This document shows positions 1 through 64,000 of a stretch of 64,000 nt of DNA, piece after piece. Made by a program: the position numbers and the translations under genes. How positions within the stretch are numbered: position 1 is the stretch's first letter; each line of letters opens with the position of its first letter. A model generated the notes under the pieces. That model made no database searches. It saw only the letters and a program-made list of their open reading frames with translations, and was not told the origin of the DNA. The stretch is from an uncultured Pelagibacteraceae bacterium (lineage in GTDB: Bacteria; Pseudomonadota; Alphaproteobacteria; Pelagibacterales; Pelagibacteraceae). The stretch is from the NCBI GenBank assembly GCA_902582345.1, contig CACHRU010000002.1, positions 1-64,000 of the forward strand. The letters run 5' to 3'.

Positions 1-1
1 G

Positions 2-484
2 CCTTATAATTATCAAAGAAAAATAATTGGTTTTGACACTTTTGAAGGATTTCCCTCCATTTCAAGGTTAGATAATCGAAATAAAATGTCTTTTAAAGGG
101 TCGTTCAAACAAAATTATAATTCATACAAAGATATAAAAGAGAGTATAAAAGTTTTTAATAAAAATAGATTTATTAAAAATAAAACAAAAATAAATCTAG
201 TTAAAGGCAACGCCATTAAAACAATCCCTGCATTTGTGAAGAAAAATAGACACCTTGTAGTTTCCTCTTTGTGGCTAGATTTTGATATTTATGAACCCAC
301 TAAAGTCGCTTTAGATAATTTTGTTCCACTGATGCCAAAAGGTGGGATTATTATTTTTGATGAATTAAACAACGAATATTGGCCGGGAGAAACTAGGGCT
401 TTTTTAGAAAATAAAAGAATTAAATATACAAAACTTCAGTCTTTTCCGTTTGAACCTAATATCTCATACATTATTTTGAAATAA
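2..484 (+). CDS. TylF-like O-methyltransferase, 5'-truncated by the window edge
   Basis: The frame is open from base 2, so the true start lies outside the window; the ATG at 86 is internal. The visible 160 residues begin with a GFDTFEGFP block, and later read WLDFDIYEPT and GGIIIFDEL. This order matches the SAM-dependent TylF/macrocin O-methyltransferase family, in which the acidic residues bind the divalent metal and the sugar hydroxyl. The SAM-binding glycine motif would be upstream. Inferred role: O-methylation of a surface sugar, in keeping with the acyltransferase that follows tail-to-tail 6 nt away. The family assignment is fairly secure; the substrate is unknown. Confidence 0.75.
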   Translation, partial: PYNYQRKIIGFDTFEGFPSISRLDNRNKMSFKGSFKQNYNSYKDIKESIKVFNKNRFIKNKTKINLVKGNAIKTIPAFVKKNRHLVVSSLWLDFDIYEPTKVALDNFVPLMPKGGIIIFDELNNEYWPGETRAFLENKRIKYTKLQSFPFEPNISYIILK

Positions 485-490
485 TAAATT

Positions 491-2482
491 TTAATTTTTA
501 TCTATAATTTTGAGTTTTTCTAGAATATCGTTTACAACCAATTCAGAGCCTTTTAAAGACAAGTGATCATCATCCCAATATAAAATGTCTTTTTGGGAAT
601 TTACTACACATCTATTTTTTATTATTTTATTACAAAGATGAGTATGGGGATAAATCCTATAAATATTTTTAAGTTTAATACTATCAAAAAGTTTAAAAGT
701 TTCCTCGTTTCTCTCTTTAAAAACATCATAACTTGTAGAAAATAATTTAATTTCTTTTTCTTTCTTAACAACTATTTCGTTATAAATTTTTCGAGGAACA
801 TCAAAACCAACTTCTGGAACAGGATAAATAATAATAATTTTATGTCCCATACTATGAATTTCTTCAATATCTTTTACAAACGCTTTTTCTATAAATTTTT
901 TCCTTTGTGACTTTGAAGTTGTTTTTTTATTTATTGGTTCAATATATTCCTCCCAATCTCTATTTTTTTGATATCTATTTTCAATACCGCCCTCTTTGTT
1001 ATCAAAATAAGTTTCTAGCAATTTTACGGTAGATCTATGGTGAAACACTAATATTAGTTCTTTATTTTGAGCAAGATAGGTTTTTATATTTCTATTGATT
1101 ATAGGAAACTCTTTTTTGTTTTCATTGGTTTTTCTGTTTACAAGATTGAATCCATTTATATAAAAATCAGTAAAAAATCTTTCGAGCTTATATCCTCTCT
1201 GTTTCAAATTTTCATTTAAATTGTATTCAAGAGTTCCTGCATGAGAGTCACCTATAAGAACTACAGTACCATTCTTGCCAGAAGTATTAAACATTGTATT
1301 CGTCTTTCTTATTTCTTTTTGTAAAATCTCTGGAACTCTAGATTTAAAACCCTCTTGCTTTATGGCTAAAAAATTGAATGAACAAATTATTATTAAAAAA
1401 ACTAAAATAGACCCAACAAGTTTTTTTTTTGAAATTAATCCTTTTTTTCTAAAAGGTCTCTCAATTAAAAAGTATGAGGATATTGAAAAAAATATTATAA
1501 ACAAAGCTAAAATTATCTTCTTAACAACATCTCCACTTACTAGCCCTGATATTCTTGCAAATGAAAATAAAGGATAATGATATAAGTATAAAGAGTAAGA
1601 AATTAAACCTATACTCACAAAAAATTTAGTTGATAAAATTTTGCTGATATAATCTTTTTTACCAGCAAACCAAATTATTAGTGCAACACCAGTTACGGGT
1701 ATTACTGTCATAATGGATGGATGAAACATATCATCTTTATAAAATAAGAATGAATAGATAATTAAAACTATACCAACAGCAGGAAGAAATTTTTCATAAG
1801 CGTTATAAAAAATTTTTCTTTTTTTGTTGCCGTAATATGCAAGCAAAGAACCGGCAAGTACTTCCCATGCCCTGCTATGAAGAAAATAAAATGTAGATGA
1901 AGGATAACTTTTTGAACCCCATTCTGCAAAAATTAGACTTATTATAAAGAGGACAATCAATATCTTAATTAAATTTTTTTTAAAAAATTTAAAAGTTAAA
2001 AATATTATGATTGGGAAAATTATATAAAATTGCTCTTCTATTGCTAAAGACCAAGTGTGTAAAAAAGGTTTTAAAAAACTACTGGGTGCTCCGTACTCAA
2101 GTCCTGTAAAATGAAAATAAAAGTTAGAACCAAAAAAAATAGTATAAATTATTGACTTCGAAAAACTTTTAAATTCAATCGGTAAAAGATACATCCAAGC
2201 AAAAGGAAGTGAAAAAATGATTACACCAAAAAGTGCAGGTAATATTCTTCTTGCTCTTCTTTCGTAAAAATTAATAAATGAAAAATCTTTTTTTAAATTA
2301 ATTTCTTTCAAAATTAATGATGTAATTAAATAACCAGAGATAACTAAAAATATATCAACTCCTATAAAACCCCCCGCAAAAATTGGTATTCCTTTAAAGG
2401 TTAAATCTGCGTGATAAAGTATTACTGCAATAACAGATATGGCTCTAAGTCCGTCAATCTCTGGTCTATATCTAATTTTCAA
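491..2482 (-). CDS. Membrane O-acyltransferase (acyltransferase-3 / OafA type) with C-terminal SGNH domain
   Basis: The 663-residue protein opens with RYRPEIDGLRA and about ten hydrophobic segments to residue ~375, as in the acyltransferase-3 family that O-acetylates lipopolysaccharide or capsule sugars. The soluble C-terminal part carries the SGNH nucleophile block GDSHAG near residue 410 and a DDDHLS block near 635 (catalytic Asp/His). The membrane domain is thought to pass an acyl group across the membrane to the SGNH domain. The only usable start is TTG (2482-2480), because an in-frame stop lies six codons upstream. It is divergent from the radical SAM gene across a 170-nt promoter region. 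Confidence 0.88.
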   Translation of the reverse strand: MKIRYRPEIDGLRAISVIAVILYHADLTFKGIPIFAGGFIGVDIFLVISGYLITSLILKEINLKKDFSFINFYERRARRILPALFGVIIFSLPFAWMYLLPIEFKSFSKSIIYTIFFGSNFYFHFTGLEYGAPSSFLKPFLHTWSLAIEEQFYIIFPIIIFLTFKFFKKNLIKILIVLFIISLIFAEWGSKSYPSSTFYFLHSRAWEVLAGSLLAYYGNKKRKIFYNAYEKFLPAVGIVLIIYSFLFYKDDMFHPSIMTVIPVTGVALIIWFAGKKDYISKILSTKFFVSIGLISYSLYLYHYPLFSFARISGLVSGDVVKKIILALFIIFFSISSYFLIERPFRKKGLISKKKLVGSILVFLIIICSFNFLAIKQEGFKSRVPEILQKEIRKTNTMFNTSGKNGTVVLIGDSHAGTLEYNLNENLKQRGYKLERFFTDFYINGFNLVNRKTNENKKEFPIINRNIKTYLAQNKELILVFHHRSTVKLLETYFDNKEGGIENRYQKNRDWEEYIEPINKKTTSKSQRKKFIEKAFVKDIEEIHSMGHKIIIIYPVPEVGFDVPRKIYNEIVVKKEKEIKLFSTSYDVFKERNEETFKLFDSIKLKNIYRIYPHTHLCNKIIKNRCVVNSQKDILYWDDDHLSLKGSELVVNDILEKLKIIDKN

Positions 2483-2596
2483 TTTTATTTTTAGGTTTTA
2501 TTTTATATTAACTTTCTAAACATTTATTAGGATAGTTTCAAATAATGAATTAAGTTTGAAGCTATATCAATGAGTCTAACGAAGCTTTTTAATAGC

Positions 2597-2611
2597 GTTC
2601 AATACTTGAAC
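2597..2611. promoter_or_regulatory. 15-nt palindrome in divergent promoter region
   Basis: GTTCAATACTTGAAC is a perfect 6-bp inverted repeat with a 3-nt centre. It lies between the divergent acyltransferase and radical SAM genes. The right half doubles as a -35 element (TTGAAC). A near-identical palindrome occurs at 62174-62188. It could be an operator for a dimeric regulator or a symmetric -35 pair; function is not shown. Confidence 0.45.
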
Positions 2612-2634
2612 AATAATCGAAATTAATTTATAAA
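2606..2634 (+). promoter_or_regulatory. Predicted sigma-70-type promoter of the radical SAM gene
   Basis: The -35 TTGAAC (2606-2611) and -10 TATAAA (2629-2634) are separated by 17 nt. The -10 ends 18 nt before the ATG at 2653, giving a short leader. The match is to the housekeeping sigma consensus; no transcript evidence is available. Confidence 0.5.
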
Positions 2635-2652
2635 TTATTAATTATATTTAAT

Positions 2653-3757
2653 ATGAATAAAATAAAATTGTCTAATTTTGGTTTTAAGATTTTGCAAATT
2701 GAAAGCACTGCAGCATGTAACATGGAATGCTCTTTCTGCCCTTACCCTCTTAAAGAGGACAAAATATCAAAACTTTCATTAGAAAAAATAAAAAATATAA
2801 TTGATCAAATTGATCCTTTGGATAAACAATTTAAATATGTAACATTCTCTCAGTATAATGAACCTCTATTAGACTCTAGAGTTTTTGAAATTATGAAGTA
2901 TGCACAAAATTCAGGATTAAAAGTTCATTTAATTACCAACGGGTTACTTTTAAATAAAGAAAAAAATATTGAAAATATTTTTCTTTATAAACCAACTGTA
3001 AAAATTTCATTACAAGTTTTAGACTCAACCAAACATATGGGTGCAAGAGGTTTAAAATTAGAACTTGATAGGTACGTAAATACAATCATAAATTTTTGTA
3101 TAAAAGCAAAAAATGAGTCTATTGACGTTACCGTTGATATTGGTTCAAATTATTTAAGTAAATCAAAATATTATTTAAAGAGTTTTTTTGGATTAGCGAC
3201 TGGTGATCCATCTGTACCTAATGATATTAAAACAACAATCTTGCAGTTTAAAAAATACATGAATTTGTTTTATGAGGCGTCTGATGAAAAATATAAAGAA
3301 AATTTAAAAGTATTACTTGATGAAAAAAATGCCAAAAAAATATTTTCACAAAATTATCTTTATCAAGAAGGATTTAAAATTTTTAAAAATGTAACTTTAA
3401 AAATAAAACCATTTTTTTTATGGAAGAAGAATTAGTGATTATGAACCGAGAGATAATAAGTTTAGTTGCTCAAGCGAGATTTTGGCTGTTTTAGCAGATG
3501 GTAATGTAGTTCCCTGCTGTCTAGCTTATGATGACAGTATTTCTCTTGGAAAAATAAAAGAAAGTAATTTAAATGAAATTCTTCAAGAAAATAAATTTCT
3601 TAAAAATTTGAGAAATATTAACGGAGAAAAGCATTTAACTTGTAAAAAGTGTTTTGGCGAACCAACGAAAAGAGGCTTGTTCTTTAAAAAATTCTTAAAT
3701 TTACTTCCCAATTACGTTTTGAATTCAAGATTAATGCAATTTGTAAAGGAAAATTAA
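2653..3757 (+). pseudogene. Radical SAM / SPASM protein, interrupted by a 1-nt frameshift
   Basis: The first open frame (2653-3435) holds the radical SAM 4Fe-4S motif C22-x3-C26-x2-C29. It stops after a run of eight T (3412-3419). The next frame is open from before that run to 3757. It reads straight into a SPASM-type cysteine domain (FSC, VVPCC, TCKKC) that binds auxiliary Fe-S clusters. Dropping one T joins both parts into a protein of about 367 residues that reads through FFYGRRISDYEP without a gap. The break could be a true mutation, a sequencing error, or a slippage site that still yields full-length protein. Such enzymes modify sugars, lipids or peptides; this substrate is unknown. The methyltransferase starts 2 nt after the stop. 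Confidence 0.72.
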
Positions 3758-3759
3758 TT

Positions 3760-4485
3760 ATGAAAAAAAAGAGAAAATTTAAAGTAGGGGACTCATTATC
3801 ATCTTATACTTCCGGATGGAGTTTTAAAAACATTTCAAAAGTATTTGACAAACATGTTTCAAAATCAGTTCCTTTTTACGAAGAAGGACATGATATTATT
3901 ACTGAATTAAGTACCTTCTTCTTGAATGAAAAATCTATTTGTTATGATTTAGGTTGTTCAACAGGTTCGCTTTTGGAAAAGATAATTAAAAAAAATAGTT
4001 TTAAAAAAACAGTAAATTATTTTGGTATTGATATTGAAAACTCTATGATAAAAGAATGCAAACGAAGATCAAAAGGAAGAAAAAATATCAAATTTATAAA
4101 TGCCGATCTTAAAAAGATTAAATTAAAAAAATCAGATCTTATAATTTGTTACTATACAATACAATTCGTGAAACCAAAAGATAGACAAATTATATTCAAT
4201 AAAATATACAATTCTCTGAATTGGGGTGGCGCTTTTATTTTTTTCGAAAAGGTAAGAGCTCCAGATGCAAGGTTTCAGGATATTTCTGTACAATTATATA
4301 ATGAATATAAGTTAAAAAAAAATTATTCTCCTGCGTCAATTCTCGGCAAGACAATTAGTTTACGTGGTGTGTTAGAACCATTTTCTAGTGCTGAAAATTT
4401 TAGACTATTGAAGCGAGCTAAATTTAAAGATTTTATGACAATAATGAAACATATCAGTTTTGAAGGTTTTTTAGCAATAAAATAA
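3760..4485 (+). CDS. CmoA-like SAM-dependent methyltransferase
   Basis: The 241-residue class I methyltransferase has SAM motif I (YDLGCSTGS, residues ~66-74), an acidic loop (GIDIENSM) and a QF(V)-x-P block after the YYTIQF strand. The overall pattern, from FDKHVSKSVPFY at the N-terminus to the GGA-x-IFFEK strand, resembles CmoA, the carboxy-SAM synthase for tRNA wobble uridine. The context is not a tRNA-modification one: it sits 2 nt after a radical SAM gene and 4 nt before a metallo-hydrolase. A role in the same surface or small-molecule modification pathway is therefore inferred. True CmoA is the main alternative. Confidence 0.65.
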   Translation: MKKKRKFKVGDSLSSYTSGWSFKNISKVFDKHVSKSVPFYEEGHDIITELSTFFLNEKSICYDLGCSTGSLLEKIIKKNSFKKTVNYFGIDIENSMIKECKRRSKGRKNIKFINADLKKIKLKKSDLIICYYTIQFVKPKDRQIIFNKIYNSLNWGGAFIFFEKVRAPDARFQDISVQLYNEYKLKKNYSPASILGKTISLRGVLEPFSSAENFRLLKRAKFKDFMTIMKHISFEGFLAIK

Positions 4486-4489
4486 TATC

Positions 4490-5776
4490 ATGAAAATTAC
4501 TTACATTACACACGCTTGCGTTATGATTGAGGTTAATAAGGTAAGAGTCTTAACTGATCCATGGCTAGTTGGACCATCATGGGGAGGCAGTCTCTGGCAT
4601 TTTCCAACCCATAATTTTACTCCAAAAAATTTACCTACACCTGATATAATATATTTTTCTCATGGTCATGATGACCATTTTAATTACGAGACTATAAAAA
4701 AATTTCCTAAAAAATGGTTTAAAAAATTAATTATTGCTCCTAATTTCAAAGAAAAGTGGTGGAAAGATAGTTTAAAGGCAAAATTCTCTAAGATTAAGTA
4801 TTTGAATCATAATGAAATATTTAAATTTAATAAGGAATTAAGTTTTCAAATGTTTCTGAATGACAAGGGTAACATAGATAGCTCTTTAAAGTTAAAATTT
4901 AAAAATAAAACTTGTTTTTTTCAAACTGATAACATTATGTCGATTAAAGAAGCAAAGAGAATTTCAAAACTAGGAAAGATTGATATTGCTTTTATGATGC
5001 CTTATTTAACAGGAATATTTCCAGCATTTTATAAAATGAAAAAGGAAGAAATGATAAAATTAGGAGAAAAGAAGAAAAATACATCGATTAAATATTGTTA
5101 TGATTTAGTCAAAACCTTAAAGCCTGATTACCTTGTTCCATATGCTACCGATATTGCAACTTTAGGAAAAAATTTTTATGCTAATTTTATTCATAATAAT
5201 AATAAAAAAGATTTCCAAAAATTTATTAAAAGGAAAAATTTCAAAACAAAATCTTTAATTTTGTCGCCTGGGGATTATTTAAATTTTAAAGAGAATGATA
5301 ATATTAAGAAAAAAATTTCTCAATACAAATTTAATACCAAAGAATTTAATAAATTTAAGAAAAAAACAAACTCGAATTTTTTTAAATATCAAAAAAACGA
5401 AATGTCTCTTGAAAATCTAGAAAAAAAACCAGTAATAAATTCTTTTATAAATAAAATTAAAAATGGTTTAAAAAAGGTTAATAAATATAATTTTACTGTT
5501 TTATTCTTAATAAAATATAAGGATCAAAAAGAGACTTCTTTTTTAGTAAATTTTAGAAATAAAAAAATTATTGAAAATATTCCTAAAGATAAACTATATA
5601 TTCCAAAATTAATTATCTTTACAGAATTTTACAAAATAGCAAACCTTGTTAAAAAAAAATATCCAATGAATTTCATGACTTTCCATAATGGAGCAATCAC
5701 ATGTCAAAGGGACTCCAAAGATTTATCACGAAATGAAGACAAGTTTTGGATGTGGATATACAATTTACCTTTTTAA
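4490..5776 (+). CDS. Metallo-beta-lactamase-fold protein, CMP-sialic acid hydroxylase-like domain
   Basis: The 428-residue protein starts THACVMIEV and LTDPWLVGPSWGG, followed by the metal-binding SHGHDDH motif (HxHxDH, residues ~63-69). The DPWL-x-GP and W-rich N-terminal pattern recalls the metallo-beta-lactamase domain of CMP-Neu5Ac hydroxylases, but no Rieske Cys-His motif is present, so hydroxylase activity cannot be assumed. The C-terminal 150 residues are Lys-rich and unassigned. It is last in a tight three-gene plus-strand unit with the radical SAM and CmoA-like genes, and is followed by tRNA-Leu on the other strand. Confidence 0.7.
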   Translation: MKITYITHACVMIEVNKVRVLTDPWLVGPSWGGSLWHFPTHNFTPKNLPTPDIIYFSHGHDDHFNYETIKKFPKKWFKKLIIAPNFKEKWWKDSLKAKFSKIKYLNHNEIFKFNKELSFQMFLNDKGNIDSSLKLKFKNKTCFFQTDNIMSIKEAKRISKLGKIDIAFMMPYLTGIFPAFYKMKKEEMIKLGEKKKNTSIKYCYDLVKTLKPDYLVPYATDIATLGKNFYANFIHNNNKKDFQKFIKRKNFKTKSLILSPGDYLNFKENDNIKKKISQYKFNTKEFNKFKKKTNSNFFKYQKNEMSLENLEKKPVINSFINKIKNGLKKVNKYNFTVLFLIKYKDQKETSFLVNFRNKKIIENIPKDKLYIPKLIIFTEFYKIANLVKKKYPMNFMTFHNGAITCQRDSKDLSRNEDKFWMWIYNLPF

Positions 5777-5790
5777 CAAAGTTATCAGTG

Positions 5791-5871
5791 TGCGGTCGGA
5801 GAGACTCGAACTCTCACGGGAAACCCACACGCCCCTCAAGCGTGCCTGTCTACCAATTTCAGCACGACCGC
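5791..5871 (-). tRNA. tRNA-Leu (anticodon GAG)
   Basis: The 7-bp acceptor stem GCGGTCG/CGACCGC is perfect. The anticodon stem CACGC/GCGTG encloses loop TTGAGGG, giving GAG for CUY leucine codons. A long class II variable arm and a perfect GAGAG/CTCTC T-stem are present. CCA is not encoded. The gene marks the border between the left accessory genes and the core segment. Confidence 0.95.
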
Positions 5872-5894
5872 ATATATTATGCGACAATAAATGA

Positions 5895-5923
5895 ATGACA
5901 AATTTTGTGCAAGTTGATACAAT
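5895..5923 (+). promoter_or_regulatory. Predicted nadA promoter
   Basis: ATGACA (-35, 5895-5900) and TACAAT (-10, 5918-5923) are 17 nt apart, each matching five of six sigma-70 consensus bases. The -10 ends only 9 nt before the nadA ATG, so the mRNA would be nearly leaderless. Confidence 0.5.
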
Positions 5924-5932
5924 AGAACTAGT

Positions 5933-6922
5933 ATGTCTGCACAACAAGAAAGTTTAAAAAATACTAATGAGATTTACAAAAAAATCTCTAAATTCGTACC
6001 TGATGTTGAATGGAAAATACATCAACCTTTAATTGAGAAAATAAATAAATTAAAAAAAGAAAAAAACGCAATTATTCTTGCTCATAATTATCAAACACCA
6101 GAAATTTACCATGGTGTGGCAGATATTGCTGCGGATTCTTTAGCGCTTGCTATTGAAGCTTCTAAAACTTCTGCAGATAAAATAATTATGTGTGGAGTTC
6201 ATTTCATGGCAGAAACAGCAAAATTAATGAGCCCAAATAAAAAAGTTTTTATACCAGATATGAAAGCTGGTTGTTCTTTATCCTCATCAATAACTGGTGA
6301 AGATGTTAGGTTGTTAAAAAAGAAATATCCTGGTGTTCCAGTAGTTTCTTACGTAAATACCTCAGCGGATGTAAAAGCTGAAACTGATGTTTGCTGCACC
6401 TCAGCTAACGCTGTAAAAGTAGTCGAGTCTCTAAAGGTTGATAAAGTAATTTTTTTACCTGATCAATATTTAGCGGACTATGTTTCAAAAAATACAAAAG
6501 TTAAAATTATTTCATGGAAAGGTACGTGTATTGTTCATGAACAATTTAATGCTAAAGAGATAGAAGATATTAAAAAGCAAAATCCTGGAATTAAAGTTAT
6601 TGCTCATCCAGAGTGTCCGCCCGAAGTTATAAATGTATCAGATTTCACTGGATCAACTTCCGGCATGATTAATTATGTAAAAGAAAAACAACCGAAAAAA
6701 GTGATGTTAGTAACCGAGTGCTCAATGAGTGATAATGTAGAAGCTGATAATCCTAATGTAAGTTTTATAAAGCCATGTAATCTTTGTCCCTACATGAAAA
6801 AAATAGATTTAAAAAAAATTCTTGACTGTTTAGAAAACGAAACAAATGAAATTTTATTAGATGATAAAATAATTGAGTCAGCAAGAAAGTCTGTTTTAAG
6901 AATGACTCAAATTGGTCGTTAG
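5933..6922 (+). CDS. nadA: Quinolinate synthase NadA
   Basis: NadA is a 4Fe-4S enzyme that condenses iminoaspartate with dihydroxyacetone phosphate to quinolinate, the pyridine precursor of NAD. The 329-residue protein shows ILAHNYQ near residue 47. The cysteine segments are AGCSL (~119), GTCIVHEQF (~201), HPECPP and PCNLCPYM (~283); three conserved Cys ligate the cluster. nadC follows directly. The iminoaspartate-forming partner (nadB or an aspartate dehydrogenase) is not in the window. Confidence 0.96.
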   Translation: MSAQQESLKNTNEIYKKISKFVPDVEWKIHQPLIEKINKLKKEKNAIILAHNYQTPEIYHGVADIAADSLALAIEASKTSADKIIMCGVHFMAETAKLMSPNKKVFIPDMKAGCSLSSSITGEDVRLLKKKYPGVPVVSYVNTSADVKAETDVCCTSANAVKVVESLKVDKVIFLPDQYLADYVSKNTKVKIISWKGTCIVHEQFNAKEIEDIKKQNPGIKVIAHPECPPEVINVSDFTGSTSGMINYVKEKQPKKVMLVTECSMSDNVEADNPNVSFIKPCNLCPYMKKIDLKKILDCLENETNEILLDDKIIESARKSVLRMTQIGR

Positions 6923-6926
6923 TTTA

Positions 6927-7757
6927 GTGCAAAAATTTAATTATAAATATATAGATTTAGTTGTAAGAAAAGCGTTAGATGAAGATCTTAAACCACTGGG
7001 TGATATTACAACACGACTGCTTAATCATAAAAAGAAAAAAATTAGAGCTAAAATAATTGCAAAACAAAATGGAATAGTGGCCGGCATAGATTTTTGTAAA
7101 CAAGCATTTAAAGCCGTAGGCAAAGAAACTATATTTAAATCAAAAATAAAAGACGGCAAATTTATTAAAAAAAATAGAGTAATTGCAGAAATATTAGCTA
7201 AAACAGAAACCATTTTGATGGCTGAACGAACAGCTTTAAATTTTTTAAATCATGCATCAGGAATTGCTACCACTACAAATAAATTCGTTAAAAAAGTTAA
7301 TAAAAAAACTAAAGTTTGTTGTACGCGAAAAACGACACCAAATTTAAGATTGTTAGAAAAATATGCTGTAAGAAAAGGAGGTGGTTTTAACCATAGATAT
7401 AATTTAAGTGACGAAATACTTATTAAAGATAATCATATAGCGTCAGAAAAAAATTTAAAGAGTCTTGTGTTGAAAGCATCAAAAACTAAAAAAATTATAA
7501 CTGTAGAAGTAGAAAATATAAACCAATTGAAAAAAATTATTGGATTAAAATTTAAAAGAATTCTATTTGATAATATGAAAATTCATGAATTAAAAAAATG
7601 TCTAAAAATTTGTAAAAAAAAATATGAAACCGAATATTCTGGAAATGCTAATTTAAAGAATATAAAAAGTATATCAAGAACAGGTGTAAATAGAATTTCA
7701 GTTGGTATCCTAACACATAGCTCTAAAGCTTTTGATGCAAGTTTATCTTTTAGATAA
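6927..7757 (+). CDS. nadC: Nicotinate-nucleotide pyrophosphorylase (carboxylating) NadC
   Basis: NadC converts quinolinate and PRPP to nicotinate mononucleotide. Seen: ALDEDLKPLGDITT near the start, AERTALNFLNHASGIAT, CTRKTTPNLRLLEKYAVRKGGGFNHR, KDNHI and the EVEN strand. I chose the GTG at 6927 (276 aa), 4 nt after the nadA stop. A TTG at 6912 would give a 281-aa form overlapping nadA. The 3' end overlaps the convergent ppdK gene by 15 nt. Confidence 0.95.
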   Translation: MQKFNYKYIDLVVRKALDEDLKPLGDITTRLLNHKKKKIRAKIIAKQNGIVAGIDFCKQAFKAVGKETIFKSKIKDGKFIKKNRVIAEILAKTETILMAERTALNFLNHASGIATTTNKFVKKVNKKTKVCCTRKTTPNLRLLEKYAVRKGGGFNHRYNLSDEILIKDNHIASEKNLKSLVLKASKTKKIITVEVENINQLKKIIGLKFKRILFDNMKIHELKKCLKICKKKYETEYSGNANLKNIKSISRTGVNRISVGILTHSSKAFDASLSFR

Positions 7758-10406
7758 TTCAGCTTGAGCAGCTGCTAGTCTCGCAACTGGTACTCTAAAT
7801 GGAGAGCAAGATACATAATTAAGACCGGTTCTTGAACAAAAGTCTATACTTTTTGGATCGCCACCGTGCTCACCACATATTCCTAATTTAATCTTTTTAT
7901 TTACTTCTCGTCCTCTTAAAGAAGCTATTTCAACTAATTCTCCTACACCATTTTGATCAATGCTAATGAATGGGTCGACTTCAAAAATTTTGTTATCGAT
8001 ATAATCATTCAAAAATTTACCAGCATCGTCACGACTTATACCTAAAGTTGTTTGCGTTAAGTCATTTGTTCCAAAACTAAAGAAGTCCGCATGTTTTGAT
8101 ATCGATCTAGCTTGTAAAGCTGCCCTAGGAAGTTCAATCATGGTACCTACTGTATAATCAAGTTTAGTTTTATTTTCATTTTCAACTTCTTTAGCAATTT
8201 TGTTTACCAAAGCTCTTAAAATCATTAATTCAGAGTCAGTCGAAACAAGGGGTATCATAATTTCTACAAAAGCAGATTTAATTTTATCTTTCTTTAAAAG
8301 AACAATTGACTCAAATATTGCTTTACATTGCATCTCATATATTTCAGGAAATGATATACCTAGTCTACATCCTCTATGTCCTAACATTGGATTTTCCTCA
8401 TGGAGTTCCGATATTCGATCTTTAACCTCTTTGGCTGACAAGTTTAAAGATCTTGCGACTTCATCAATGTCTTTATCTGTTTTGGGTAAAAATTCATGAA
8501 GAGGTGGATCTAGAAGTCTTACTGTAACAGGCAAACCTGACATTACTTTAAAAATTTTTTTAAAATCTTCTTTTTGATGTGGTAAAAGTTTTTCTAAAGC
8601 GCTATTTCTATCGTCTTTTGACTTTGATAAAATCATTTGCCTAACAGACAAAATTCGTTCCTCATCAAAAAACATATGCTCAGTTCTGCATAAACCTATG
8701 CCTTCTGCTCCAAATTCTCTAGCAATCTTACTGTCTTTCTCTGTTTCAGCATTTGTTCTAACTTTTAATTTTCTAAACTCATCTGCCCATTTCATAATTG
8801 TTGAAAAATAACCAGAAATCTCTGGTTTAACAGTGGGCACAAACCCTTTCATAACCTTGCCACTTCCACCATCTATAGTTATTATTTCACCTTCTTTAAT
8901 TATATTTTCTCCTGCTTTAAAATATTTAGCTTCGTAATCTATCGTTATCTCACTTGATCCAGAAACACATGGCCGCCCCATTCCTCTTGCGACTACAGCT
9001 GCATGACTTGTCATACCCCCTCTTGCGGTCAAAATACCTTTTGCAGCATGCATTCCATGAATATCCTCGGGCGAAGTTTCTAATCTTACTAAGATTGTAT
9101 CTTGCATAATACTATTGAGTTTTTCCGCCTCATCAGCGGAGAATACGACTTTTCCACTGGCTGCACCCGGTGAAGCTGGTAAACCAGAGGCAATAATATT
9201 TTTTTCTACTTTTTCATCTAAAGTTGGGTGTAATAAAGTTTCTAAAGTATTAGGATCAATTCTAAGAACTGCATCTTTTTTTGAAATTAATTTCTCTTTA
9301 ACCATATCTACAGCAATTTTAATTGCTGCTTTCGCGGTCCTTTTTCCTGATCTTGTTTGAAGCATCCATAGTTTGTTATTTTCAACGGTGAACTCTATAT
9401 CTTGCATATCTTTATAATGTTTTTCTAATTTTAGAAAAATTTTTACTAATTCTTTATAAACTTTTGGCATCACCTCTTCCATGGAGGGGTCTTTGGAACC
9501 AGAATCTTGTTTTGCTTTTTTTGTAATATGTTGTGGCGTTCTTGTTCCAGCTACAACATCTTCACCTTGGGCATTAATTAAAAATTCCCCAAAAAATGAT
9601 TTATCCCCTGTAGATGGATTTCTTGTAAAAGCCACTCCTGTCGAACAATCTTCACCCATATTACCAAAAACCATAGCTTGAACATTAACTGCTGTTCCCC
9701 AATGATCTGGTATTTTATTTATTTTTCTGTAAGTTTTGGCTCTTTGACTTTCCCAAGAAAGAAAAACAGCATTAATGGCTCCGATTAATTGAAGTTTAAC
9801 ATCTTGGGGAAAATTAATCTTTTTTTGTTTTTTTACTAAATCTTTAAAATTATTTATCAAGCCATCCCAATCTCCTTCATCTAAATCTGTGTCTAATAAA
9901 ACCCCTTTCGTTAACTTGTAATTATCGATTAATTCCTCGAACAAATGTCCTTCGATACCAAGAACTACACTGCTGTACATTTGAATAAAACGTCTATAGC
10001 TATCTTTTGCGAACCTACCGTTTAATGTTTTTTTCTTTAACGCTTCTACTGTCTGATCATTAAGCCCCAAATTAAGTATCGTATCCATCATACCTGGCAT
10101 TGAAATCCTTGCTCCAGATCTAACTGATACGAGTAAAGGGTTTTTTAAATCCCCAAAATTTTTTTTAGTTTTTTTCTCAATAATCCTTAACTCAGTTTCA
10201 ACTTTTTTAATAATATTTCGAGGTAATCTTTTTTTATTTTTATAAAATATATCACATACTTCGGTCGAAATAGTAAAACCAGGTGGAACAGGGAGTCCAA
10301 GTCTTCCCATTTCTCCCAAATTAGCACCTTTTCCACCAAGAATATTTTTTTTATTCTTAAGATTTTTTACTGACTTGTCTTCAAAGTTAAATAAAAATTT
10401 TTTCAC
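7743..10406 (-). CDS. ppdK: Pyruvate, phosphate dikinase
   Basis: PpdK interconverts pyruvate + ATP + phosphate and phosphoenolpyruvate + AMP + pyrophosphate. The 887-residue length is normal. Seen: ATP-grasp start GGKGANLGEMG (~residue 24), the swivelling phosphohistidine GGMTSHAAVVARG, and the PEP-binding barrel with GFGTNDLTQ-like FGTNDLTQ and catalytic-Cys CGEHGGDP. With the fructose-bisphosphate aldolase and pgk genes it would allow gluconeogenic flow. It is translationally coupled to glyS (ATGA overlap, 10403-10406). Confidence 0.97.
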   Translation of the reverse strand: MKKFLFNFEDKSVKNLKNKKNILGGKGANLGEMGRLGLPVPPGFTISTEVCDIFYKNKKRLPRNIIKKVETELRIIEKKTKKNFGDLKNPLLVSVRSGARISMPGMMDTILNLGLNDQTVEALKKKTLNGRFAKDSYRRFIQMYSSVVLGIEGHLFEELIDNYKLTKGVLLDTDLDEGDWDGLINNFKDLVKKQKKINFPQDVKLQLIGAINAVFLSWESQRAKTYRKINKIPDHWGTAVNVQAMVFGNMGEDCSTGVAFTRNPSTGDKSFFGEFLINAQGEDVVAGTRTPQHITKKAKQDSGSKDPSMEEVMPKVYKELVKIFLKLEKHYKDMQDIEFTVENNKLWMLQTRSGKRTAKAAIKIAVDMVKEKLISKKDAVLRIDPNTLETLLHPTLDEKVEKNIIASGLPASPGAASGKVVFSADEAEKLNSIMQDTILVRLETSPEDIHGMHAAKGILTARGGMTSHAAVVARGMGRPCVSGSSEITIDYEAKYFKAGENIIKEGEIITIDGGSGKVMKGFVPTVKPEISGYFSTIMKWADEFRKLKVRTNAETEKDSKIAREFGAEGIGLCRTEHMFFDEERILSVRQMILSKSKDDRNSALEKLLPHQKEDFKKIFKVMSGLPVTVRLLDPPLHEFLPKTDKDIDEVARSLNLSAKEVKDRISELHEENPMLGHRGCRLGISFPEIYEMQCKAIFESIVLLKKDKIKSAFVEIMIPLVSTDSELMILRALVNKIAKEVENENKTKLDYTVGTMIELPRAALQARSISKHADFFSFGTNDLTQTTLGISRDDAGKFLNDYIDNKIFEVDPFISIDQNGVGELVEIASLRGREVNKKIKLGICGEHGGDPKSIDFCSRTGLNYVSCSPFRVPVARLAAAQAELSKR

Positions 10407-12460
10407 TGGACTCCTTCTAATTTAGAAAAATTTAAAAAGTTATTAAAGGTATTACAAAACATTTGCAGAAGTTCTAAACGATTATTTTTTATATCTCTAT
10501 TTTCATCATTTACAACAACATTGTCAAAAAAATTGTCAGTAAAAGGTTTTAGTTCAGACAAACTTAATAGAAGATTTTCATAGTTTTTTTCACTCTCTTT
10601 CAAAGCTAGGGATTTCCGTATCTCATTAATCTTATCAAATAAATTTTTTTCTTCGTCTTTCCTAAAAAGAACTGCATCTGGCTTCCCTAAAATTTTATCA
10701 CCACTATTTCCAATTATGTTATGTGCCCTTCTATAGGAGCTTATTGCATTTTTTCCGATGTCTTTGTTTATGTACTTATTCATTAAAATACTTTTTTTAA
10801 ACAATTCAAGAAAATTCTCACCTTCGTGCGAACTTATAGCTGCCTCTATAATATCTATTTTAATATTTTTTTCTTTTAAGATGTTTCTCATTCTTTCTTT
10901 AAGAAATTTTAAAATTTCTATTTCAGCATTTTGATTAATCAAATTTATTCCCTGATCTTTAAATAAAGCAACATTATAATTTATCAAATCTTTTAATTTA
11001 AAGTTTAATCTATTTTCGATTATAACTTTAAGTAATCCTATAGCCGATCTTCTTAAGGCAAAAGGATCCTTAGAGCTCGATGGTTTTTGGTTTATAAGGA
11101 AAAATCCAACAAGAGTGTCAAGCTTATCAACTATCGATACAGTGTAACTAATCGGTTTTTTTGGAACTGCGGTATCATTTCCGTAAGGCAAATAATGATC
11201 ACTAACTGCGTTTGCAACATCGTTATCAAATCCTTGTGCTAAGGCAAAATATTTTCCCATTTTTCCTTGTAGTTCAGGAAATTCACCAACCAACTCTGAA
11301 CAAAGATCAGACTTAGCAATTGAAGCTGCGATCTCGACTTTCTCTTTACTAATATTAAGATCGTCTGATAAGTATCCAGCTAATTGTTTTATTCTTATAG
11401 ATTTATCATAAACAGTCCCTAGTTTTTCATAAAATGTTATTTTCTTTAACTTAGAGATTTGTTTTATTAAGTTTTTTGATTTATCTTTTTTCCAAAAAAA
11501 CATTGCGTCGGAAAGTCTTGCTTCAACAACTTTTTTATTTCCATCTTTAATCAAATTATCTTTATCCGCTTTATTTGACACGACAAAGAAATTATTAGTT
11601 AGTTGATCTTTTTGGTCAAATAAGGGAAAATATCTTTGATGAGACTCTAAAGTTGATATTATAATTTCTTTAGGAATTTCAAGATACTTTTTATCAAAAT
11701 TAACCAAAAAAATATTTGGATTATCGACCAAATTAATTACTTCTTTTAAAGTTACCGGGTTATATTTTTCTGAAAGGTTTTTTTTAGAGCAAATCTGTTT
11801 AAATTTTTTTAGGATGATATTCTCTCTCTCATTATGGTCAAAAATTATATTATTTTTACGCAAAAAGTTTTTATATTCTTTAAATGAAGAAATTTTCTTG
11901 ATATTTTTTGTCAAATCTCTTTCAACTATTATGTTGTTTGTTGATCGTAAATGACCGTAATTAAATAAAAGTAGTTTACCATTAAATGTCGCATAAATTG
12001 ACCTTAAGGGCCTTGCCCAAATTAAAGTTGTATCAGCCCACCTCATAGATTTCTTCCATTTAATGGAAGAAATAATGTTTAATAAATTTTTCATAACAAG
12101 ATCTTTTACCTCGACTATAGATGGAAGGGTTTTGAGAAAATAAAAATCACCTTTTTCAGTATTTTTTTTAAAAAGATCTTTTTTTGTTGATTTATGGGCT
12201 CTGATAAAATTATTAAGTATGTCATCAATCACGCCTACTTTTGGACCTCTGACCTCCTTTGATGGTATATTTATTTGAACAGGTAAATCTTTAATAAAAA
12301 TTGTTATTCTTGTAGGACAAGAGTATGCGCTAATTTCTTTTGCTTTTATACTTTGATCTAAAAGAGATTTTTCTAACTTTTCTTTTATTTCCTCCCTAGC
12401 TGAAATTTGAAGGTTTGAAGGGATTTCCTCGCTATAAAGTTCAAATAAAAATTCAGACAT
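10403..12460 (-). CDS. glyS: Glycyl-tRNA synthetase beta subunit
   Basis: The 685-residue protein opens FLFELYSEEIPS, the characteristic start of the beta subunit of the heterotetrameric bacterial GlyRS. It continues with WGD-like MRWADTTLIWARPLR and a YLPYGND region. The beta subunit binds tRNA-Gly and carries the HD-like and anticodon-binding parts. It lies 2 nt after glyQ and overlaps ppdK by 4 nt, forming an S49 peptidase-glyQ-glyS-ppdK operon. Confidence 0.97.
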   Translation of the reverse strand: MSEFLFELYSEEIPSNLQISAREEIKEKLEKSLLDQSIKAKEISAYSCPTRITIFIKDLPVQINIPSKEVRGPKVGVIDDILNNFIRAHKSTKKDLFKKNTEKGDFYFLKTLPSIVEVKDLVMKNLLNIISSIKWKKSMRWADTTLIWARPLRSIYATFNGKLLLFNYGHLRSTNNIIVERDLTKNIKKISSFKEYKNFLRKNNIIFDHNERENIILKKFKQICSKKNLSEKYNPVTLKEVINLVDNPNIFLVNFDKKYLEIPKEIIISTLESHQRYFPLFDQKDQLTNNFFVVSNKADKDNLIKDGNKKVVEARLSDAMFFWKKDKSKNLIKQISKLKKITFYEKLGTVYDKSIRIKQLAGYLSDDLNISKEKVEIAASIAKSDLCSELVGEFPELQGKMGKYFALAQGFDNDVANAVSDHYLPYGNDTAVPKKPISYTVSIVDKLDTLVGFFLINQKPSSSKDPFALRRSAIGLLKVIIENRLNFKLKDLINYNVALFKDQGINLINQNAEIEILKFLKERMRNILKEKNIKIDIIEAAISSHEGENFLELFKKSILMNKYINKDIGKNAISSYRRAHNIIGNSGDKILGKPDAVLFRKDEEKNLFDKINEIRKSLALKESEKNYENLLLSLSELKPFTDNFFDNVVVNDENRDIKNNRLELLQMFCNTFNNFLNFSKLEGVQ

Positions 12461-12462
12461 AA

Positions 12463-13341
12463 TTATTTTTGATTATTTAACCATACAGTTCCAGATCCTT
12501 TTGCTAGCTCCCTAATTCTATTTATGTATCCAGTTCTCTCAGCAACTGCGATGACACCTCTTGAATCGAGTAAATTAAATATGTGGCTAGCTTTTAAACA
12601 TTGGTCATATGCTGGAAGAGCAAGATTATTTTTTAATAAATTTTTACATTCTTGTTCAGCAAGTTCAAAATTCTTTAATAATGCATCAACATTAGCATTT
12701 TCAAAATTATATGAAGAAAATTCTTTTTCAGCTTGAAAAAAAACTTCTTTATACTTAACACCACTATCATTCCAATCTATATCAAATACATTTTTTTTAC
12801 CTTGAACAAACATGCAAAGTCTCTCAAGACCGTAAGTAAGTTCAACTGGTACTGGTTTACAATCTTGACCTGCCATTTGTTGAAAATAAGTAAACTGCGT
12901 TATCTCCATTCCATCACACCACACCTCCCAACCAAGTCCAGCTGCTCCAAGTGTCGGGCTTTCCCAATCGTCTTCTACAAATCTTATGTCATGTTTTTTT
13001 ATATCAATTCCGATAGCCGATAGACTTTTTAAATAAATTTGTTTTATATTTTCAGGAGAAGGTTTGATTATAACTTGAAACTGATAATAATGTTGAAGCC
13101 TGTTAGGATTTTCACCATATCTACCGTCAGTTGGTCTTCTGGATGGCTGAACATAGGCAGCTCTCCATGGCTTAGGACCTAATGATCTTAATGTTGTTGC
13201 TGGATGAAAAGTACCCGCACCTACCTCGATATCATAAGGTTGCAAAATTATACAATCATTCTTGCTCCAAAATTTTTGAAAGCTCATTACTATGTCCTGA
13301 AAAGAGAGAAAATTATTTTTTTTTGTTTTTTTTTTAGGCAT
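12463..13341 (-). CDS. glyQ: Glycyl-tRNA synthetase alpha subunit
   Basis: The catalytic subunit of the alpha2-beta2 GlyRS. The 292 residues include [36 protein letters not shown] and [20 protein letters not shown], all typical of class II GlyQ active-site motifs. The ATG directly abuts the stop of the upstream S49 peptidase (no gap), suggesting co-translation. The Lys-rich first ten residues are a little longer than usual. Confidence 0.97.
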
Positions 13342-14154
13342 TTACAAACCAAATCTTTGCCAAATAGCTCTTTCTTCTAAAATATTTATGAAACTCTCTA
13401 TGTTATAATCAATAGATGAGGAAAGTTTTTTCGATATAAAACTTTTTTGTTTTTCAAACTTTTTAATAATTACTTTTTCACCAAATTTTTCCCTCAATAT
13501 TTGTTCAGCATTACCTATTCCATCTATTAAACCCAATTTTTTTGCTGTTTTGCCAGTCCAGAATTCGCCAGTAAAAATATTATTTTTTTCTGGATCTTTA
13601 AGTTTTGCGCCCCTGCTACTCTGAACAATTTTAATAAAATCGGCATGTAATTCCAGCTGAATATTTTTTAACCTTTGTACATCTTCAGCTTTTTCATCAA
13701 CAAAAGGATCAAGTGTACTTTTATTTTTTCCTGCAGTGTAAACTCTTCTCTCTACACCAATTTTTTTAATTAAATCTTTAAAACCGAATGATGCAGAAAT
13801 AACACCAATTGAACCAATTATTGAACTAGAATTTGCATAGATTTCGTCTCCAGCGCATGCAATAAAATATCCTCCGGAAGCAGCAACATCTTCTGCAAAT
13901 ACAATTACTTTCTTTTTATTCTTTTCTGCAAGTTGACGAATATAACTATAAATAAGATGTGATTGCACCGGTGATCCTCCAGGCGAATTTATAGAAATCG
14001 CTACATTTTTGGATTTTTTAAATGCAAAAGCTTTCTTTAAAATATCTTGCTGGCTCGCAAGATCCATGCCTTGCCTAAATCTACCTAAATTTCCAATAAT
14101 TCCAGTAAGTCTTACATGTGGAACTATTATTTTTTTTTTAAAAATTGAGAACAT
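13342..14154 (-). CDS. S49 family serine protease (SohB/SppA-like)
   Basis: The 270-residue protein matches compact SppA-type peptidases. The nucleophile is Ser93 in VAASGGYF, and the general-base Lys is probably Lys145 in AGKNKSTLDPF. That 52-residue spacing is the same as in Bacillus SppA. INSPGGSPVQS forms the oxyanion region. Unlike E. coli SppA or SohB it has no clear N-terminal membrane segment, so it may act in the cytoplasm or be peripheral. In bacteria the family degrades leftover signal peptides and membrane protein fragments. First gene of the glyQ-glyS-ppdK unit. Confidence 0.88.
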   Translation of the reverse strand: MFSIFKKKIIVPHVRLTGIIGNLGRFRQGMDLASQQDILKKAFAFKKSKNVAISINSPGGSPVQSHLIYSYIRQLAEKNKKKVIVFAEDVAASGGYFIACAGDEIYANSSSIIGSIGVISASFGFKDLIKKIGVERRVYTAGKNKSTLDPFVDEKAEDVQRLKNIQLELHADFIKIVQSSRGAKLKDPEKNNIFTGEFWTGKTAKKLGLIDGIGNAEQILREKFGEKVIIKKFEKQKSFISKKLSSSIDYNIESFINILEERAIWQRFGL

Positions 14155-14300
14155 TTTTGATTATTACCTTTATCTCTTATATCAATACTAAGTATTTTTT
14201 TAAACAATAATTGCGCTACTTGTAGTTGAATAATGGGTGCGTCACCAGGGTAGGATTTAAAAAAATTTATTATGTTTAAAATCAATTAAAAATAATATCT

Positions 14301-15314
14301 ATGGGAACTGTAATACCGTTAAAAAAATCAGCCAATTCCGCCTACTTGGAACTTAAAAATCTTTTAAACGATAAACTAGTAAAGGTTGAAGAGTTAATAG
14401 AACTTAAGCTAAAAAGCAAAGTTCCATTAATTGAAAAAATGTCAGCGCATCATTTTAAATCAGGTGGAAAACGACTCAGAGCTTTATTAACTTTAGGATC
14501 AGCAAAAATGGCAGGTTACGAATTAGGTGATAGGGATATAAATTTGGCAACTTGCGTAGAATTAATTCATTCTGCAACATTATTACATGATGATGTTATT
14601 GATGAAAGTGAGATAAGAAGAGGGCAAAAAACTACAAATTCGATTTGGGGAAATCAATCTTCTATTTTAGTTGGAGATTACTTGCTTAGCAGGTGTTTTG
14701 AAATAATGGTTGATGATGGAGATTTAGAAATTTTAAAATTACTATCATCTACTTCGGCGAAAATAGCTCAAGGTGAAGTTCTCCAACTGCAACATCGAGG
14801 TGAAGCTGATCTTTTGGAAGATACTTATATTAAAATTATCTCGATGAAAACTGCTTCTCTTTTTTCTGCGGCAACAAGAACTGGAGCATGCTTAGCCGGA
14901 AGTGAGTCTAAAGAAAAAAGTGCGCTTGAGTCATACGGAAAAAATTTGGGACTAGCTTTTCAAATAGCGGACGACGCGTTAGATTATTATGCAAAGGAAC
15001 TAGTATTTGGAAAAGAAATAGGAAAAGATTTTTATGAAGGTAAGACTACATTGCCCTTAATTTTGATTTTTCAAAGAGCTAATAATGAAGAAAAAGAATT
15101 TCTTAAAGAGACAATGATAAAAGAAAAAAAAACGGAAGAAGATTTTAGTGAAACTCTTGCATTAATAAATAAATATAAAGCTGTTGAGGAAAGTCTTAAA
15201 AGAGCTGAATATTTTGTTAATGTTTCAAGAGATGCATTAAGTATTTTTGAAAATAGTGAGGAGAAGAGAATTTTACAAAACCTAACAGATTTTAGTTTGG
15301 GTAGATCTTTTTAA
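14301..15314 (+). CDS. ispB: Octaprenyl/polyprenyl diphosphate synthase
   Basis: A trans-prenyl chain-elongating enzyme that makes the ubiquinone side chain. Seen in 337 residues: GGKRLRALL, first Asp-rich motif LLHDDVIDE (~residue 95), GDYLLSRCFE and second Asp-rich motif ADDALD. The length and lack of a bulky residue before the first Asp motif fit a long-chain synthase rather than FPP synthase, which is encoded separately at 18972-19847. The stop overlaps the convergent pdxH stop by 4 nt. Confidence 0.93.
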   Translation: MGTVIPLKKSANSAYLELKNLLNDKLVKVEELIELKLKSKVPLIEKMSAHHFKSGGKRLRALLTLGSAKMAGYELGDRDINLATCVELIHSATLLHDDVIDESEIRRGQKTTNSIWGNQSSILVGDYLLSRCFEIMVDDGDLEILKLLSSTSAKIAQGEVLQLQHRGEADLLEDTYIKIISMKTASLFSAATRTGACLAGSESKEKSALESYGKNLGLAFQIADDALDYYAKELVFGKEIGKDFYEGKTTLPLILIFQRANNEEKEFLKETMIKEKKTEEDFSETLALINKYKAVEESLKRAEYFVNVSRDALSIFENSEEKRILQNLTDFSLGRSF

Positions 15315-15943
15315 GGATATAATAAATTCTTAGTCCATTTGCCATTCGTAATTTTGTAATTTAATCTTTCGTGAATTCTTCCCTCGCCATCTAACCAAAA
15401 TTCAATTTCTTCCGGTTTTACCCGCCAGCCAGACCAGTGTGGTGGTCTTGGTACTTTTTTGTTTTCAGGAAATTTTAATTCAATTTCTTTTATCTTATTA
15501 ATAAAATTTTCTCTCTTATCTAAAATTTCAGATTGCAATGAGGCCCATGCACCAATTTTGTTTTTATATGGTCTTGAGTAAAAATAGTCATCGGCTTCTT
15601 TGACGTCTACTTCTTCAACTGTTCCTATAATTCTAACTTGGCGTCTTAAACTTTTCCAATGGAAGCACATAGAGGCTTTTTGGTTTGATTTCAGGTCTGT
15701 TCCCTTTCTACTATTAAAATTAGTAAAAAACACAAAACCTTTTTCACTTAAACCTTTTAGCAAAACCATTCTTACGCTAGGTTGATTATGTTTATCAGAA
15801 GTTGCTAGTGCTAAAGCGTTTGGGTCATTAATTTCAGTTTCTTTTGCTTTAGAAAACCACTTTTTGAATAATTCAATAGGGTTTTCCGCCTCTTCAAAGC
15901 ACTTATCCAATCCAAGTGAATTTTTGCCATTTTTTTGATTCAT
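15311..15943 (-). CDS. pdxH: Pyridoxamine 5'-phosphate oxidase
   Basis: FMN-dependent oxidation of pyridoxine or pyridoxamine 5'-phosphate to PLP. The 210 residues contain RMVLLKG, FFTNFNSRKG, FHWKSLRRQVRI, SRPYKNKIGAWAS and the C-terminal PPHWSGWRVKP and EFW-x-DGEGRIHERL blocks that line the FMN and PLP sites. Start ATG at 15943. It is a single gene between convergent ispB and divergent aroC. Confidence 0.96.
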   Translation of the reverse strand: MNQKNGKNSLGLDKCFEEAENPIELFKKWFSKAKETEINDPNALALATSDKHNQPSVRMVLLKGLSEKGFVFFTNFNSRKGTDLKSNQKASMCFHWKSLRRQVRIIGTVEEVDVKEADDYFYSRPYKNKIGAWASLQSEILDKRENFINKIKEIELKFPENKKVPRPPHWSGWRVKPEEIEFWLDGEGRIHERLNYKITNGKWTKNLLYP

Positions 15944-15977
15944 AATTTCTTTAAAATAATTTATACATTAAATAACT

Positions 15978-17060
15978 ATGTCTTTTAATACTTTTGGTAA
16001 AATTTTTAGGTTCACAACATGGGGTGAGTCACATGGCACTGCTATTGGTTGTGTAGTTGATGGTTGTCCACCAAATATAGCTATATCTGAAAGCGATATT
16101 AACAAGGAAATGATTAAAAGACGCCCAGGTCAATCCAAATTCACAACTCAAAGAAAAGAGTCAGATAAAGTAAATATTTTATCTGGTGTATTTAATGGAA
16201 AATCAACAGGTACACCCATTTCAATGATAATTTACAATGAGGACAAAAGAAGTAGAGATTATGAATCTATAAAAAATAAATTTAGACCAGGTCACGCAGA
16301 TTTTACATATTTTAAAAAATACGGCATAAGAGATTTTAGAGGTGGAGGTCGACAATCTGCTAGAGAAACAGCTAGTAGGGTTGCAGCAGGAGCAATAGCT
16401 AAAATAGTTTTAAAAAATTTAATTGGTAAAAAATTTAATATTGTCGGGGCTGTTACTCAACTTGGATTGATGTCATGTAATAAAGATAATTGGAGTAATG
16501 CTGAAATAAGAAAAAACCCGTTTTTTTGTCCAGATAAAAATTCTGTAAAATTATGGGAAAAATATTTACTTGCTGTAAGGAAAGCCGGCTCCTCTTGTGG
16601 TGCAATTATTGAGTTAAGAGCAACAGGTATTCCTGTTGGGCTAGGTGCTCCTATATACTCTAAGTTAGATACCGATATTGCTGCAGCTTTAATGAGTATT
16701 AATGCAGTAAAAGGAGTGAACATTGGTGCTGGAATGGGAGCTGCTTTTTTAAGTGGAGAAGAAAATTCAGATGAAATGATTTCAAAATCTGGAAAATTAA
16801 ATTTTAAATCAAATAAAGCTGGTGGTATTCTAGGAGGAATATCGACTGGTCAAGATATTATAACTTCATTTGCAGTTAAACCTACTTCTTCGATTTTAAA
16901 AAAAAGAAGAACTATAGATAAAAAAGGTAAAAATACAGATATTTCTGTTAAAGGGAGGCATGATCCTTGCGTTGGTATAAGAGCAGTACCAATTGGTGAG
17001 GCAATGCTATCATGTGTTTTGTTAGATCATTTGTTAATGAATCGAGCTCAATGTGGATGA
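15978..17060 (+). CDS. aroC: Chorismate synthase
   Basis: Converts EPSP to chorismate with reduced FMN, the last shared step of aromatic amino-acid synthesis. Signature segments in 360 residues: [16 protein letters not shown] at the start, [34 protein letters not shown] and the C-terminal [19 protein letters not shown]. It ends 1 nt before the convergent dxs stop. Confidence 0.97.
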
Positions 17061-17061
17061 A

Positions 17062-18972
17062 TTAATAAATTTTATTCTTTGCTAAAACAACATTTGAATT
17101 TAATGTAGACTCAACTTTGTCAGAGATGGCTTGCGCATCCAGTCCAGCCCTCTTATACATTTTTTCCGGCGTGTCTTGATCAATAAAAATATCAGGTAAA
17201 ATCATAGACCGGAACTTTAATCCTTTATCAAATACTCCTCTGTCTGACAAAAGTTGCATTACGTGAGAACCAAAACCTCCGATTGATCCCTCTTCTATTG
17301 TAATTACAACTTCGTGATTTGTAGAAATTTCCACAATTAATTTTTCATCCAAAGGTTTTGCAAATCTAGCATCAACGATTGTGATATTTATTCCTTTTTT
17401 CAAAAGTATCTCGGACGCCTTTCTGCATTCTTCTAACCTGGCGCCGAAATTTATTATTGCAGCTTTTTTGCCTGATTTTATAATTCTGCCTTTCCCAATT
17501 TCTAATGTCTCATTAATACTAGGTAGCTCTATTCCTACTCCATTACCTCTTGGATATCTAAAAGCAGAAGGTTTATTATTAATATTAACAGAAGTATTAA
17601 CCATCCGAACAAGTTCTGCTTCATCACTTGCAGCCATCACTACAAAATTAGGCAAAGTAGATAAATATGTTATGTCAAAAGATCCCGCGTGAGTAGGACC
17701 ATCTGCACCGACTAAGCCTGCTCGGTCAATAGCGAACCTGACTGGTAAAGATTGTATTGCAACATCGTGAACAACTTGATCGTAAGCTCTTTGAAGAAAA
17801 GTAGAATAAATTGCAGCAAAAGGTTTATAACCTTCAGTTGCTAGTCCTGCAGCGAAAGTAACTGCATGTTGTTCAGCTATTCCAACATCAAACATTCTAT
17901 CTGGAAATTTTTTTTCAAATAAATTTAACCCAGTTCCTGATGGCATAGCACCAGTTATTCCAACTATTTTCGTGTCATTTTCAGCATGTTTGATCAATGT
18001 TTCGGCAAATACTTTTGTGTACGCCGGTTTATTTGATTTAGTCTTTTTTTGTTCCCCAGTAATTACATTAAATTTTGACACACCATGATATTTATCTCCT
18101 GATTCTTCAGCAGGTTTGTAACCTTTTCCTTTTTTTGTAATTGTATGAATTAAAATTGGTCCTTCATGATTTGAGTTTTTTACGTTTTCAAAAATTTTGA
18201 CTAAGTTTTCGACATCATGTCCGTCTACCGGACCAATATAATAAAAACCTAATTCACTAAACAGGGTACCTCCAGTAACTATACTTCTTAAAATATCTTC
18301 GGCTTTACCAGCTTTTTGCCTAAATCTTTTTGAAAAAGCAGAAGTAATCATTTTCATAGTTTCTCTCAAACTAAAATAAATTTTTCCTGAGAGAAGTTTA
18401 GGTAAATAATTACTCATCGCGCCAACGGGTCTTGAAATTGACATATCATTATCATTGAGGACTACTATTAATTTGGATTTCAACGCGCCAGCATTATTCA
18501 TCGCTTCATATGCCATACCTGCGCTTATTGCTCCATCGCCTATAACTGCGATAACGTTATTTTTATTATTAGATAATTTTTTAGCTACTGCCATTCCGAG
18601 GGTAGAAGAAATAGAGGTAGAACTATGGGCTGCGCCGAATGGGTCATACTCGCTCTCTTCTCTCTTTGTAAATCCTGATATACCTCCACCTTGTCTTAAG
18701 GTACGAATTTTATTTTTTCTTCCAGTAAGAATTTTGTGCGGATAACATTGATGACCAACATCCCAAACCAATTTATCTTTTGGAGTATCAAATACATAAT
18801 GTAAAGCAACAGTAAGTTCAACAACACCTAAACCCGCACCTAAATGACCGCCTGTTTCAGAAACTACATTTATTAATTCCTCCCTTAACTCTTTTGAAAC
18901 TTGTGACAATTGTTCTCTATTAAGTTTTCTTAAATCGTTAGGGTAATTAATTTTATCTAAAATTTTTTCCAT
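17062..18972 (-). CDS. dxs: 1-deoxy-D-xylulose-5-phosphate synthase
   Basis: TPP-dependent first step of the MEP isoprenoid pathway (pyruvate + glyceraldehyde 3-phosphate). The 636-residue protein shows [19 protein letters not shown], the TPP/Mg motif [18 protein letters not shown], the [12 protein letters not shown] glutamate region and [15 protein letters not shown]. The ATG overlaps the ispA stop by one base (TAATG), so dxs is the distal gene of xseB-ispA-dxs. Confidence 0.97.
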
Positions 18973-19847
18973 TAGTATCTTCTTCTATAAATAAACTCTA
19001 TTGTATTTTTTAAATCTTCAGCCTTTTTTCCATGTTTAAGTAATTTTCTCAATATTTTTTTTTTCAAATTTTCTGTGTATTTTTGGGTTTTTTTTATTCC
19101 AAATAAACTTAATAATGTACTTTTACCTTTTTTTTTATCCTTTTTATTTTGTTTGCCCAAAAGTTTGTTTGAACTGTAAATGTCTAAAAAATCATCTATC
19201 AATTGAAATAACAAACCAATATCTTCTCCCAACATTCCTAATTCTTTTTTTTCCTTCTTACTTCTATTTGCAATTATTGCAGCTGATAAACAGCAAAAAT
19301 TAAATAATTTTCCAGTTTTTTTTCTTTGCATATCAATTATTTGTTTGTATGTTTTTTTTTTATTTTCAAAACTCAGGTCAAGTTCTTGCCCCCCTGCTAT
19401 TCCAGTATGACCAGAAAAGGATGAAAGTGATTTGATTAATTCAACCTTATATTTTTTCAAAATTGAATAATTATTATCTGCTATCATTTCAAACGCTAGA
19501 GTCAAAAGTGAATTTCCTGCCAAAATTGCAGTTGCCTCTCCAAATTTAATATGTGTAGAACTTTTTCCTCTTCTAATATTATCATCATCCATACACGGCA
19601 AATCATCATGGATTAAAGAATAAGAGTGGATGGACTCTACTGCTCCACAAATATTAATTAATTTTTTTTCGCTTAGATCAAATAATTTACCAGTATTCAA
19701 TATTATTGAAGATCTAACTTTTTTTCCACCAGACAAAACCCCATACTTCATTGCTCGTAGGAGAGGTGTTTTTTTTTGATTTTTTAAATATGTTTTTAAA
19801 AATTGATCCGTTTTTCTTGCATTTATGGATAGTCTTTTTTCTATCAT
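18972..19847 (-). CDS. ispA: Farnesyl diphosphate synthase family (short-chain prenyltransferase)
   Basis: The 291-residue protein has GGKKVRSSI, the first Asp-rich motif [15 protein letters not shown] with the two-residue insertion typical of bacterial (type II) FPP/GPP synthases, and the second motif LIDDFLD. It makes the C15 precursor for IspB and undecaprenyl synthesis. It is coupled on both sides: ATGA overlap with xseB, TAATG with dxs, the usual proteobacterial arrangement. Confidence 0.93.
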
Positions 19848-20074
19848 TTAGTTTTCTTTTTAGACATTTTAGATATCAGCTTTGTTTTTTTTTTAAAAAG
19901 TTCGTATACATGTTTGTTGAGATGGATTAATCTTTGATAGTCAGAGCTAAAATGATCAAGATTATCCTTACTTTTTTCAAGTTTATTTAAAATTTCATTT
20001 ATTTCAGCCTTTGCCTCTTTTAAAGATTTACTTTTTATTTCACCTAGAATATTTTTGCCTTTCATCGAATACAT
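19844..20074 (-). CDS. xseB: Exodeoxyribonuclease VII small subunit
   Basis: The 76-residue helical protein contains EINEILNKLEKSKDNLDHFSSDY, matching the XseB pattern of a Leu-rich helix, a short turn and a second helix. The position directly before ispA-dxs is the classic xseB location. XseB binds XseA to form ExoVII, which degrades single-stranded DNA. The first residues (MYSMKGKN) are unusual; an internal ATG three codons later is an alternative start. Sequence identity is weak, so the call rests partly on context. Confidence 0.72.
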   Translation of the reverse strand: MYSMKGKNILGEIKSKSLKEAKAEINEILNKLEKSKDNLDHFSSDYQRLIHLNKHVYELFKKKTKLISKMSKKKTK

Positions 20075-20086
20075 AATAATAACATT

Positions 20087-21046
20087 ATGAAAAATATCTA
20101 TTCAAATATTATTAAATTTAGTAAAAAAAACCTATCTAAAGCATTGAAATATTTAAAAAGAAATAGAGTTATAGGATTGCCTACTGAAACAGTTTATGGA
20201 CTCGCTGGAAACGCTTATTCATCTCAAGCAATAAAAAAAATTTATAAACTTAAAGGTAGGCCAAGAATAAATCCTCTTATTGTTCACTACTATGATTTAA
20301 GCAGAATTCAAGAAGATGTCGTTATAAAAGATGATTTTCTAAAACTTTATAAAGCTTTTTGTCCAGGACCTTTGACCTTTATATTAAAAAGAAAGAAAAG
20401 TTCTAAAATTTATAAATTGGCATGTTCAAATTTACCAACCGTTGGTATTAGATTTCCAAAGCATAGAGTTGCAAAAAAAATATTAAAAAAATTAAATTTT
20501 CCACTAGCAATGCCAAGCGCGAACAAATCAAATGCAGTTAGTCCAGTAACATCATTTGATGTTGCAGAAGAGTTTAAGAAAAAAATCAAATTAATTATAA
20601 ATGGTGGGCGTTCAAAAATAGGTATAGAGTCTACTGTAATTAATTTAGTAAATAAGCCTACTATTCTTCGTCCTGGAGCAATAAGTAAAAAAGAAATTGG
20701 AAGAATTTTAAAAAAAAAGGTTTTTATAAACACAAATAGTAAAAAAATTAATTCTCCCGGAATGCTTAAAAAACATTATTCACCAAATATACCCATGATT
20801 TTAGATAAGAAAAGAGTAGGAAAAAATCACGCATTCATAACCTTTGGGAAAAAATATAAAAAGTCTAAGAATACTTTCAATTTGAGTGAAAATTCTGATT
20901 TAAAGATAGCTGCGAAAAATTTATATAAGACATTTAGATTAATTAAGAAAATGAAATACAAAAAAATATATGTAGCAAAAATTCCAAATATTGGAATAGG
21001 TGTAGCCATTAATGATAGACTAAAGCGAGCGGCTGGAAAAAGATGA
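20087..21046 (+). CDS. sua5: L-threonylcarbamoyladenylate synthase (Sua5/YwlC)
   Basis: Makes threonylcarbamoyl-AMP for the t6A37 modification of ANN-decoding tRNAs. The YrdC domain is clear: GLPTETVYGLAGNA (~residue 33), KGRPRINPLIVH, PGPLTFILKR, VGIRFPKH, PSANKSN and IESTVIN. At 319 residues it also has the C-terminal Sua5 extension, including a PGMLKKHYSP linker. It is divergent from xseB across 12 nt and overlaps the ABC ATPase gene by 4 nt. Confidence 0.92.
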   Translation: MKNIYSNIIKFSKKNLSKALKYLKRNRVIGLPTETVYGLAGNAYSSQAIKKIYKLKGRPRINPLIVHYYDLSRIQEDVVIKDDFLKLYKAFCPGPLTFILKRKKSSKIYKLACSNLPTVGIRFPKHRVAKKILKKLNFPLAMPSANKSNAVSPVTSFDVAEEFKKKIKLIINGGRSKIGIESTVINLVNKPTILRPGAISKKEIGRILKKKVFINTNSKKINSPGMLKKHYSPNIPMILDKKRVGKNHAFITFGKKYKKSKNTFNLSENSDLKIAAKNLYKTFRLIKKMKYKKIYVAKIPNIGIGVAINDRLKRAAGKR

Positions 21047-21777
21047 AAGTTGAAGTAAAAAATTTAAAAAAAAAATTTAAAAAAATAGAGGCTGTAAAAG
21101 ATATTTCTTTTCAAATAAATAAAAATCAGACTCTGGGTTTACTTGGGCCTAATGGTTGCGGAAAAACAACTTCTATAGGCATGATGCTAGGTTTAATAGA
21201 ACCATCTGGAGGGAGTATTTTAATTGATAACAAAAATATAAATAAGTCTGAAAAAAATTATTTATTAGAAAAGATTAATTTTGCATCTCCGTACGTTGAG
21301 TTACCGAAAAAACTAACAGTGAGACAGAATCTTGAAATTTACGGAAGACTTTATGGTCTAAAAAATTTATCAGAACGAATTGATGAAATTGGAGAAGAAT
21401 TAAATTTAATCACTTTCTTGGACAAAAAAACTGGTGAACTTTCGTCGGGTCAAAAAAACAGAGTTTCTCTCGCCAAATCATTAATTAATAAACCAAAACT
21501 TTTATTTTTGGATGAACCAACGGCAAGTTTAGATCCTGACATAGGAGACTTTGTGAGGAATTATATTGAAAGCTACAAAAGTAAAAATGATTTAACAATA
21601 TTACTTGCTTCTCACAATATGTCAGAAGTCGAGAGATTATGTGACAAAGTCATAATGATGAAAGAAGGAAAAATAGTAGATAGAGGGACCTGCAAAGAAT
21701 TAATTGACAAACACGGTAGAAATAACCTTGAGGATACATTTTTAAAAATTGCAAGGAGTAAAAATGAAATGGCATAA
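21043..21777 (+). CDS. ABC transporter ATP-binding protein (ABC-2 exporter type)
   Basis: The 244-residue ATPase has Walker A GPNGCGKTTS (~residue 35), ABC signature LSSGQKNRVSLAKS, Walker B LLFLDEPTASLDP and the H-loop SHNMSEVE. The C-terminal region is short, as in drug and polysaccharide ABC-2 exporters. Its start overlaps sua5 (ATGA) and its end overlaps the permease by 14 nt. Substrate unknown. Confidence 0.92.
   Translation: MKVEVKNLKKKFKKIEAVKDISFQINKNQTLGLLGPNGCGKTTSIGMMLGLIEPSGGSILIDNKNINKSEKNYLLEKINFASPYVELPKKLTVRQNLEIYGRLYGLKNLSERIDEIGEELNLITFLDKKTGELSSGQKNRVSLAKSLINKPKLLFLDEPTASLDPDIGDFVRNYIESYKSKNDLTILLASHNMSEVERLCDKVIMMKEGKIVDRGTCKELIDKHGRNNLEDTFLKIARSKNEMA
21752..21757 (+). 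promoter_or_regulatory. Strong Shine-Dalgarno that fixes the permease start
   Basis: AAGGAG lies inside the end of the ATPase gene, 6 nt before the ATG at 21764. Clear Shine-Dalgarno sites are rare in this window, so it supports the ATG over the upstream TTG at 21749. Confidence 0.6.
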
Positions 21778-22555
21778 GATTTATGGTTTGAGCCTAAGAC
21801 ATTTTTATTTGATTAAAAGTTCATTTCCTAGATTGATTGACTTAATATATTGGCCTACAATTCAAATTTTCTTATGGGGATTTATCTCTAAGTTTTTTAC
21901 TGAAAGTTCAACTTACTATAGTAACACTGTTGGGATAATATTAACTGCTGCTATACTCTATGATTTTTTATTTAGAACAAGCATAAGTTATAATATGATG
22001 TTTTTGGAGGAAATTTGGAGTAGGAATTTTACTAATCTATTTATAGCTCCATTAAAAATTAGTGAAATTATTACAGCACTCACTTTAACAGCCATTATTA
22101 GAACTTTAATAGGTTTAGTACCTGCTGCCTTAATTGCGATACCACTGTTTGGTGTTTCAGTTTTTAAATTAGGAATTCCTCTGATATTTTTATTATTAAG
22201 TTTATATGTATTTGGTGTTACGTTGGGTTTGTTGGTTACAGCCGGTCTAATTAGATTTGGTCCATCTTTTGAAAATGTAGCATGGGCAAGCCTTTTCTTT
22301 TTAGCTCCTTTAGGATGCATTTACTATCCAATTGAGATTTTACCAGATTGGCTCCAAACAATTTCAAAAATTTTACCCTTAGTTCACATTTTTGAGGAAA
22401 TGAGAAATATACTTATTAATGACATAATTAATTATTATTCAATTTTTAAAGGTGTTATAATTTCTCTTTTTTATTTTTCTTTTGGTGTTGTTATTTTTTA
22501 TATTTCATATTCTGGCGCCAGAAAAAGGGGAACGTTAATAAATATGGGTGAGTAA
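21764..22555 (+). CDS. ABC-2 type transporter permease
   Basis: A 263-residue membrane protein with six hydrophobic segments, starting near 'LIDLIYWPTIQIFLWGF', the standard ABC-2 N-terminal pattern. It also has the conserved 'APLGCIYYPIEILP' stretch before the last segments. It pairs with the preceding ATPase as an exporter, possibly for a lipid or glycan because a glycosyltransferase follows. An upstream TTG start (21749) is possible but the Shine-Dalgarno favours this ATG. Confidence 0.88.
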   Translation: MKWHKIYGLSLRHFYLIKSSFPRLIDLIYWPTIQIFLWGFISKFFTESSTYYSNTVGIILTAAILYDFLFRTSISYNMMFLEEIWSRNFTNLFIAPLKISEIITALTLTAIIRTLIGLVPAALIAIPLFGVSVFKLGIPLIFLLLSLYVFGVTLGLLVTAGLIRFGPSFENVAWASLFFLAPLGCIYYPIEILPDWLQTISKILPLVHIFEEMRNILINDIINYYSIFKGVIISLFYFSFGVVIFYISYSGARKRGTLINMGE

Positions 22556-22556
22556 A

Positions 22557-23372
22557 ATGAAGTTAATTGACTGTTTCATGTATTTTGATGAAGATTTAAT
22601 TTTAGACATAAGATTGAATATATTGTCTGAAGTTGTTGAAAAATTTATAGTCGCGGAGGCTACTAGAGATCACGCAGGAAATAAAAAAAAATTAAATTTT
22701 AATTATAACAACTTTAAAAAATTTAAAGATAAAATCACATATATAATAGTTGACGATATACCCGTAAATACTCCTCCATTAAAAAAAAACTGGGGACCTA
22801 ATCATGTTAGAGACCAACACCAAAGAAATTCATTGTTAAAAGGTTTTTTTCGATATAACGATGATGATCTGATTATGATTTCAGATATCGACGAAATTCC
22901 TAATCCAAAAAAAATCTCCGAGTTTAATGTCAAAAATAAATATGCTTGTTTTTTACAAAAAAATTTTCAATCAAAATTAAATTTACAAAATTTTACTGAT
23001 AAATATTGGATGGGAACTAAAATTTGCCAAAAAAAATTTTTAAAATCACCCCAATGGTTAAGAAATATAAAAACCAAAAAAAGGCCATTTTGGAAATTTT
23101 ATAGACCTAGACCACCTCAATTAATATATGATGGTGGATGGCATTTTAGTTTCTTAAAAAAACCGAAAGAGATATCTCAAAAAATAAAAGTTTTTGCCCA
23201 TCAAGAATTTAAGAAAAATATTTTTTTTGATGAAAAAAAAATAGCAGAAAGAATAAAAAATCAAAAAGATTTATTTGATAGAAACATTAAATATGAAAAA
23301 GTTGAAATAAATGAAGAATTTCCAAAATATATATTAGAAAATAAATTAAAGTTCAATGAATGGATTATTTGA
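22557..23372 (+). CDS. Glycosyltransferase family 17-like protein
   Basis: The 271-residue protein begins MKLIDCFMYFDEDLILDIRL, continues FIVAEATRDHAG-x-KK, and has the acidic ISDIDEIPNP motif (~residue 118). These match GT17, named for eukaryotic beta-1,4-N-acetylglucosaminyltransferase III but common in marine bacteria and viruses. The DID motif probably binds the metal-nucleotide-sugar. I take the ATG at 22557, 1 nt after the permease stop, over the GTG at 22548. Acceptor unknown; a link to the adjacent exporter is inferred. Confidence 0.85.
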   Translation: MKLIDCFMYFDEDLILDIRLNILSEVVEKFIVAEATRDHAGNKKKLNFNYNNFKKFKDKITYIIVDDIPVNTPPLKKNWGPNHVRDQHQRNSLLKGFFRYNDDDLIMISDIDEIPNPKKISEFNVKNKYACFLQKNFQSKLNLQNFTDKYWMGTKICQKKFLKSPQWLRNIKTKKRPFWKFYRPRPPQLIYDGGWHFSFLKKPKEISQKIKVFAHQEFKKNIFFDEKKIAERIKNQKDLFDRNIKYEKVEINEEFPKYILENKLKFNEWII

Positions 23373-23373
23373 T

Positions 23374-23450
23374 TGGTGCGCCCGGAAGGATTTGAACCCT
23401 CAACCTTCTGATCCGAAGTCAGACGCTCTATCCAGTTGAGCTACGAACGC
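23374..23450 (-). tRNA. tRNA-Arg (anticodon TCG)
   Basis: Acceptor GCGTTCG/CGGGCGC pairs with two G-T wobbles. The anticodon stem TCTGA/TCAGA encloses CTTCGGA, giving TCG, able to read CGA and CGG and perhaps all CGN by wobble. D- and T-arms are standard, and 3' CCA is encoded. The 3' end is 1 nt from the stop of the convergent GT17 gene. Confidence 0.95.
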
Positions 23451-23473
23451 AGATAACTATAATTTAAATATAA

Positions 23474-24463
23474 ATGAGGAATAAAACAATTAAATTTTTT
23501 ACTGATATAGAAGATCAAGGAAAAAGGTTAGATATTATACTATCTGAAAAAATACCAGATTATTCAAGATCTTTTCTGAAAAAGATTATTGAAAATCAAA
23601 ATGTAAAGGTTGATAATAAAGTTATTTCCTCACCATCAAAAATTATAAAGGCAGAAAATAAAATTGAAATATCTTTCAAAATTGAAAGTCAAGAAACAGT
23701 CAAACCAAAAAAAATAAAACTTAAAATTATTTATGAAGATTTCGATGTTCTTATAATAAATAAACCGAGTGGAATGGTGGTTCATCCTGGAGCTGGAAAT
23801 TACACAGATACTTTAGTCAATGCTTTAATTTATAAATACAAAAAAAATTTATCAAATATTAATGGACCTGTTAGACCAGGTATAGTTCATAGGATCGATA
23901 AAGAAACTAGCGGTCTTCTCGTGATAGCTAAAAATAATTTTTCACATAGTTTTTTAAGCAAACAATTTAGTGATCACACAATTAAAAGAACTTATGTAGC
24001 CCTTGTATGGGGAGTTTTAAGACCTCTTAATGGTAAAATTAAGACTTTTATTCAAAGAAATAAAAAAAATAGAAAATTGATGTCAACGAGTGAAAAATCT
24101 GGAAAGTTAGCTATCACAAATTATAAAACTTTAAAGATTTTTAATTTAAAAAATATTCCAAAAATAAGTATGATCAAATTTAATCTTGAAACTGGTAGAA
24201 CACATCAAATTAGAGTTCATATGCAACACAAAAAAACAAATATTATTGGTGACAATTACTATGGAAAAAAAATTAAAAAATTTAGAAATGTAGGAAAAAA
24301 ATTTGAAAATTTAATTCAAGAATTAAATGGACAAGCTTTACATGCAATTGATCTGAGTTTTATTCATCCTTCAAATAAGAAGTTGATGAGTTTTAAATCT
24401 GATCTACCTAATGATATTCAAAAATTATTGAGTTTTCTTGAAAAACAGAAGGTTGAAAATTAG
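23474..24463 (+). CDS. rluD: Ribosomal large subunit pseudouridine synthase (RluD/RluA family)
   Basis: The 329-residue protein has an N-terminal S4 RNA-binding domain (RLDIILSEKIPDYSRS...), the strand LIINKPSGMVVHPG, the catalytic block HRIDKETSGLLVIAKN (Asp nucleophile) and GRTHQIRVHM. RluD makes the helix 69 pseudouridines in 23S rRNA. S4 plus this length fits RluD best; RluC is the alternative. Confidence 0.92.
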   Translation: MRNKTIKFFTDIEDQGKRLDIILSEKIPDYSRSFLKKIIENQNVKVDNKVISSPSKIIKAENKIEISFKIESQETVKPKKIKLKIIYEDFDVLIINKPSGMVVHPGAGNYTDTLVNALIYKYKKNLSNINGPVRPGIVHRIDKETSGLLVIAKNNFSHSFLSKQFSDHTIKRTYVALVWGVLRPLNGKIKTFIQRNKKNRKLMSTSEKSGKLAITNYKTLKIFNLKNIPKISMIKFNLETGRTHQIRVHMQHKKTNIIGDNYYGKKIKKFRNVGKKFENLIQELNGQALHAIDLSFIHPSNKKLMSFKSDLPNDIQKLLSFLEKQKVEN

Positions 24464-24487
24464 AAGCGTAAGATATAAATATCACTT

Positions 24488-25384
24488 ATGAAAAGTATGA
24501 ATGATGTTAGCAATTTGCCGACGCCAACAACTGGTGGTCTTTCAATTTATCTTTCTCAAATAAAAAAATTTCCAATGTTGGATGCAGAAGAAGAATATAT
24601 GCTTGCAAAAAATTGGAGGGAAAGAGGTAATATTAAGTCAGCACATAAATTAGTAACGAGCCATTTAAGATTGGTTGCAAAAATTGCAATGGGGTATAGA
24701 GGCTATGGATTACCAGTAAATGAATTAATTGCAGAGGGTAATATTGGTCTTATGCAGGCTGTAAAAAAATTTGATCCTGATAAGGGATTTAGGCTTGCTA
24801 CATACGCAATGTGGTGGATTAAGGCAGCAATACAAGAATATGTTCTTAAATCTTGGAGCCTTGTAAAAATGGGTACGACAACTGCTCAAAAGAAACTGTT
24901 CTTTAACCTGAAGAAAATCAAAAGTAAAATTGCTCCTGGACAAGAAGGTGATCTAAGAGATGAGCATGTTAAAGAAATTTCAAAAAGATTAGATGTAAGT
25001 TCAGACGAAGTTATCAATATGAATAGAAGATTGATGGGGCAAGAAAAATCACTAAATGATCCAATTAAATCTGGTGAAAGTGAAGAATGGCAAGACTGGT
25101 TGGTTGATGATCGTTTAGATCAAGAACTTTTAATTTCGCAAAAGCAAGAGCTTGAAGATAAAAAAAATCTTTTGCAGGATACAATTAAAATGTTAAACCC
25201 AAGAGAAAAAGAAATAATTGAGGCTAGAAGATTAAGTGAAAACCCCAAAACATTAGAAGATTTAAGTAAGAAATATAAAATAAGTAGAGAAAGAATAAGA
25301 CAAATAGAAACTAAAGCTTTTGAAAAACTTCAAAAATCGATGATTAATGCTAGAAAGTCAAAAAATCTACTTACTACAAATTAA
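24488..25384 (+). CDS. rpoH: RNA polymerase sigma-32 factor
   Basis: The 298-residue sigma factor has region 2 (HLRLVAKIAMGYRGYG, EGNIGLMQAVKKFDP, RLATYAMWWIKAAIQEYVL), the RpoH-specific box TAQKKLFFNLKK, and a region 4 helix-turn-helix (ISRERIRQIETKAFEKL). It directs heat-shock transcription. The ftsH gene in this window carries a matching candidate promoter. It is 24 nt downstream of rluD and converges on purA with a 2-nt gap. Confidence 0.96.
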   Translation: MKSMNDVSNLPTPTTGGLSIYLSQIKKFPMLDAEEEYMLAKNWRERGNIKSAHKLVTSHLRLVAKIAMGYRGYGLPVNELIAEGNIGLMQAVKKFDPDKGFRLATYAMWWIKAAIQEYVLKSWSLVKMGTTTAQKKLFFNLKKIKSKIAPGQEGDLRDEHVKEISKRLDVSSDEVINMNRRLMGQEKSLNDPIKSGESEEWQDWLVDDRLDQELLISQKQELEDKKNLLQDTIKMLNPREKEIIEARRLSENPKTLEDLSKKYKISRERIRQIETKAFEKLQKSMINARKSKNLLTTN

Positions 25385-25386
25385 TA

Positions 25387-26676
25387 TTATTCGAACGGAT
25401 TCTCAATAAGTATTGTATCTTTTCTCTCAGGACTTGTTGAGATGCTTGATATTTTTGTTTCAATAAATTTTTCAAGTTCTCTTATATAAATTTTTGCGTT
25501 TTCAGGTAATTTGTCAAATTCTCTAATTCCACTCGTCTTCGAATTCCATCCTTTAAAGGATCTATAAATTGGTTTTACTTCCTTTTGATCCTCAACAGAA
25601 GCTGGCAAGTAATCGATTTTTTCTCCTTTAAGATCGTAAGCAATACAGATTTTTATTTCATCGAGTTCATCTAAAACATCAAGTTTAGTTAACGCTATTC
25701 CGTTAATTCCAGATATTTTTATAGTCTGTCTAACCAAAACACCATCGAACCAGCCACACCTTCTTTTTCTACTAGTTACGGTACCAAACTCTTTACCTCT
25801 TTTTCCCAACAGTTCGCCAATATTATCTTTTAATTCAGTAGGGAATGGACCTTCGCCTACTCGAGTAGTGTAAGCTTTTGTGATACCTAGAACATAATCT
25901 ATCGTATCAACTCCACATCCTGTTCCAGTTGCTGCAGTGGATGCAACTGTGTTTGATGAAGTAACAAATGGATATGTTCCATGATCTACATCGAGTAAAA
26001 TTCCTTGTGCACCTTCAAACAATATTTTTTTTTCTTCAGATTTAAATTCACTTAGTTTTTTCCAAACAGGTTTAGAATATTTTAATATTTGGGGTGCTAT
26101 TTCTAAAAGATCTTTTTTAAGTTTATCTTTTAAAAAAGTTTTTTTTCCTAATCCTTTTCTAATTGCATTATGATGAATTAGGACTGTCTCAAGCCTTCGA
26201 TCTAGATTTTTTTCAGAAATAAGATCCATCACTCTTATTGATCTTCTCCCAATTTTGTCCTCATAGGCAGGACCAATACCTCTCCTTGTTGTTCCAATTT
26301 TAGATTTTCCAGCAGCGTCCTCTCTAATCTCGTCCATTTCTTTGTGAAAAGGCAATATTAAGTTTGCTGACTCAGAAATAATTAAATTTTTCTCATCGAC
26401 AGTAATGCCCTTAGATTTTATTTCTTTAATTTCATCTAATAAAGCCCATGGATCAATCACAACACCGTTTCCAATTATAGAAATTTTATTTTTTCTGACA
26501 ATGCCTGATGGTAATAATCTCAATTTGTATGTTACATTATCAATAACAAGGGTATGTCCAGCATTATGTCCTCCCTGAAATCTTGCTACAACGTCAGCTT
26601 CACTAGATAACCAATCAACGATTTTCCCTTTACCTTCATCTCCCCATTGTGAACCTACAACTACTACATTTTTCAT
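25387..26676 (-). CDS. purA: Adenylosuccinate synthetase
   Basis: GTP-dependent ligation of IMP and aspartate, the first committed step to AMP. The 429-residue protein starts [19 protein letters not shown] (P-loop-like GDEGKGK with catalytic Asp). It has [22 protein letters not shown], the loop [21 protein letters not shown] and TTGR-like [11 protein letters not shown]. Its ATG overlaps the thiD stop by one base. Confidence 0.97.
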
Positions 26677-27488
26677 TATTTAAATTTCCTATCTATTATG
26701 ATTGAATTTAAGTGATTTACTGGTCCATGGCCTTTTCCATAATTTAGATTAGATCTTATAGATTGATTAACATATTTAATTCCAAGCTCACAGGCTTTAT
26801 TTATTTTTTTTCCACATCCTAAAAATGTTGTTATAGCACTTGATAAAGTGCAACCAGTCCCATGAGTATTTTTAGTTTTAATTTTTTTATTTTTGAAAAT
26901 TTTTAATCCTTTTTTATTAAGCAAAACATCTGTCATTATATTTGAGTTTCTATGACCACCTTTAATTAAAATGTTTTTTACACCAAATTTAAGTAATATA
27001 TTAGCTGAACTTATCATATCTTCTAAACTTTTTATTTTCATATTTGTCAATACTTCAGCCTCGGGTATATTTGGTGTAATAAGCTCAACTTTTTTAATTA
27101 GTTTGTCCTTAAGAGTTTTTATTGCTTTATCACTTATTAATCGTGAGCCACCTTTAGCGATCATTACAGGATCTAAAATTATTTTTTTAGTTTTTATTTG
27201 TTTAAGCGACCTTAAAACTGATGTGATTACTTCTGAAGAATGAAGCATTCCAATTTTAATTGCGTCAGGCTTGATATCTCGAGAAGTAAATAAAATTTGT
27301 TTTTTCACTTCTTTGTGATTTATGGGGGCAATAGAATAAACTCCCTTTGTATTTTGTGCGGTAACAGCTGTTACTGCAGTCATAGCATAGCCACCTAAGG
27401 CTGTGACAGTTTTAATATCTGCTTGGATCCCAGCTCCACCGGATGAGTCCGATCCTGCTATTATTAAAATTTTTGATTTAGGTTTCAA
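26676..27488 (-). CDS. thiD: Hydroxymethylpyrimidine (phosphate) kinase
   Basis: Phosphorylates HMP and HMP-P to the pyrophosphate used by ThiE. Ribokinase fold: [17 protein letters not shown] at the start, [11 protein letters not shown], the anion-hole motif [13 protein letters not shown] with catalytic Asp-equivalent region, and GHGPVNH at the end. In cultured SAR11, thiC is absent and HMP is imported; thiD and thiE here fit such a salvage route. It lies 1 nt downstream of glmM. Confidence 0.95.
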
Positions 27489-27489
27489 T

Positions 27490-28821
27490 TTAATTTATTG
27501 ATTTTTTGATCATATTAACACATTTTGAAATTAATTTTTTATTATATGACTCTGCCATTATCCTAATTTTTGGTTCGGTTCCAGATTTTCTTACTAAAAT
27601 TCTACCTTCCGATCCCATTAGTGCGTTAGCCTTCATTATTGCTCTTTTGCATTTTAATTTATTTATTATGCTTTTATCTTTTACTGAAATATTTTCTAAA
27701 ATTTGAGGTAAAGGTTTAAAGACATTTAGTAATTCACTGGCTTTTTTGCCCTTTCTTAAAGAAAATAAAACTTCTAATGCTACTAATAAACCATCACCTG
27801 TTGTAGCAAATTTTCCTAAAATAATATGTCCAGATTGTTCTCCCCCTAAGTTAAAATTGAATTTTTTCATTTTTTCCTTCACATATCTATCACCAACTTT
27901 TGATCTAAAAAATTTAATTTTTTCTCTCTTCAAAAAATTTTCTAAACCATAGTTAGACATTAAAGTGCCAATAACGCCTCCTTTAAGAATTTTTTTCATT
28001 TTCCATCTTCTGGCTAACATTGCAATAATTTGATCTCCATCAATAATTTTTCCTTTTTCGTCACACATAATAATTCTGTCAGCATCACCATCGAAAGAAA
28101 TACCTACATTTGCTCTGTGTTTTTTTACTGTTTTTCTAAGTTTTGATGGGTAAGTTGATCCACATTTCTCATTTATATTAAAACCATCAGGGTTTACGCC
28201 GATAGAAATAACTTTTGCTCCTAATTCTCTTATTAATTTTGGGGCAGCCTTATAACAAGCACCGTTAGCACAATCTAATACTATTTTTATACCTTTTAAA
28301 TTAAAATTTTTAGGAAAATTACTTTTTAATATCTTGATATACTTATCATTTCCGTTTTCTAAACGCTTCACTCTACCTAACAATTTTGGATTTGTGAGCT
28401 GTTTAGTAATTTTTGCATCTATCAATTTTTCAATTCTTTTCTCAATTTTGTCAGAAAGTTTCATGCCGTCTGGTCCAAATAATTTTAAACCGTTATCATG
28501 ATATGGATTATGAGAAGCTGTAATCATGATACCCATATTTGCTTTCATAAACTTAGTAAGCATTGCCAATCCATTAGTTGGTAAAGGGCCCAAAGTAAAA
28601 ACGTGCATCCCTCCTGAAACTAAACCTGAAACTAAAGCTGGCTCAAGTGTGTATCCAGAAAGTCTTGTATCCTTAGCTATTATTGCAATTTGTTTTGTTT
28701 TTTTTTGATTCTTAAAATAAGTGCCAGATGCTAATCCAAATTTAAAAAACTTTTCTCCTGTGATGTTTCCTTCATTTACCCTACCTCTTATTCCATCTGT
28801 ACCGAAATACTTGTTTTTCAT
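27490..28821 (-). CDS. glmM: Phosphoglucosamine mutase
   Basis: Interconverts glucosamine 6- and 1-phosphate for UDP-GlcNAc. The 443-residue protein starts YFGTDGIRGRVNEG. It has the phosphoserine loop MITASHNPYHDNGLK (Ser103), the metal loop FDGDADR, the sugar loop GGEQSGH and the phosphate loop RKSGTEPKIR, in family order. UDP-GlcNAc feeds peptidoglycan and the PseB-like dehydratase of the right-hand island. Confidence 0.97.
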   Translation of the reverse strand: MKNKYFGTDGIRGRVNEGNITGEKFFKFGLASGTYFKNQKKTKQIAIIAKDTRLSGYTLEPALVSGLVSGGMHVFTLGPLPTNGLAMLTKFMKANMGIMITASHNPYHDNGLKLFGPDGMKLSDKIEKRIEKLIDAKITKQLTNPKLLGRVKRLENGNDKYIKILKSNFPKNFNLKGIKIVLDCANGACYKAAPKLIRELGAKVISIGVNPDGFNINEKCGSTYPSKLRKTVKKHRANVGISFDGDADRIIMCDEKGKIIDGDQIIAMLARRWKMKKILKGGVIGTLMSNYGLENFLKREKIKFFRSKVGDRYVKEKMKKFNFNLGGEQSGHIILGKFATTGDGLLVALEVLFSLRKGKKASELLNVFKPLPQILENISVKDKSIINKLKCKRAIMKANALMGSEGRILVRKSGTEPKIRIMAESYNKKLISKCVNMIKKSIN

Positions 28822-28829
28822 TAAATCAC

Positions 28830-29888
28830 TTATTCTTTTAAAATATTATTAAACACTAAAATACCTTGTTTAATTTCATTTACATCGTGCACTCTAAACA
28901 TTTGTACACCTTGTGAAAGCAAAAAAAGAACTGATGCTAATGTACCTCCTAATCTCTCTTTACTATCATTTACCTTTGATAATTGCGAAATAAATCTTTT
29001 TCTTGATGATCCAACTAAAATAGGTAATCCAAGACTATGAAACAAAGAAATTTTTGAAATTAAAGTCAAATTATGTTTCAAAGTTTTTCCAAAACCAATT
29101 CCCGGATCTAATATTAACATTTTATCATCAACACTATTTATTTTTTTTTCAAAAAAGTCATAAATATCAAGTAAAACGTTTTTATATTTTGGGTTTTTTT
29201 GCATTGTATTTGGTGTCCCTTGCATATGATGAACTACTTTTGAAATTTTCATTTTTTTAAGAGTGCTCAAAGTAAGTGGATCATATTCAAATCCTGATAC
29301 ATCATTCATTATGTTTACTTTGTATCTATAACCTTCTTTAATTATTTCAGATTTTCTTGTGTCTAATGACAGACAAATTTTCGGAAACTTTTTTTTAAAG
29401 TTTTTTATTACATGCTCAACTCTTCTCCATTCAGTTTTAATTGGTATAGTTTTAGAGCCAGGTCTAGTTGACTCACCACCAACATCGATAATATCTGCGC
29501 CTGATTTTATTAATCTTTTAATATGTTTTTCTGCTGAACTTTTTTTATTGTATAAACCGCCATCTGAAAAACTATCAGGCGTTAAATTTAATATACCCAT
29601 TATAGAAGGTTTAGAAAAATTTATATTTTTTAGGAAATTTCTCCTTTTTGAAGTAATATTTTTTATATCTTTTTTAACTTTTTTTTTAGCAGCACCTTTA
29701 ATTGAGTTGATATTTTTTATCCCTATAACTTTTAGAGAAGTTCCTTTAGAGCTTCTTGTAATTAATTCTATTTTATCAAATGAGATCAGCTTATTACCAC
29801 ATAAAGGTAAGGCTAATTTTTTTTTAATAAGTTTTTCTGAGTAACTACCGTAATAAAAATTACACGCTCGAGTGTAATACTTATTCAT
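28830..29888 (-). CDS. folP: Dihydropteroate synthase with N-terminal extension
   Basis: Condenses 6-hydroxymethyl-dihydropterin pyrophosphate with p-aminobenzoate. The catalytic barrel begins at about residue 93 (IMGILNLTPDSFSDGG), followed by GADIIDVGGESTRPG, NDVSGF, PGIGFGK and GSSRKRFI. The first ~90 residues are basic and unassigned; the core alone accounts for a normal-length enzyme. Similar N-terminal extensions occur in alphaproteobacterial DHPS. It is 12 nt from ftsH and 8 nt before glmM in the same run. Confidence 0.94.
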   Translation of the reverse strand: MNKYYTRACNFYYGSYSEKLIKKKLALPLCGNKLISFDKIELITRSSKGTSLKVIGIKNINSIKGAAKKKVKKDIKNITSKRRNFLKNINFSKPSIMGILNLTPDSFSDGGLYNKKSSAEKHIKRLIKSGADIIDVGGESTRPGSKTIPIKTEWRRVEHVIKNFKKKFPKICLSLDTRKSEIIKEGYRYKVNIMNDVSGFEYDPLTLSTLKKMKISKVVHHMQGTPNTMQKNPKYKNVLLDIYDFFEKKINSVDDKMLILDPGIGFGKTLKHNLTLISKISLFHSLGLPILVGSSRKRFISQLSKVNDSKERLGGTLASVLFLLSQGVQMFRVHDVNEIKQGILVFNNILKE

Positions 29889-29900
29889 TTTCTTTACTGA

Positions 29901-31811
29901 CTAAACTGCTGGTTTGGGTTTAAGGCCTAAAGAGTCTAAAGCTGAAGTCTCTTTTCTATTATCATCTTCTTTATCATCTTTAAAAGATCTTGATGGTTTT
30001 ATATTTTTTAAGATCAAATCCCTGATTTCATCGCCAGATAAAGTTTCATATACCAATAAAGCTTTGGCTAATTTATGTAAATCATCAATCTTTTCTGTTA
30101 ATATTCTTTTAGCTTCACCATATGCCTCGTCTATCAATTTTCTTACTTCTAGATCAACTTTTCTAGCCATCTCCTCTGACATATTTTGTTGCGTAGCCAC
30201 AGATCTTCCTAAAAAAACTTCTTGTTCATTTTCACCATATTCAACTGGACCTAACTCATCACTCATTCCATATTTCATTACCATAGCTTTTGCGAGTTTT
30301 GTTGCTTGGTTTATATCTGAACCTGGTCCACCCCCTGCTCCAGTAGAAATATTATCTTTTCCAAAGATTACTTCCTCGGCAACTCTTCCTCCAAATAAAA
30401 TGATCATACGAGATTTCAATTCTTTGATTGAATGTCCATGTTTATCTCTTTCGGGGAGTTGCATGACCATTCCTAAAGCTCTTCCTCTAGGTATAATTGT
30501 TGCTTTATGAATTGGATCGGTAGACTTTACATTTAGGGCCAATATCGCGTGACCTCCCTCATGATATGCAGTTAACTTCTTCTCGTCTTCGGTCATTACC
30601 ATTGATCTTCTTTCTGCTCCCATCATGACTTTATCCTTAGCCTCCTCAACATCAGACATTGTCACTACTCTTTTATTTTTTCTAGCAGCCAATAAAGCTG
30701 ACTCATTTATTAAATTTGCTAAATCTGCCCCTGAAAAACCTGGTGTACCTCTAGCTATAGTTCTTAATTTTACATCCGGTCCTGTGTTAATTTTTTTAAT
30801 ATGAACTTTTAAAATCGCTTCTCTTCCCATTATGTCTGGATTGCTTACAACAACTTGTCTGTCAAATCTCCCAGGTCTTAACAATGCTGGATCCAAAACA
30901 TCCGGTCTGTTTGTTGCTGCAATTAAAATAATTCCCTCATTAGTATCAAAACCATCCATCTCTACTAAAAGTTGATTAAGAGTTTGTTCTCTTTCATCGT
31001 TTCCACCACCTAAGCCAGCACCTCTACTTCTTCCTACAGCATCAATTTCATCTATAAAAATTATACATGGAGAATTCTTTTTCCCTTGGTCAAACATATC
31101 TCTTACTCTCGAGGCTCCAACACCAACAAACATTTCTACAAAGTCTGATCCCGAAATCGAAAAGAATGGAACATTAGCTTCGCCTGCAATAGCTTTAGCT
31201 AGTAAAGTTTTACCAGTTCCTGGGGGACCAATAAGTAAGGCACCTCTGGGAATTTTTCCTCCTAACCTACTAAATTTTTTTGGATCTTTTAAAAATTCAA
31301 CTATTTCTTCAACTTCTTCTTTAGCTTCTTCTACTCCAGCTACGTCGTTAAAAGTTACTTTGCCTTGCGCCTCATTTAAAAGTTTAGCTTTTGATCTTCC
31401 AAAACCCATCGCTCCACCTTTGCCTCCTTGCATTTGACGCATGAAAAATATCCAAACTCCAATAAGCAACAACATCGGGAACCAGGACAATAAAATTCCT
31501 AAAAGGGAAGGCATTTTGTCTTCGAGGGGAGTAGCAATAATACTTACGCCCTTATCTGATAATTTCTCTACAAGATTAGGATAGTTAGGAGAATAAGTTG
31601 TAAAACTTGAACCATCTGCCAATTTTCCTTTAATATTGTTTCCTTGAATTTCTACTTCAATAACCCTTCCATCATCTACCTCTTTTAAAAATTTGGAGAA
31701 TGGCACTTTAGACTTTGCGGAATTTACATTATCTGGACTTTGAAACATATTAAATAACCCTACTGATAGTAAGATTATTATCATCCACATGAATAAGTTT
31801 TTTAGGTTCAT
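29901..31811 (-). CDS. ftsH: ATP-dependent zinc metalloprotease FtsH
   Basis: Membrane AAA+ protease that degrades misfolded membrane proteins and regulators including sigma-32. The 636 residues comprise an N-terminal membrane segment (~5-22), a periplasmic domain, a second membrane segment (~105-122), Walker A GPPGTGKT (~residue 193), Walker [12 protein letters not shown], pore loop MFVGVGA, and the zinc site HEGGH. A heat-shock-type promoter lies directly upstream, and rpoH is in the same window. Confidence 0.98.
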
Positions 31812-31818
31812 AATGTAA

Positions 31819-31846
31819 ATTTAGGTATTTTTGTTATTTTAACAAG
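31819..31846 (-). promoter_or_regulatory. Candidate heat-shock (RpoH) promoter of ftsH
   Basis: On the minus strand CTTG (31846-31843) is followed after 17 nt by CCTAAAT (31825-31819). This matches the alphaproteobacterial RpoH consensus (CTTG, 17-18 nt, CYTATNT) with one mismatch. It ends 7 nt before the ftsH ATG, so the transcript would be almost leaderless. Confidence 0.38.
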
Positions 31847-31894
31847 TGCTAAAACAACTCAATATGATTAAAATTTTATTATAATTTGTCATTT

Positions 31895-32926
31895 TTAACC
31901 ATAATCTCTTGATTCCCTTTCTAAAATCATAAGTTTTCCTTTTTTTGTTACCAGACACCCTCCAAGTGTAGCCTTTTTAACTCGATATTTTTTAAAATTC
32001 TGTATCATTTTTAAGATTTTTTTAGATCTTGGAGGATAATATGATCTTGAAATGGAGCGAATTGTATTGCTTAAAATTTTTAATTGGACCTCATCTGTTT
32101 CTGAAAATAGCAAACTTGTGTCTATAAAAAATCTATTTTGTTTTTTTTTTAAACACTTTTTACTAATTGTTTTAATATAGTTTTCAATTGTCTCTTTGGT
32201 TGATGCCAAATTTTTAATTGATCGTATGATTTGATTGTGATGAATTCCACTTTTTTCAAAATTTTTCATAAGACCCCTAATCTTGGTACGCAAAAATTTC
32301 CTATTCTTATTACTGGGATCTTTAATGCTTTTACCAAAAGTTTTTTTTGTAATATAAATCAGCTCCTGTTTTCTAAAATTAAGTAGAGGTCTTATAAGTT
32401 GTATATTATTATTTAACTTTGAAACTGATTTCATTGACGATAAACCATCAACTCCGCTGCCTCTTGAAAGTCTAATTAAAAAGGTTTCTATTTGGTCATC
32501 ACTATGGTGACCAGTTAAAATAAACTTAATATTATGTTTTTTACAAAAAGAACTTAACAAATCATACCTTACAATTCTTGCTCTATTTTGGATGTCTTTT
32601 AATATGATTTCTTTGTTATTAAGAATCGTTAATTTAAGTTTTTTTTTGGCGAATAATTTTTGAACTATTTTAGCCTCCTTAAATGAATTTTTCCTTAAAT
32701 TATGATTAACTAAAACGTAAAAAATCTTATTTTTGTTTTCATTACTATAAAAGTCACAAAAAGCAGCTAAAGCCAAACTGTCAGGACCACCAGAAATTGC
32801 AGCAACTATATTTTTTTTTTTGACATGTTTCTGAAGAGTTTCATTGAAAACTGAATAGTTATTGCTAAATTTTTTACTTAAATAAAAATTTTTAAGATTT
32901 TGCGCACTTGAATTTTTTCTCTTCAT
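31895..32926 (-). CDS. tilS: tRNA(Ile)-lysidine synthase
   Basis: Modifies C34 of tRNA-Ile(CAU) to lysidine, allowing AUA decoding, which is heavily used in an AT-rich genome. The N-type ATP pyrophosphatase P-loop is SGGPDSLALAAF (~residue 45). LTGHHSDDQIETFLIRLSRGSG and the later KKTFGKSIKDPSN-type region follow. At 343 residues it is on the short side, with a reduced C-terminal domain. The chosen ATG overlaps the upstream cpoB gene by 35 nt, long for this window, so a downstream start is possible. Confidence 0.93.
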   Translation of the reverse strand: MKRKNSSAQNLKNFYLSKKFSNNYSVFNETLQKHVKKKNIVAAISGGPDSLALAAFCDFYSNENKNKIFYVLVNHNLRKNSFKEAKIVQKLFAKKKLKLTILNNKEIILKDIQNRARIVRYDLLSSFCKKHNIKFILTGHHSDDQIETFLIRLSRGSGVDGLSSMKSVSKLNNNIQLIRPLLNFRKQELIYITKKTFGKSIKDPSNKNRKFLRTKIRGLMKNFEKSGIHHNQIIRSIKNLASTKETIENYIKTISKKCLKKKQNRFFIDTSLLFSETDEVQLKILSNTIRSISRSYYPPRSKKILKMIQNFKKYRVKKATLGGCLVTKKGKLMILERESRDYG

Positions 32927-33863
32927 ATTGTGCTTTTTGTAACACAGACTTGCTTGCTTTTGGATATTGTTTTTTTACACCTAAAATCATTGAGCAACCT
33001 TGATCTTTCTCTCCTAGTTGAACTAAAGTAATGCCAAGTTTCAAAAGATTATCGGGTGCTTTTTTGCTTTTAGGGTAGTTTTGATAACCGTCTAAATAAG
33101 CTGTTGCTGCATCAGAGTATAGTTGTCTTATTCTAAAAGTTTCCCCATACCAATACTGCGCATTTCCAGCGAGGTCATGATCTTTGTTTTTTTCAATAAA
33201 TTCTTTTAATGCAAACTCTGCTGTTTCATAATCTCCTATCTTCATAAAACTTACGGCAAATTCATATTGTTTTTCTGCTGGCTTATTTGGTAACAAGGAC
33301 TCAACTTTCTCCGCTTGCTCAGTAATAACAGTTGCTGCAGTATCCACTGATTGTGTTTCTTGTTTAGCAGGCAAATTGGCAGTGGAATATGCTGGTGCAG
33401 CTCCAAAATCTTGTGGTTTATCGCTACCTGGCAGTTTGGTCTCATTTGTTTTAGAACTTTTCTTTTTCACTAACTTTTTATTTACTGAAATATTTTGATC
33501 TTCCAAATCAGAAAATCTTAACTGAGTATCTGATTGAATCTTTGTTACTCTATTAGAAAGTTTATCTAGTTTAAAATTAATTTCCTCAAATCTGTTAGTT
33601 AGTTCTCTAAATTGATCTTCTATTTCATTTAATTTTAATAAATGTTTAGTAAGCACATCCTCGTTTAAATTATTTGAGGAGTTAGAAAGAGTAATATCGG
33701 ATTTTTTATAAACTGCTTTCTCAAGAGTTTTAAGATCTTTTGATAAAATATTTATTTGGTCTGCGATTGCATTGATTTTATTTTCATCAGCTTTGATTGA
33801 AAAGTTAAATAATACTATAGGAAGAATTAATGATAAAATTTTGTAAAATCTATAAGATAACAT
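32892..33863 (-). CDS. cpoB: Tol-Pal system protein CpoB (YbgF)
   Basis: The 323-residue periplasmic protein has a signal peptide (hydrophobic to ~residue 23, cleavage near IKA-DEN), a coiled-coil region (~25-115, trimerising in E. coli), a Pro/Ala-rich linker, and C-terminal TPR repeats (KPAEKQYEFAVSFMKIGDYE... onward). CpoB links peptidoglycan synthesis with Tol-driven outer-membrane constriction. It follows pal as the last gene of the Tol cluster, but an intrinsic terminator separates it from pal. Confidence 0.9.
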   Translation of the reverse strand: MLSYRFYKILSLILPIVLFNFSIKADENKINAIADQINILSKDLKTLEKAVYKKSDITLSNSSNNLNEDVLTKHLLKLNEIEDQFRELTNRFEEINFKLDKLSNRVTKIQSDTQLRFSDLEDQNISVNKKLVKKKSSKTNETKLPGSDKPQDFGAAPAYSTANLPAKQETQSVDTAATVITEQAEKVESLLPNKPAEKQYEFAVSFMKIGDYETAEFALKEFIEKNKDHDLAGNAQYWYGETFRIRQLYSDAATAYLDGYQNYPKSKKAPDNLLKLGITLVQLGEKDQGCSMILGVKKQYPKASKSVLQKAQYEEKKFKCAKS

Positions 33864-33890
33864 ATTAAATTATTAATTATACATAATGGC

Positions 33891-33921
33891 AAAAAAAAGA
33901 CCCCTGATTTACAGGGGTCTT
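33891..33921 (-). terminator. Rho-independent terminator after pal
   Basis: A perfect 10-bp stem AAGACCCCTG/CAGGGGTCTT (33897-33906 and 33912-33921) with a 5-nt loop is followed on the minus strand by eight T. It lies between the pal stop and the cpoB start. Confidence 0.88.
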
Positions 33922-33942
33922 TAAAAATGATTGATTTAAGCT

Positions 33943-34416
33943 TTATTTTACTTTTACTGTTACTGATCTTCTGTTTTGCGACCAAGCTAGAGGAGTAGAA
34001 GCTGTGTTAACAGGCTTTTCTTTTCCATAACTTATCACGCTAATTCTTTTACCAGAAACTCCATAAGTCATCATATAATCTTTTGCAGCATTTGCTCTTC
34101 TTTCTCCTAAAGCTAAGTTATACTCTCTTGTGCCTCGCTCGTCAGCGTGACCCTCAATTGTCACGTTAAGTTTAGGATTTTTTCTAAGATAAGTAGCTTG
34201 CTTTCTTAGTGTCTCTCTAGCTGCCGTAGTTAGAGATGATTTATTTGTTGCGAAAAAAATTCTGTCAGGAACACCACTAGCTAAATATTCTACTGTATCT
34301 TTGCCAGTATACACGTCTCCATCAATACCTGCTTTTTTTTGAGTAGCACACGCAGAGAGTGCTAAAGTAGCAAATACGACTAATAATATGTTTTTTACTT
34401 TTGTGTTAAATTTCAT
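33943..34416 (-). CDS. pal: Peptidoglycan-associated lipoprotein Pal
   Basis: The 157-residue outer-membrane lipoprotein has the lipobox LSAC (Cys23) and an OmpA-like domain with the peptidoglycan-binding motif EGHADERGTREYNLALGERRA. It tethers the outer membrane to peptidoglycan and interacts with TolB. It is 87 nt downstream of tolB, and the gap holds no gene. A strong terminator follows. Confidence 0.97.
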   Translation of the reverse strand: MKFNTKVKNILLVVFATLALSACATQKKAGIDGDVYTGKDTVEYLASGVPDRIFFATNKSSLTTAARETLRKQATYLRKNPKLNVTIEGHADERGTREYNLALGERRANAAKDYMMTYGVSGKRISVISYGKEKPVNTASTPLAWSQNRRSVTVKVK

Positions 34417-34503
34417 ATATATCCTTATGGTTAATTAATGAGAATATTTCAAATTATATTAGATTATTCAAGTTAAAATTTCACAATAAATACCCCACTT
34501 TCC

Positions 34504-35844
34504 TCACTTTGATAGCGTTGAAGACCAAGATGGGTCTGAAGCATCAGTCTCAGTCTTAATTTTTCTTTCATTGTAACCAGTAATATCGATTGACCATAAT
34601 TTAGCAGTAAATCCCTTTCCTTGGGACCCAGATTTTGTTTCTCTATAAAATACAAGAACTCTTCCGTTAGGGGACCATGAGGGTGCCTCTTGGTAAAAGT
34701 TTTCAGTTAAAAGTCTTTCACCTGTCCCGTCAGTTCTCATAACACCAATATAAAATTTTCCTTTTCTTACTTTTGTAAATGCAATTAAATCTCCTCTAGG
34801 TGACCAAACTGGTGTTCCGTATAACCCATCCCCGAAAGTAATCCTCTTTACATTTGTACCATCGCTTTTCATTACGTAAATCTGCTGAAGTCCGCTTCGG
34901 TCGGAATTAAAACATATGTACTTGCCATCCGGAGAGTAGGAAGGTGAGGTATCAATGGCAGAGTGATCGGTAATTCTTTCTACAATCCGATTTTCAAGAT
35001 CCATTGTATAAATATCAGAATTTCCATCTTTAGCAAAACTCATGATAATTTTTTTTCCATCTGGAGAAAACCTCGGCGCAAAAGTCATTCCAGGAAAATT
35101 ACCTACTACCTCCTGAATTCCGGTTTCAATATCCAGAAGATATACTCTTGGAAGATTTCTAAAGTAAGATAAATAAGTAACTAATTGATTTGCTGGATTA
35201 AATCTTGGTGTTAAAACAAGTTCATTACCTAACGTCAAATATTTAGTATTCGCACCATCTTGGTCCATTATCGCAAGTTGTTTTTTTCTTTTATCTTTAG
35301 GTCCGCTTTCTGCAACATAAATGATTCGAGTATCAAAATAACCTTCTTCCCCGGTTAATCTTTCATATATTTTATCAGATATAATATGTGCAACTCTTCT
35401 CCAATTTGAAGGAGTTGTAGTAAAAGCTAAAGCGACCATTTCTTTTGATGCGGTCAGATCCCAAAGTCTAAATTCAATCTTAAGTTTTTCGTCTTTAATA
35501 AGCAATTTTCCAGTTACTAAAGCTTGTGCCTTAATTAATCTCCAATCTTCAAATCTTGGTTTTAAATGCGCTATATCAGGTTTTTGAACAAAAGCATCTT
35601 TTTTAAGTGGATTGAAAAGTCCTGTTGATCTAAAATTGTTTTCAATTATTTTTGAAATATCTTCCCCTAGTTGTTTAACTTTTACATCTTTGTGATTAGT
35701 TGAAGATGGATCAACATGTAAAGGAGAAACTGCAATAGGTAATGGATCTAAATTTCCTCTTGTGATATCAACTTTTATTAAAGCATTACTAATGCTTGTG
35801 CTAAAATATAAAATTAATAATGAGATAACTATAATTCTTTGCAT
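34504..35844 (-). CDS. tolB: Tol-Pal system beta-propeller protein TolB
   Basis: The 446-residue periplasmic protein has a signal peptide (cleavage near SNA-LIK, residue ~21), an N-terminal alpha/beta domain, then six WD40-like PD40 blades with repeated [26 protein letters not shown] and WSPNGRVL motifs. It binds Pal and TolA. Starts 3 nt after the tolA stop. Confidence 0.97.
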
Positions 35845-35847
35845 TTT

Positions 35848-36654
35848 TTACCCCTTTAACATCTCAGTTGGATTGAAATTTAGTTGGATATTTTTCCATT
35901 TTTCATAACCAGTTGGTGGAACTTTTAATGGTTGACATATTCTCACTGCCCTTAAAGCACTTTCAGCCAATATTTTATAAAATTTTTGTCCAGGTTTGTT
36001 CATTCTTTCATGGTCTAAAATTTCAGATGTTAATATGGTGCCATCTTTCTTAAGTTGTAGTTTTATTCTCACTAATAAATCTTCATCAAACGGAAGGCCA
36101 AGTGGTATACTCCAACATCCAAATATTTGAGCCCTAAGCGCATCCTCTTCAGATAATGAAAGGCCCGATGCAAAAGAATTTTTTACTGAACTTTGAGTTA
36201 GTTTCTTTTCCTCTCGCTCTGTCTTTGCTTCTATTTCTTTAGCCTTGTCAATTAAAGCTGCAATTTCATTCGTATCGATTATTTCTTTTTTTTCAAATTC
36301 GGATGATTGTCTAATTTCTGGTTTAATTTCCTCTGGATTTTGTTTTTTTTTTATTATTTTTTTTTCTTTTTTACTCTCATTTGGGAGGGGAATTCTATCA
36401 GGTTTTTCTTTGGCCTTTGCAGCAGGTGGTGCTTGTTCGGATACAACTCTTTTTTCTTCCTCTTTAACTTTTTCAATAACTTTTCTTGCTTTTGGAGCAT
36501 ATGGAATATTTGTTTTATCTGAAATTTGTATTAACTCCACTGAAACTATTGGAGGTAAATCTATGGGCTCTCTAATCATGAATGGGAGTGTTAAAGCTGT
36601 TAATAAAATCATTATTAAATGAAATGAAACGGAAAAAATTAACCCTTTTGTCAT
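35848..36654 (-). CDS. tolA: TolA-like inner-membrane linker protein
   Basis: The 268-residue protein has one N-terminal membrane segment (~residues 4-26), a Pro/Lys/Glu-rich helical middle (residues ~55-160) and a globular C-terminal domain with one Cys pair (FGCWSIP, ICQPLKVP), as in TolA domain III. It transmits TolQR motor force to TolB and Pal. It is shorter than E. coli TolA (~420 residues), mainly in the helical spacer. 9 nt after tolR. Confidence 0.92.
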   Translation of the reverse strand: MTKGLIFSVSFHLIMILLTALTLPFMIREPIDLPPIVSVELIQISDKTNIPYAPKARKVIEKVKEEEKRVVSEQAPPAAKAKEKPDRIPLPNESKKEKKIIKKKQNPEEIKPEIRQSSEFEKKEIIDTNEIAALIDKAKEIEAKTEREEKKLTQSSVKNSFASGLSLSEEDALRAQIFGCWSIPLGLPFDEDLLVRIKLQLKKDGTILTSEILDHERMNKPGQKFYKILAESALRAVRICQPLKVPPTGYEKWKNIQLNFNPTEMLKG

Positions 36655-36663
36655 AATACATTT

Positions 36664-37077
36664 TTACTGTTTATACGGTTCAGAAATTAAAGCAACTTTG
36701 GAGAAACCAGCTCCTGATAAGGTTCCCATAACTTCTAAAACTCTTCCATAATTAATTGTTTTATCACCTCTTACATAAATTCTAGTATCAGTTCTATTTT
36801 TTGCTATAGCTAAAAGTTTAGGTACAATTTTTTTAAAAGTAACCTGGTGCTCCTGAATAAATACCTCACCTTTAGAATTTATCGTTATTGTAAGTGGTTC
36901 TTGATCATCTGGTAAAGAGTCTGCGGCTGACTCTGGTAAATCTACTTGCACCCCAACAGTTAATAGAGGAGCGGTCACCATAAATATTATTAATAAAACT
37001 AACATCACATCTACAAACGGTGTTACATTTATCTCGCTCATGGGCTCATCTTTTGAACGATTAAGTTTAAATGCCAT
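36664..37077 (-). CDS. tolR: Tol-Pal system protein TolR (ExbD family)
   Basis: The 137-residue protein has a single membrane segment preceded by EINVTPFVDVMLVLLIIFMV, whose Asp is the proton-conducting residue of ExbD/TolR motors. A periplasmic domain with the YVRGDKTINYGRVLEVM pattern follows. It sits between tolQ (2 nt) and tolA (9 nt). Confidence 0.96.
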   Translation of the reverse strand: MAFKLNRSKDEPMSEINVTPFVDVMLVLLIIFMVTAPLLTVGVQVDLPESAADSLPDDQEPLTITINSKGEVFIQEHQVTFKKIVPKLLAIAKNRTDTRIYVRGDKTINYGRVLEVMGTLSGAGFSKVALISEPYKQ

Positions 37078-37079
37078 AT

Positions 37080-37760
37080 CTAAATTATTGAAAGAAACCT
37101 TTTACAAAAGTTTTCTATTCTTGCGCTATACTTTTTGCTATCGTTACTAAATTTATTATAGGCGATTACCGCTGGAATAGCGGCAAGCAAACCTAATGCT
37201 GTTGCAAACAAAGCTTCGGCGATACCAGGTGCAACTATCGCAAGACTTGTGTTCCTGGAAATAGCTATAGATTGAAATGAATTCATTATTCCCCAAACTG
37301 TACCAAATAAACCTATGAACGGTGCTGTGGCCCCAACAGTAGCTAAAAATGTGAAATTTTTTTCTATATTAGTCATTTGATTTTCAGTAGTTATTTCTAG
37401 AACTCTCTCAACTCTAGCAGTTTGAACCGTGGAAGATTTAGATCTAGTTTTCATAATTTCACCCATTGCAGATTTAAATATGTTCGTGACTGGATCGTTA
37501 GACTTTGCTGGTAAATTATCATTAAAACTTTGAGCGGACTTTGCTTTCCAAAACTTGGTTTCAAAGTCTTGGGTTGAGGCATTAATTCTTTTAAACATTT
37601 TGTATTTATCAAATATAATTGCCCATGACCAAATAGATGCTGCGATTAATAATATTATAACTGATTTAACAACTATATCGGCTCTTACAAATAAATTCCA
37701 CAAAGTAAAATCATTTGCCCCACCTAATCCAACTACTTGAGTAGCTATATCTGATTCCAT
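37080..37760 (-). CDS. tolQ: Tol-Pal system protein TolQ (ExbB family)
   Basis: The 226-residue inner-membrane protein has three membrane segments (~29-50, ~135-160, ~175-198). It carries the ExbB/TolQ signature ATVGATAPFIGLFGTVWGIMNSF and APGIAEALFATALGLLAAIPAVIAYN. It forms the proton channel with TolR. First gene of tolQRAB-pal, 64 nt downstream of the ruvC-like stop; a separate promoter may lie in that gap. Confidence 0.96.
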   Translation of the reverse strand: MESDIATQVVGLGGANDFTLWNLFVRADIVVKSVIILLIAASIWSWAIIFDKYKMFKRINASTQDFETKFWKAKSAQSFNDNLPAKSNDPVTNIFKSAMGEIMKTRSKSSTVQTARVERVLEITTENQMTNIEKNFTFLATVGATAPFIGLFGTVWGIMNSFQSIAISRNTSLAIVAPGIAEALFATALGLLAAIPAVIAYNKFSNDSKKYSARIENFCKRFLSII

Positions 37761-37824
37761 TACCGATTAAATACTTTTAGATTGTGTCATGAATTTGACG
37801 AGTATACGAGCTTTTTTATTTATA

Positions 37825-38325
37825 TTATTTAAAATCGTCTCTAAGTCGGGTTTCACTATAAAATCTCGCTATTAGTATCGCATCTGACTTGTTTACATCT
37901 TTTTTTTTTGACAATTTATCAGAAATTGTAGGGTACAATTCAATAGCTTTGGTTCGACTTGAATCTTTTGATGAATTTATTAAATCAAAATGTTTCTTCC
38001 ATTTTGCTGGCCTTACAAAAAAGATGGGTAAACTCAGAGCTGCACAAATTCCCTTAATAGCTCCAAAGGTCTGACCAAAATTAAACATGCTAGTAACTCC
38101 TTGACCTGGCATCGCGCTTACATTCTCAACCACAACTGTGACTTCATTTTTATCTAAATCTTTGATAATTTCTTCGAGCATCTTTACTAGTTGTGCGCTA
38201 TTAATCTGCCTTTTATTTTTCTTTCCTTCTGGCATAACAGGAACATCAAAGATGTTCAAAACCTTATTATTTTCTAATACAGCTATTGCTCCATTCAAAC
38301 CAGGATCTATGCCAATTATTATCAT
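37825..38325 (-). CDS. RuvC-superfamily Holliday-junction nuclease, phage-type
   Basis: The 166-residue protein has the RNase H-like acid residues of RuvC: Asp7 in GIDPGL, Glu67 in VVVENV and Asp148 in KSDAILIA. The rest does not follow classical RuvC. The segments MPEGKKNKRQI, GQGVTSMFNFGQ and RPAKWKKHF recall RuvC-like resolvases of phages and some proteobacteria. Asn145 lies where E. coli RuvC has a fourth acidic residue. Its ATG overlaps yebC by 4 nt, the usual ruvC position, but ruvA and ruvB, which normally follow, are absent; tolQ comes next. Role in junction resolution is inferred. Confidence 0.75.
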   Translation of the reverse strand: MIIIGIDPGLNGAIAVLENNKVLNIFDVPVMPEGKKNKRQINSAQLVKMLEEIIKDLDKNEVTVVVENVSAMPGQGVTSMFNFGQTFGAIKGICAALSLPIFFVRPAKWKKHFDLINSSKDSSRTKAIELYPTISDKLSKKKDVNKSDAILIARFYSETRLRDDFK

Positions 38326-39044
38326 AAATCAATTTTACTATTTAAAAATACTTTTTGCACATCATCTTCATCCTCTAATAATTCCACAATTTTTTTTATT
38401 AACTCAGTTTTTTCAGAACCTAAATTTATATTTTCATTTGCCCTCCATTCAACACCAGAGAAAAGAATATTATTTACTTTTTTTTCTATTGAAGTTTTGA
38501 CTTTATAAAAGTCATCTTTTTTACAAATAATTTCATGATATTTTTCTGAAGTGATACAATCCTTGGCACCTGCATTTATTGCTATTTCGAGTATTTCATC
38601 ATCTAAAAAATCTTTTTTATCTATTAGAATTACTCCGCATGAAGAAAAGAGATGAGAAGATGAACCATTTTCTCCAAGTCTACCATTATTTTTTTGTAAT
38701 ATGGTTCTTAACTTTGACGCTGTTCTATTTTTATTATCTGTTAAGGTTTCAATTACAAATGCAATATTAAATGGACCAAAACCCTCATATCTCAAGTTTT
38801 GATAATTTTCGGACGTATTCGCAGAAGATTTGTTTATAGCTCTCTCAATATTTTCTTTTGGCATGTTAGACTGTTTCGCTGCTTGGATGGCAGTTCTTAG
38901 CCTTGAATTTGTCTCTGGATCTTTTGCGCCAAGCTTAGCGGCAACAGTAATTTCTCTCGATAACTTTGAAAAAATTTTTGATCTTTCTTTGTCTTGACGA
39001 CCTTTTTTATGTTTAATACCTGCCCAATGTGAATGCCCCGCCAT
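38322..39044 (-). CDS. yebC: YebC/PmpR family protein
   Basis: The 240-residue protein opens MAGHSHWAGIKHKKGRQDKERSKIFSKL and continues AIQAAKQSNMPKENIERAI and EGFGP, the hallmarks of YebC/TACO1. The family is reported as transcription regulators or, more recently, as factors aiding translation of difficult peptides. It is coupled to the ruvC-like gene (ATGA) and lies 3 nt after the phosphoesterase gene. Confidence 0.96.
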   Translation of the reverse strand: MAGHSHWAGIKHKKGRQDKERSKIFSKLSREITVAAKLGAKDPETNSRLRTAIQAAKQSNMPKENIERAINKSSANTSENYQNLRYEGFGPFNIAFVIETLTDNKNRTASKLRTILQKNNGRLGENGSSSHLFSSCGVILIDKKDFLDDEILEIAINAGAKDCITSEKYHEIICKKDDFYKVKTSIEKKVNNILFSGVEWRANENINLGSEKTELIKKIVELLEDEDDVQKVFLNSKIDL

Positions 39045-39047
39045 ATT

Positions 39048-39854
39048 CTAATGATTGAGTACTCCCCCCAAAAAAAATCTTTCTACTGATTTTGCTAAAC
39101 CAGTGTGATTGTCTGCATTTACAATTATACCAGAGAGACTAGCTGTACCCTGAGCAGGAAAATGAGCTTTTGCATTTTTATCTTTTAAAAATCTCATGAT
39201 AGAATTTTGTTTATCCATTCCAATTACAGAATTATAATCTCCACACATACCTATATCTGTTTGAAAAGCTGTTCCTTTAGGCAAAACCCTTGTGTCGGCT
39301 GTTGGTATATGCGTATGTGTGCCTACTACAGCTGTTGCTTTACCATCAAAAAAATGTGCCATCGCATTTTTTTCACTGGTGATTTCTCCGTGCAAATCAA
39401 TTACTATAAAATCAGCGTTTTCCTTTAACTTCATTTTTTCTTGTAATATTTTTGCTGATTGAAATAAGTCTTCAGTTTTTTTCATAAAAACATTTCCCAT
39501 CAAATTGATTACACCTATTTTAAATTTTTTATTCTTGCTTTCATAAACGCCAAAACCTTTACCTGGTGAACCTTCAATAAAATTATTTGGCCTTAATAAT
39601 CTTGTCTCCTTTTCAATAAATTCTGTAGTTTCCTTTTGATCATAAATATGATTTCCTGACGTTAAGACATCAATACCAAGATTAAAAAATTCTTCTGCAA
39701 TCAAATTAGTTATACCTCTACCGTCATCAGCTGAATTTTCACCGTTAACTATTGTAAAATCAATTTCGTTTTCATTTATAATATTTTTAATATGATCTTT
39801 TATTGCTTTTCTTCCAGAAGCACCCATGATATCTCCAAGGATTAAAAGTTTCAT
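39048..39854 (-). CDS. YmdB-family metallophosphoesterase
   Basis: The 268-residue protein has GDIMGASGRKAI at its N-terminus, VNGENSADDGRGIT (~residue 39), TSGNHIYD, DLHGEITSEK and GTHTHIPTADTRVLPKGTAFQTDIGMCG. This is the metal-binding set of the TIGR00282/YmdB family, reported as a 2',3'-cyclic nucleotide phosphodiesterase in Bacillus. Its ATG overlaps the preceding stop by one base (TAATG). Confidence 0.93.
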   Translation of the reverse strand: MKLLILGDIMGASGRKAIKDHIKNIINENEIDFTIVNGENSADDGRGITNLIAEEFFNLGIDVLTSGNHIYDQKETTEFIEKETRLLRPNNFIEGSPGKGFGVYESKNKKFKIGVINLMGNVFMKKTEDLFQSAKILQEKMKLKENADFIVIDLHGEITSEKNAMAHFFDGKATAVVGTHTHIPTADTRVLPKGTAFQTDIGMCGDYNSVIGMDKQNSIMRFLKDKNAKAHFPAQGTASLSGIIVNADNHTGLAKSVERFFLGGVLNH

Positions 39855-40405
39855 TAATAAATTCCCTTCTCTGTTAAAACATAATCTAATTTAAAATCAA
39901 ATTTCGACACTGGGAGTTTATTATATTTTTGAAATGAAAAAGCAACTCCAATTGTAACAATCTTTTTATTTCGTCTAAAATAGCTATTCAAAAAAGTATC
40001 ATAGAAACCCTTGCCATATCCAAGTCTATTTTTTTGATTATCATAAGCTAAAAGAGGAACTAAAAAAATATTAGGCCTAGTAGTTTTTGATAATGAAGTA
40101 GGTTCCAACATACCGTATTTATTGACTTTTAAAGGATCTAGGTAAGTCCACTCTAAAAACTTCATTTTATTAACATGAAAAATTGTAGGCAGTGAAATAC
40201 TTATATTTTTTTTTTTCATGATTTGGAACAAACTAAGTGTATTTACTTCATAATTTGAAGGATAATAAGATGCAATTTTAATTTTTTTAAAGCGAATTTT
40301 TTTTATTAAAGGTATTAATGGAAAAAAAAATTTTTCAGTAACTTCAAAATATTTTTTTTTTCTCAGTAAAGAAAAATTTTTTCGTATTTTATCTTTAGTT
40401 CTCAT
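39854..40405 (-). CDS. 5-formyltetrahydrofolate cyclo-ligase family protein
   Basis: The 183-residue protein shows IASYYPSNYEVNT, the central LVPLLAYDNQKNRLGYGKGFYDTFL block (ATP and substrate binding) and a C-terminal DYVLTEKGIY. It recycles 5-formyl-THF to methenyl-THF. The position directly downstream of zapA is conserved across proteobacteria. Basic, Phe-rich N-terminus; otherwise normal length. Confidence 0.93.
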   Translation of the reverse strand: MRTKDKIRKNFSLLRKKKYFEVTEKFFFPLIPLIKKIRFKKIKIASYYPSNYEVNTLSLFQIMKKKNISISLPTIFHVNKMKFLEWTYLDPLKVNKYGMLEPTSLSKTTRPNIFLVPLLAYDNQKNRLGYGKGFYDTFLNSYFRRNKKIVTIGVAFSFQKYNKLPVSKFDFKLDYVLTEKGIY

Positions 40406-40851
40406 TATTGAACTTTAGAAATGGATGAAGTATTTTCAATGATTTTTTCTAGTGACTTAGTTGTTCTATCTAACATGGACTCATAAGAATGATTATTCTC
40501 TTCTATTGTTTTTTTAAAACTTTCTATCTCTTCATTTAATTTTAACATCTCTTTATCTTTAACATCTTTATATTTTATAGCTAAAGATTTTAGTTCTAGA
40601 AATTTTTTTGACAAATTATCTAAATTGTTTTTTTGTAAAGTAACCTTTTTTTTTAAATCAAAATAATTATCTATAAGTTGAATTGTTGTGATTAATAAAA
40701 GTTTATTCTCACCTATATTTCCTAGCTTGTCATTAAGTTCTTTATATTTTTTATCTAAAAATTCTGTTAATTTTTTTAAAGACTCTTCCTGTCCATCATC
40801 ACAAGATAATAAATAATCTTTATTATTAAATTTAATATTTACGTTTGCCAT
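40405..40851 (-). CDS. zapA: Cell division protein ZapA
   Basis: The 148-residue protein has an N-terminal ZapA globular domain (VNIKFNNKDYLLSCDDGQEESLKKL) followed by a long coiled coil that carries NKLLLITTIQLIDNYFDLKKK. ZapA bundles FtsZ protofilaments. It overlaps the cyclo-ligase by one base (TAATG) and the upstream coiled-coil gene by 13 nt. Confidence 0.88.
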   Translation of the reverse strand: MANVNIKFNNKDYLLSCDDGQEESLKKLTEFLDKKYKELNDKLGNIGENKLLLITTIQLIDNYFDLKKKVTLQKNNLDNLSKKFLELKSLAIKYKDVKDKEMLKLNEEIESFKKTIEENNHSYESMLDRTTKSLEKIIENTSSISKVQ

Positions 40852-41162
40852 TTTTCAATTTCTTCAACTAATTCCTCTGTTTCTTTGTTTAGCTGATTTA
40901 TTTCCTGGTCAAATTCAACTTGTTTAATTTGTTTTTTGTTCATTTCTTCCTGCAGTTTAAAAATTTTATTTTTTAAATATTTATGTTCTTTTAATAGATT
41001 GCCATATTTTGTTTCCATTTCTTTTTTTTCTATTTGTAATTGATTTTTTTCAGTTTTTATTTTTTCAATGTCATAATCTGACTGTGAATAACTTGATGAT
41101 AAATTTGATAATTTATCAATGAGTTTGTCTAAGTTTTTTTCTTTAGATGTAAAATTGTCCAT
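40839..41162 (-). CDS. Small coiled-coil protein upstream of zapA
   Basis: The 107-residue protein is almost entirely predicted coiled coil (heptad-like Leu/Ile spacing from residue ~10 to 104), rich in Lys and Glu, with no membrane segment. Small coiled-coil proteins (for example DUF4164) often precede zapA in alphaproteobacteria. A ZapB-like role in the FtsZ ring is inferred from the 13-nt overlap with zapA, not from sequence identity. Confidence 0.6.
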   Translation of the reverse strand: MDNFTSKEKNLDKLIDKLSNLSSSYSQSDYDIEKIKTEKNQLQIEKKEMETKYGNLLKEHKYLKNKIFKLQEEMNKKQIKQVEFDQEINQLNKETEELVEEIEKWQT

Positions 41163-41226
41163 TTAATTTTTTTTTTATATCATAATATTGATATAGGAAC
41201 TCTAAGTCTATATAGGTAATTGAAGA

Positions 41227-43209
41227 GTGAAAGTTAAATTTAATCAATTATCAAATGCAATTAGATTTCTGTCAATTGATGCGGTGCAGAAAGCTAATTC
41301 TGGACATCCAGGAATGCCCATGGGTATGGCAGATGTTGCGACAGTTCTATTTAAATACCACCTCAGGTTTAATCCGAAAAATCCTGAGTGGATAAATAGA
41401 GATAGATTTATTTTATCAGCAGGACACGGTTCGATGCTATTGTACTCCCTGCTTTATCTTACCGGTTATGACAGTGTAAAACTAGAAGATATAAAAAACT
41501 TCAGACAACTAGACTCAATATGTGCTGGACATCCAGAGTATAAAATTAATTCGGGTATTGAAACTACTACAGGGCCGCTTGGTCAAGGGTTAGGTAATTC
41601 TGTAGGAATTGCAATTGGTGAAGAGTTGTACAGAAAAAAATTTGGCTCAAAAATAATTAATCATAAAACATATGTCTTAGCGAGCGATGGCGACCTTATG
41701 GAGGGAGTTAGTCATGAAGCGATGAGCTTAGCAGGACATTTGAAATTAAAAAATTTAATAGTATTTTTTGATAATAATAAGATTTCTATTGATGGCACAA
41801 CTGCATTAAGTGTTTCTGATAATTATAAAAAAAGATTTGAGTCTTACGGTTGGAAATTTTTAGAAATAAATGGACATAATGAAAAACAAATAGATTTAGC
41901 AATAAAAAAAGCTAAAAAGTCTGATAAGCCCACTTTAATTTCTTGCAAAACTGTAATTGGTTTCGGTTCACCAAATAAATCCGGAAAATCTTCCTCGCAC
42001 GGAGCCCCGCTAGGTGATGATGAAATTAACTTAACTAGAAAAAAACTTAAGTGGGATCATTCTGCTTTTGATATTCCAAAAGATATTTTGAATTCTTGGA
42101 GAGAAATAGGATTAAAGGGAGCCGAAATTGAAAGTGATTGGTTAAAAAATTTAAATTCTTCGAATAAGAATTTAAAAGAAGCGTTTAATAGGACAAATAA
42201 CGAGATTTTTTTAAAAGACTTAAATAAAGTAATTTTACAAGAGAAAAAAAAATATTTTGAAGAGAAGCCTCAAATGGCCACTAGACAATGTTCAATGAAA
42301 ACAATCGAAAGTTTAACAGATATTTTACCAAATCTAATAGGCGGTTCGGCAGACTTAAGTGGATCTAATAATACTATGACATCAAAATCAAAAGTAATAA
42401 AAGCCAAAAATTTTGGTGGCAATTATATTCATTATGGTGTTAGAGAACACGGTATGGCAGCTGCCATGAATGGTCTGGCTTTGTATCATAATATAATTCC
42501 GTTTGGCGGCACCTTTTTAATATTTTCTGATTATTGCAGACCATCCATTAGACTCTCAGCTTTGATGGGATTAAGAGTCATTTATATTTTTTCCCATGAC
42601 TCAATTGGTCTCGGAGAAGATGGACCAACCCATCAGCCTATAGAACAGCTTACAAGTCTAAGGGCAATTCCTAACCTCAATGTTTTCAGACCAGCTGATA
42701 TGAATGAAACTCTTGAATGTTGGGAAATGGCGTTAAAAAATGATAAAGGTCCAAGTGCAATTATTCTTTCGAGACAAAAACTTCCATATATAAATCAAAA
42801 TTTTTCTGAAATAAATAACTGCTCAAAAGGTGGATACCAATTAAAGATTTCATCACATGCTAGTAATATTACATTAATTGCTTCTGGCTCAGAAGTTTCC
42901 TTGGCTTTAGAAGTCCAGAAAGATTTAAAAGATCTTAATATTGACTCTTTAGTAGTATCAATGCCTTGTCAGGAAATTTTTGATAAACAAGATAAAGAAT
43001 ACAGAGATAAAGTTTTAGAAAATGATAGTTTGAAAATATCTATTGAGGCTGGAAATTGTATTAGTTGGAAGAAATATATGTCTGAAAAAGATTTAAGTAT
43101 AAGCATTGAAACTTTTGGAAAAAGTGCTCCTTATAAAAAACTTTTTGAGGATTATAAACTGACAAGTCAAGAAATCATTCAGTTAATTCAGCAAAAGATC
43201 AGAAAATAA
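41227..43209 (+). CDS. tkt: Transketolase
   Basis: TPP enzyme moving two-carbon units in the pentose-phosphate pathway. The 660-residue protein has SIDAVQKANSGHPGMPMG, GHGSMLLYSL, TGPLGQGLGNSVG, the TPP motif GDGDLMEGVSHEAMSLAGHLKL, HGAPLG and the C-terminal DSIGLGEDGPTHQPIEQL. Start is GTG at 41227; no in-frame ATG gives a complete N-terminus. First of a plus-strand run with pgk and fba. Confidence 0.97.
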   Translation: MKVKFNQLSNAIRFLSIDAVQKANSGHPGMPMGMADVATVLFKYHLRFNPKNPEWINRDRFILSAGHGSMLLYSLLYLTGYDSVKLEDIKNFRQLDSICAGHPEYKINSGIETTTGPLGQGLGNSVGIAIGEELYRKKFGSKIINHKTYVLASDGDLMEGVSHEAMSLAGHLKLKNLIVFFDNNKISIDGTTALSVSDNYKKRFESYGWKFLEINGHNEKQIDLAIKKAKKSDKPTLISCKTVIGFGSPNKSGKSSSHGAPLGDDEINLTRKKLKWDHSAFDIPKDILNSWREIGLKGAEIESDWLKNLNSSNKNLKEAFNRTNNEIFLKDLNKVILQEKKKYFEEKPQMATRQCSMKTIESLTDILPNLIGGSADLSGSNNTMTSKSKVIKAKNFGGNYIHYGVREHGMAAAMNGLALYHNIIPFGGTFLIFSDYCRPSIRLSALMGLRVIYIFSHDSIGLGEDGPTHQPIEQLTSLRAIPNLNVFRPADMNETLECWEMALKNDKGPSAIILSRQKLPYINQNFSEINNCSKGGYQLKISSHASNITLIASGSEVSLALEVQKDLKDLNIDSLVVSMPCQEIFDKQDKEYRDKVLENDSLKISIEAGNCISWKKYMSEKDLSISIETFGKSAPYKKLFEDYKLTSQEIIQLIQQKIRK

Positions 43210-43217
43210 TTTGATTA

Positions 43218-44408
43218 ATGTCAAAATTAAAAATATTTTCTGAAAAAATTAATATCTCAAAAAAAAGAGTCCTTGTGCGTTTGGATTTAAATGTCCCTAT
43301 ATCAAATTTTAAGATTATGGATGATGTAAGAATAAAAAAAAACCTACCATTTTTAAAGAAATTAATCGAGACAAATGCAAAAGTTATTCTGGTTTCACAC
43401 TTAGGTAGACCAAAAGGTAAAATAAAAAGTGAATTGTCTCTTAAACCAGTTTTTGAATATTTGAAAAAAAATTTAAGTAAAAAAATTGTTTTTTACGATA
43501 AAAATATAGACGATAATGCAGTTTCGTGTTCAAAAAATCTTAAGACCGGTGAAATACTTTTTTTAGAAAATATTAGATTTTTTAAAGAAGAAGAGGAAGA
43601 CAATGAAGTATTTGCAAAAAAATTGTCAAATCTAGCGGACATATTTATAAACGAGGCATTTTCTTGCTCACACAGAAAACAAGCTTCAATTCACAGTATA
43701 ACAAGATTTGTCGAAAGTTATGGAGGGCCCCAACTAGAAAAAGAAATTAAGTCAATAGATTTAATAAAAAGAAAGAAAAAAAAACCTGTTACATGTATTA
43801 TCGGCGGATCGAAAATTTCAACAAAAATTAATGTATTATCAAGCTTAATTCAAAACTCCGATAATCTTATTGTTGTTGGAGCTATGGCGAATAATTTTTT
43901 ACTTTTTAAAGGTTTGAAAATTGGAATGTCTCTAATTGAAAAAGATGTTGGAAACTTTATAGAAAAAATTAATTATTTGGCAAAAAAATATAGTTGTAAA
44001 GTTTTTATCCCAACTGATTTTCAAGTATCAACAAGTATGAATGGTAAGCCAATTTATAGATCAAAAAACGATATAAGGAAAACAGAGATTATTTTAGACA
44101 TAGGAAAAAACTCTTTAAACTCAATTTGTAAAATAATTGACAGTTCAAACACTGTTTTTTGGAATGGACCAGCCGGATTTTTTGAAAATAAAAATTTTAC
44201 ACATGGGACGATTTCGATAGCAAAAAGTATTGCTAAAAATACAAAAAAAAGGTCTTTAATTTCAATCGTGGGGGGTGGGGATACTTTAGCAGCTCTGAAT
44301 GGGGGCGGTTTTGAAAACTCTTTTACACATTTATCAACAGCTGGAGGAGCATTCTTAGAATCTCTTGAAGGTAAAGAACTCCCTGCTATAAAAGTGCTTA
44401 GGAAATAA
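43218..44408 (+). CDS. pgk: Phosphoglycerate kinase
   Basis: The 396-residue protein contains KRVLVRLDLNVPIS, VSHLGRPKGK, LENIRFFKEEEEDN, EAFSCSHRKQAS, IGGSKISTK and the nucleotide loop GGGDTLAALNGGG, all in family order. It reversibly converts 1,3-bisphosphoglycerate and ADP. It lies 8 nt after tkt and 8 nt before fba. Confidence 0.97.
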   Translation: MSKLKIFSEKINISKKRVLVRLDLNVPISNFKIMDDVRIKKNLPFLKKLIETNAKVILVSHLGRPKGKIKSELSLKPVFEYLKKNLSKKIVFYDKNIDDNAVSCSKNLKTGEILFLENIRFFKEEEEDNEVFAKKLSNLADIFINEAFSCSHRKQASIHSITRFVESYGGPQLEKEIKSIDLIKRKKKKPVTCIIGGSKISTKINVLSSLIQNSDNLIVVGAMANNFLLFKGLKIGMSLIEKDVGNFIEKINYLAKKYSCKVFIPTDFQVSTSMNGKPIYRSKNDIRKTEIILDIGKNSLNSICKIIDSSNTVFWNGPAGFFENKNFTHGTISIAKSIAKNTKKRSLISIVGGGDTLAALNGGGFENSFTHLSTAGGAFLESLEGKELPAIKVLRK

Positions 44409-44416
44409 TAGAAATT

Positions 44417-45421
44417 ATGAGTATTGAGAATATTGCAAAACAAATGGTTGCTAAAGGAAAAGGTATTTTAGCCGCTGATGAAAGCACAGGCACAATGGAA
44501 AAAAGACTTAAAAGTGTAAATGTTGAGTGTACAGAGACAAATAGATTAAACTTTAGAGAAACTTTATTCACATCAAGCTCAATGAGAGATAACATTAGCG
44601 GTGTAATTTTATTTGACGAGACATTAAGACAAAAGTCAAGTTCAGGGATTACAATTCCAGAGTTAATAAGTAAAAGTGGTGTTTTACCAGGTATAAAAGT
44701 TGACAAAGGTGCAAAGCCACTCGCCGGTTCCAAAAATGAAAAAATTACAGAAGGTTTAGATGGTTTAAAAGCTAGAGTGGAAGAATATCATAAATTGGGA
44801 GCAAGATTTGCTAAATGGAGAGCAGTGCTTTCTATAAGTGCTGATCAACCTAGCATGCTTTCAATAAAAGCAAACGCTCATGCCTTAGCTAGATATGCTT
44901 CGATAGTCCAAGAAGCAGATATGGTGCCTATAATAGAACCTGAAGTTTTAATGGATGGTGATCATAATATAGATAAGTGTTACGAGGTAACAAGTCGAGT
45001 TCTTAATGAATGTTATAAAGAATTAGAATTACATAATGTTAATTTGAAGGGAACAGTGTTGAAACCAAATATGATTTTACCTGGTAAGGATTGTAAATCT
45101 AAATCATCTACAAAAGAAATAGCTAAAAAAACTTTAGAATGTATTAAAAACAATATGCCTAAAGAAGTCCCAGGAGTTGCTTTTTTATCAGGTGGTCAAA
45201 GTGAGATAGAGGCAACAAGGAATCTTAATGAAATAAATAAAATAAATGATACTTCATTTCATTTCACATTCTCTTACGGTAGAGCTTTACAGCAATCTGC
45301 TCTTAAAACTTGGGCAAAATCAATGGATGATAAAGAAAATGTTCATAAAATATTTAATCATCGAGCTAAAATGAATGGGCTTTCATCAAAAGCGGAGTGG
45401 ACGGAAAAACTAGAACAATAA
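44417..45421 (+). CDS. fba: Fructose-bisphosphate aldolase, class I
   Basis: The 334-residue protein is the Schiff-base (class I, animal-like) form. Seen: KGILAADESTGTMEKR, RLNFRETLFTS, PIIEPEVLMDGDH, the Lys motif GTVLKPNMILPG and FLSGGQSEIEAT. No class II metal motif is present. Many proteobacteria use class II, so this is a distinguishing trait. The gene follows pgk by 8 nt and precedes thiE. Confidence 0.96.
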   Translation: MSIENIAKQMVAKGKGILAADESTGTMEKRLKSVNVECTETNRLNFRETLFTSSSMRDNISGVILFDETLRQKSSSGITIPELISKSGVLPGIKVDKGAKPLAGSKNEKITEGLDGLKARVEEYHKLGARFAKWRAVLSISADQPSMLSIKANAHALARYASIVQEADMVPIIEPEVLMDGDHNIDKCYEVTSRVLNECYKELELHNVNLKGTVLKPNMILPGKDCKSKSSTKEIAKKTLECIKNNMPKEVPGVAFLSGGQSEIEATRNLNEINKINDTSFHFTFSYGRALQQSALKTWAKSMDDKENVHKIFNHRAKMNGLSSKAEWTEKLEQ

Positions 45422-45429
45422 GATTAAAT

Positions 45430-46032
45430 TTGAAAAAATTTGTCTATTTAATTTCCCCGGATAAAATAAAGAGTAGTTTTTTTTCTGATTTAGATAAGGT
45501 TTTATCTTCTAATAAAGTAAAATTTTTTCAACTAAGATTAAAAAATGTCAGTCAAAGACGAGTAATTCAAATTGGACTTAAATGTAAAAAAATAACTTCT
45601 AAATATAACGTGAAACTTATAATTAACGATAATTTTAAAATTGCAAAGAAAATTAATGCTGATGGCTGTCATTTGGGACAGACAGATGGTTCAATTATAA
45701 AAGCTAGGCTTGCTTTAAAAAATAAAATATTAGGAGTAACATGTCATGGCTCAAAAGAGTTATGCATGATAGCGAAGAAAAATAACGCTGATTATATTGC
45801 TTTAGGTTCGTTTTTTAATTCTAAATTAAAACCAAACGCTTCAAAAGCAAATTTTAGCATTCTAAAATGGGCAAAAAAAAATATAAAGAGAGAAATAGTT
45901 GCTATAGGAGGTATCAATAATAAAAATTTCAAAAAATTACTTCTAAGTGGAGGAAATTATATTGCAATTTCATCTTTTATTTGGAATAACCCTTCTTTAA
46001 ACCCTAAAGAGGCGATCAAAAAAATTAAATGA
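45430..46032 (+). CDS. thiE: Thiamine-phosphate synthase (ThiE/TenI family)
   Basis: The (beta/alpha)8 protein has QLRLKNVS, the phosphate/metal strand IINDNFKIAKKINADGCHLGQ-x-D, GVTCHGSKEL, ADYIALGSFF and IGGIN, in ThiE order. I chose the TTG at 45430 (200 aa), 8 nt after fba; a start at 45397 would overlap fba by 25 nt. TenI-like isomerases share the fold, but the HLGQ and GSFF motifs favour ThiE. It is coupled to efp (ATGA). Confidence 0.85.
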   Translation: MKKFVYLISPDKIKSSFFSDLDKVLSSNKVKFFQLRLKNVSQRRVIQIGLKCKKITSKYNVKLIINDNFKIAKKINADGCHLGQTDGSIIKARLALKNKILGVTCHGSKELCMIAKKNNADYIALGSFFNSKLKPNASKANFSILKWAKKNIKREIVAIGGINNKNFKKLLLSGGNYIAISSFIWNNPSLNPKEAIKKIK

Positions 46033-46592
46033 AAATTAGTGCTAATGAAATAAAAGTTGGAATGATAATTGAATATAAAGAAGATTATTGGACTGTTTTA
46101 AAGACTCAACATGTTAAACCTGGAAAAGGTGGTGCTTTTAACCAGGTCGAATTAAAAAGTGTTTTAAAAGGTACAAAACTAAATGAAAGATTTAGATCTA
46201 ATGAAAATATTGAAAAAGCAGATGTAGATGAAAAAAAATTTAATTTTTTATACATGGATGAAGAAAATTGTTTTTTTATGGATAATAAAACATTTGAGCA
46301 AATTTCTTTGTCCAAAAAATTAGCGGGTGAAAAATATAAACTTTTAAAAGAAAATCTTGAAGTTGTTATTACATTTATGGAAGAAAAACCAATTTCCTTG
46401 GATTTACCAAATAATATAGAATGTATAATAAAAAAAACAGATGCTGTTGTGAAGGGGCAGACAGCAGCTTCGTCTTATAAGCCAGCAACTTTAGACAACG
46501 GATTAAATATCTTGGTGCCTCCGTTTATTGAAGCAGGTGAAAAAATTTTATTGGACACTAGAAGTTTAGAATATATTAAAAAGTCTAACTGA
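46029..46592 (+). CDS. efp: Translation elongation factor P
   Basis: EF-P rescues ribosomes stalled at polyproline. The 187-residue protein starts ISANEIKVGMIIEYKEDYW and has the modification loop KPGKGGAF with the Lys that is beta-lysylated in many bacteria. Three domains end with FIEAGEKILLDTRSLEYI. It overlaps thiE by 4 nt and suhB by 1 nt. No lysyl-modifying enzyme (EpmA/B) is in the window. Confidence 0.96.
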   Translation: MKISANEIKVGMIIEYKEDYWTVLKTQHVKPGKGGAFNQVELKSVLKGTKLNERFRSNENIEKADVDEKKFNFLYMDEENCFFMDNKTFEQISLSKKLAGEKYKLLKENLEVVITFMEEKPISLDLPNNIECIIKKTDAVVKGQTAASSYKPATLDNGLNILVPPFIEAGEKILLDTRSLEYIKKSN

Positions 46593-47386
46593 TGAGACTA
46601 AATTCTCCAAAAATAAATATAATGCTAAGAGCTTGTATGAAAGCATCTAAATCACTCATAAGAGATTTCGGAGAACTAGAAAAACTCCAAGTTTCAAAAA
46701 AAGGACCAGGGGATTTTTTAAGTGCGGCTGATAAAAAAACAGAAAAAATCATAATTCAGGAATTAATGAGAGCTTATCCTGATTACAGCATATTAAGTGA
46801 GGAGATAGGAAAAATTGAAAAAAATAAAGAGGATAAATGGATTATTGATCCAATAGATGGAACAACTAATTTTTTAAATGGTATTCCTCATTTTGCTATT
46901 TCAATTGCTTACGAACATAAAAGTGAAATTATTTGCGGTATAATATTTGATCCGATTAAAAACGAAATGTTCTGTGCTGAGAAAGGACTTGGAGCATACT
47001 TAAATAATTCAAGGATTAGAGTTTCTAATAAAAAAAAACTACTAGACTCAATTCTGGTTACTGGAGGTCCTAAATATAATAATAAAAACAAAGATAATGT
47101 CTTCAAAGAATATATTGATATTTCAAAAAAATGTAGTACTCCGATAAGAAAATTTGGCAGTGCCTCGCTTGATATGGCTAATGTAGCTTGTGGAAGATTT
47201 GACGGATATTGGCAAAGAGATTTAAATTATTGGGATATAGCTGCAGGTATTATTATCGTTAAAGAAGCTGGAGGTTTTGTAGACAATCTTAAAGATGACA
47301 AAAGTTCAAATATTAATAATATTATCGCAACAAATTCACAAATTCATGAGGAACTTTCGAGTGCTCTGATAGAAAAAAATTATTGA
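46592..47386 (+). CDS. suhB: Inositol-1-monophosphatase family protein SuhB
   Basis: The 264-residue protein has the metal/substrate motifs DFLSAADKKTEK, LSEEIGK, WIIDPIDGTTNFLNGIPHF (catalytic Asp pair) and YWDIAAGIIIVKEAGG. In bacteria SuhB hydrolyses myo-inositol phosphates and also assists rRNA antitermination. Its ATG overlaps the efp stop by one base (TGATG). Confidence 0.94.
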   Translation: MRLNSPKINIMLRACMKASKSLIRDFGELEKLQVSKKGPGDFLSAADKKTEKIIIQELMRAYPDYSILSEEIGKIEKNKEDKWIIDPIDGTTNFLNGIPHFAISIAYEHKSEIICGIIFDPIKNEMFCAEKGLGAYLNNSRIRVSNKKKLLDSILVTGGPKYNNKNKDNVFKEYIDISKKCSTPIRKFGSASLDMANVACGRFDGYWQRDLNYWDIAAGIIIVKEAGGFVDNLKDDKSSNINNIIATNSQIHEELSSALIEKNY

Positions 47387-47418
47387 GAAAAATAAGGTAT
47401 TGATATAAAACATCCCTC

Positions 47419-47643
47419 ATGAAAAAAAATATTCATCCTAAATATCATAAAATCAAAGTCGTAATGACTGATGGAAGTGAATTCGAAACAAGATCAACCT
47501 GGGGCAAAGAAAATGATGTTCTTAAACTCGATATTGATCCTAAGTCACATTCAGCATGGACTGGTGGTGCACAAAAAATTTTAGATAAAGGAAGGGTGAG
47601 TAAGTATAATAAAAAATTTAGTAATCTAAGAAAAAAGAAATAA
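47419..47643 (+). CDS. rpmE: Ribosomal protein L31 (zinc-free form)
   Basis: The 74-residue protein starts [19 protein letters not shown] and includes TRSTWG and HSAWTGGAQ, typical of bL31. It has no cysteine, so it is the C-minus type that does not bind zinc. 3 nt upstream of trcR, 32 nt after suhB. Confidence 0.95.
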
Positions 47644-47646
47644 TTT

Positions 47647-48249
47647 ATGTCTGAAATTCCATTTATGCCAAAAGCCACAGCTGTTTGGTTAGTTGAAAAT
47701 ACCACTTTAACATTTAGACAAATAGCGAAATTCTGCAATTTACATGAGTTAGAGGTCAAAGGAATAGCTGATGGTGATGTAGCCAAAGGTATTAAAGCAT
47801 ATAATCCAATTATTGCTGGACAATTATCCAGGGAAGAGATTAATTCATGTTCTCAAAATCCTGAAAAAGATTTAAATCTCACGCAAAGAAATGAATTTGT
47901 TGAGGTAAAAGAGAGAAAAAAACCCAAATACACTCCCTTATCAAAAAGACAAGATAGACCTGATGCAATTTTATGGTTAGTAAAAAATTACCCAGAATTA
48001 ATGGATAGTCAAATTTCAAAGCTAGTAGGAAGTACTAAAGGAACTGTATCTTTAATTAGAAAAAGAAGTTATTGGAATTTTTCAAATTTGAAAGCCAAAG
48101 ATCCAGTAATTCTGGCTCTTTGTTCACAAGAGCAATTCGAAAAAGCTTTAGCTAAAGCTAAAAGACGAGTAGAAAGAGAAAAAAAAGAAAAAATTAAAAA
48201 AGAAAAATTAGAAAAAAAATTAAACCCAGAAAGTGAAGAAACATTATGA
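47647..48249 (+). CDS. trcR: DUF1013 / TrcR cell-cycle transcriptional regulator
   Basis: The 200-residue protein starts IPFMPKATAVWLVENTTLTF, then RQIAKFCNLHELEVKGIADGDVAKGIKAYNP: a helix-turn-helix with the sequence signature of DUF1013. The family, named TrcR in Brucella and Caulobacter, regulates cell-cycle transcription and is largely limited to alphaproteobacteria. A second HTH-like segment (DSQISKLVGSTKGTVSLI) follows, then a Lys/Glu-rich helix at the C-terminus. Overlaps purE by 4 nt. Confidence 0.93.
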   Translation: MSEIPFMPKATAVWLVENTTLTFRQIAKFCNLHELEVKGIADGDVAKGIKAYNPIIAGQLSREEINSCSQNPEKDLNLTQRNEFVEVKERKKPKYTPLSKRQDRPDAILWLVKNYPELMDSQISKLVGSTKGTVSLIRKRSYWNFSNLKAKDPVILALCSQEQFEKALAKAKRRVEREKKEKIKKEKLEKKLNPESEETL

Positions 48250-48728
48250 GTCAAAAACCTAAAGTCGCAGTAATAATGGGAAGTAAATCTGATTGGGAAA
48301 TTATGAAAAACTGCTCTGATACCTTAGAGTCATTTAATATTGATTGTGAAACAAGGGTAATCTCAGCTCACAGAACTCCTAAAAGATTAGAAAATTTTTT
48401 AAATGAGTGTAAAGAAAACAATACAAAAATAATTATAGCGGCTGCCGGCGGTGCTGCACATTTAGCAGGAGTAACCGCAGCTTTAACAACTATTCCTGTT
48501 TTAGGTGTGCCAATAGAAAGTGTGCTTAAAGGCATCGATAGTCTTTTATCTACTGTGCAAATGCCTGCGGGGGTCCCCGTTGCGACTTTTGCGATTGGTA
48601 AGGCTGGAGCTATAAATTCCGCTTTATTCGCAGTCGCGATATTGGCAAATGAACACCCGGATATCGCTGAAAGTCTTAAAAAGTATAGAGATAATTTTGA
48701 GAAAAAAGTCCCGATTAAACCTTTTTAA
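48246..48728 (+). CDS. purE: N5-carboxyaminoimidazole ribonucleotide mutase PurE
   Basis: Class I PurE of purine synthesis. The 160-residue protein has VIMGSKSDWEIM, RVISAHRTPKR with catalytic His, AAAGGAAHLAGVTAALT and LLSTVQMPAGVPVAT. Its usual partner purK does not follow; the next gene is rpsU. Confidence 0.96.
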   Translation: MSQKPKVAVIMGSKSDWEIMKNCSDTLESFNIDCETRVISAHRTPKRLENFLNECKENNTKIIIAAAGGAAHLAGVTAALTTIPVLGVPIESVLKGIDSLLSTVQMPAGVPVATFAIGKAGAINSALFAVAILANEHPDIAESLKKYRDNFEKKVPIKPF

Positions 48729-48778
48729 TTCAAACTGGACAATTCACTACTTAGATGGTACCTACCGGTAAAATAACT

Positions 48779-48783
48779 GGAGG
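48779..48783 (+). promoter_or_regulatory. Shine-Dalgarno of rpsU
   Basis: GGAGG lies 5 nt before the apparent ATT start at 48789. It is one of the clearest ribosome-binding sites in the window and argues that translation starts at ATT. Confidence 0.65.
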
Positions 48784-48788
48784 TTTTT

Positions 48789-48983
48789 ATTAAAATAGAA
48801 GTAAAAGATAACAATGTTGAACAAGCTTTGAGAGTTTTAAAAAGAAAGCTACAAAAAGAAGGTTTTTTTAAAGTTATAAAAATGAAGAGTAATTACGAGA
48901 AACCCTCTGAAAAAAAGAAGAGAATTAAAACAGAAAATCTTAAAAGAGTAAAAAAACTCCAGAAATTAAGAAACAGAATATAA
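48789..48983 (+). CDS. rpsU: Ribosomal protein S21, apparent ATT start
   Basis: The frame encodes 64 residues, the normal bS21 length. It starts (I/M)[19 protein letters not shown] and continues [21 protein letters not shown], matching alphaproteobacterial bS21 throughout. No ATG, GTG or TTG exists at the expected start. The codon is ATT, preceded by GGAGG at 5-nt spacing; the frame is stopped five codons upstream, with only a CTG between. Rare ATT starts are known for infC. A base error (ATG to ATT) is the alternative. It lies between purE and cspA, whose ATG is 21 nt beyond this stop. Confidence 0.9.
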
Positions 48984-49004
48984 TTAAATATCAATAGGAG
49001 TACT

Positions 49005-49208
49005 ATGCCATCTGGTAAGGTTAAATGGTTTAACTCAAAAAAAGGTTACGGATTTATAACTGATGATGAAACCGAAAAGGATATCTTTTTACACGTAACG
49101 GCTTTAGAAAAATCTAAGTTAAGAGTGTTAAAAGAAAATCAGAAAATTAAATTTGAGATAAAAGAGGAAAAAAATAAACTGCAGGCCATTAATCTCAAGA
49201 AGGCCTAA
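49005..49208 (+). CDS. cspA: Cold-shock domain protein (CspA family)
   Basis: The 67-residue single cold-shock domain has RNP1-like KGYGFI and RNP2-like DIFLHV, and starts GKVKWFN. It binds single-stranded RNA and DNA and melts mRNA structure. The SD TAGGAG lies 4 nt before the ATG. It is in a tight plus-strand unit with rpsU and tRNA-fMet, which begins 4 nt after this stop. Confidence 0.96.
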   Translation: MPSGKVKWFNSKKGYGFITDDETEKDIFLHVTALEKSKLRVLKENQKIKFEIKEEKNKLQAINLKKA

Positions 49209-49212
49209 TTAT

Positions 49213-49289
<77 letters not shown>

Positions 49290-49291
49290 AT

Positions 49292-49990
49292 TTAAATTTT
49301 AAATTTAGATTTCTGACTATCGTTTAAAAATCCTTTTACAGTGTCAATAGTTAAGTCTTTATAACTTTTTCCAAAACTACTTATCTTTTCTATTATACTT
49401 GGAGGCATTGTAATTATATTGCACTTTATTTTTTTTGCTTGTAAAAAATTGTAAGGTTCTCTAGTGCTAGCCCATAATATTTCAATATTATTATATTTTT
49501 TTGTTTTAGTAATCGATTTTTTAAAAATTGGCATAGGGTCTTTACCTTTGTCTGCCATTCGACCAGCAAATATTGATATTATTGATTTGCTATTTTTATT
49601 TAAACACTTAATAATTTTTTTTACCTGTTCAAAAGTGTAAACTGCTGTAATATTTAGTTTAATTTTTTTTGCACTCAGCTCTTTAATAACCTTCCCCATG
49701 AAAACTCCCTTAGAGTTGACTACTGGAATTTTTACATAAACATTTTTTCCCCATTTGTTAATTTTGTAAGCTTGTTTAAGCATGTCTCCAGGATTATCAG
49801 CAAAAACCTCAAAAGAAATTGGTTTTTTTTTACAAATCTTTAAAATTTTTATTGAATAGTTTTTGTAATTTTTTGCACCAGCCAATCTCATCAAGCTTGG
49901 ATTTGTTGTGAAACCATCAACAATATTTTTTTTATTGAAAAATTTTATAGTCTTATAGTCTGCGATATCACAAAATATTTTTGTTTTCAT
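49292..49990 (-). CDS. tal: Transaldolase / fructose-6-phosphate aldolase family
   Basis: The 232-residue short-form protein has CDIADYKTIKFF, DGFTTNPSLM, SFEVFADN and the Schiff-base Lys in VYVKIPVVNSKG, then FAGRMADKGKDP. Short transaldolases of this type link the pentose-phosphate pathway and glycolysis, fitting tkt at 41227. A fructose-6-phosphate aldolase function cannot be excluded. Coupled to pntB (TAATG). Confidence 0.9.
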   Translation of the reverse strand: MKTKIFCDIADYKTIKFFNKKNIVDGFTTNPSLMRLAGAKNYKNYSIKILKICKKKPISFEVFADNPGDMLKQAYKINKWGKNVYVKIPVVNSKGVFMGKVIKELSAKKIKLNITAVYTFEQVKKIIKCLNKNSKSIISIFAGRMADKGKDPMPIFKKSITKTKKYNNIEILWASTREPYNFLQAKKIKCNIITMPPSIIEKISSFGKSYKDLTIDTVKGFLNDSQKSKFKI

Positions 49991-51390
49991 TAATCTATAT
50001 TTTTTACTATATCTTCTGTCATTTTTTTTGCGTCAGCAAAAAGCATTAAGGTATTATCCCTGTAAAAAAGTTCATTATCAACTCCAGCGTATCCTGGTGA
50101 CAAACTTCTTTTTACAAATAGAACTGATTTACATTTTTCAACGTCTAGAACTGGCATTCCAAAAATTGGACTTTTAGGATCTGTTTTTGCCACTGGATTT
50201 GTGACATCATTAGCTCCAATAACAAATGCTACATCTGTATTTGCAAAATCATTATTGATGTCATCTAATTCAAATACTTCATCGTACGGGACGTTTGCCT
50301 CGGCTAGCAAAACATTCATATGACCTGGCATTCTTCCTGCTACAGGGTGAATTGCATATTTTATTGTTACACCATTTTTTTTTAATTTGTCAACCATCTC
50401 TCTTAATGCGTGCTGAGCTTGTGCAACTGCCATTCCATACCCTGGTACAATTATTACTGAAGATGCGTTCTTCATTAAAAAGGCTGCATCTTCAGCGTTT
50501 CCATTTTTTACAGGCTTTTGATCCTTGTTTTTTTGACTTTCTCCTGTAGAAGCATCTGCACCAAATCCTCCAAGTATTACACTTATGAAAGATCTATTCA
50601 TGCCTTTACACATTATATAAGAAAGTATAGCACCTGATGAACCCACCAAGGCTCCTGTAATGATTAACGCTGTATTTTCAAGAGTGAAACCAATTCCTGC
50701 TGCTGCCCAACCAGAGTAAGAATTAAGCATAGAAATAACAACGGGCATATCAGCTCCACCTATTGGAATAATTAATAAAACTCCAATTAGAAAGGAAATA
50801 ACTATTATACTCCAAAATAAAATACTCGATTGAGACTTACAAAGATAAAAGACTAAAGCAATAACTGTAATTCCCAAAATTAAATTAATTAAGTGCTGAC
50901 CTGGAAATGTAATTGGGGCACCCGACATAATTCCCCTTAATTTTAAAAATGCTATAATAGAACCGGTAAAAGTTATTGCTCCTATTCCAGCACCTATTGA
51001 CATTTCAATTAAACTTGCAAGTTTTATATTTGAGGGTGATCCTAGATTGAAAGCATCTGGATCTAAAAAAGCTGATATTGCAACAAAAACTGCAGCAAGA
51101 CCAACTAAACTGTGAAAACCAGCAACCAACTCAGGCATCGCAGTCATAGGTATTTTAAAAGCTATAAATGCGCCTATTGAACCACCAATTATAAAAACAA
51201 TTAATACATAAATGATAGAAGATGAGAAGTTACCTACTGAAAAAATAGTAACAACTATTGCAATCGTCATTCCAAGAATACCAAAAAAATTTCCCTGTCT
51301 TGAAGTTTCAGGCGACGATAAACCTCTTAAAGCTAGAATAAAAAGTATTCCAGAAATTAAATAAAATATTGCTGATAAGTTTGCCGACAT
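49990..51390 (-). CDS. pntB: NAD(P) transhydrogenase beta subunit
   Basis: The 466-residue subunit has about nine membrane segments followed by the NADP-binding domain III with VIIVPGYGMAVAQAQHA (~residue 316), HPVAGRMPGHMNVLLAEANVPYDEV and GANDVTNPVAKTDPKSPIFGMP. It couples proton entry to NADPH formation. Coupled to pntAb and tal by single-base overlaps. Confidence 0.97.
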   Translation of the reverse strand: MSANLSAIFYLISGILFILALRGLSSPETSRQGNFFGILGMTIAIVVTIFSVGNFSSSIIYVLIVFIIGGSIGAFIAFKIPMTAMPELVAGFHSLVGLAAVFVAISAFLDPDAFNLGSPSNIKLASLIEMSIGAGIGAITFTGSIIAFLKLRGIMSGAPITFPGQHLINLILGITVIALVFYLCKSQSSILFWSIIVISFLIGVLLIIPIGGADMPVVISMLNSYSGWAAAGIGFTLENTALIITGALVGSSGAILSYIMCKGMNRSFISVILGGFGADASTGESQKNKDQKPVKNGNAEDAAFLMKNASSVIIVPGYGMAVAQAQHALREMVDKLKKNGVTIKYAIHPVAGRMPGHMNVLLAEANVPYDEVFELDDINNDFANTDVAFVIGANDVTNPVAKTDPKSPIFGMPVLDVEKCKSVLFVKRSLSPGYAGVDNELFYRDNTLMLFADAKKMTEDIVKNID

Positions 51391-51698
51391 TATTTTTTAT
51401 TTTTCTTTTTTTTGTACATTTGTAGCATTCGTTGAGTTACTAAGAATCCTCCAAAAATATTAATTGCTGCTAAAAAAATAGCTAATAACCCAAAAATTTT
51501 AGAACCTTCAAAAACATTCTCTGAAACTCCAGCTAATGCAGCGATTATCGCACCAACTATAATCACAGAAGATATTGCATTAGTTACTGACATCAAGGGT
51601 GTATGCAGTGAAGGTGTAACACTCCAAACTACATAATACCCAACAAAAATAGCAAGAACAAATATACTTAGTCTAAATATAAATGGATCGATTTCCAT
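51390..51698 (-). CDS. pntAb: NAD(P) transhydrogenase alpha-2 (membrane) subunit
   Basis: The 102-residue protein has three or four membrane segments with HTPLMSVTNAISSVIIVGAI and FGGFLVTQRML, matching the membrane part of E. coli PntA. Here the alpha chain is split into separate nucleotide-binding (pntAa) and membrane (pntAb) genes, as in many alphaproteobacteria. Confidence 0.95.
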   Translation of the reverse strand: MEIDPFIFRLSIFVLAIFVGYYVVWSVTPSLHTPLMSVTNAISSVIIVGAIIAALAGVSENVFEGSKIFGLLAIFLAAINIFGGFLVTQRMLQMYKKKKNKK

Positions 51699-51702
51699 AT
51701 CA

Positions 51703-52776
51703 TTACTCCTTAATTAAAGTATTTTTTATTATCTCGTCTTCCATATTTAAAACAAATGTTTTCTTTTCCCTGCTATATAAGTTTCTAACAAAACTAAAAA
51801 TATTTTTAGCATACAAATTTGAAGCAGTTAAAGGCAGTTTGTTCATTATATTACTTAAACCGATAATTTTTACTCCATTTATCAAAGTGATTTTATCTAA
51901 TTCCGAATAAGCAGAGTTACCACCATTTTGCACAGCCAAGTCAAAAATTACTGATCCTGGTTTCATATTTTTAATCATCTTTTCATTAATAATTCTTGGT
52001 GCTGGTTTACCAGGGATTAACGCGGTGCAGATAATAATGTCATTTTTTGAAACCGCATTCTCTAACATTTCTGTTTGTTTTTTTTTAAAATCCTCGCTAG
52101 CCTCTTTTGCATAGCCCCCTTTTGTCTCTAAATTTTCTGAACCTTCTACACTTAAAAATTTTCCACCTAAGCTTTCAACTTGTTCTTTTGCCGTTAATCT
52201 AACATCAGTAGCTGAAACTATTGCTCCTAATCTTTTCGCGGTTGCTATAGCTTGTAAGCCAGCAACACCAGCTCCTATTATCAAAATTTTAGCTGCTGGT
52301 ACTGTTCCAGCTGCAGTCATCATCATTGGCACAGCTTTTTCATATTCATAAATTGACTCTATTACGGCTCTATACCCTGCCAAATTTGCCTGTGATGACA
52401 AAACATCCATTGATTGAGCTCTAGTTATTCTAGGCAAAAAATTTAAAGCAAAGATATTGATATCTTTTTTTGAAATTTTATCCTCTTTATTTAAGTTGCT
52501 CACAATCAAATTAGATTTTGATTTAATTAATTCTATTTCTGTATTCGAAGGTATATGAACTTTGCATAATAAATTTGATTTTAAAAATACTTCTTTCGGA
52601 CTGCTTAATACTTCTACACCATAATCTTTAAATTCTTTATCACTATAACCGAGACTTTCTCCATACCCTTTCTCTAAACAAACATTCAAACCTAAGTTTT
52701 TAAAACTTTTTGCTGTTTCAGGTGTTATTGAAATTCTTTTTTCTGGACTTTGCTCTTTTGTTGATCCTATAATCAT
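51703..52776 (-). CDS. pntAa: NAD(P) transhydrogenase alpha-1 (NAD-binding) subunit
   Basis: The 357-residue protein starts MIIGSTKEQSPEKRISITPE, an exact alanine-dehydrogenase/PntA N-terminus, and has the Rossmann loop GAGVAGLQAIATAKRLGA and ALIPGKPAPRI. I set the start at the ATG at 52776. A 22-residue upstream extension (to 52842) would overlap the small membrane-protein gene at 52785 and has no homology. 4 nt upstream of pntAb. Confidence 0.96.
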   Translation of the reverse strand: MIIGSTKEQSPEKRISITPETAKSFKNLGLNVCLEKGYGESLGYSDKEFKDYGVEVLSSPKEVFLKSNLLCKVHIPSNTEIELIKSKSNLIVSNLNKEDKISKKDINIFALNFLPRITRAQSMDVLSSQANLAGYRAVIESIYEYEKAVPMMMTAAGTVPAAKILIIGAGVAGLQAIATAKRLGAIVSATDVRLTAKEQVESLGGKFLSVEGSENLETKGGYAKEASEDFKKKQTEMLENAVSKNDIIICTALIPGKPAPRIINEKMIKNMKPGSVIFDLAVQNGGNSAYSELDKITLINGVKIIGLSNIMNKLPLTASNLYAKNIFSFVRNLYSREKKTFVLNMEDEIIKNTLIKE

Positions 52777-52784
52777 AAGACTTA

Positions 52785-52895
52785 TTAAAGTAAAGTTATA
52801 GCCAATATAATCAAAATTAATACAACAGCCACAGTACCCCACAAAACAAATTTTGTGAAATTGACCCAGGTATTTTTGTGGTCTTGGTTATTCAT
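52785..52895 (-). CDS. Small membrane protein, aa3-type cytochrome c oxidase subunit IV-like
   Basis: A 36-residue ORF starts MNNQDHKNTWVNFTKF and ends in one membrane helix (VLWGTVAVVLILIILAITLL). The hydrophilic N-terminus followed by W-x-x-F-x-K-F and a single helix fits the tiny bacterial aa3 oxidase subunit IV family, which commonly sits next to pntA in alphaproteobacteria. It lies 8 nt before pntAa. Confidence 0.75.
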   Translation of the reverse strand: MNNQDHKNTWVNFTKFVLWGTVAVVLILIILAITLL

Positions 52896-52900
52896 TTTCT

Positions 52901-53026
52901 TTAACCTTGACGAGCCTTAAACTTTGGATTTTTTTTATTGATAATGAAAATCTTCCCTCTTCTTCTTACAAGTTTGGAGTTAAGATCTCTTTTTTTTAAC
53001 GATTTTAATGAGCTAGCAACTTTCAT
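52901..53026 (-). CDS. rpmJ: Ribosomal protein L36 (zinc-free type)
   Basis: The 41-residue protein [20 protein letters not shown]...[13 protein letters not shown] matches the longer bL36 form (YkgO type), which has no Cys-Cys-Cys-His zinc site. It begins 11 nt beyond the 3' end of 5S rRNA and ends 5 nt before the small oxidase-like gene. Confidence 0.96.
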
Positions 53027-53037
53027 AATTTTTTATA

Positions 53038-53154
53038 GCCTGGCAACGACCTACTCTCCCATGTCTTAAGACAAAGTACCATCGGCGCTGAAGGACTTAA
53101 CTTCCGAGTTCGAAATGGGATCGGGTGTGGCCCCTTCGCAATAATCACCAGGCA
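53038..53154 (-). rRNA. rrf: 5S ribosomal RNA
   Basis: The minus strand reads TGCCTGGTGATTATTGCGAA at the 5' end and GGAGAGTAGGTCGTTGCCA near the 3' end. Terminal GCCTGG/CCAGGC helix pairs. Conserved loops (CCGAACTC-type sequence as the complement of gagttcg) are present. The gene is isolated: tRNA-Val lies 48 nt upstream and no 23S sequence precedes it within the window. Confidence 0.95.
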
Positions 53155-53202
53155 AAGTTTTATAGTATTATTATCTATAAATGTAAATAGTAATAAACAG
53201 CA

Positions 53203-53277
53203 TGGTGGGCGTGATAAGAATTGAACTTATGACCTCTACGATGTCAACGTAGCGTTCTACCACTGAACTACACGCCC
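53203..53277 (-). tRNA. tRNA-Val (anticodon GAC)
   Basis: Acceptor GGGCGTG/CACGCCC is perfect. The anticodon stem CTACG/CGTAG encloses TTGACAT, giving GAC for GUY valine codons. T-stem ATAAG/CTTAT, encoded CCA. It is upstream of 5S rRNA on the same strand. The 88 nt between it and the divergent polymerase gene are AT-rich and hold no other recognised feature. Confidence 0.95.
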
Positions 53278-53365
53278 AAAATCCCTTATAGCAATCTTAT
53301 ATTATCTTATTAATAATGTAGTATATGTTTAAATCTAATGATAATAAATTATAATTCAATAATTT

Positions 53366-54688
53366 ATGTTAGTTGTAAATAAATACAAAATTGAACATTT
53401 CTTTAATTTTTTCCTTGTTTTATTTCCTTTATCTTTTTTAACTGGAAATTTAATTATAAATACTAATCTTTTTTTATTATTAATTTTTGGAGCTTTTACT
53501 ATCTTTAAAAATAATTTGAGGTTAAAGTTTGATCTCGTAACAATTTTTTTAATTCTTTATTTTTTTTCTACAATTTTCTCTACTTTATTAAATAATGAAA
53601 TACCAGGAACACAAATTTATTTAAAAAGTTTTTTTTATTTAAGATTTTTATTTTTATTTATTATTTTAAAAACACTAAGTGAAAATGATTTTGTAAATCT
53701 AAACCTACTTTTTAAGGTTTGTTTTTATACAACAACTATAATTGCATTCGATATTCTTCTTCAATTTATTTTCGGGAAAAATATTATTGGCTTAAGCCCA
53801 TTATATAATGAATTTTACACTGGGATTTTTGGGAATGAAAAGATAGCTGGTGGATACTTGCAAGAGTTCTTTTTGCTTTCCTTAATTTCTTTAATAAATT
53901 TAAGAGATAAAAAATATTACAATATTTTTTTTATTTTTTTTACTTCACTGATACTTTTTTCAATTATTATATCAGGAAATAGAGTTCCACTAATACTTCT
54001 ACTTTTTTCGTTGTTAATTTTATTTTTATTTATAAAATCTTTAAGAATTAATATTATAATTTGTTTTATAATTTTTGGACTGTTTTTTGGATATTTGTTT
54101 AAGTTTAATGAGTCAATTAATCAAAGCTACCTTAATTTATATCAAAAAATTTTTGTTACAAGTAAAGTTTCCAGCTATGGAAATATTATTTTTGATTGGT
54201 CGAAATATCTTGAAAAATCTGAAAAAGATGAAGTAATACCAAATAAACTTAAAAAATTTAATTTTTTTTCTGAGACTTCGAACTCAAGCACTCATGGATA
54301 TATTTATCTTTTGACTTTGAGATCATTTTCAGAAAATAAATTAATTGGAAATGGATTTAAATCTTCAAGAAGATATTGTTATAACGAAGTAAGCATCAAA
54401 GACAAATGGTGTTTATCTCATCCACATAATTATCATTTGGAAATTTTAAACGATAACGGTATTTTGGGATATTTATTTATTGCTACAGCTATAATATTAT
54501 TATTTTTTAATTCGTACAAAAATTTAAAAACCAAAAAAAATCTTATCTCCTTAATTTTATTAATAGCAATATTCATTGAGATCTGGCCTTTGAAATCTAC
54601 AGGAAGTCTCTATGGTAGCTGGAGCGGTTCTATTGCTTGGTTCATATTAGCTCTTAGTTCACAAAATCTAAAGAAAATTAGAAATTAA
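53366..54688 (+). CDS. O-antigen ligase / polymerase-like membrane protein (WaaL/Wzy family)
   Basis: The 440-residue protein has about eleven hydrophobic segments and a large loop (~residues 265-365) with the Wzy_C-type pattern SSTHGYIYLLTLRSFSENKLIGNGFKSSR and HPHNYHLEILNDNGILG, the conserved HNxxLE-like signature with Arg and His residues near the periplasmic face. Such proteins ligate or polymerise undecaprenyl-linked glycan. Divergent from tRNA-Val. Confidence 0.9.
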   Translation: MLVVNKYKIEHFFNFFLVLFPLSFLTGNLIINTNLFLLLIFGAFTIFKNNLRLKFDLVTIFLILYFFSTIFSTLLNNEIPGTQIYLKSFFYLRFLFLFIILKTLSENDFVNLNLLFKVCFYTTTIIAFDILLQFIFGKNIIGLSPLYNEFYTGIFGNEKIAGGYLQEFFLLSLISLINLRDKKYYNIFFIFFTSLILFSIIISGNRVPLILLLFSLLILFLFIKSLRINIIICFIIFGLFFGYLFKFNESINQSYLNLYQKIFVTSKVSSYGNIIFDWSKYLEKSEKDEVIPNKLKKFNFFSETSNSSTHGYIYLLTLRSFSENKLIGNGFKSSRRYCYNEVSIKDKWCLSHPHNYHLEILNDNGILGYLFIATAIILLFFNSYKNLKTKKNLISLILLIAIFIEIWPLKSTGSLYGSWSGSIAWFILALSSQNLKKIRN

Positions 54689-54700
54689 TTTTTTAAAATT

Positions 54701-55579
54701 TTAACTTTTAATTTTTTCTATTAAAGAAATAGGAAGAAATAAAAGTAAAATTGATTTCAGCTTAAGAAAATTATTTTTTAATTTTAATATTTTTCTAAAT
54801 GCGTCATATCTTCTACCTTTTTGGAGAATATCGAAAAATTTTAGATAATTCACATAATTTTCGATATTGCTTAAATCTATATTTTCTGTGCTATTTTTGT
54901 TAACAAGCCATTTTTCCATTTCTAAAATTTCTAAATCTCTCTTCTTAATAGATAAATTTTGTCCGTGGATTCTGTAGAAAGCTAAATATTTATTAATACC
55001 ATAAAAAAGCCAGTTATCACTTAACTTTACGTTGAGGTCGAAGTCACCGATAATCTCATAACTTTTATCAAATCCATTAACCGAATAATAAGCATCTTTC
55101 CTAATCAATGAAGTTAGAATTCCAATATAAAAGTTATTTAAAAGATATTTTTTTATATTTCCAGAAAAAATTTTTTTTTTATAACTTTTCTTTCTTTTTG
55201 ATTTTTCGTAATAAAAGTAAAAATTTGAGTATACTAATCCAACTTTGGGGTTTTCAAAATAAGGCACTTGTTCTTTTAACTTGTCTGGTGTCCACCAGTC
55301 ATCACTATCTAAGAATGATATAAATTCTCCACTGCACACTTTAATTGCCTCATTTCTTGCCTCATAAAGTTTTAAGTATTTTTTTGATTTAAAGTACTTA
55401 AGCCTATTGTCATTAAAAGAATTAAATATTTCTTTGCTGCTATCAGTAGATTGATTGTCCCAAAAAATTAACTCCCAATTTTTGTATTTTTGGGAAAGCA
55501 CACTCTCAATACTTTTTTTTAGATATTTTTCTCCATTATAACAATTTATGATTACACTAACTAGAGGTTCGTTTTTCAT
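54701..55579 (-). CDS. Glycosyltransferase family 2
   Basis: The 292-residue GT-A protein starts LVSVIINCYNGEKYLKKSIESVLSQ, with WDNQSTDSSKEI and a metal-binding FLDSDDWWTPDKL (DxD). The C-terminal ~90 residues are less conserved and Leu/Lys-rich. Donor and acceptor unknown; its position after the CDP-sugar genes (1-nt overlap) suggests transfer of that sugar. Confidence 0.93.
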   Translation of the reverse strand: MKNEPLVSVIINCYNGEKYLKKSIESVLSQKYKNWELIFWDNQSTDSSKEIFNSFNDNRLKYFKSKKYLKLYEARNEAIKVCSGEFISFLDSDDWWTPDKLKEQVPYFENPKVGLVYSNFYFYYEKSKRKKSYKKKIFSGNIKKYLLNNFYIGILTSLIRKDAYYSVNGFDKSYEIIGDFDLNVKLSDNWLFYGINKYLAFYRIHGQNLSIKKRDLEILEMEKWLVNKNSTENIDLSNIENYVNYLKFFDILQKGRRYDAFRKILKLKNNFLKLKSILLLFLPISLIEKIKS

Positions 55580-56475
55580 TATTGTCTGTATGATTTAATA
55601 GTTTTTTTTAATCCCTTTGACAAATTTATTTTATTTTTCCATTTTAATATCTTCTTAGCTTTTGAAATATCTGGAAAATTTTTTTTTGTTTCATCTCTTC
55701 TTAAAGGGATTTGTCCGAATTCTGGTTTTCCTCCCCCAGTAAGATAGACAATTTTCTTTATAAGACCTCTAATTTTAATCGGTCTACCGCTTCCGATATT
55801 TATAATTTCGCCAGTTGAACTCTTATTTTTAAATGATTTAAAAATTGCTTCTACAACATCATTCACATGGATAAAATCCCTCAACTGTTTTCCATTTGAA
55901 CATGGAAAGCTTTTGTTCTTAATACAAGAATTTATCGTAATTGGTACAACTCTATTCAAATCTTGTTTTGGACCATAAGCTTGAAATAATCTTAAAATTG
56001 TGGCTGGGAAATTATTTTTTTTGAACATTTTTTGTAAGTACAGGGTAGATTTTAATTTTGCTTTTCCATATGGAGCTTTTGGTTTACAAAAAGCTGTTTC
56101 TCTAATAGGTGATTTAACATCGCCATATTCAGCTCCACTTCCTAACTGCACAAATGACTTTATTTTTGAGTTCAAAAAAATTTGCACTAAATTTTTACAC
56201 CCTAAATAATGACTTTTAAAAACTTGATCTTTATCATTATGATTCACATAGCCACCTAAATTAACGACATAATCGTATTTTCTTTTTGCAACTTTTTTTA
56301 ATTTTTCTTTTTTTGAAATATCACAAATTAAGTATTTGACTTTTTTAACTTTTCTTTTTTGTTGTGGCTTTTTTGTTGAAATACTCTCAACATAAAAGTT
56401 TTTTTTTAAAGCTTTTTTGGCAACATAAAAACCAATAAAACCAGTCCCTCCAACTATTAAAATCTTTTTTTTCAA
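55579..56475 (-). CDS. SDR-family nucleotide-sugar epimerase/reductase
   Basis: The 298-residue extended SDR has GGTGFIGFYVAKKA at the N-terminus, GSGAEYGD, the catalytic PYGKAKLKS (Tyr-x3-Lys), RLFQAYGPKQ and LRDFIHVNDV. Overlap by 4 nt with the CDP-glucose pyrophosphorylase suggests it reduces or epimerises the CDP-4-keto-6-deoxyglucose made by RfbF and RfbG, like CDP-abequose/paratose synthases. The exact product is not decided by sequence. Confidence 0.87.
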   Translation of the reverse strand: MKKKILIVGGTGFIGFYVAKKALKKNFYVESISTKKPQQKRKVKKVKYLICDISKKEKLKKVAKRKYDYVVNLGGYVNHNDKDQVFKSHYLGCKNLVQIFLNSKIKSFVQLGSGAEYGDVKSPIRETAFCKPKAPYGKAKLKSTLYLQKMFKKNNFPATILRLFQAYGPKQDLNRVVPITINSCIKNKSFPCSNGKQLRDFIHVNDVVEAIFKSFKNKSSTGEIINIGSGRPIKIRGLIKKIVYLTGGGKPEFGQIPLRRDETKKNFPDISKAKKILKWKNKINLSKGLKKTIKSYRQ

Positions 56476-57158
56476 ATTTTTTTCTTTTTCAAAGTTTTTT
56501 CAAGCAAATCTTTATCACGTTTAGTATCCATGCATTGCCAAAAACCTCTATGTTTATAGGCTATAAGCTCTCTTTTTTTCGATGCATTCTCAAGAGGTTC
56601 CTTCTCTAAGAATGTTTTGTCACTTTTAATTAGTTTTAAAAAACTTGGCTCCATAACAAAAAAACCACCATTTACCCATCCCTCATCTATTTTTGATTTT
56701 TCTTTAAAGCTTTTTACAAATTTACCACTAAATTTTACAGCGCCAAATCTTGCGGTAGGTTGCACGGCTGTAAGTGTAACTAATTTTTTATATTTTCTAT
56801 GAAAATTTAAAAGTTTTTTAATATTAACATTTGAAATACCATCACCATAAGTCATAAAAAAAGTTTCATTACCTAATAATTTTTTTAGTCTCTTCAACCG
56901 GCCACCTGTCATTGTTTTATTTCCAGTATCAATCAAATTTACATTCCAATCTTTGATTTTTTTTTTAAAAAATTTTTTTATTACTTTTCCTTTATATCCA
57001 GTAGCTATGTAAAAATTCTTATATCCAAATTTAGCATAATGACTCATTATATGTACCAAAATTGGTTTACCATTAATCTTTATCATGGGTTTTGGTATTG
57101 TTTTTGTATACTCAGAAATTCTTGTACCAAAACCACCTGCTAAAATAATTACTTTCAT
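56472..57158 (-). CDS. rfbF: Glucose-1-phosphate cytidylyltransferase
   Basis: The 228-residue nucleotidyltransferase starts VIILAGGFGTRISEYT and KPMIKINGKPILVHIM, has YGDGISNV and GGFFVMEPS. The order and length fit RfbF, which makes CDP-glucose for 3,6-dideoxyhexose pathways. At 228 residues it is slightly shorter than typical (~255). Immediately downstream of rfbG. Confidence 0.9.
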   Translation of the reverse strand: MKVIILAGGFGTRISEYTKTIPKPMIKINGKPILVHIMSHYAKFGYKNFYIATGYKGKVIKKFFKKKIKDWNVNLIDTGNKTMTGGRLKRLKKLLGNETFFMTYGDGISNVNIKKLLNFHRKYKKLVTLTAVQPTARFGAVKFSGKFVKSFKEKSKIDEGWVNGGFFVMEPSFLKLIKSDKTFLEKEPLENASKKRELIAYKHRGFWQCMDTKRDKDLLEKTLKKKKI

Positions 57159-57162
57159 AACA

Positions 57163-58227
57163 CTAAATTAATTTTGAAAAACTTTTGATTTGATGTTGAG
57201 AGAAGTATAATAAATTCTTTTTGTTAAATTTATAATTTTTATACCAATCAACAGTGTAACTAATTGTTTTATTAAAACTTAATAAATTTTTCCAACCTAA
57301 TAGTCTGTAAGATTTGTTACTATTTAATTTAAGCAAATTATTTTCCATTTTTTTTCTTTTTTTCAAAATCTTCCACTTAGTTTGAGGTAAATTTTTTTTT
57401 ATCTCATTCATGACATCGATAACCCTATAATCTTTATTAAATGTAGGTCCAAAATTGAAGGATTCTCCATGTAGTTTTTTGCTTATGTATAAGTGATAAC
57501 CTAAAATAAGGTATCCATTTAAGGGTTCTAACACATGCTGCCAAGGTCTTGTAGATTTCGGATTTCTAATTAATATACTTTTATTTTTTAAAATAGATCT
57601 CATACAATCTGGTATTAATCTATAATTTGACCAATCTCCTCCTCCTATTACATTACCTGCACGAACTGAGCTAATTCTAATGTTATTTTTTTTTGAATAG
57701 AAAGATTTTACATATGAGTTGATAAGTATTTCAGCTGAAGCTTTTGAGGCGCTATAAGGATCTTCTCCACCAAGCATATCTGTTTCTTTATATGCTTTTT
57801 TTGTTTCAAGATTTTTGTAACATTTATCACTTGTTATCAACACTACAGAAATTTTTTTCTTTATCTTTTTAATGGACTCTAAAACATTCAAGGTTCCAAT
57901 TAGGTTTGTATTCCATGTTTCAATTGGTTTCTGATAGGATTTTAATACTAATGATTGAGCAGCTAAATGAAATATGAAGTCAGGTTTAGTTTGAGCTACT
58001 ACTTTCCTTAAATTTTTTAGGTTCTTAATATCAAAAAAAAAAGTTTTAAGTTTTTTATCTAATTTTTGATCATAAAAATTTGATTGATTAGTGTCATCAA
58101 ACTTTGATATGCCAATTACTTTAGCTCCCAACATTTGTAACCACACTGATAACCACGTTCCTTTAAAACCAGTATTTCCAGTTATTAAAACTTTCTTATT
58201 TTTATAAATTTTTAAATAATCCATCAA
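57163..58227 (-). CDS. rfbG: CDP-glucose 4,6-dehydratase
   Basis: The 354-residue SDR starts VLITGNTGFKGTWLSVWLQMLGA, the RfbG hallmark, and has FHLAAQSLVLKSY, TSDKCYKN, the catalytic PYSASKASAE and AGNVIGGGDWSNYRLIPD. It forms CDP-4-keto-6-deoxyglucose, using RfbF product. 4 nt separate the two genes. Confidence 0.94.
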   Translation of the reverse strand: MMDYLKIYKNKKVLITGNTGFKGTWLSVWLQMLGAKVIGISKFDDTNQSNFYDQKLDKKLKTFFFDIKNLKNLRKVVAQTKPDFIFHLAAQSLVLKSYQKPIETWNTNLIGTLNVLESIKKIKKKISVVLITSDKCYKNLETKKAYKETDMLGGEDPYSASKASAEILINSYVKSFYSKKNNIRISSVRAGNVIGGGDWSNYRLIPDCMRSILKNKSILIRNPKSTRPWQHVLEPLNGYLILGYHLYISKKLHGESFNFGPTFNKDYRVIDVMNEIKKNLPQTKWKILKKRKKMENNLLKLNSNKSYRLLGWKNLLSFNKTISYTVDWYKNYKFNKKNLLYFSQHQIKSFSKLI

Positions 58228-58236
58228 TCTTGAAAG

Positions 58237-59232
58237 TTATTGGTCATCTTTTATAAGTTTTTTTAATTCTTTTATAGTTAAAAACTTTTTATTTGTATTG
58301 CTTCTATAACTAAATCCCTTCTCACATAACTTACTTTTTTTATAAGTTTTTAAATATTTAGAGATAGAATGTTGATACTCTGAGTTGGGGAGAATTATAT
58401 ACTTATCTTTATAACTTAAAGTTCTCATAGCGTCATTTTCTGAGATAAGCTCTTCATTAATTTTTTCTCCTGGTCTGATACCTGAAAACTTAATTTTTGT
58501 ATTAGGCATTAAAGCTTTTGTTAAGTCTAAAAGCCTGTAAGAAGGAATTTTTGGAACAAATATTTCTCCTCCAATCATATTTTTAATTGAAAAAATCACA
58601 AGCCTGCAACTCTCTTCTAAAGTCAAAGAAAATCGGGTCATTCTTTTATCTGTAATACTAAAACTTTCCCTATGTTTATTTTTCAACAAAAGAGGAATTA
58701 TTGAGCCTTTACTGCTCATTACATTTCCATATCTTACTACAGAAAAAATCGGATCTTTATTTTTAATAGTATAATTATTAGCTGATATAAACATCTTATC
58801 GGCAGTAAGTTTCGTAGCACCATATAAATTAATTGGTGAAGATGCCTTATCTGTACTTAAAGCTACTACTTTTTGAACTTTATTTTTCAAAGAGGCATCG
58901 ATTACATTCTGAGAACCTAATATGTTAGTTTTTACAGCTTCAAAAGGATTATACTCTGTTATGGGTACATGTTTCATTGCAGCCGCATGTACAACAATAT
59001 CAACACCTTTCATTGCAAAAGATAATCTTTTATAATCTCTTACATCTCCAATCAAAAATCTAAGTTTTGAATTAAATTTTTTAAATTTTCTACTTAGATT
59101 AAAATGTTTTTGTTCATCTCTGCTAAAAACTAAAATTTTTTTAGGATTATAATTTTTAAGTAAATAAGAAACAAAATGCTCGCCAAAAGAACCTGTACCA
59201 CCAGTAATTAAAATGGATTTTTTATTAATCAT
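58237..59232 (-). CDS. UDP-GlcNAc 4,6-dehydratase-like (PseB/FlaA1 family)
   Basis: The 331-residue protein has ITGGTGSFGEHFVSYLL, SRDEQKHFNLSRKF, AAAMKHVPITEYNP, the catalytic STDKASSPINLYGATKLTADK and RYGNVMSSKGSIIPL. These are PseB-type signatures (5-inverting or retaining dehydratase on UDP-GlcNAc). It may start a pseudaminic/legionaminic-type or bacillosamine pathway, and later steps may lie to the right of the window. It precedes rfbG by 9 nt. Confidence 0.88.
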   Translation of the reverse strand: MINKKSILITGGTGSFGEHFVSYLLKNYNPKKILVFSRDEQKHFNLSRKFKKFNSKLRFLIGDVRDYKRLSFAMKGVDIVVHAAAMKHVPITEYNPFEAVKTNILGSQNVIDASLKNKVQKVVALSTDKASSPINLYGATKLTADKMFISANNYTIKNKDPIFSVVRYGNVMSSKGSIIPLLLKNKHRESFSITDKRMTRFSLTLEESCRLVIFSIKNMIGGEIFVPKIPSYRLLDLTKALMPNTKIKFSGIRPGEKINEELISENDAMRTLSYKDKYIILPNSEYQHSISKYLKTYKKSKLCEKGFSYRSNTNKKFLTIKELKKLIKDDQ

Positions 59233-59238
59233 ATATTT

Positions 59239-60366
59239 TTATACCTCAATGTAGTTTTTAACATGTTTTACTAATTTTTTATTACCTAAATCTTTAGTTA
59301 TTAGATTATTTCTTATATTTTCTGTATACTCTAGCCATTCAGTTTTTTCAATTTTTCTCAACCAATCTATAATGTTTGTCATTGCAGTTTCTGAATAAAC
59401 ATTTGTCCAAAATTTACCACTGGGATATTCACCTGGCCAACCAAATTTAACAGTATATGGTTCCTTATTTCTTATCGTAAAAAAAGCTACTTTTTTTTCA
59501 AAAGCAAATAGTTCATAACCCAAAGTTGAGTCATTTGTTATAATAATATCTTTTTGGAGTAGCTTATTAAAATTTCCATTAATTTCATTAGACACAATAA
59601 GATTATATTTTGTTTTTAAATTAAGACTTTTATAAAAATTTTCTTCCATTTTTAAAAAGTATTTTTTTTTTGTCATTAGTTTATTATCATTATATTTAAA
59701 AAAAATATTAAGTATTAAATTATTTTTAATACAATAATTGTCTAAAAATTTTACTATTTTTTTTTGTAATTCTGTCGGGTAAGTGTCTTCTTTGTTATAA
59801 GAAGATAAAGGTCTGAATTGCGATACATAGTTTAAAGACCTCTGATCAATATTGTTATCAAAAGCTCGATCAAAAAGATTTGCACGGAAAGATCCTATAA
59901 TTTCAATTTTATCTGTAATTGTTATTCTGGATTTATAAAAACTTTCATAGCATTTACCGAAAATGAAAATTTTATCACATTTGTAATATTTTTTATCTTT
60001 ATCAAAATGCTTAATTGAATATTTTCCACCATACCAATTATTTTGGATTGCAAGTATTTTAATGTTATTTTTTAAATAATCCTTTAGTTGATAAAAAAAA
60101 TCATAATTATCGAAGGTTGTTAAAATTACCTTTGGTTTAACAAAAAAGCAAAGAATTTGAAAATAAATGATGATAAATTTTTTTCTTTTGACAATAGAAA
60201 TTAATCGAGCAAAAAGATAAATAATCAAGTTCATTTTTTGCTGAAAAGGAAAAAGGTAGTAAATATCGTTTCCAAAAAGCTTATCAAAATTATTTTTATA
60301 TATCCCTGGAGTATATATAATTAGTTTTCTTTTGTTGGGAATTTTAAATTCAAATTTAGTTTTCAT
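59239..60366 (-). CDS. Unassigned surface-polysaccharide protein, possibly GT-B glycosyltransferase
   Basis: I do not recognise this 375-residue protein with certainty. It has no signal peptide but two hydrophobic stretches (~residues 40-75) with basic surroundings. ILTTFDNYDFF, LAIQNNWYGGKY and, near the C-terminus, TNDSTLGYELFAFEKKVAFFT suggest a GT-B-like or capsule/CDP-glycerol-type fold with a Ser/Thr-rich donor loop. It sits 6 nt from the PseB-like and 7 nt from the ABC exporter genes. Confidence 0.5.
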   Translation of the reverse strand: MKTKFEFKIPNKRKLIIYTPGIYKNNFDKLFGNDIYYLFPFQQKMNLIIYLFARLISIVKRKKFIIIYFQILCFFVKPKVILTTFDNYDFFYQLKDYLKNNIKILAIQNNWYGGKYSIKHFDKDKKYYKCDKIFIFGKCYESFYKSRITITDKIEIIGSFRANLFDRAFDNNIDQRSLNYVSQFRPLSSYNKEDTYPTELQKKIVKFLDNYCIKNNLILNIFFKYNDNKLMTKKKYFLKMEENFYKSLNLKTKYNLIVSNEINGNFNKLLQKDIIITNDSTLGYELFAFEKKVAFFTIRNKEPYTVKFGWPGEYPSGKFWTNVYSETAMTNIIDWLRKIEKTEWLEYTENIRNNLITKDLGNKKLVKHVKNYIEV

Positions 60367-60373
60367 ATGAATC

Positions 60374-62131
60374 TCAATAATTAATTAAATTAAATGCTGA
60401 ATTGGGATTTTCTTTTAACTTATTATAAGTTCCCTCTTCGGCTATCTTTTTATCCCTTAAAACATAAATATAATTACTTGCCTCTATTAAAGGTGATTTG
60501 TGAGCAATAATTAATATAGTAGTGTTTTTAGATATGCTTAATATTGACTCTTTTATTTTATTTTCAGAAATTTTATCTAAACCGCTAGTAGCCTCATCTA
60601 AAATCAAAAGAGTTGGATTTCGTAAAAAAGCTCTTGCCAAAACAATTCTTTGTCTTTCTCCTCCTGACAACTCAGTGCCTCTTTCACCAACTACGGTCTC
60701 GAGTTTTTTTGGTAACTTCATGACAAAATCGTAAGCATTTGCTAGCTTCAAAGAATCTATAATATCATTTTCTGAAGCATCTGTTTTAGACCAAGTCAAA
60801 TTATTTTTAATCGTGTCGTAGAAAAGTATTGGTTCTTGAGGTACGAGACTTATTTTTTCTCTTAAGAAATTTAAATCTAAATCATCAAGTTTTTTATCAT
60901 CAAAAAAAATTTCACCTTTTTTAATATCCTGTAAACCTATTAATATATCTGAAATGGTAGATTTTCCTGAACCCGACTTTCCGACAATTGAAGTAATTTT
61001 GTTGGCATTTATTTCTAAAGATAAATTTTCAATAATATTTTCTTTTTTTTCATAGTTAAAATAAATATTTTTTATTTTAATTGAATTGATTATTTTGCTA
61101 ACCTTTTCTTTGCCGTAACTTTCTTTGAATAATATTGATCGGTTTTTCAATTCTGAATATTGTTGTAAACTTGGAAAGTATGTTGCTAATCTCAAATTTG
61201 ATCTTAATACTATTGCTAGCAGGGGTAATGAAGAATATAGACTCCAAAAAATAGCTGCTAGATAAGATAAATTTGCTTTAATATTACCAACGTAGCCAAA
61301 TGTTATAATCAAAATTAAAATTGCTATTGGTTTAAAAGCATTGCTTGATAAAGATTGAAGCAATCTTTGTCTTATAGCAGTTTTATTATAGTTTTCTGTC
61401 TGTTTTCCAATTTTATTTAAACTTTTATTTTTGTTACCATAGCTGATAATAACTTTTGCTGCTTGCAAACTTTCATTAATCAGACCGATGACTGAGTTGC
61501 CAGCAGCGATGTTTTCTTTTCCTAATTTAAGTAATATCTTATTCAAAAAAACGAATGGTATCAAAAGAACAAAAGTAAATATAATTACTGTCAAAGTTAT
61601 TTTGTAATTTAGTATGAAAGGTAAAATTAGATAAGCGCATATTTGTATGATGTAACTTATCGCTGTAGCTATTTCTGAGAAAAAATCTGATATCTTATTC
61701 AATTCTTCATTTAATGAGTTCATTAATTTTCCTCTACCAATACCAGAAAAAAACTTCCATTTTGAGGATAGGCTTGAATTTAATAATGACATCCTAAAAG
61801 ATTTTATAATTCGAAATTTTATTTTGAGAATTATTTGTAAAACTTTTAATGAAACTAAAGCCTTAATTAAATTTGTTAAAAAAAATAAAATTCCAAATGA
61901 AAAATAATTTCCACTTATATTTAATTTATCGAAAATTTTTAAAATAAATGCAGTAATTTTATTTAGATTTTGTAATTCAGGATTCAAAACTATTTCAACA
62001 AAAGGGACAATTGTTATAACTGATGAGACTGCTAAAGCTGCTTCTATCAGCATTGATAAAATAAGCAAGATTAACAAAAAAATATTCTTTTTAAGAATAT
62101 TTTCAATTATAAAGCCAAGAATATTTTTCAT
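60374..62131 (-). CDS. ABC exporter, membrane and ATPase domains fused (MsbA/PglK type)
   Basis: The 585-residue half-transporter has about six membrane segments in residues 1-330, then Walker A GKSGSGKST (~385), Q-loop LVPQEPILFYD, signature LSGGERQ (~490) and Walker B LLILDEATSG. Family members flip lipid-linked oligosaccharides or lipid A. It probably exports the glycan intermediate of this island. Divergent from the aldo/keto reductase. Confidence 0.9.
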   Translation of the reverse strand: MKNILGFIIENILKKNIFLLILLILSMLIEAALAVSSVITIVPFVEIVLNPELQNLNKITAFILKIFDKLNISGNYFSFGILFFLTNLIKALVSLKVLQIILKIKFRIIKSFRMSLLNSSLSSKWKFFSGIGRGKLMNSLNEELNKISDFFSEIATAISYIIQICAYLILPFILNYKITLTVIIFTFVLLIPFVFLNKILLKLGKENIAAGNSVIGLINESLQAAKVIISYGNKNKSLNKIGKQTENYNKTAIRQRLLQSLSSNAFKPIAILILIITFGYVGNIKANLSYLAAIFWSLYSSLPLLAIVLRSNLRLATYFPSLQQYSELKNRSILFKESYGKEKVSKIINSIKIKNIYFNYEKKENIIENLSLEINANKITSIVGKSGSGKSTISDILIGLQDIKKGEIFFDDKKLDDLDLNFLREKISLVPQEPILFYDTIKNNLTWSKTDASENDIIDSLKLANAYDFVMKLPKKLETVVGERGTELSGGERQRIVLARAFLRNPTLLILDEATSGLDKISENKIKESILSISKNTTILIIAHKSPLIEASNYIYVLRDKKIAEEGTYNKLKENPNSAFNLINY

Positions 62132-62173
62132 TATCTAAAATAATTAATTGATAATTTTATATAATTATGTAAT

Positions 62174-62188
62174 GTTCAATTATTGAAC
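62174..62188. promoter_or_regulatory. 15-nt palindrome in divergent promoter region (second copy)
   Basis: GTTCAATTATTGAAC is a perfect inverted repeat (7-bp arms, 1-nt centre). It matches the site at 2597-2611 in 13 of 15 bases and lies at a similar distance before the next plus-strand ATG (45 against 41 nt). Possible shared operator or symmetric -35 element. Confidence 0.45.
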
Positions 62189-62233
62189 AGTCAAGGGTAA
62201 AATACTAAATTTACCTAAGATGACTTGAATATA

Positions 62234-63094
62234 ATGAAAATACATAAAAAATTAGTTATTGGAACTGCAAATTTTAAGAAACGTTATGGGCTAAATCCAA
62301 CAAGCTTTTTTTCTAAAACAAAAAACTTTAAGAGATCTATCAAATATCTTTCATTTAAAAAATTAAATACTTTCGATACTGCAACAATATATGATTCAGA
62401 GAAAATGTTTAAAGAATTTTCAAAAAGTAAATTTAATTTCATTTCTAAAATTCAATTAAAAAAAAAGCATAAAGATTTCAAAATTTTAAAAAAAGAAATT
62501 AGTTCAACTATGCAAGATTTAAATAAAAAAAAAATTTACGCTATTTTAGCCCACAATCCAAATTTTCTTTTAAAGAAAAATGGAAAAAGAATTTTTCAAA
62601 ACTTAAAAAACTTAAAAAAAATTAATATTTGCCACAAGGTAGGTTATTCAATTTATTCACCAAGCGACTTGAATAAATTATATAAAAAATTTAAACCTGA
62701 AGTTGTGCAATTACCGTTAAATGTTTTTGACCAAAGAATGTTGGATAGTGGTTGGATTGATTTTTTAAAAAAAAAAAAGGTTGAAATACACGCTAGATCA
62801 ATTTTTTTACAAGGTCTTTTATTAAGAAAAAAAAATACCGTTCCAAAAAAATTTTTAAAAAGTAAAAATGAGTTCAACAATTGGTTTGATTGGTTAAAAA
62901 AAAATAAAATTAGTAATTTACATGCTTGTTTGCAATTTATTTACTCTATAAAAAAAGTAAGTAAAATAGTAATAGGTTATGAAAACTTGGCTCAGTTAAA
63001 AGAAATTTTGAAGTGTAAAGTAAAAAATGATAAAAAAAATTTTAGATCATTAAAAGTCAGTAAAATTAAATTGATTGATCCAAGAAAATGGTAA
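62234..63094 (+). CDS. Aldo/keto reductase
   Basis: The protein of 286 residues has LVIGTANFKKRYG near the start, FDTATIY with the catalytic Asp and Tyr, a following Lys (FISKIQLK) and the His in AILAHNP, the AKR tetrad. The C-terminal part is Lys-rich. AKR-like proteins often sit beside sialic-acid-type sugar genes, where their role is open. I choose the ATG at 62234, not the TTG at 62225. It overlaps the next gene by 7 nt. Confidence 0.85.
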   Translation: MKIHKKLVIGTANFKKRYGLNPTSFFSKTKNFKRSIKYLSFKKLNTFDTATIYDSEKMFKEFSKSKFNFISKIQLKKKHKDFKILKKEISSTMQDLNKKKIYAILAHNPNFLLKKNGKRIFQNLKNLKKINICHKVGYSIYSPSDLNKLYKKFKPEVVQLPLNVFDQRMLDSGWIDFLKKKKVEIHARSIFLQGLLLRKKNTVPKKFLKSKNEFNNWFDWLKKNKISNLHACLQFIYSIKKVSKIVIGYENLAQLKEILKCKVKNDKKNFRSLKVSKIKLIDPRKW

Positions 63095-64000
63095 AAAAGA
63101 AACTTGATAAAAAAAAGATAGTAGTAATAATACAAGCGAGATTAGGATCGACTAGATTCCCAAGTAAAATTTTAAAGCGAATAGGAAAAAAAACTGCCTT
63201 AGAATTTTTAATTGACAGGTTAAAAAAATCAAAAAAATATAATGAACTTATCGTTGCAACAACTAAAAGATCAGAAGATCATGAGTTGTTAAAAGTAGTT
63301 GAAAGTAAAAAGGTTAGTATTTTCCAAGGGTCTGAAAAAAATGTATTAAAACGGTTCTTCGATGCTTCATGCAAATATAGCGCTGATATAATAGTAAGAA
63401 TTACAGCTGACTGTCCTTTTGTAGATTATTCTCAAGTTGATAAAATGATTTCAATTTTTAAAAGTAGTGAATATGATTACATTTCAAACACAAATCCCCC
63501 TACTTTCCCGGACGGTTTTGATATTGAAATATTCTCACATAAAATTTTAAGGGAAGCCAACCTAAAAGCTGAAGCTGCTTACGATAAAGAACATGTCACT
63601 CCATATATTATTAGAAATGCTAGAAAAAAGTTTAATTTTTCCTATAAAAAAGATTATTCTAAATTTCGCCTTACATTAGACGAGCCAAACGATCTCAGGG
63701 TTCTAAATCAAGTTTATGATAAGATTAAGGATAAAAATAAATTTGTTTTTAAAGATATTGAGAATTTGATAAAAAAAAATAAAAATATTTTTATACAGAA
63801 TATGAATGTAAAAAGAAACATTGGTGGAAAAATTTCAACTGGACAGAAAATGTGGATTAGAGCAAAAAATATTATCCCAGGAGGAAATATGTTACTCTCA
63901 AAACGTCCAGAAATGTTTTTACCAGGTTTATGGCCCGCTTATTTTTCGAAAGCAAAAGGTTGTTATGTTTGGGATTTAGACAAAAAGAAATATTTTGATT
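63088..64000 (+). CDS. SpsF-like cytidylyltransferase fused to class III aminotransferase, 3'-truncated
   Basis: The frame is open from ATG 63088 to the window end (304 codons). Residues ~10-235 form a CMP-sugar synthase domain (QARLGSTRFPSKIL, RITADCPFVD), as in SpsF/NeuA-type proteins. After a linker around residue 240, a glutamate-1-semialdehyde-type aminotransferase begins (GQKMWIRAKNIIPGG, KAKGCYVWDLDKKKYFD). No stop lies between the two, so this is a fusion and not two genes. The catalytic Lys would be beyond the window. It suggests amination and nucleotide activation of the same sugar. Confidence 0.85.
   Translation, partial: MVKKKLDKKKIVVIIQARLGSTRFPSKILKRIGKKTALEFLIDRLKKSKKYNELIVATTKRSEDHELLKVVESKKVSIFQGSEKNVLKRFFDASCKYSADIIVRITADCPFVDYSQVDKMISIFKSSEYDYISNTNPPTFPDGFDIEIFSHKILREANLKAEAAYDKEHVTPYIIRNARKKFNFSYKKDYSKFRLTLDEPNDLRVLNQVYDKIKDKNKFVFKDIENLIKKNKNIFIQNMNVKRNIGGKISTGQKMWIRAKNIIPGGNMLLSKRPEMFLPGLWPAYFSKAKGCYVWDLDKKKYFD

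Follow-up and report, generated by a model that had tools for sequence, protein, structure and literature searches.

The locus described here raises the question of how translation of a ribosomal protein gene is initiated when its reading frame offers no standard start codon. In the window, by which we mean the whole 64,000-nucleotide stretch of DNA that was analysed, rpsU (48789..48983, forward strand) encodes the ribosomal protein bS21 with 64 amino acids and ends with the stop codon TAA at 48981-48983. A Shine-Dalgarno (SD) sequence GGAGG (48779..48783, forward strand) is followed by a 5-nt spacer TTTTT, by the codon ATT (48789..48791, forward strand) and by the codons AAA ATA GAA GTA AAA GAT AAC AAT; the contiguous SD match amounts to 6 nt (GGAGGT). 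The 64 residues read from the ATT match the Pfam family Ribosomal_S21 (PF01165) over residues 3-53 with 57.2 bits (cut-off 27), which identifies the product as bS21 and agrees with an earlier sequence-only reading, according to which the protein is complete from its second residue on. It is the single bS21 match in the source assembly (978 kb, 85% complete). The same reading had found no standard start codon and, indeed, going upstream the frame runs into a stop codon, TAA (48774-48776), and the codons from there up to the ATT are CTG GAG GTT TTT, of which the CTG overlaps the SD sequence. In frame, a standard start is first encountered with TTG 48828, which is situated inside the conserved domain and the use of which would cost 13 residues.

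Relatives of the gene were collected within the family Pelagibacteraceae (SAR11). A bS21 protein match was obtained in 252 of the 297 family genomes drawn, many of the 45 genomes without a match being incomplete, and a named genome collection contained at least 451 stretches encoding a relative, of which the best 80 were taken (records titled Pelagibacterales, Pelagibacteraceae or Pelagibacter in 79 cases and Rhodospirillaceae in one). Together with the window, 29 loci from the drawn genomes and 30 loci chosen for divergent genera, 140 family loci were read, corresponding to 125 distinct sequences. This set was selected by best similarity and genus cover and is thus non-random; it represents all 12 family genera with a bS21 match. 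Since the median nucleotide identity between the rpsU genes is 0.78 (3000 sampled pairs), the set does not consist of near copies.

Among the 125 distinct loci the start codon was ATT in 121, ATA in two and ATC in two, and ATG, GTG or TTG in none. The SD sequence was GGAGG in 114, GGAG in eight and GGGGG in three, and its distance from the start was 5 nt in 94 loci, 4-6 nt in 121 and 9 nt in four. An ATG in related rpsU genes, which according to the sequence-only reading would have pointed to a sequence error, was looked for in these loci and was found in 0 of 125, and the proposal that the ATT 5 nt behind GGAGG serves as start is borne out by the same arrangement in relatives, where AUU, AUA or AUC (AUH) occupies this position in 125 of 125. 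On this comparative evidence the ATT start of the window rpsU is real and its lack of an AUG is not a sequence error; judged from the aligned loci, a weak start is the rule in every SAR11 rpsU read and not the peculiarity of one odd gene. Two further family genomes (G114 and G194, loci L140 and L141) contain an rpsU with an internal stop or a shifted frame, by assembly error or decay, and here too the start is ATT.

That the true start has been lost or lies elsewhere (a lost ATG, an upstream TTG or CTG, or the internal TTG 48828) is already contradicted, and we give it virtually no credence. It could appeal to standard ORF calling, which picks a 51-amino-acid ORF from the TTG, and to an in-frame TTG at -12 in 30 of the 125 relatives. 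However, an identical ATT recurs in genomes that were assembled separately, among them records whose titles say metagenome-assembled or single-cell (SAG), and the codons just after the ATT vary silently at fixed residues as expected of coding sequence (valine at codon 4, counted from 0, is GTA in 63 loci, GTT in 53 and GTC in nine). The TTG at -12 was rejected as rpsU start, as it overlaps the SD sequence and is missing in 95 of 125 loci. In 89 of the 125 loci the stretch from the upstream stop to the start is free of in-frame ATG, GTG and TTG, and the other 36 contain only implausible ones, namely this TTG in 30 (one of them, L101, also having an ATG at -21) and an ATG or GTG in six, at -27 in one and at -33 in five, where it belongs to a promoter-like TGNTA element.

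The start codon itself appears to be constrained. For each of the four non-ATT loci the five nearest neighbours all have ATT, which corresponds to about four separate changes (two to ATA, two to ATC); ATG, one base away from ATT, was restored in none, a result with a chance of about 0.2 if bases are equally likely and therefore not significant alone. The third base of the start codon has an entropy of 0.24 bits, as compared with 0.95 and 1.18 bits at the isoleucine codons 45 and 50 (numbered from 0), which places it with the most strongly conserved silent positions of rpsU. Codons 1 and 2 are almost as constrained (0.28 bits), so that part of the constraint belongs to the whole initiation region. 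Such conservation of a weak start suggests, as far as the sequences tell, that rpsU translation is deliberately throttled in SAR11.

Near-cognate rpsU starts are not confined to this family. In the sister family of the Pelagibacterales, bS21 was matched in 12 of the 14 genomes searched (three genera), and in all 12 loci read the SD sequence is followed by ATA, then by GTC or GTT and by GAA GTA, with ATG, GTG or TTG at the start position in 0 of 12. As the ATA is invariant and the next codon alternates between two valine codons, ATA is likely the start there. Control genes behave conventionally: bS20 has an ATG start in each of the 30 loci read in the family, where 50 genomes gave a match, and likewise in each of the 30 loci read among 70 in the Alphaproteobacteria, and a cold-shock domain gene (csp) located downstream of rpsU starts with ATG in all 67 N-termini found among the 140 family loci (55 distinct), three TTG readings being counted as ATG because they represent the leucine codon of MPLGKV behind an ATG. 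The gamma-type rpsU of other Pseudomonadota begins with ATG in 25 of 25 genes read out of 30 loci; L344, among the five outside those 25, is an alphaproteobacterial locus with a GTG start.

In the class as a whole, bS21 is present in 274 of 289 genomes. For the start codons, 130 loci outside the Pelagibacterales were taken from the upper part of a score-ranked list, some entries being skipped, and the sample therefore leans to typical sequences; calls gave precedence to a standard start lying no more than four codons from the conserved core and otherwise went to a near-cognate codon with an SD sequence. The 129 loci read (L208 was missed) gave GTG in 62, TTG in 24, ATG in 20, ATC in 14, ATA in five, ATT in one and CTG in two, and one was unclear (L373). 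GTG or TTG thus stands at rpsU in 86 of 129 loci and, as ATG does so in only 20, the SAR11 pattern represents the far end of a tendency, class-wide in this sample, to avoid AUG. Apparent AUH starts were found in 20 of 129 loci (18 of 130 by another calling rule) from 13 families (f114, f137, f35, f102, f60, f15, f146, f17, f131, f127, f22, f41 and f92), five of which have more than one case; in three (f15, f35, f114) the valine codon after the AUH varies. Six of the class AUH cases have a GTG three codons upstream that overlaps the SD sequence, and in L377, L379 and L382 initiation might instead occur further upstream, at a standard codon that has an SD-like match.

The gene best known for such a start, infC, encoding initiation factor IF3, shows a different distribution. 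In the class sample its start was AUA in 18 and AUC in two of the 20 loci (of 30) that were readable by eye, L483 and L491 having in addition an in-frame ATG overlapping the SD sequence. The sister family has AUA in five and AUC in one of six infC loci (by eye), and hence a near-cognate start at both infC and rpsU. Within the SAR11 family, five genera of which are covered by the infC sample, 28 of 30 infC loci, belonging to two genera, start with GTG, which stands directly after an in-frame stop codon, and the two others, from one genus, start with ATG. Two further genera with one locus each have a plausible ATT at infC, and AUU at rpsU too (by eye). The classic weak start of infC has thus apparently been lost within SAR11, in three of the five genera sampled; since rpsU has AUU in these genera, it keeps its weak start despite the loss at infC.

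Upstream of rpsU, a -35-like element TGGACA (48736..48741, forward strand) and an extended -10-like element TGGTACCTA (48756..48764, forward strand) were recognized, together a presumed rpsU promoter. All 125 family loci contain the motif TGNTA, 30-40 nt ahead of the start codon, as compared with 12% of shuffled 30-nt regions, and the family consensus aligned on this motif reads T[AG]GACA, a distance of 17 nt, and TAACTA preceded by TGN. This resembles the sigma-70 consensus, and we take it to be an extended -10 promoter; its -10-like element ends in A and not in T in 85% of family loci, which is unusual for a sigma-70 site. An upstream ORF starting at TGNTA was rejected, as the distance to the start varies between 30 and 40 nt and the frame is not kept. 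From the positions of the two elements in the window, transcription would start near 48771, about 7 nt past the -10-like element, leaving a predicted 5' leader of about 18 nt (48771..48788, forward strand); with transcript starts placed in this way, leaders in the family would measure about 15-25 nt.

The predicted leader lacks a stable structure. Folding of 48771-48830 gave -3.5 kcal/mol with a z-score of +0.72 against shuffles, thus no better than these, and near rpsU there was no Rfam match at gathering thresholds, for which reasons a structured leader RNA was rejected. The main text of a Pelagibacter RNA survey (PMC2704228) does not mention rpsU or S21. As the leader is predicted to be short and unstructured, there would be little room for a structured operator, and the SD sequence and the AUU are the likely control point.

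Downstream of rpsU, the window contains csp (49005..49208, forward strand; ATG start; PF00313 at 85.5 bits) and an initiator tRNA-Met(CAT) gene identified by ARAGORN (49213..49289, forward strand), presumably in the same transcription unit. A match to PF11735 was below its cut-off and was disregarded. In 116 of the 125 family loci rpsU is followed by a tRNA-Met(CAT) gene in the same orientation, and 115 of these 116 tRNAs have the C1:A72 mismatch that is a hallmark of initiator tRNA, so that in SAR11 the initiator tRNA is clustered on one strand with rpsU and often with csp (e.g. 48789-49289 of the window, L084, L113, L115). In 29 loci the tRNA starts only 3-7 nt past the rpsU stop codon, which suggests co-transcription and processing. 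Three of the nine loci without the tRNA (L125, L132, L135) end less than 300 nt from the rpsU start; the other six, from two genera (L126, L128, L133, L136, L137, L138), read on for 1.0-1.7 kb without a tRNA, yet have ATT. No tRNA-Met was found beside rpsU in the four sister-family loci and the 27 other class loci examined. For the adjacent gene, which is an ordinary CAT initiator, a special initiator tRNA was rejected. Nor can the tRNA by itself account for the weak start, since near-cognate starts persist in lineages without an adjacent tRNA.

Taking these observations together, we propose that the near-cognate start of SAR11 rpsU has been selected because it throttles bS21 and makes its synthesis sensitive to IF3 stringency, as in infC, an explanation to which we give an even chance. 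A near-cognate codon (AUU, or AUA in the sister family) stands closely behind a strong GGAGG on what would be a very short leader. The strong SD would bring the 30S subunit to the rpsU start, where the mismatch of AUU with the CAU anticodon of the initiator would yield a complex that IF3 can reject, and bS21 output would be a fraction of the rate from AUG. Abundant IF3 in relation to 30S subunits would lower the rate, and 30S subunits in excess of IF3 would raise it; the supply of bS21, a late-joining and exchangeable 30S protein, would thereby be tied to the amount of 30S subunits, as AUU ties IF3 to itself. Such IF3-gated initiation is favoured because bS20 and csp of the same clade start normally and because phage copies of rpsU have ATG or TTG (see below). 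Against it speaks that most rpsU genes of the class have GTG or TTG, codons that IF3 tolerates, and that a constant throttle would explain the conserved weak start just as well. Moreover, with GTG or ATG at SAR11 infC, the loop of IF3 on itself would not be kept there, and control of this kind would be dispensable. The sequence-only reading had supposed that bS21, which binds near the anti-SD and aids initiation, might through its weak start create a feedback similar to that of infC; the sequences themselves do not discriminate between IF3 gating and a fixed throttle.

The main rival is accordingly a fixed throttle without feedback, in which the AUU merely sets a low and constant yield of bS21 per transcript; we regard it as a real possibility, although below an even chance. 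If the transcript carries the initiator tRNA, as is probable, with one tRNA per transcript, a promoter strong enough for the tRNA would with AUG lead to overproduction of bS21. In line with this, 116 of 125 loci have the tRNA downstream in the orientation of rpsU, 29 of them at 3-7 nt, and all 125 have the promoter-like element ahead of the gene; the same holds for reporters in Staphylococcus aureus, in which AUU and AUA starts gave about 10% of the expression of AUG mutants in poor medium (PMC13009471). While the fixed throttle explains the tRNA linkage in SAR11 neatly, it does not account for near-cognate starts where the tRNA is not adjacent, as in the six family loci, the four sister-family loci and other alphaproteobacteria; in addition, a weaker SD could also lower the yield, yet the SD stays strong. 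The strong SD conserved in the family would fit a direct feedback by bS21, whereby initiation at the rpsU SD is more efficient on ribosomes without bS21 and the weak codon sharpens this dependence, but a hidden anti-SD is not known to occur in SAR11. Autoregulation of rpsU via its SD has been reported in Flavobacterium johnsoniae (PMC9976891); there the SD is extended to 9-13 bp, as compared with the 6 nt in the window. Control of this type also involves an anti-SD concealed by bS21, bS18 and bS6. Moreover, bS21 promotes SD pairing in Escherichia coli (PMC10931766), so a shortage of bS21 would not obviously favour a message with a strong SD, and we consider direct feedback improbable. Finally, the start might be a relic or the product of drift, an ancestral weak codon kept without function since little bS21 is needed. 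Weak rpsU starts are common across the class sample and whole phyla are reported to do without bS21 (PMC10931766), but the low entropy of the third base of the ATT in genes of such median identity, and the ATG kept at bS20 in all family loci read, make this explanation very improbable.

For IF3-gated initiation, each step of the mechanism has a precedent elsewhere. infC (AUU, AUA or AUC) autoregulates through its ATT start, and in Streptomyces IF3 represses sigR, which has a GTC start, whereas GTG and TTG are tolerated by IF3 (PMC5472188). The likeness to infC drawn by the sequence-only reading is apt, both being genes of the initiation machinery with an AUH codon behind an SD; of the marks of an infC-type start, an AUH codon, a strong SD at proper spacing and conservation in relatives are likewise found in SAR11 rpsU. 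infC, however, encodes the discriminating factor and rpsU a ribosomal protein, so that any feedback would be indirect. With sigR, a non-IF3 gene whose near-cognate start answers to IF3, rpsU would have this response in common; sigR encodes a transcription factor, and its IF3 dependence was tested (PMC5472188). The accompanying remark that ATT starts are known mainly from infC is incomplete, since AUU or AUA starts are also reported for cvfC1, ccpN and citZ in S. aureus, with pcnB of E. coli cited as a further case (PMC13009471). Like SAR11 rpsU, cvfC1 (AUU) and ccpN (AUA) combine a near-cognate start with a strong SD and conservation in relatives, and with citZ (AUA) they share a low yield relative to AUG; they differ in that trapped ribosomes (cvfC1, ccpN) and reporters are available for them and that they do not encode ribosomal proteins (PMC13009471). 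Flavobacterium rpsU is the same gene, with a strong SD and control at initiation, but its extended SD occurs in a clade that otherwise uses SDs little (PMC9976891). We saw no near-cognate rpsU start in Flavobacterium, and the main text of that study does not mention AUU.

A regulatory meaning of the weak start is thus plausible from the comparison of sequences, and would constitute a second way, after the SD loop of Flavobacterium, of tying bS21 supply to the state of the ribosome. Our literature search, in which subscription papers were thinly covered, found no published report of a non-AUG start of rpsU, and the regulation of rpsU in E. coli was called unknown by a 2024 review (PMC10931766); a regulatory weak start would make the question of rpsU regulation in Proteobacteria directly testable. 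As far as sampled, rpsU avoids AUG over the whole order of SAR11, among the most abundant bacterial groups (PMC7029224), and gene callers limited to ATG, GTG and TTG would truncate or miss it.

On a wider reading, which we put forward tentatively and consider somewhat unlikely, control by start-codon stringency would in alphaproteobacteria have come to include rpsU besides infC and have become fixed in SAR11, where rpsU alone of the two keeps a weak start in three of the five genera sampled, usually beside the initiator tRNA. The unit might then act as a gauge of initiation capacity, the IF3:30S ratio together with the initiator tRNA setting bS21, and phages would escape by an upstream standard start, the host's former start being kept as an internal isoleucine. 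A regulatory weak start would also suggest a reason why phages that carry bS21 might not copy the start of the host. In viral contigs, of which the metagenomic ones have no assigned host and a few may not be viral, an ATG or TTG is placed 0-3 codons upstream of the position of the host ATT in all 57 loci (36 distinct), and the host-ATT position holds an isoleucine codon in 50 of the 57, possibly left over from a start of the host type. Thus, rpsU of Pelagibacter phage HTVC008M begins with ATG TCA ATA and that of phage Mosig with TTG AGT ATC. A SAR11-type rpsU with a SAR11 leader was also encountered under a foreign name, in the record titled Rhodospirillaceae bacterium (L036), which is probably a misnamed bin.
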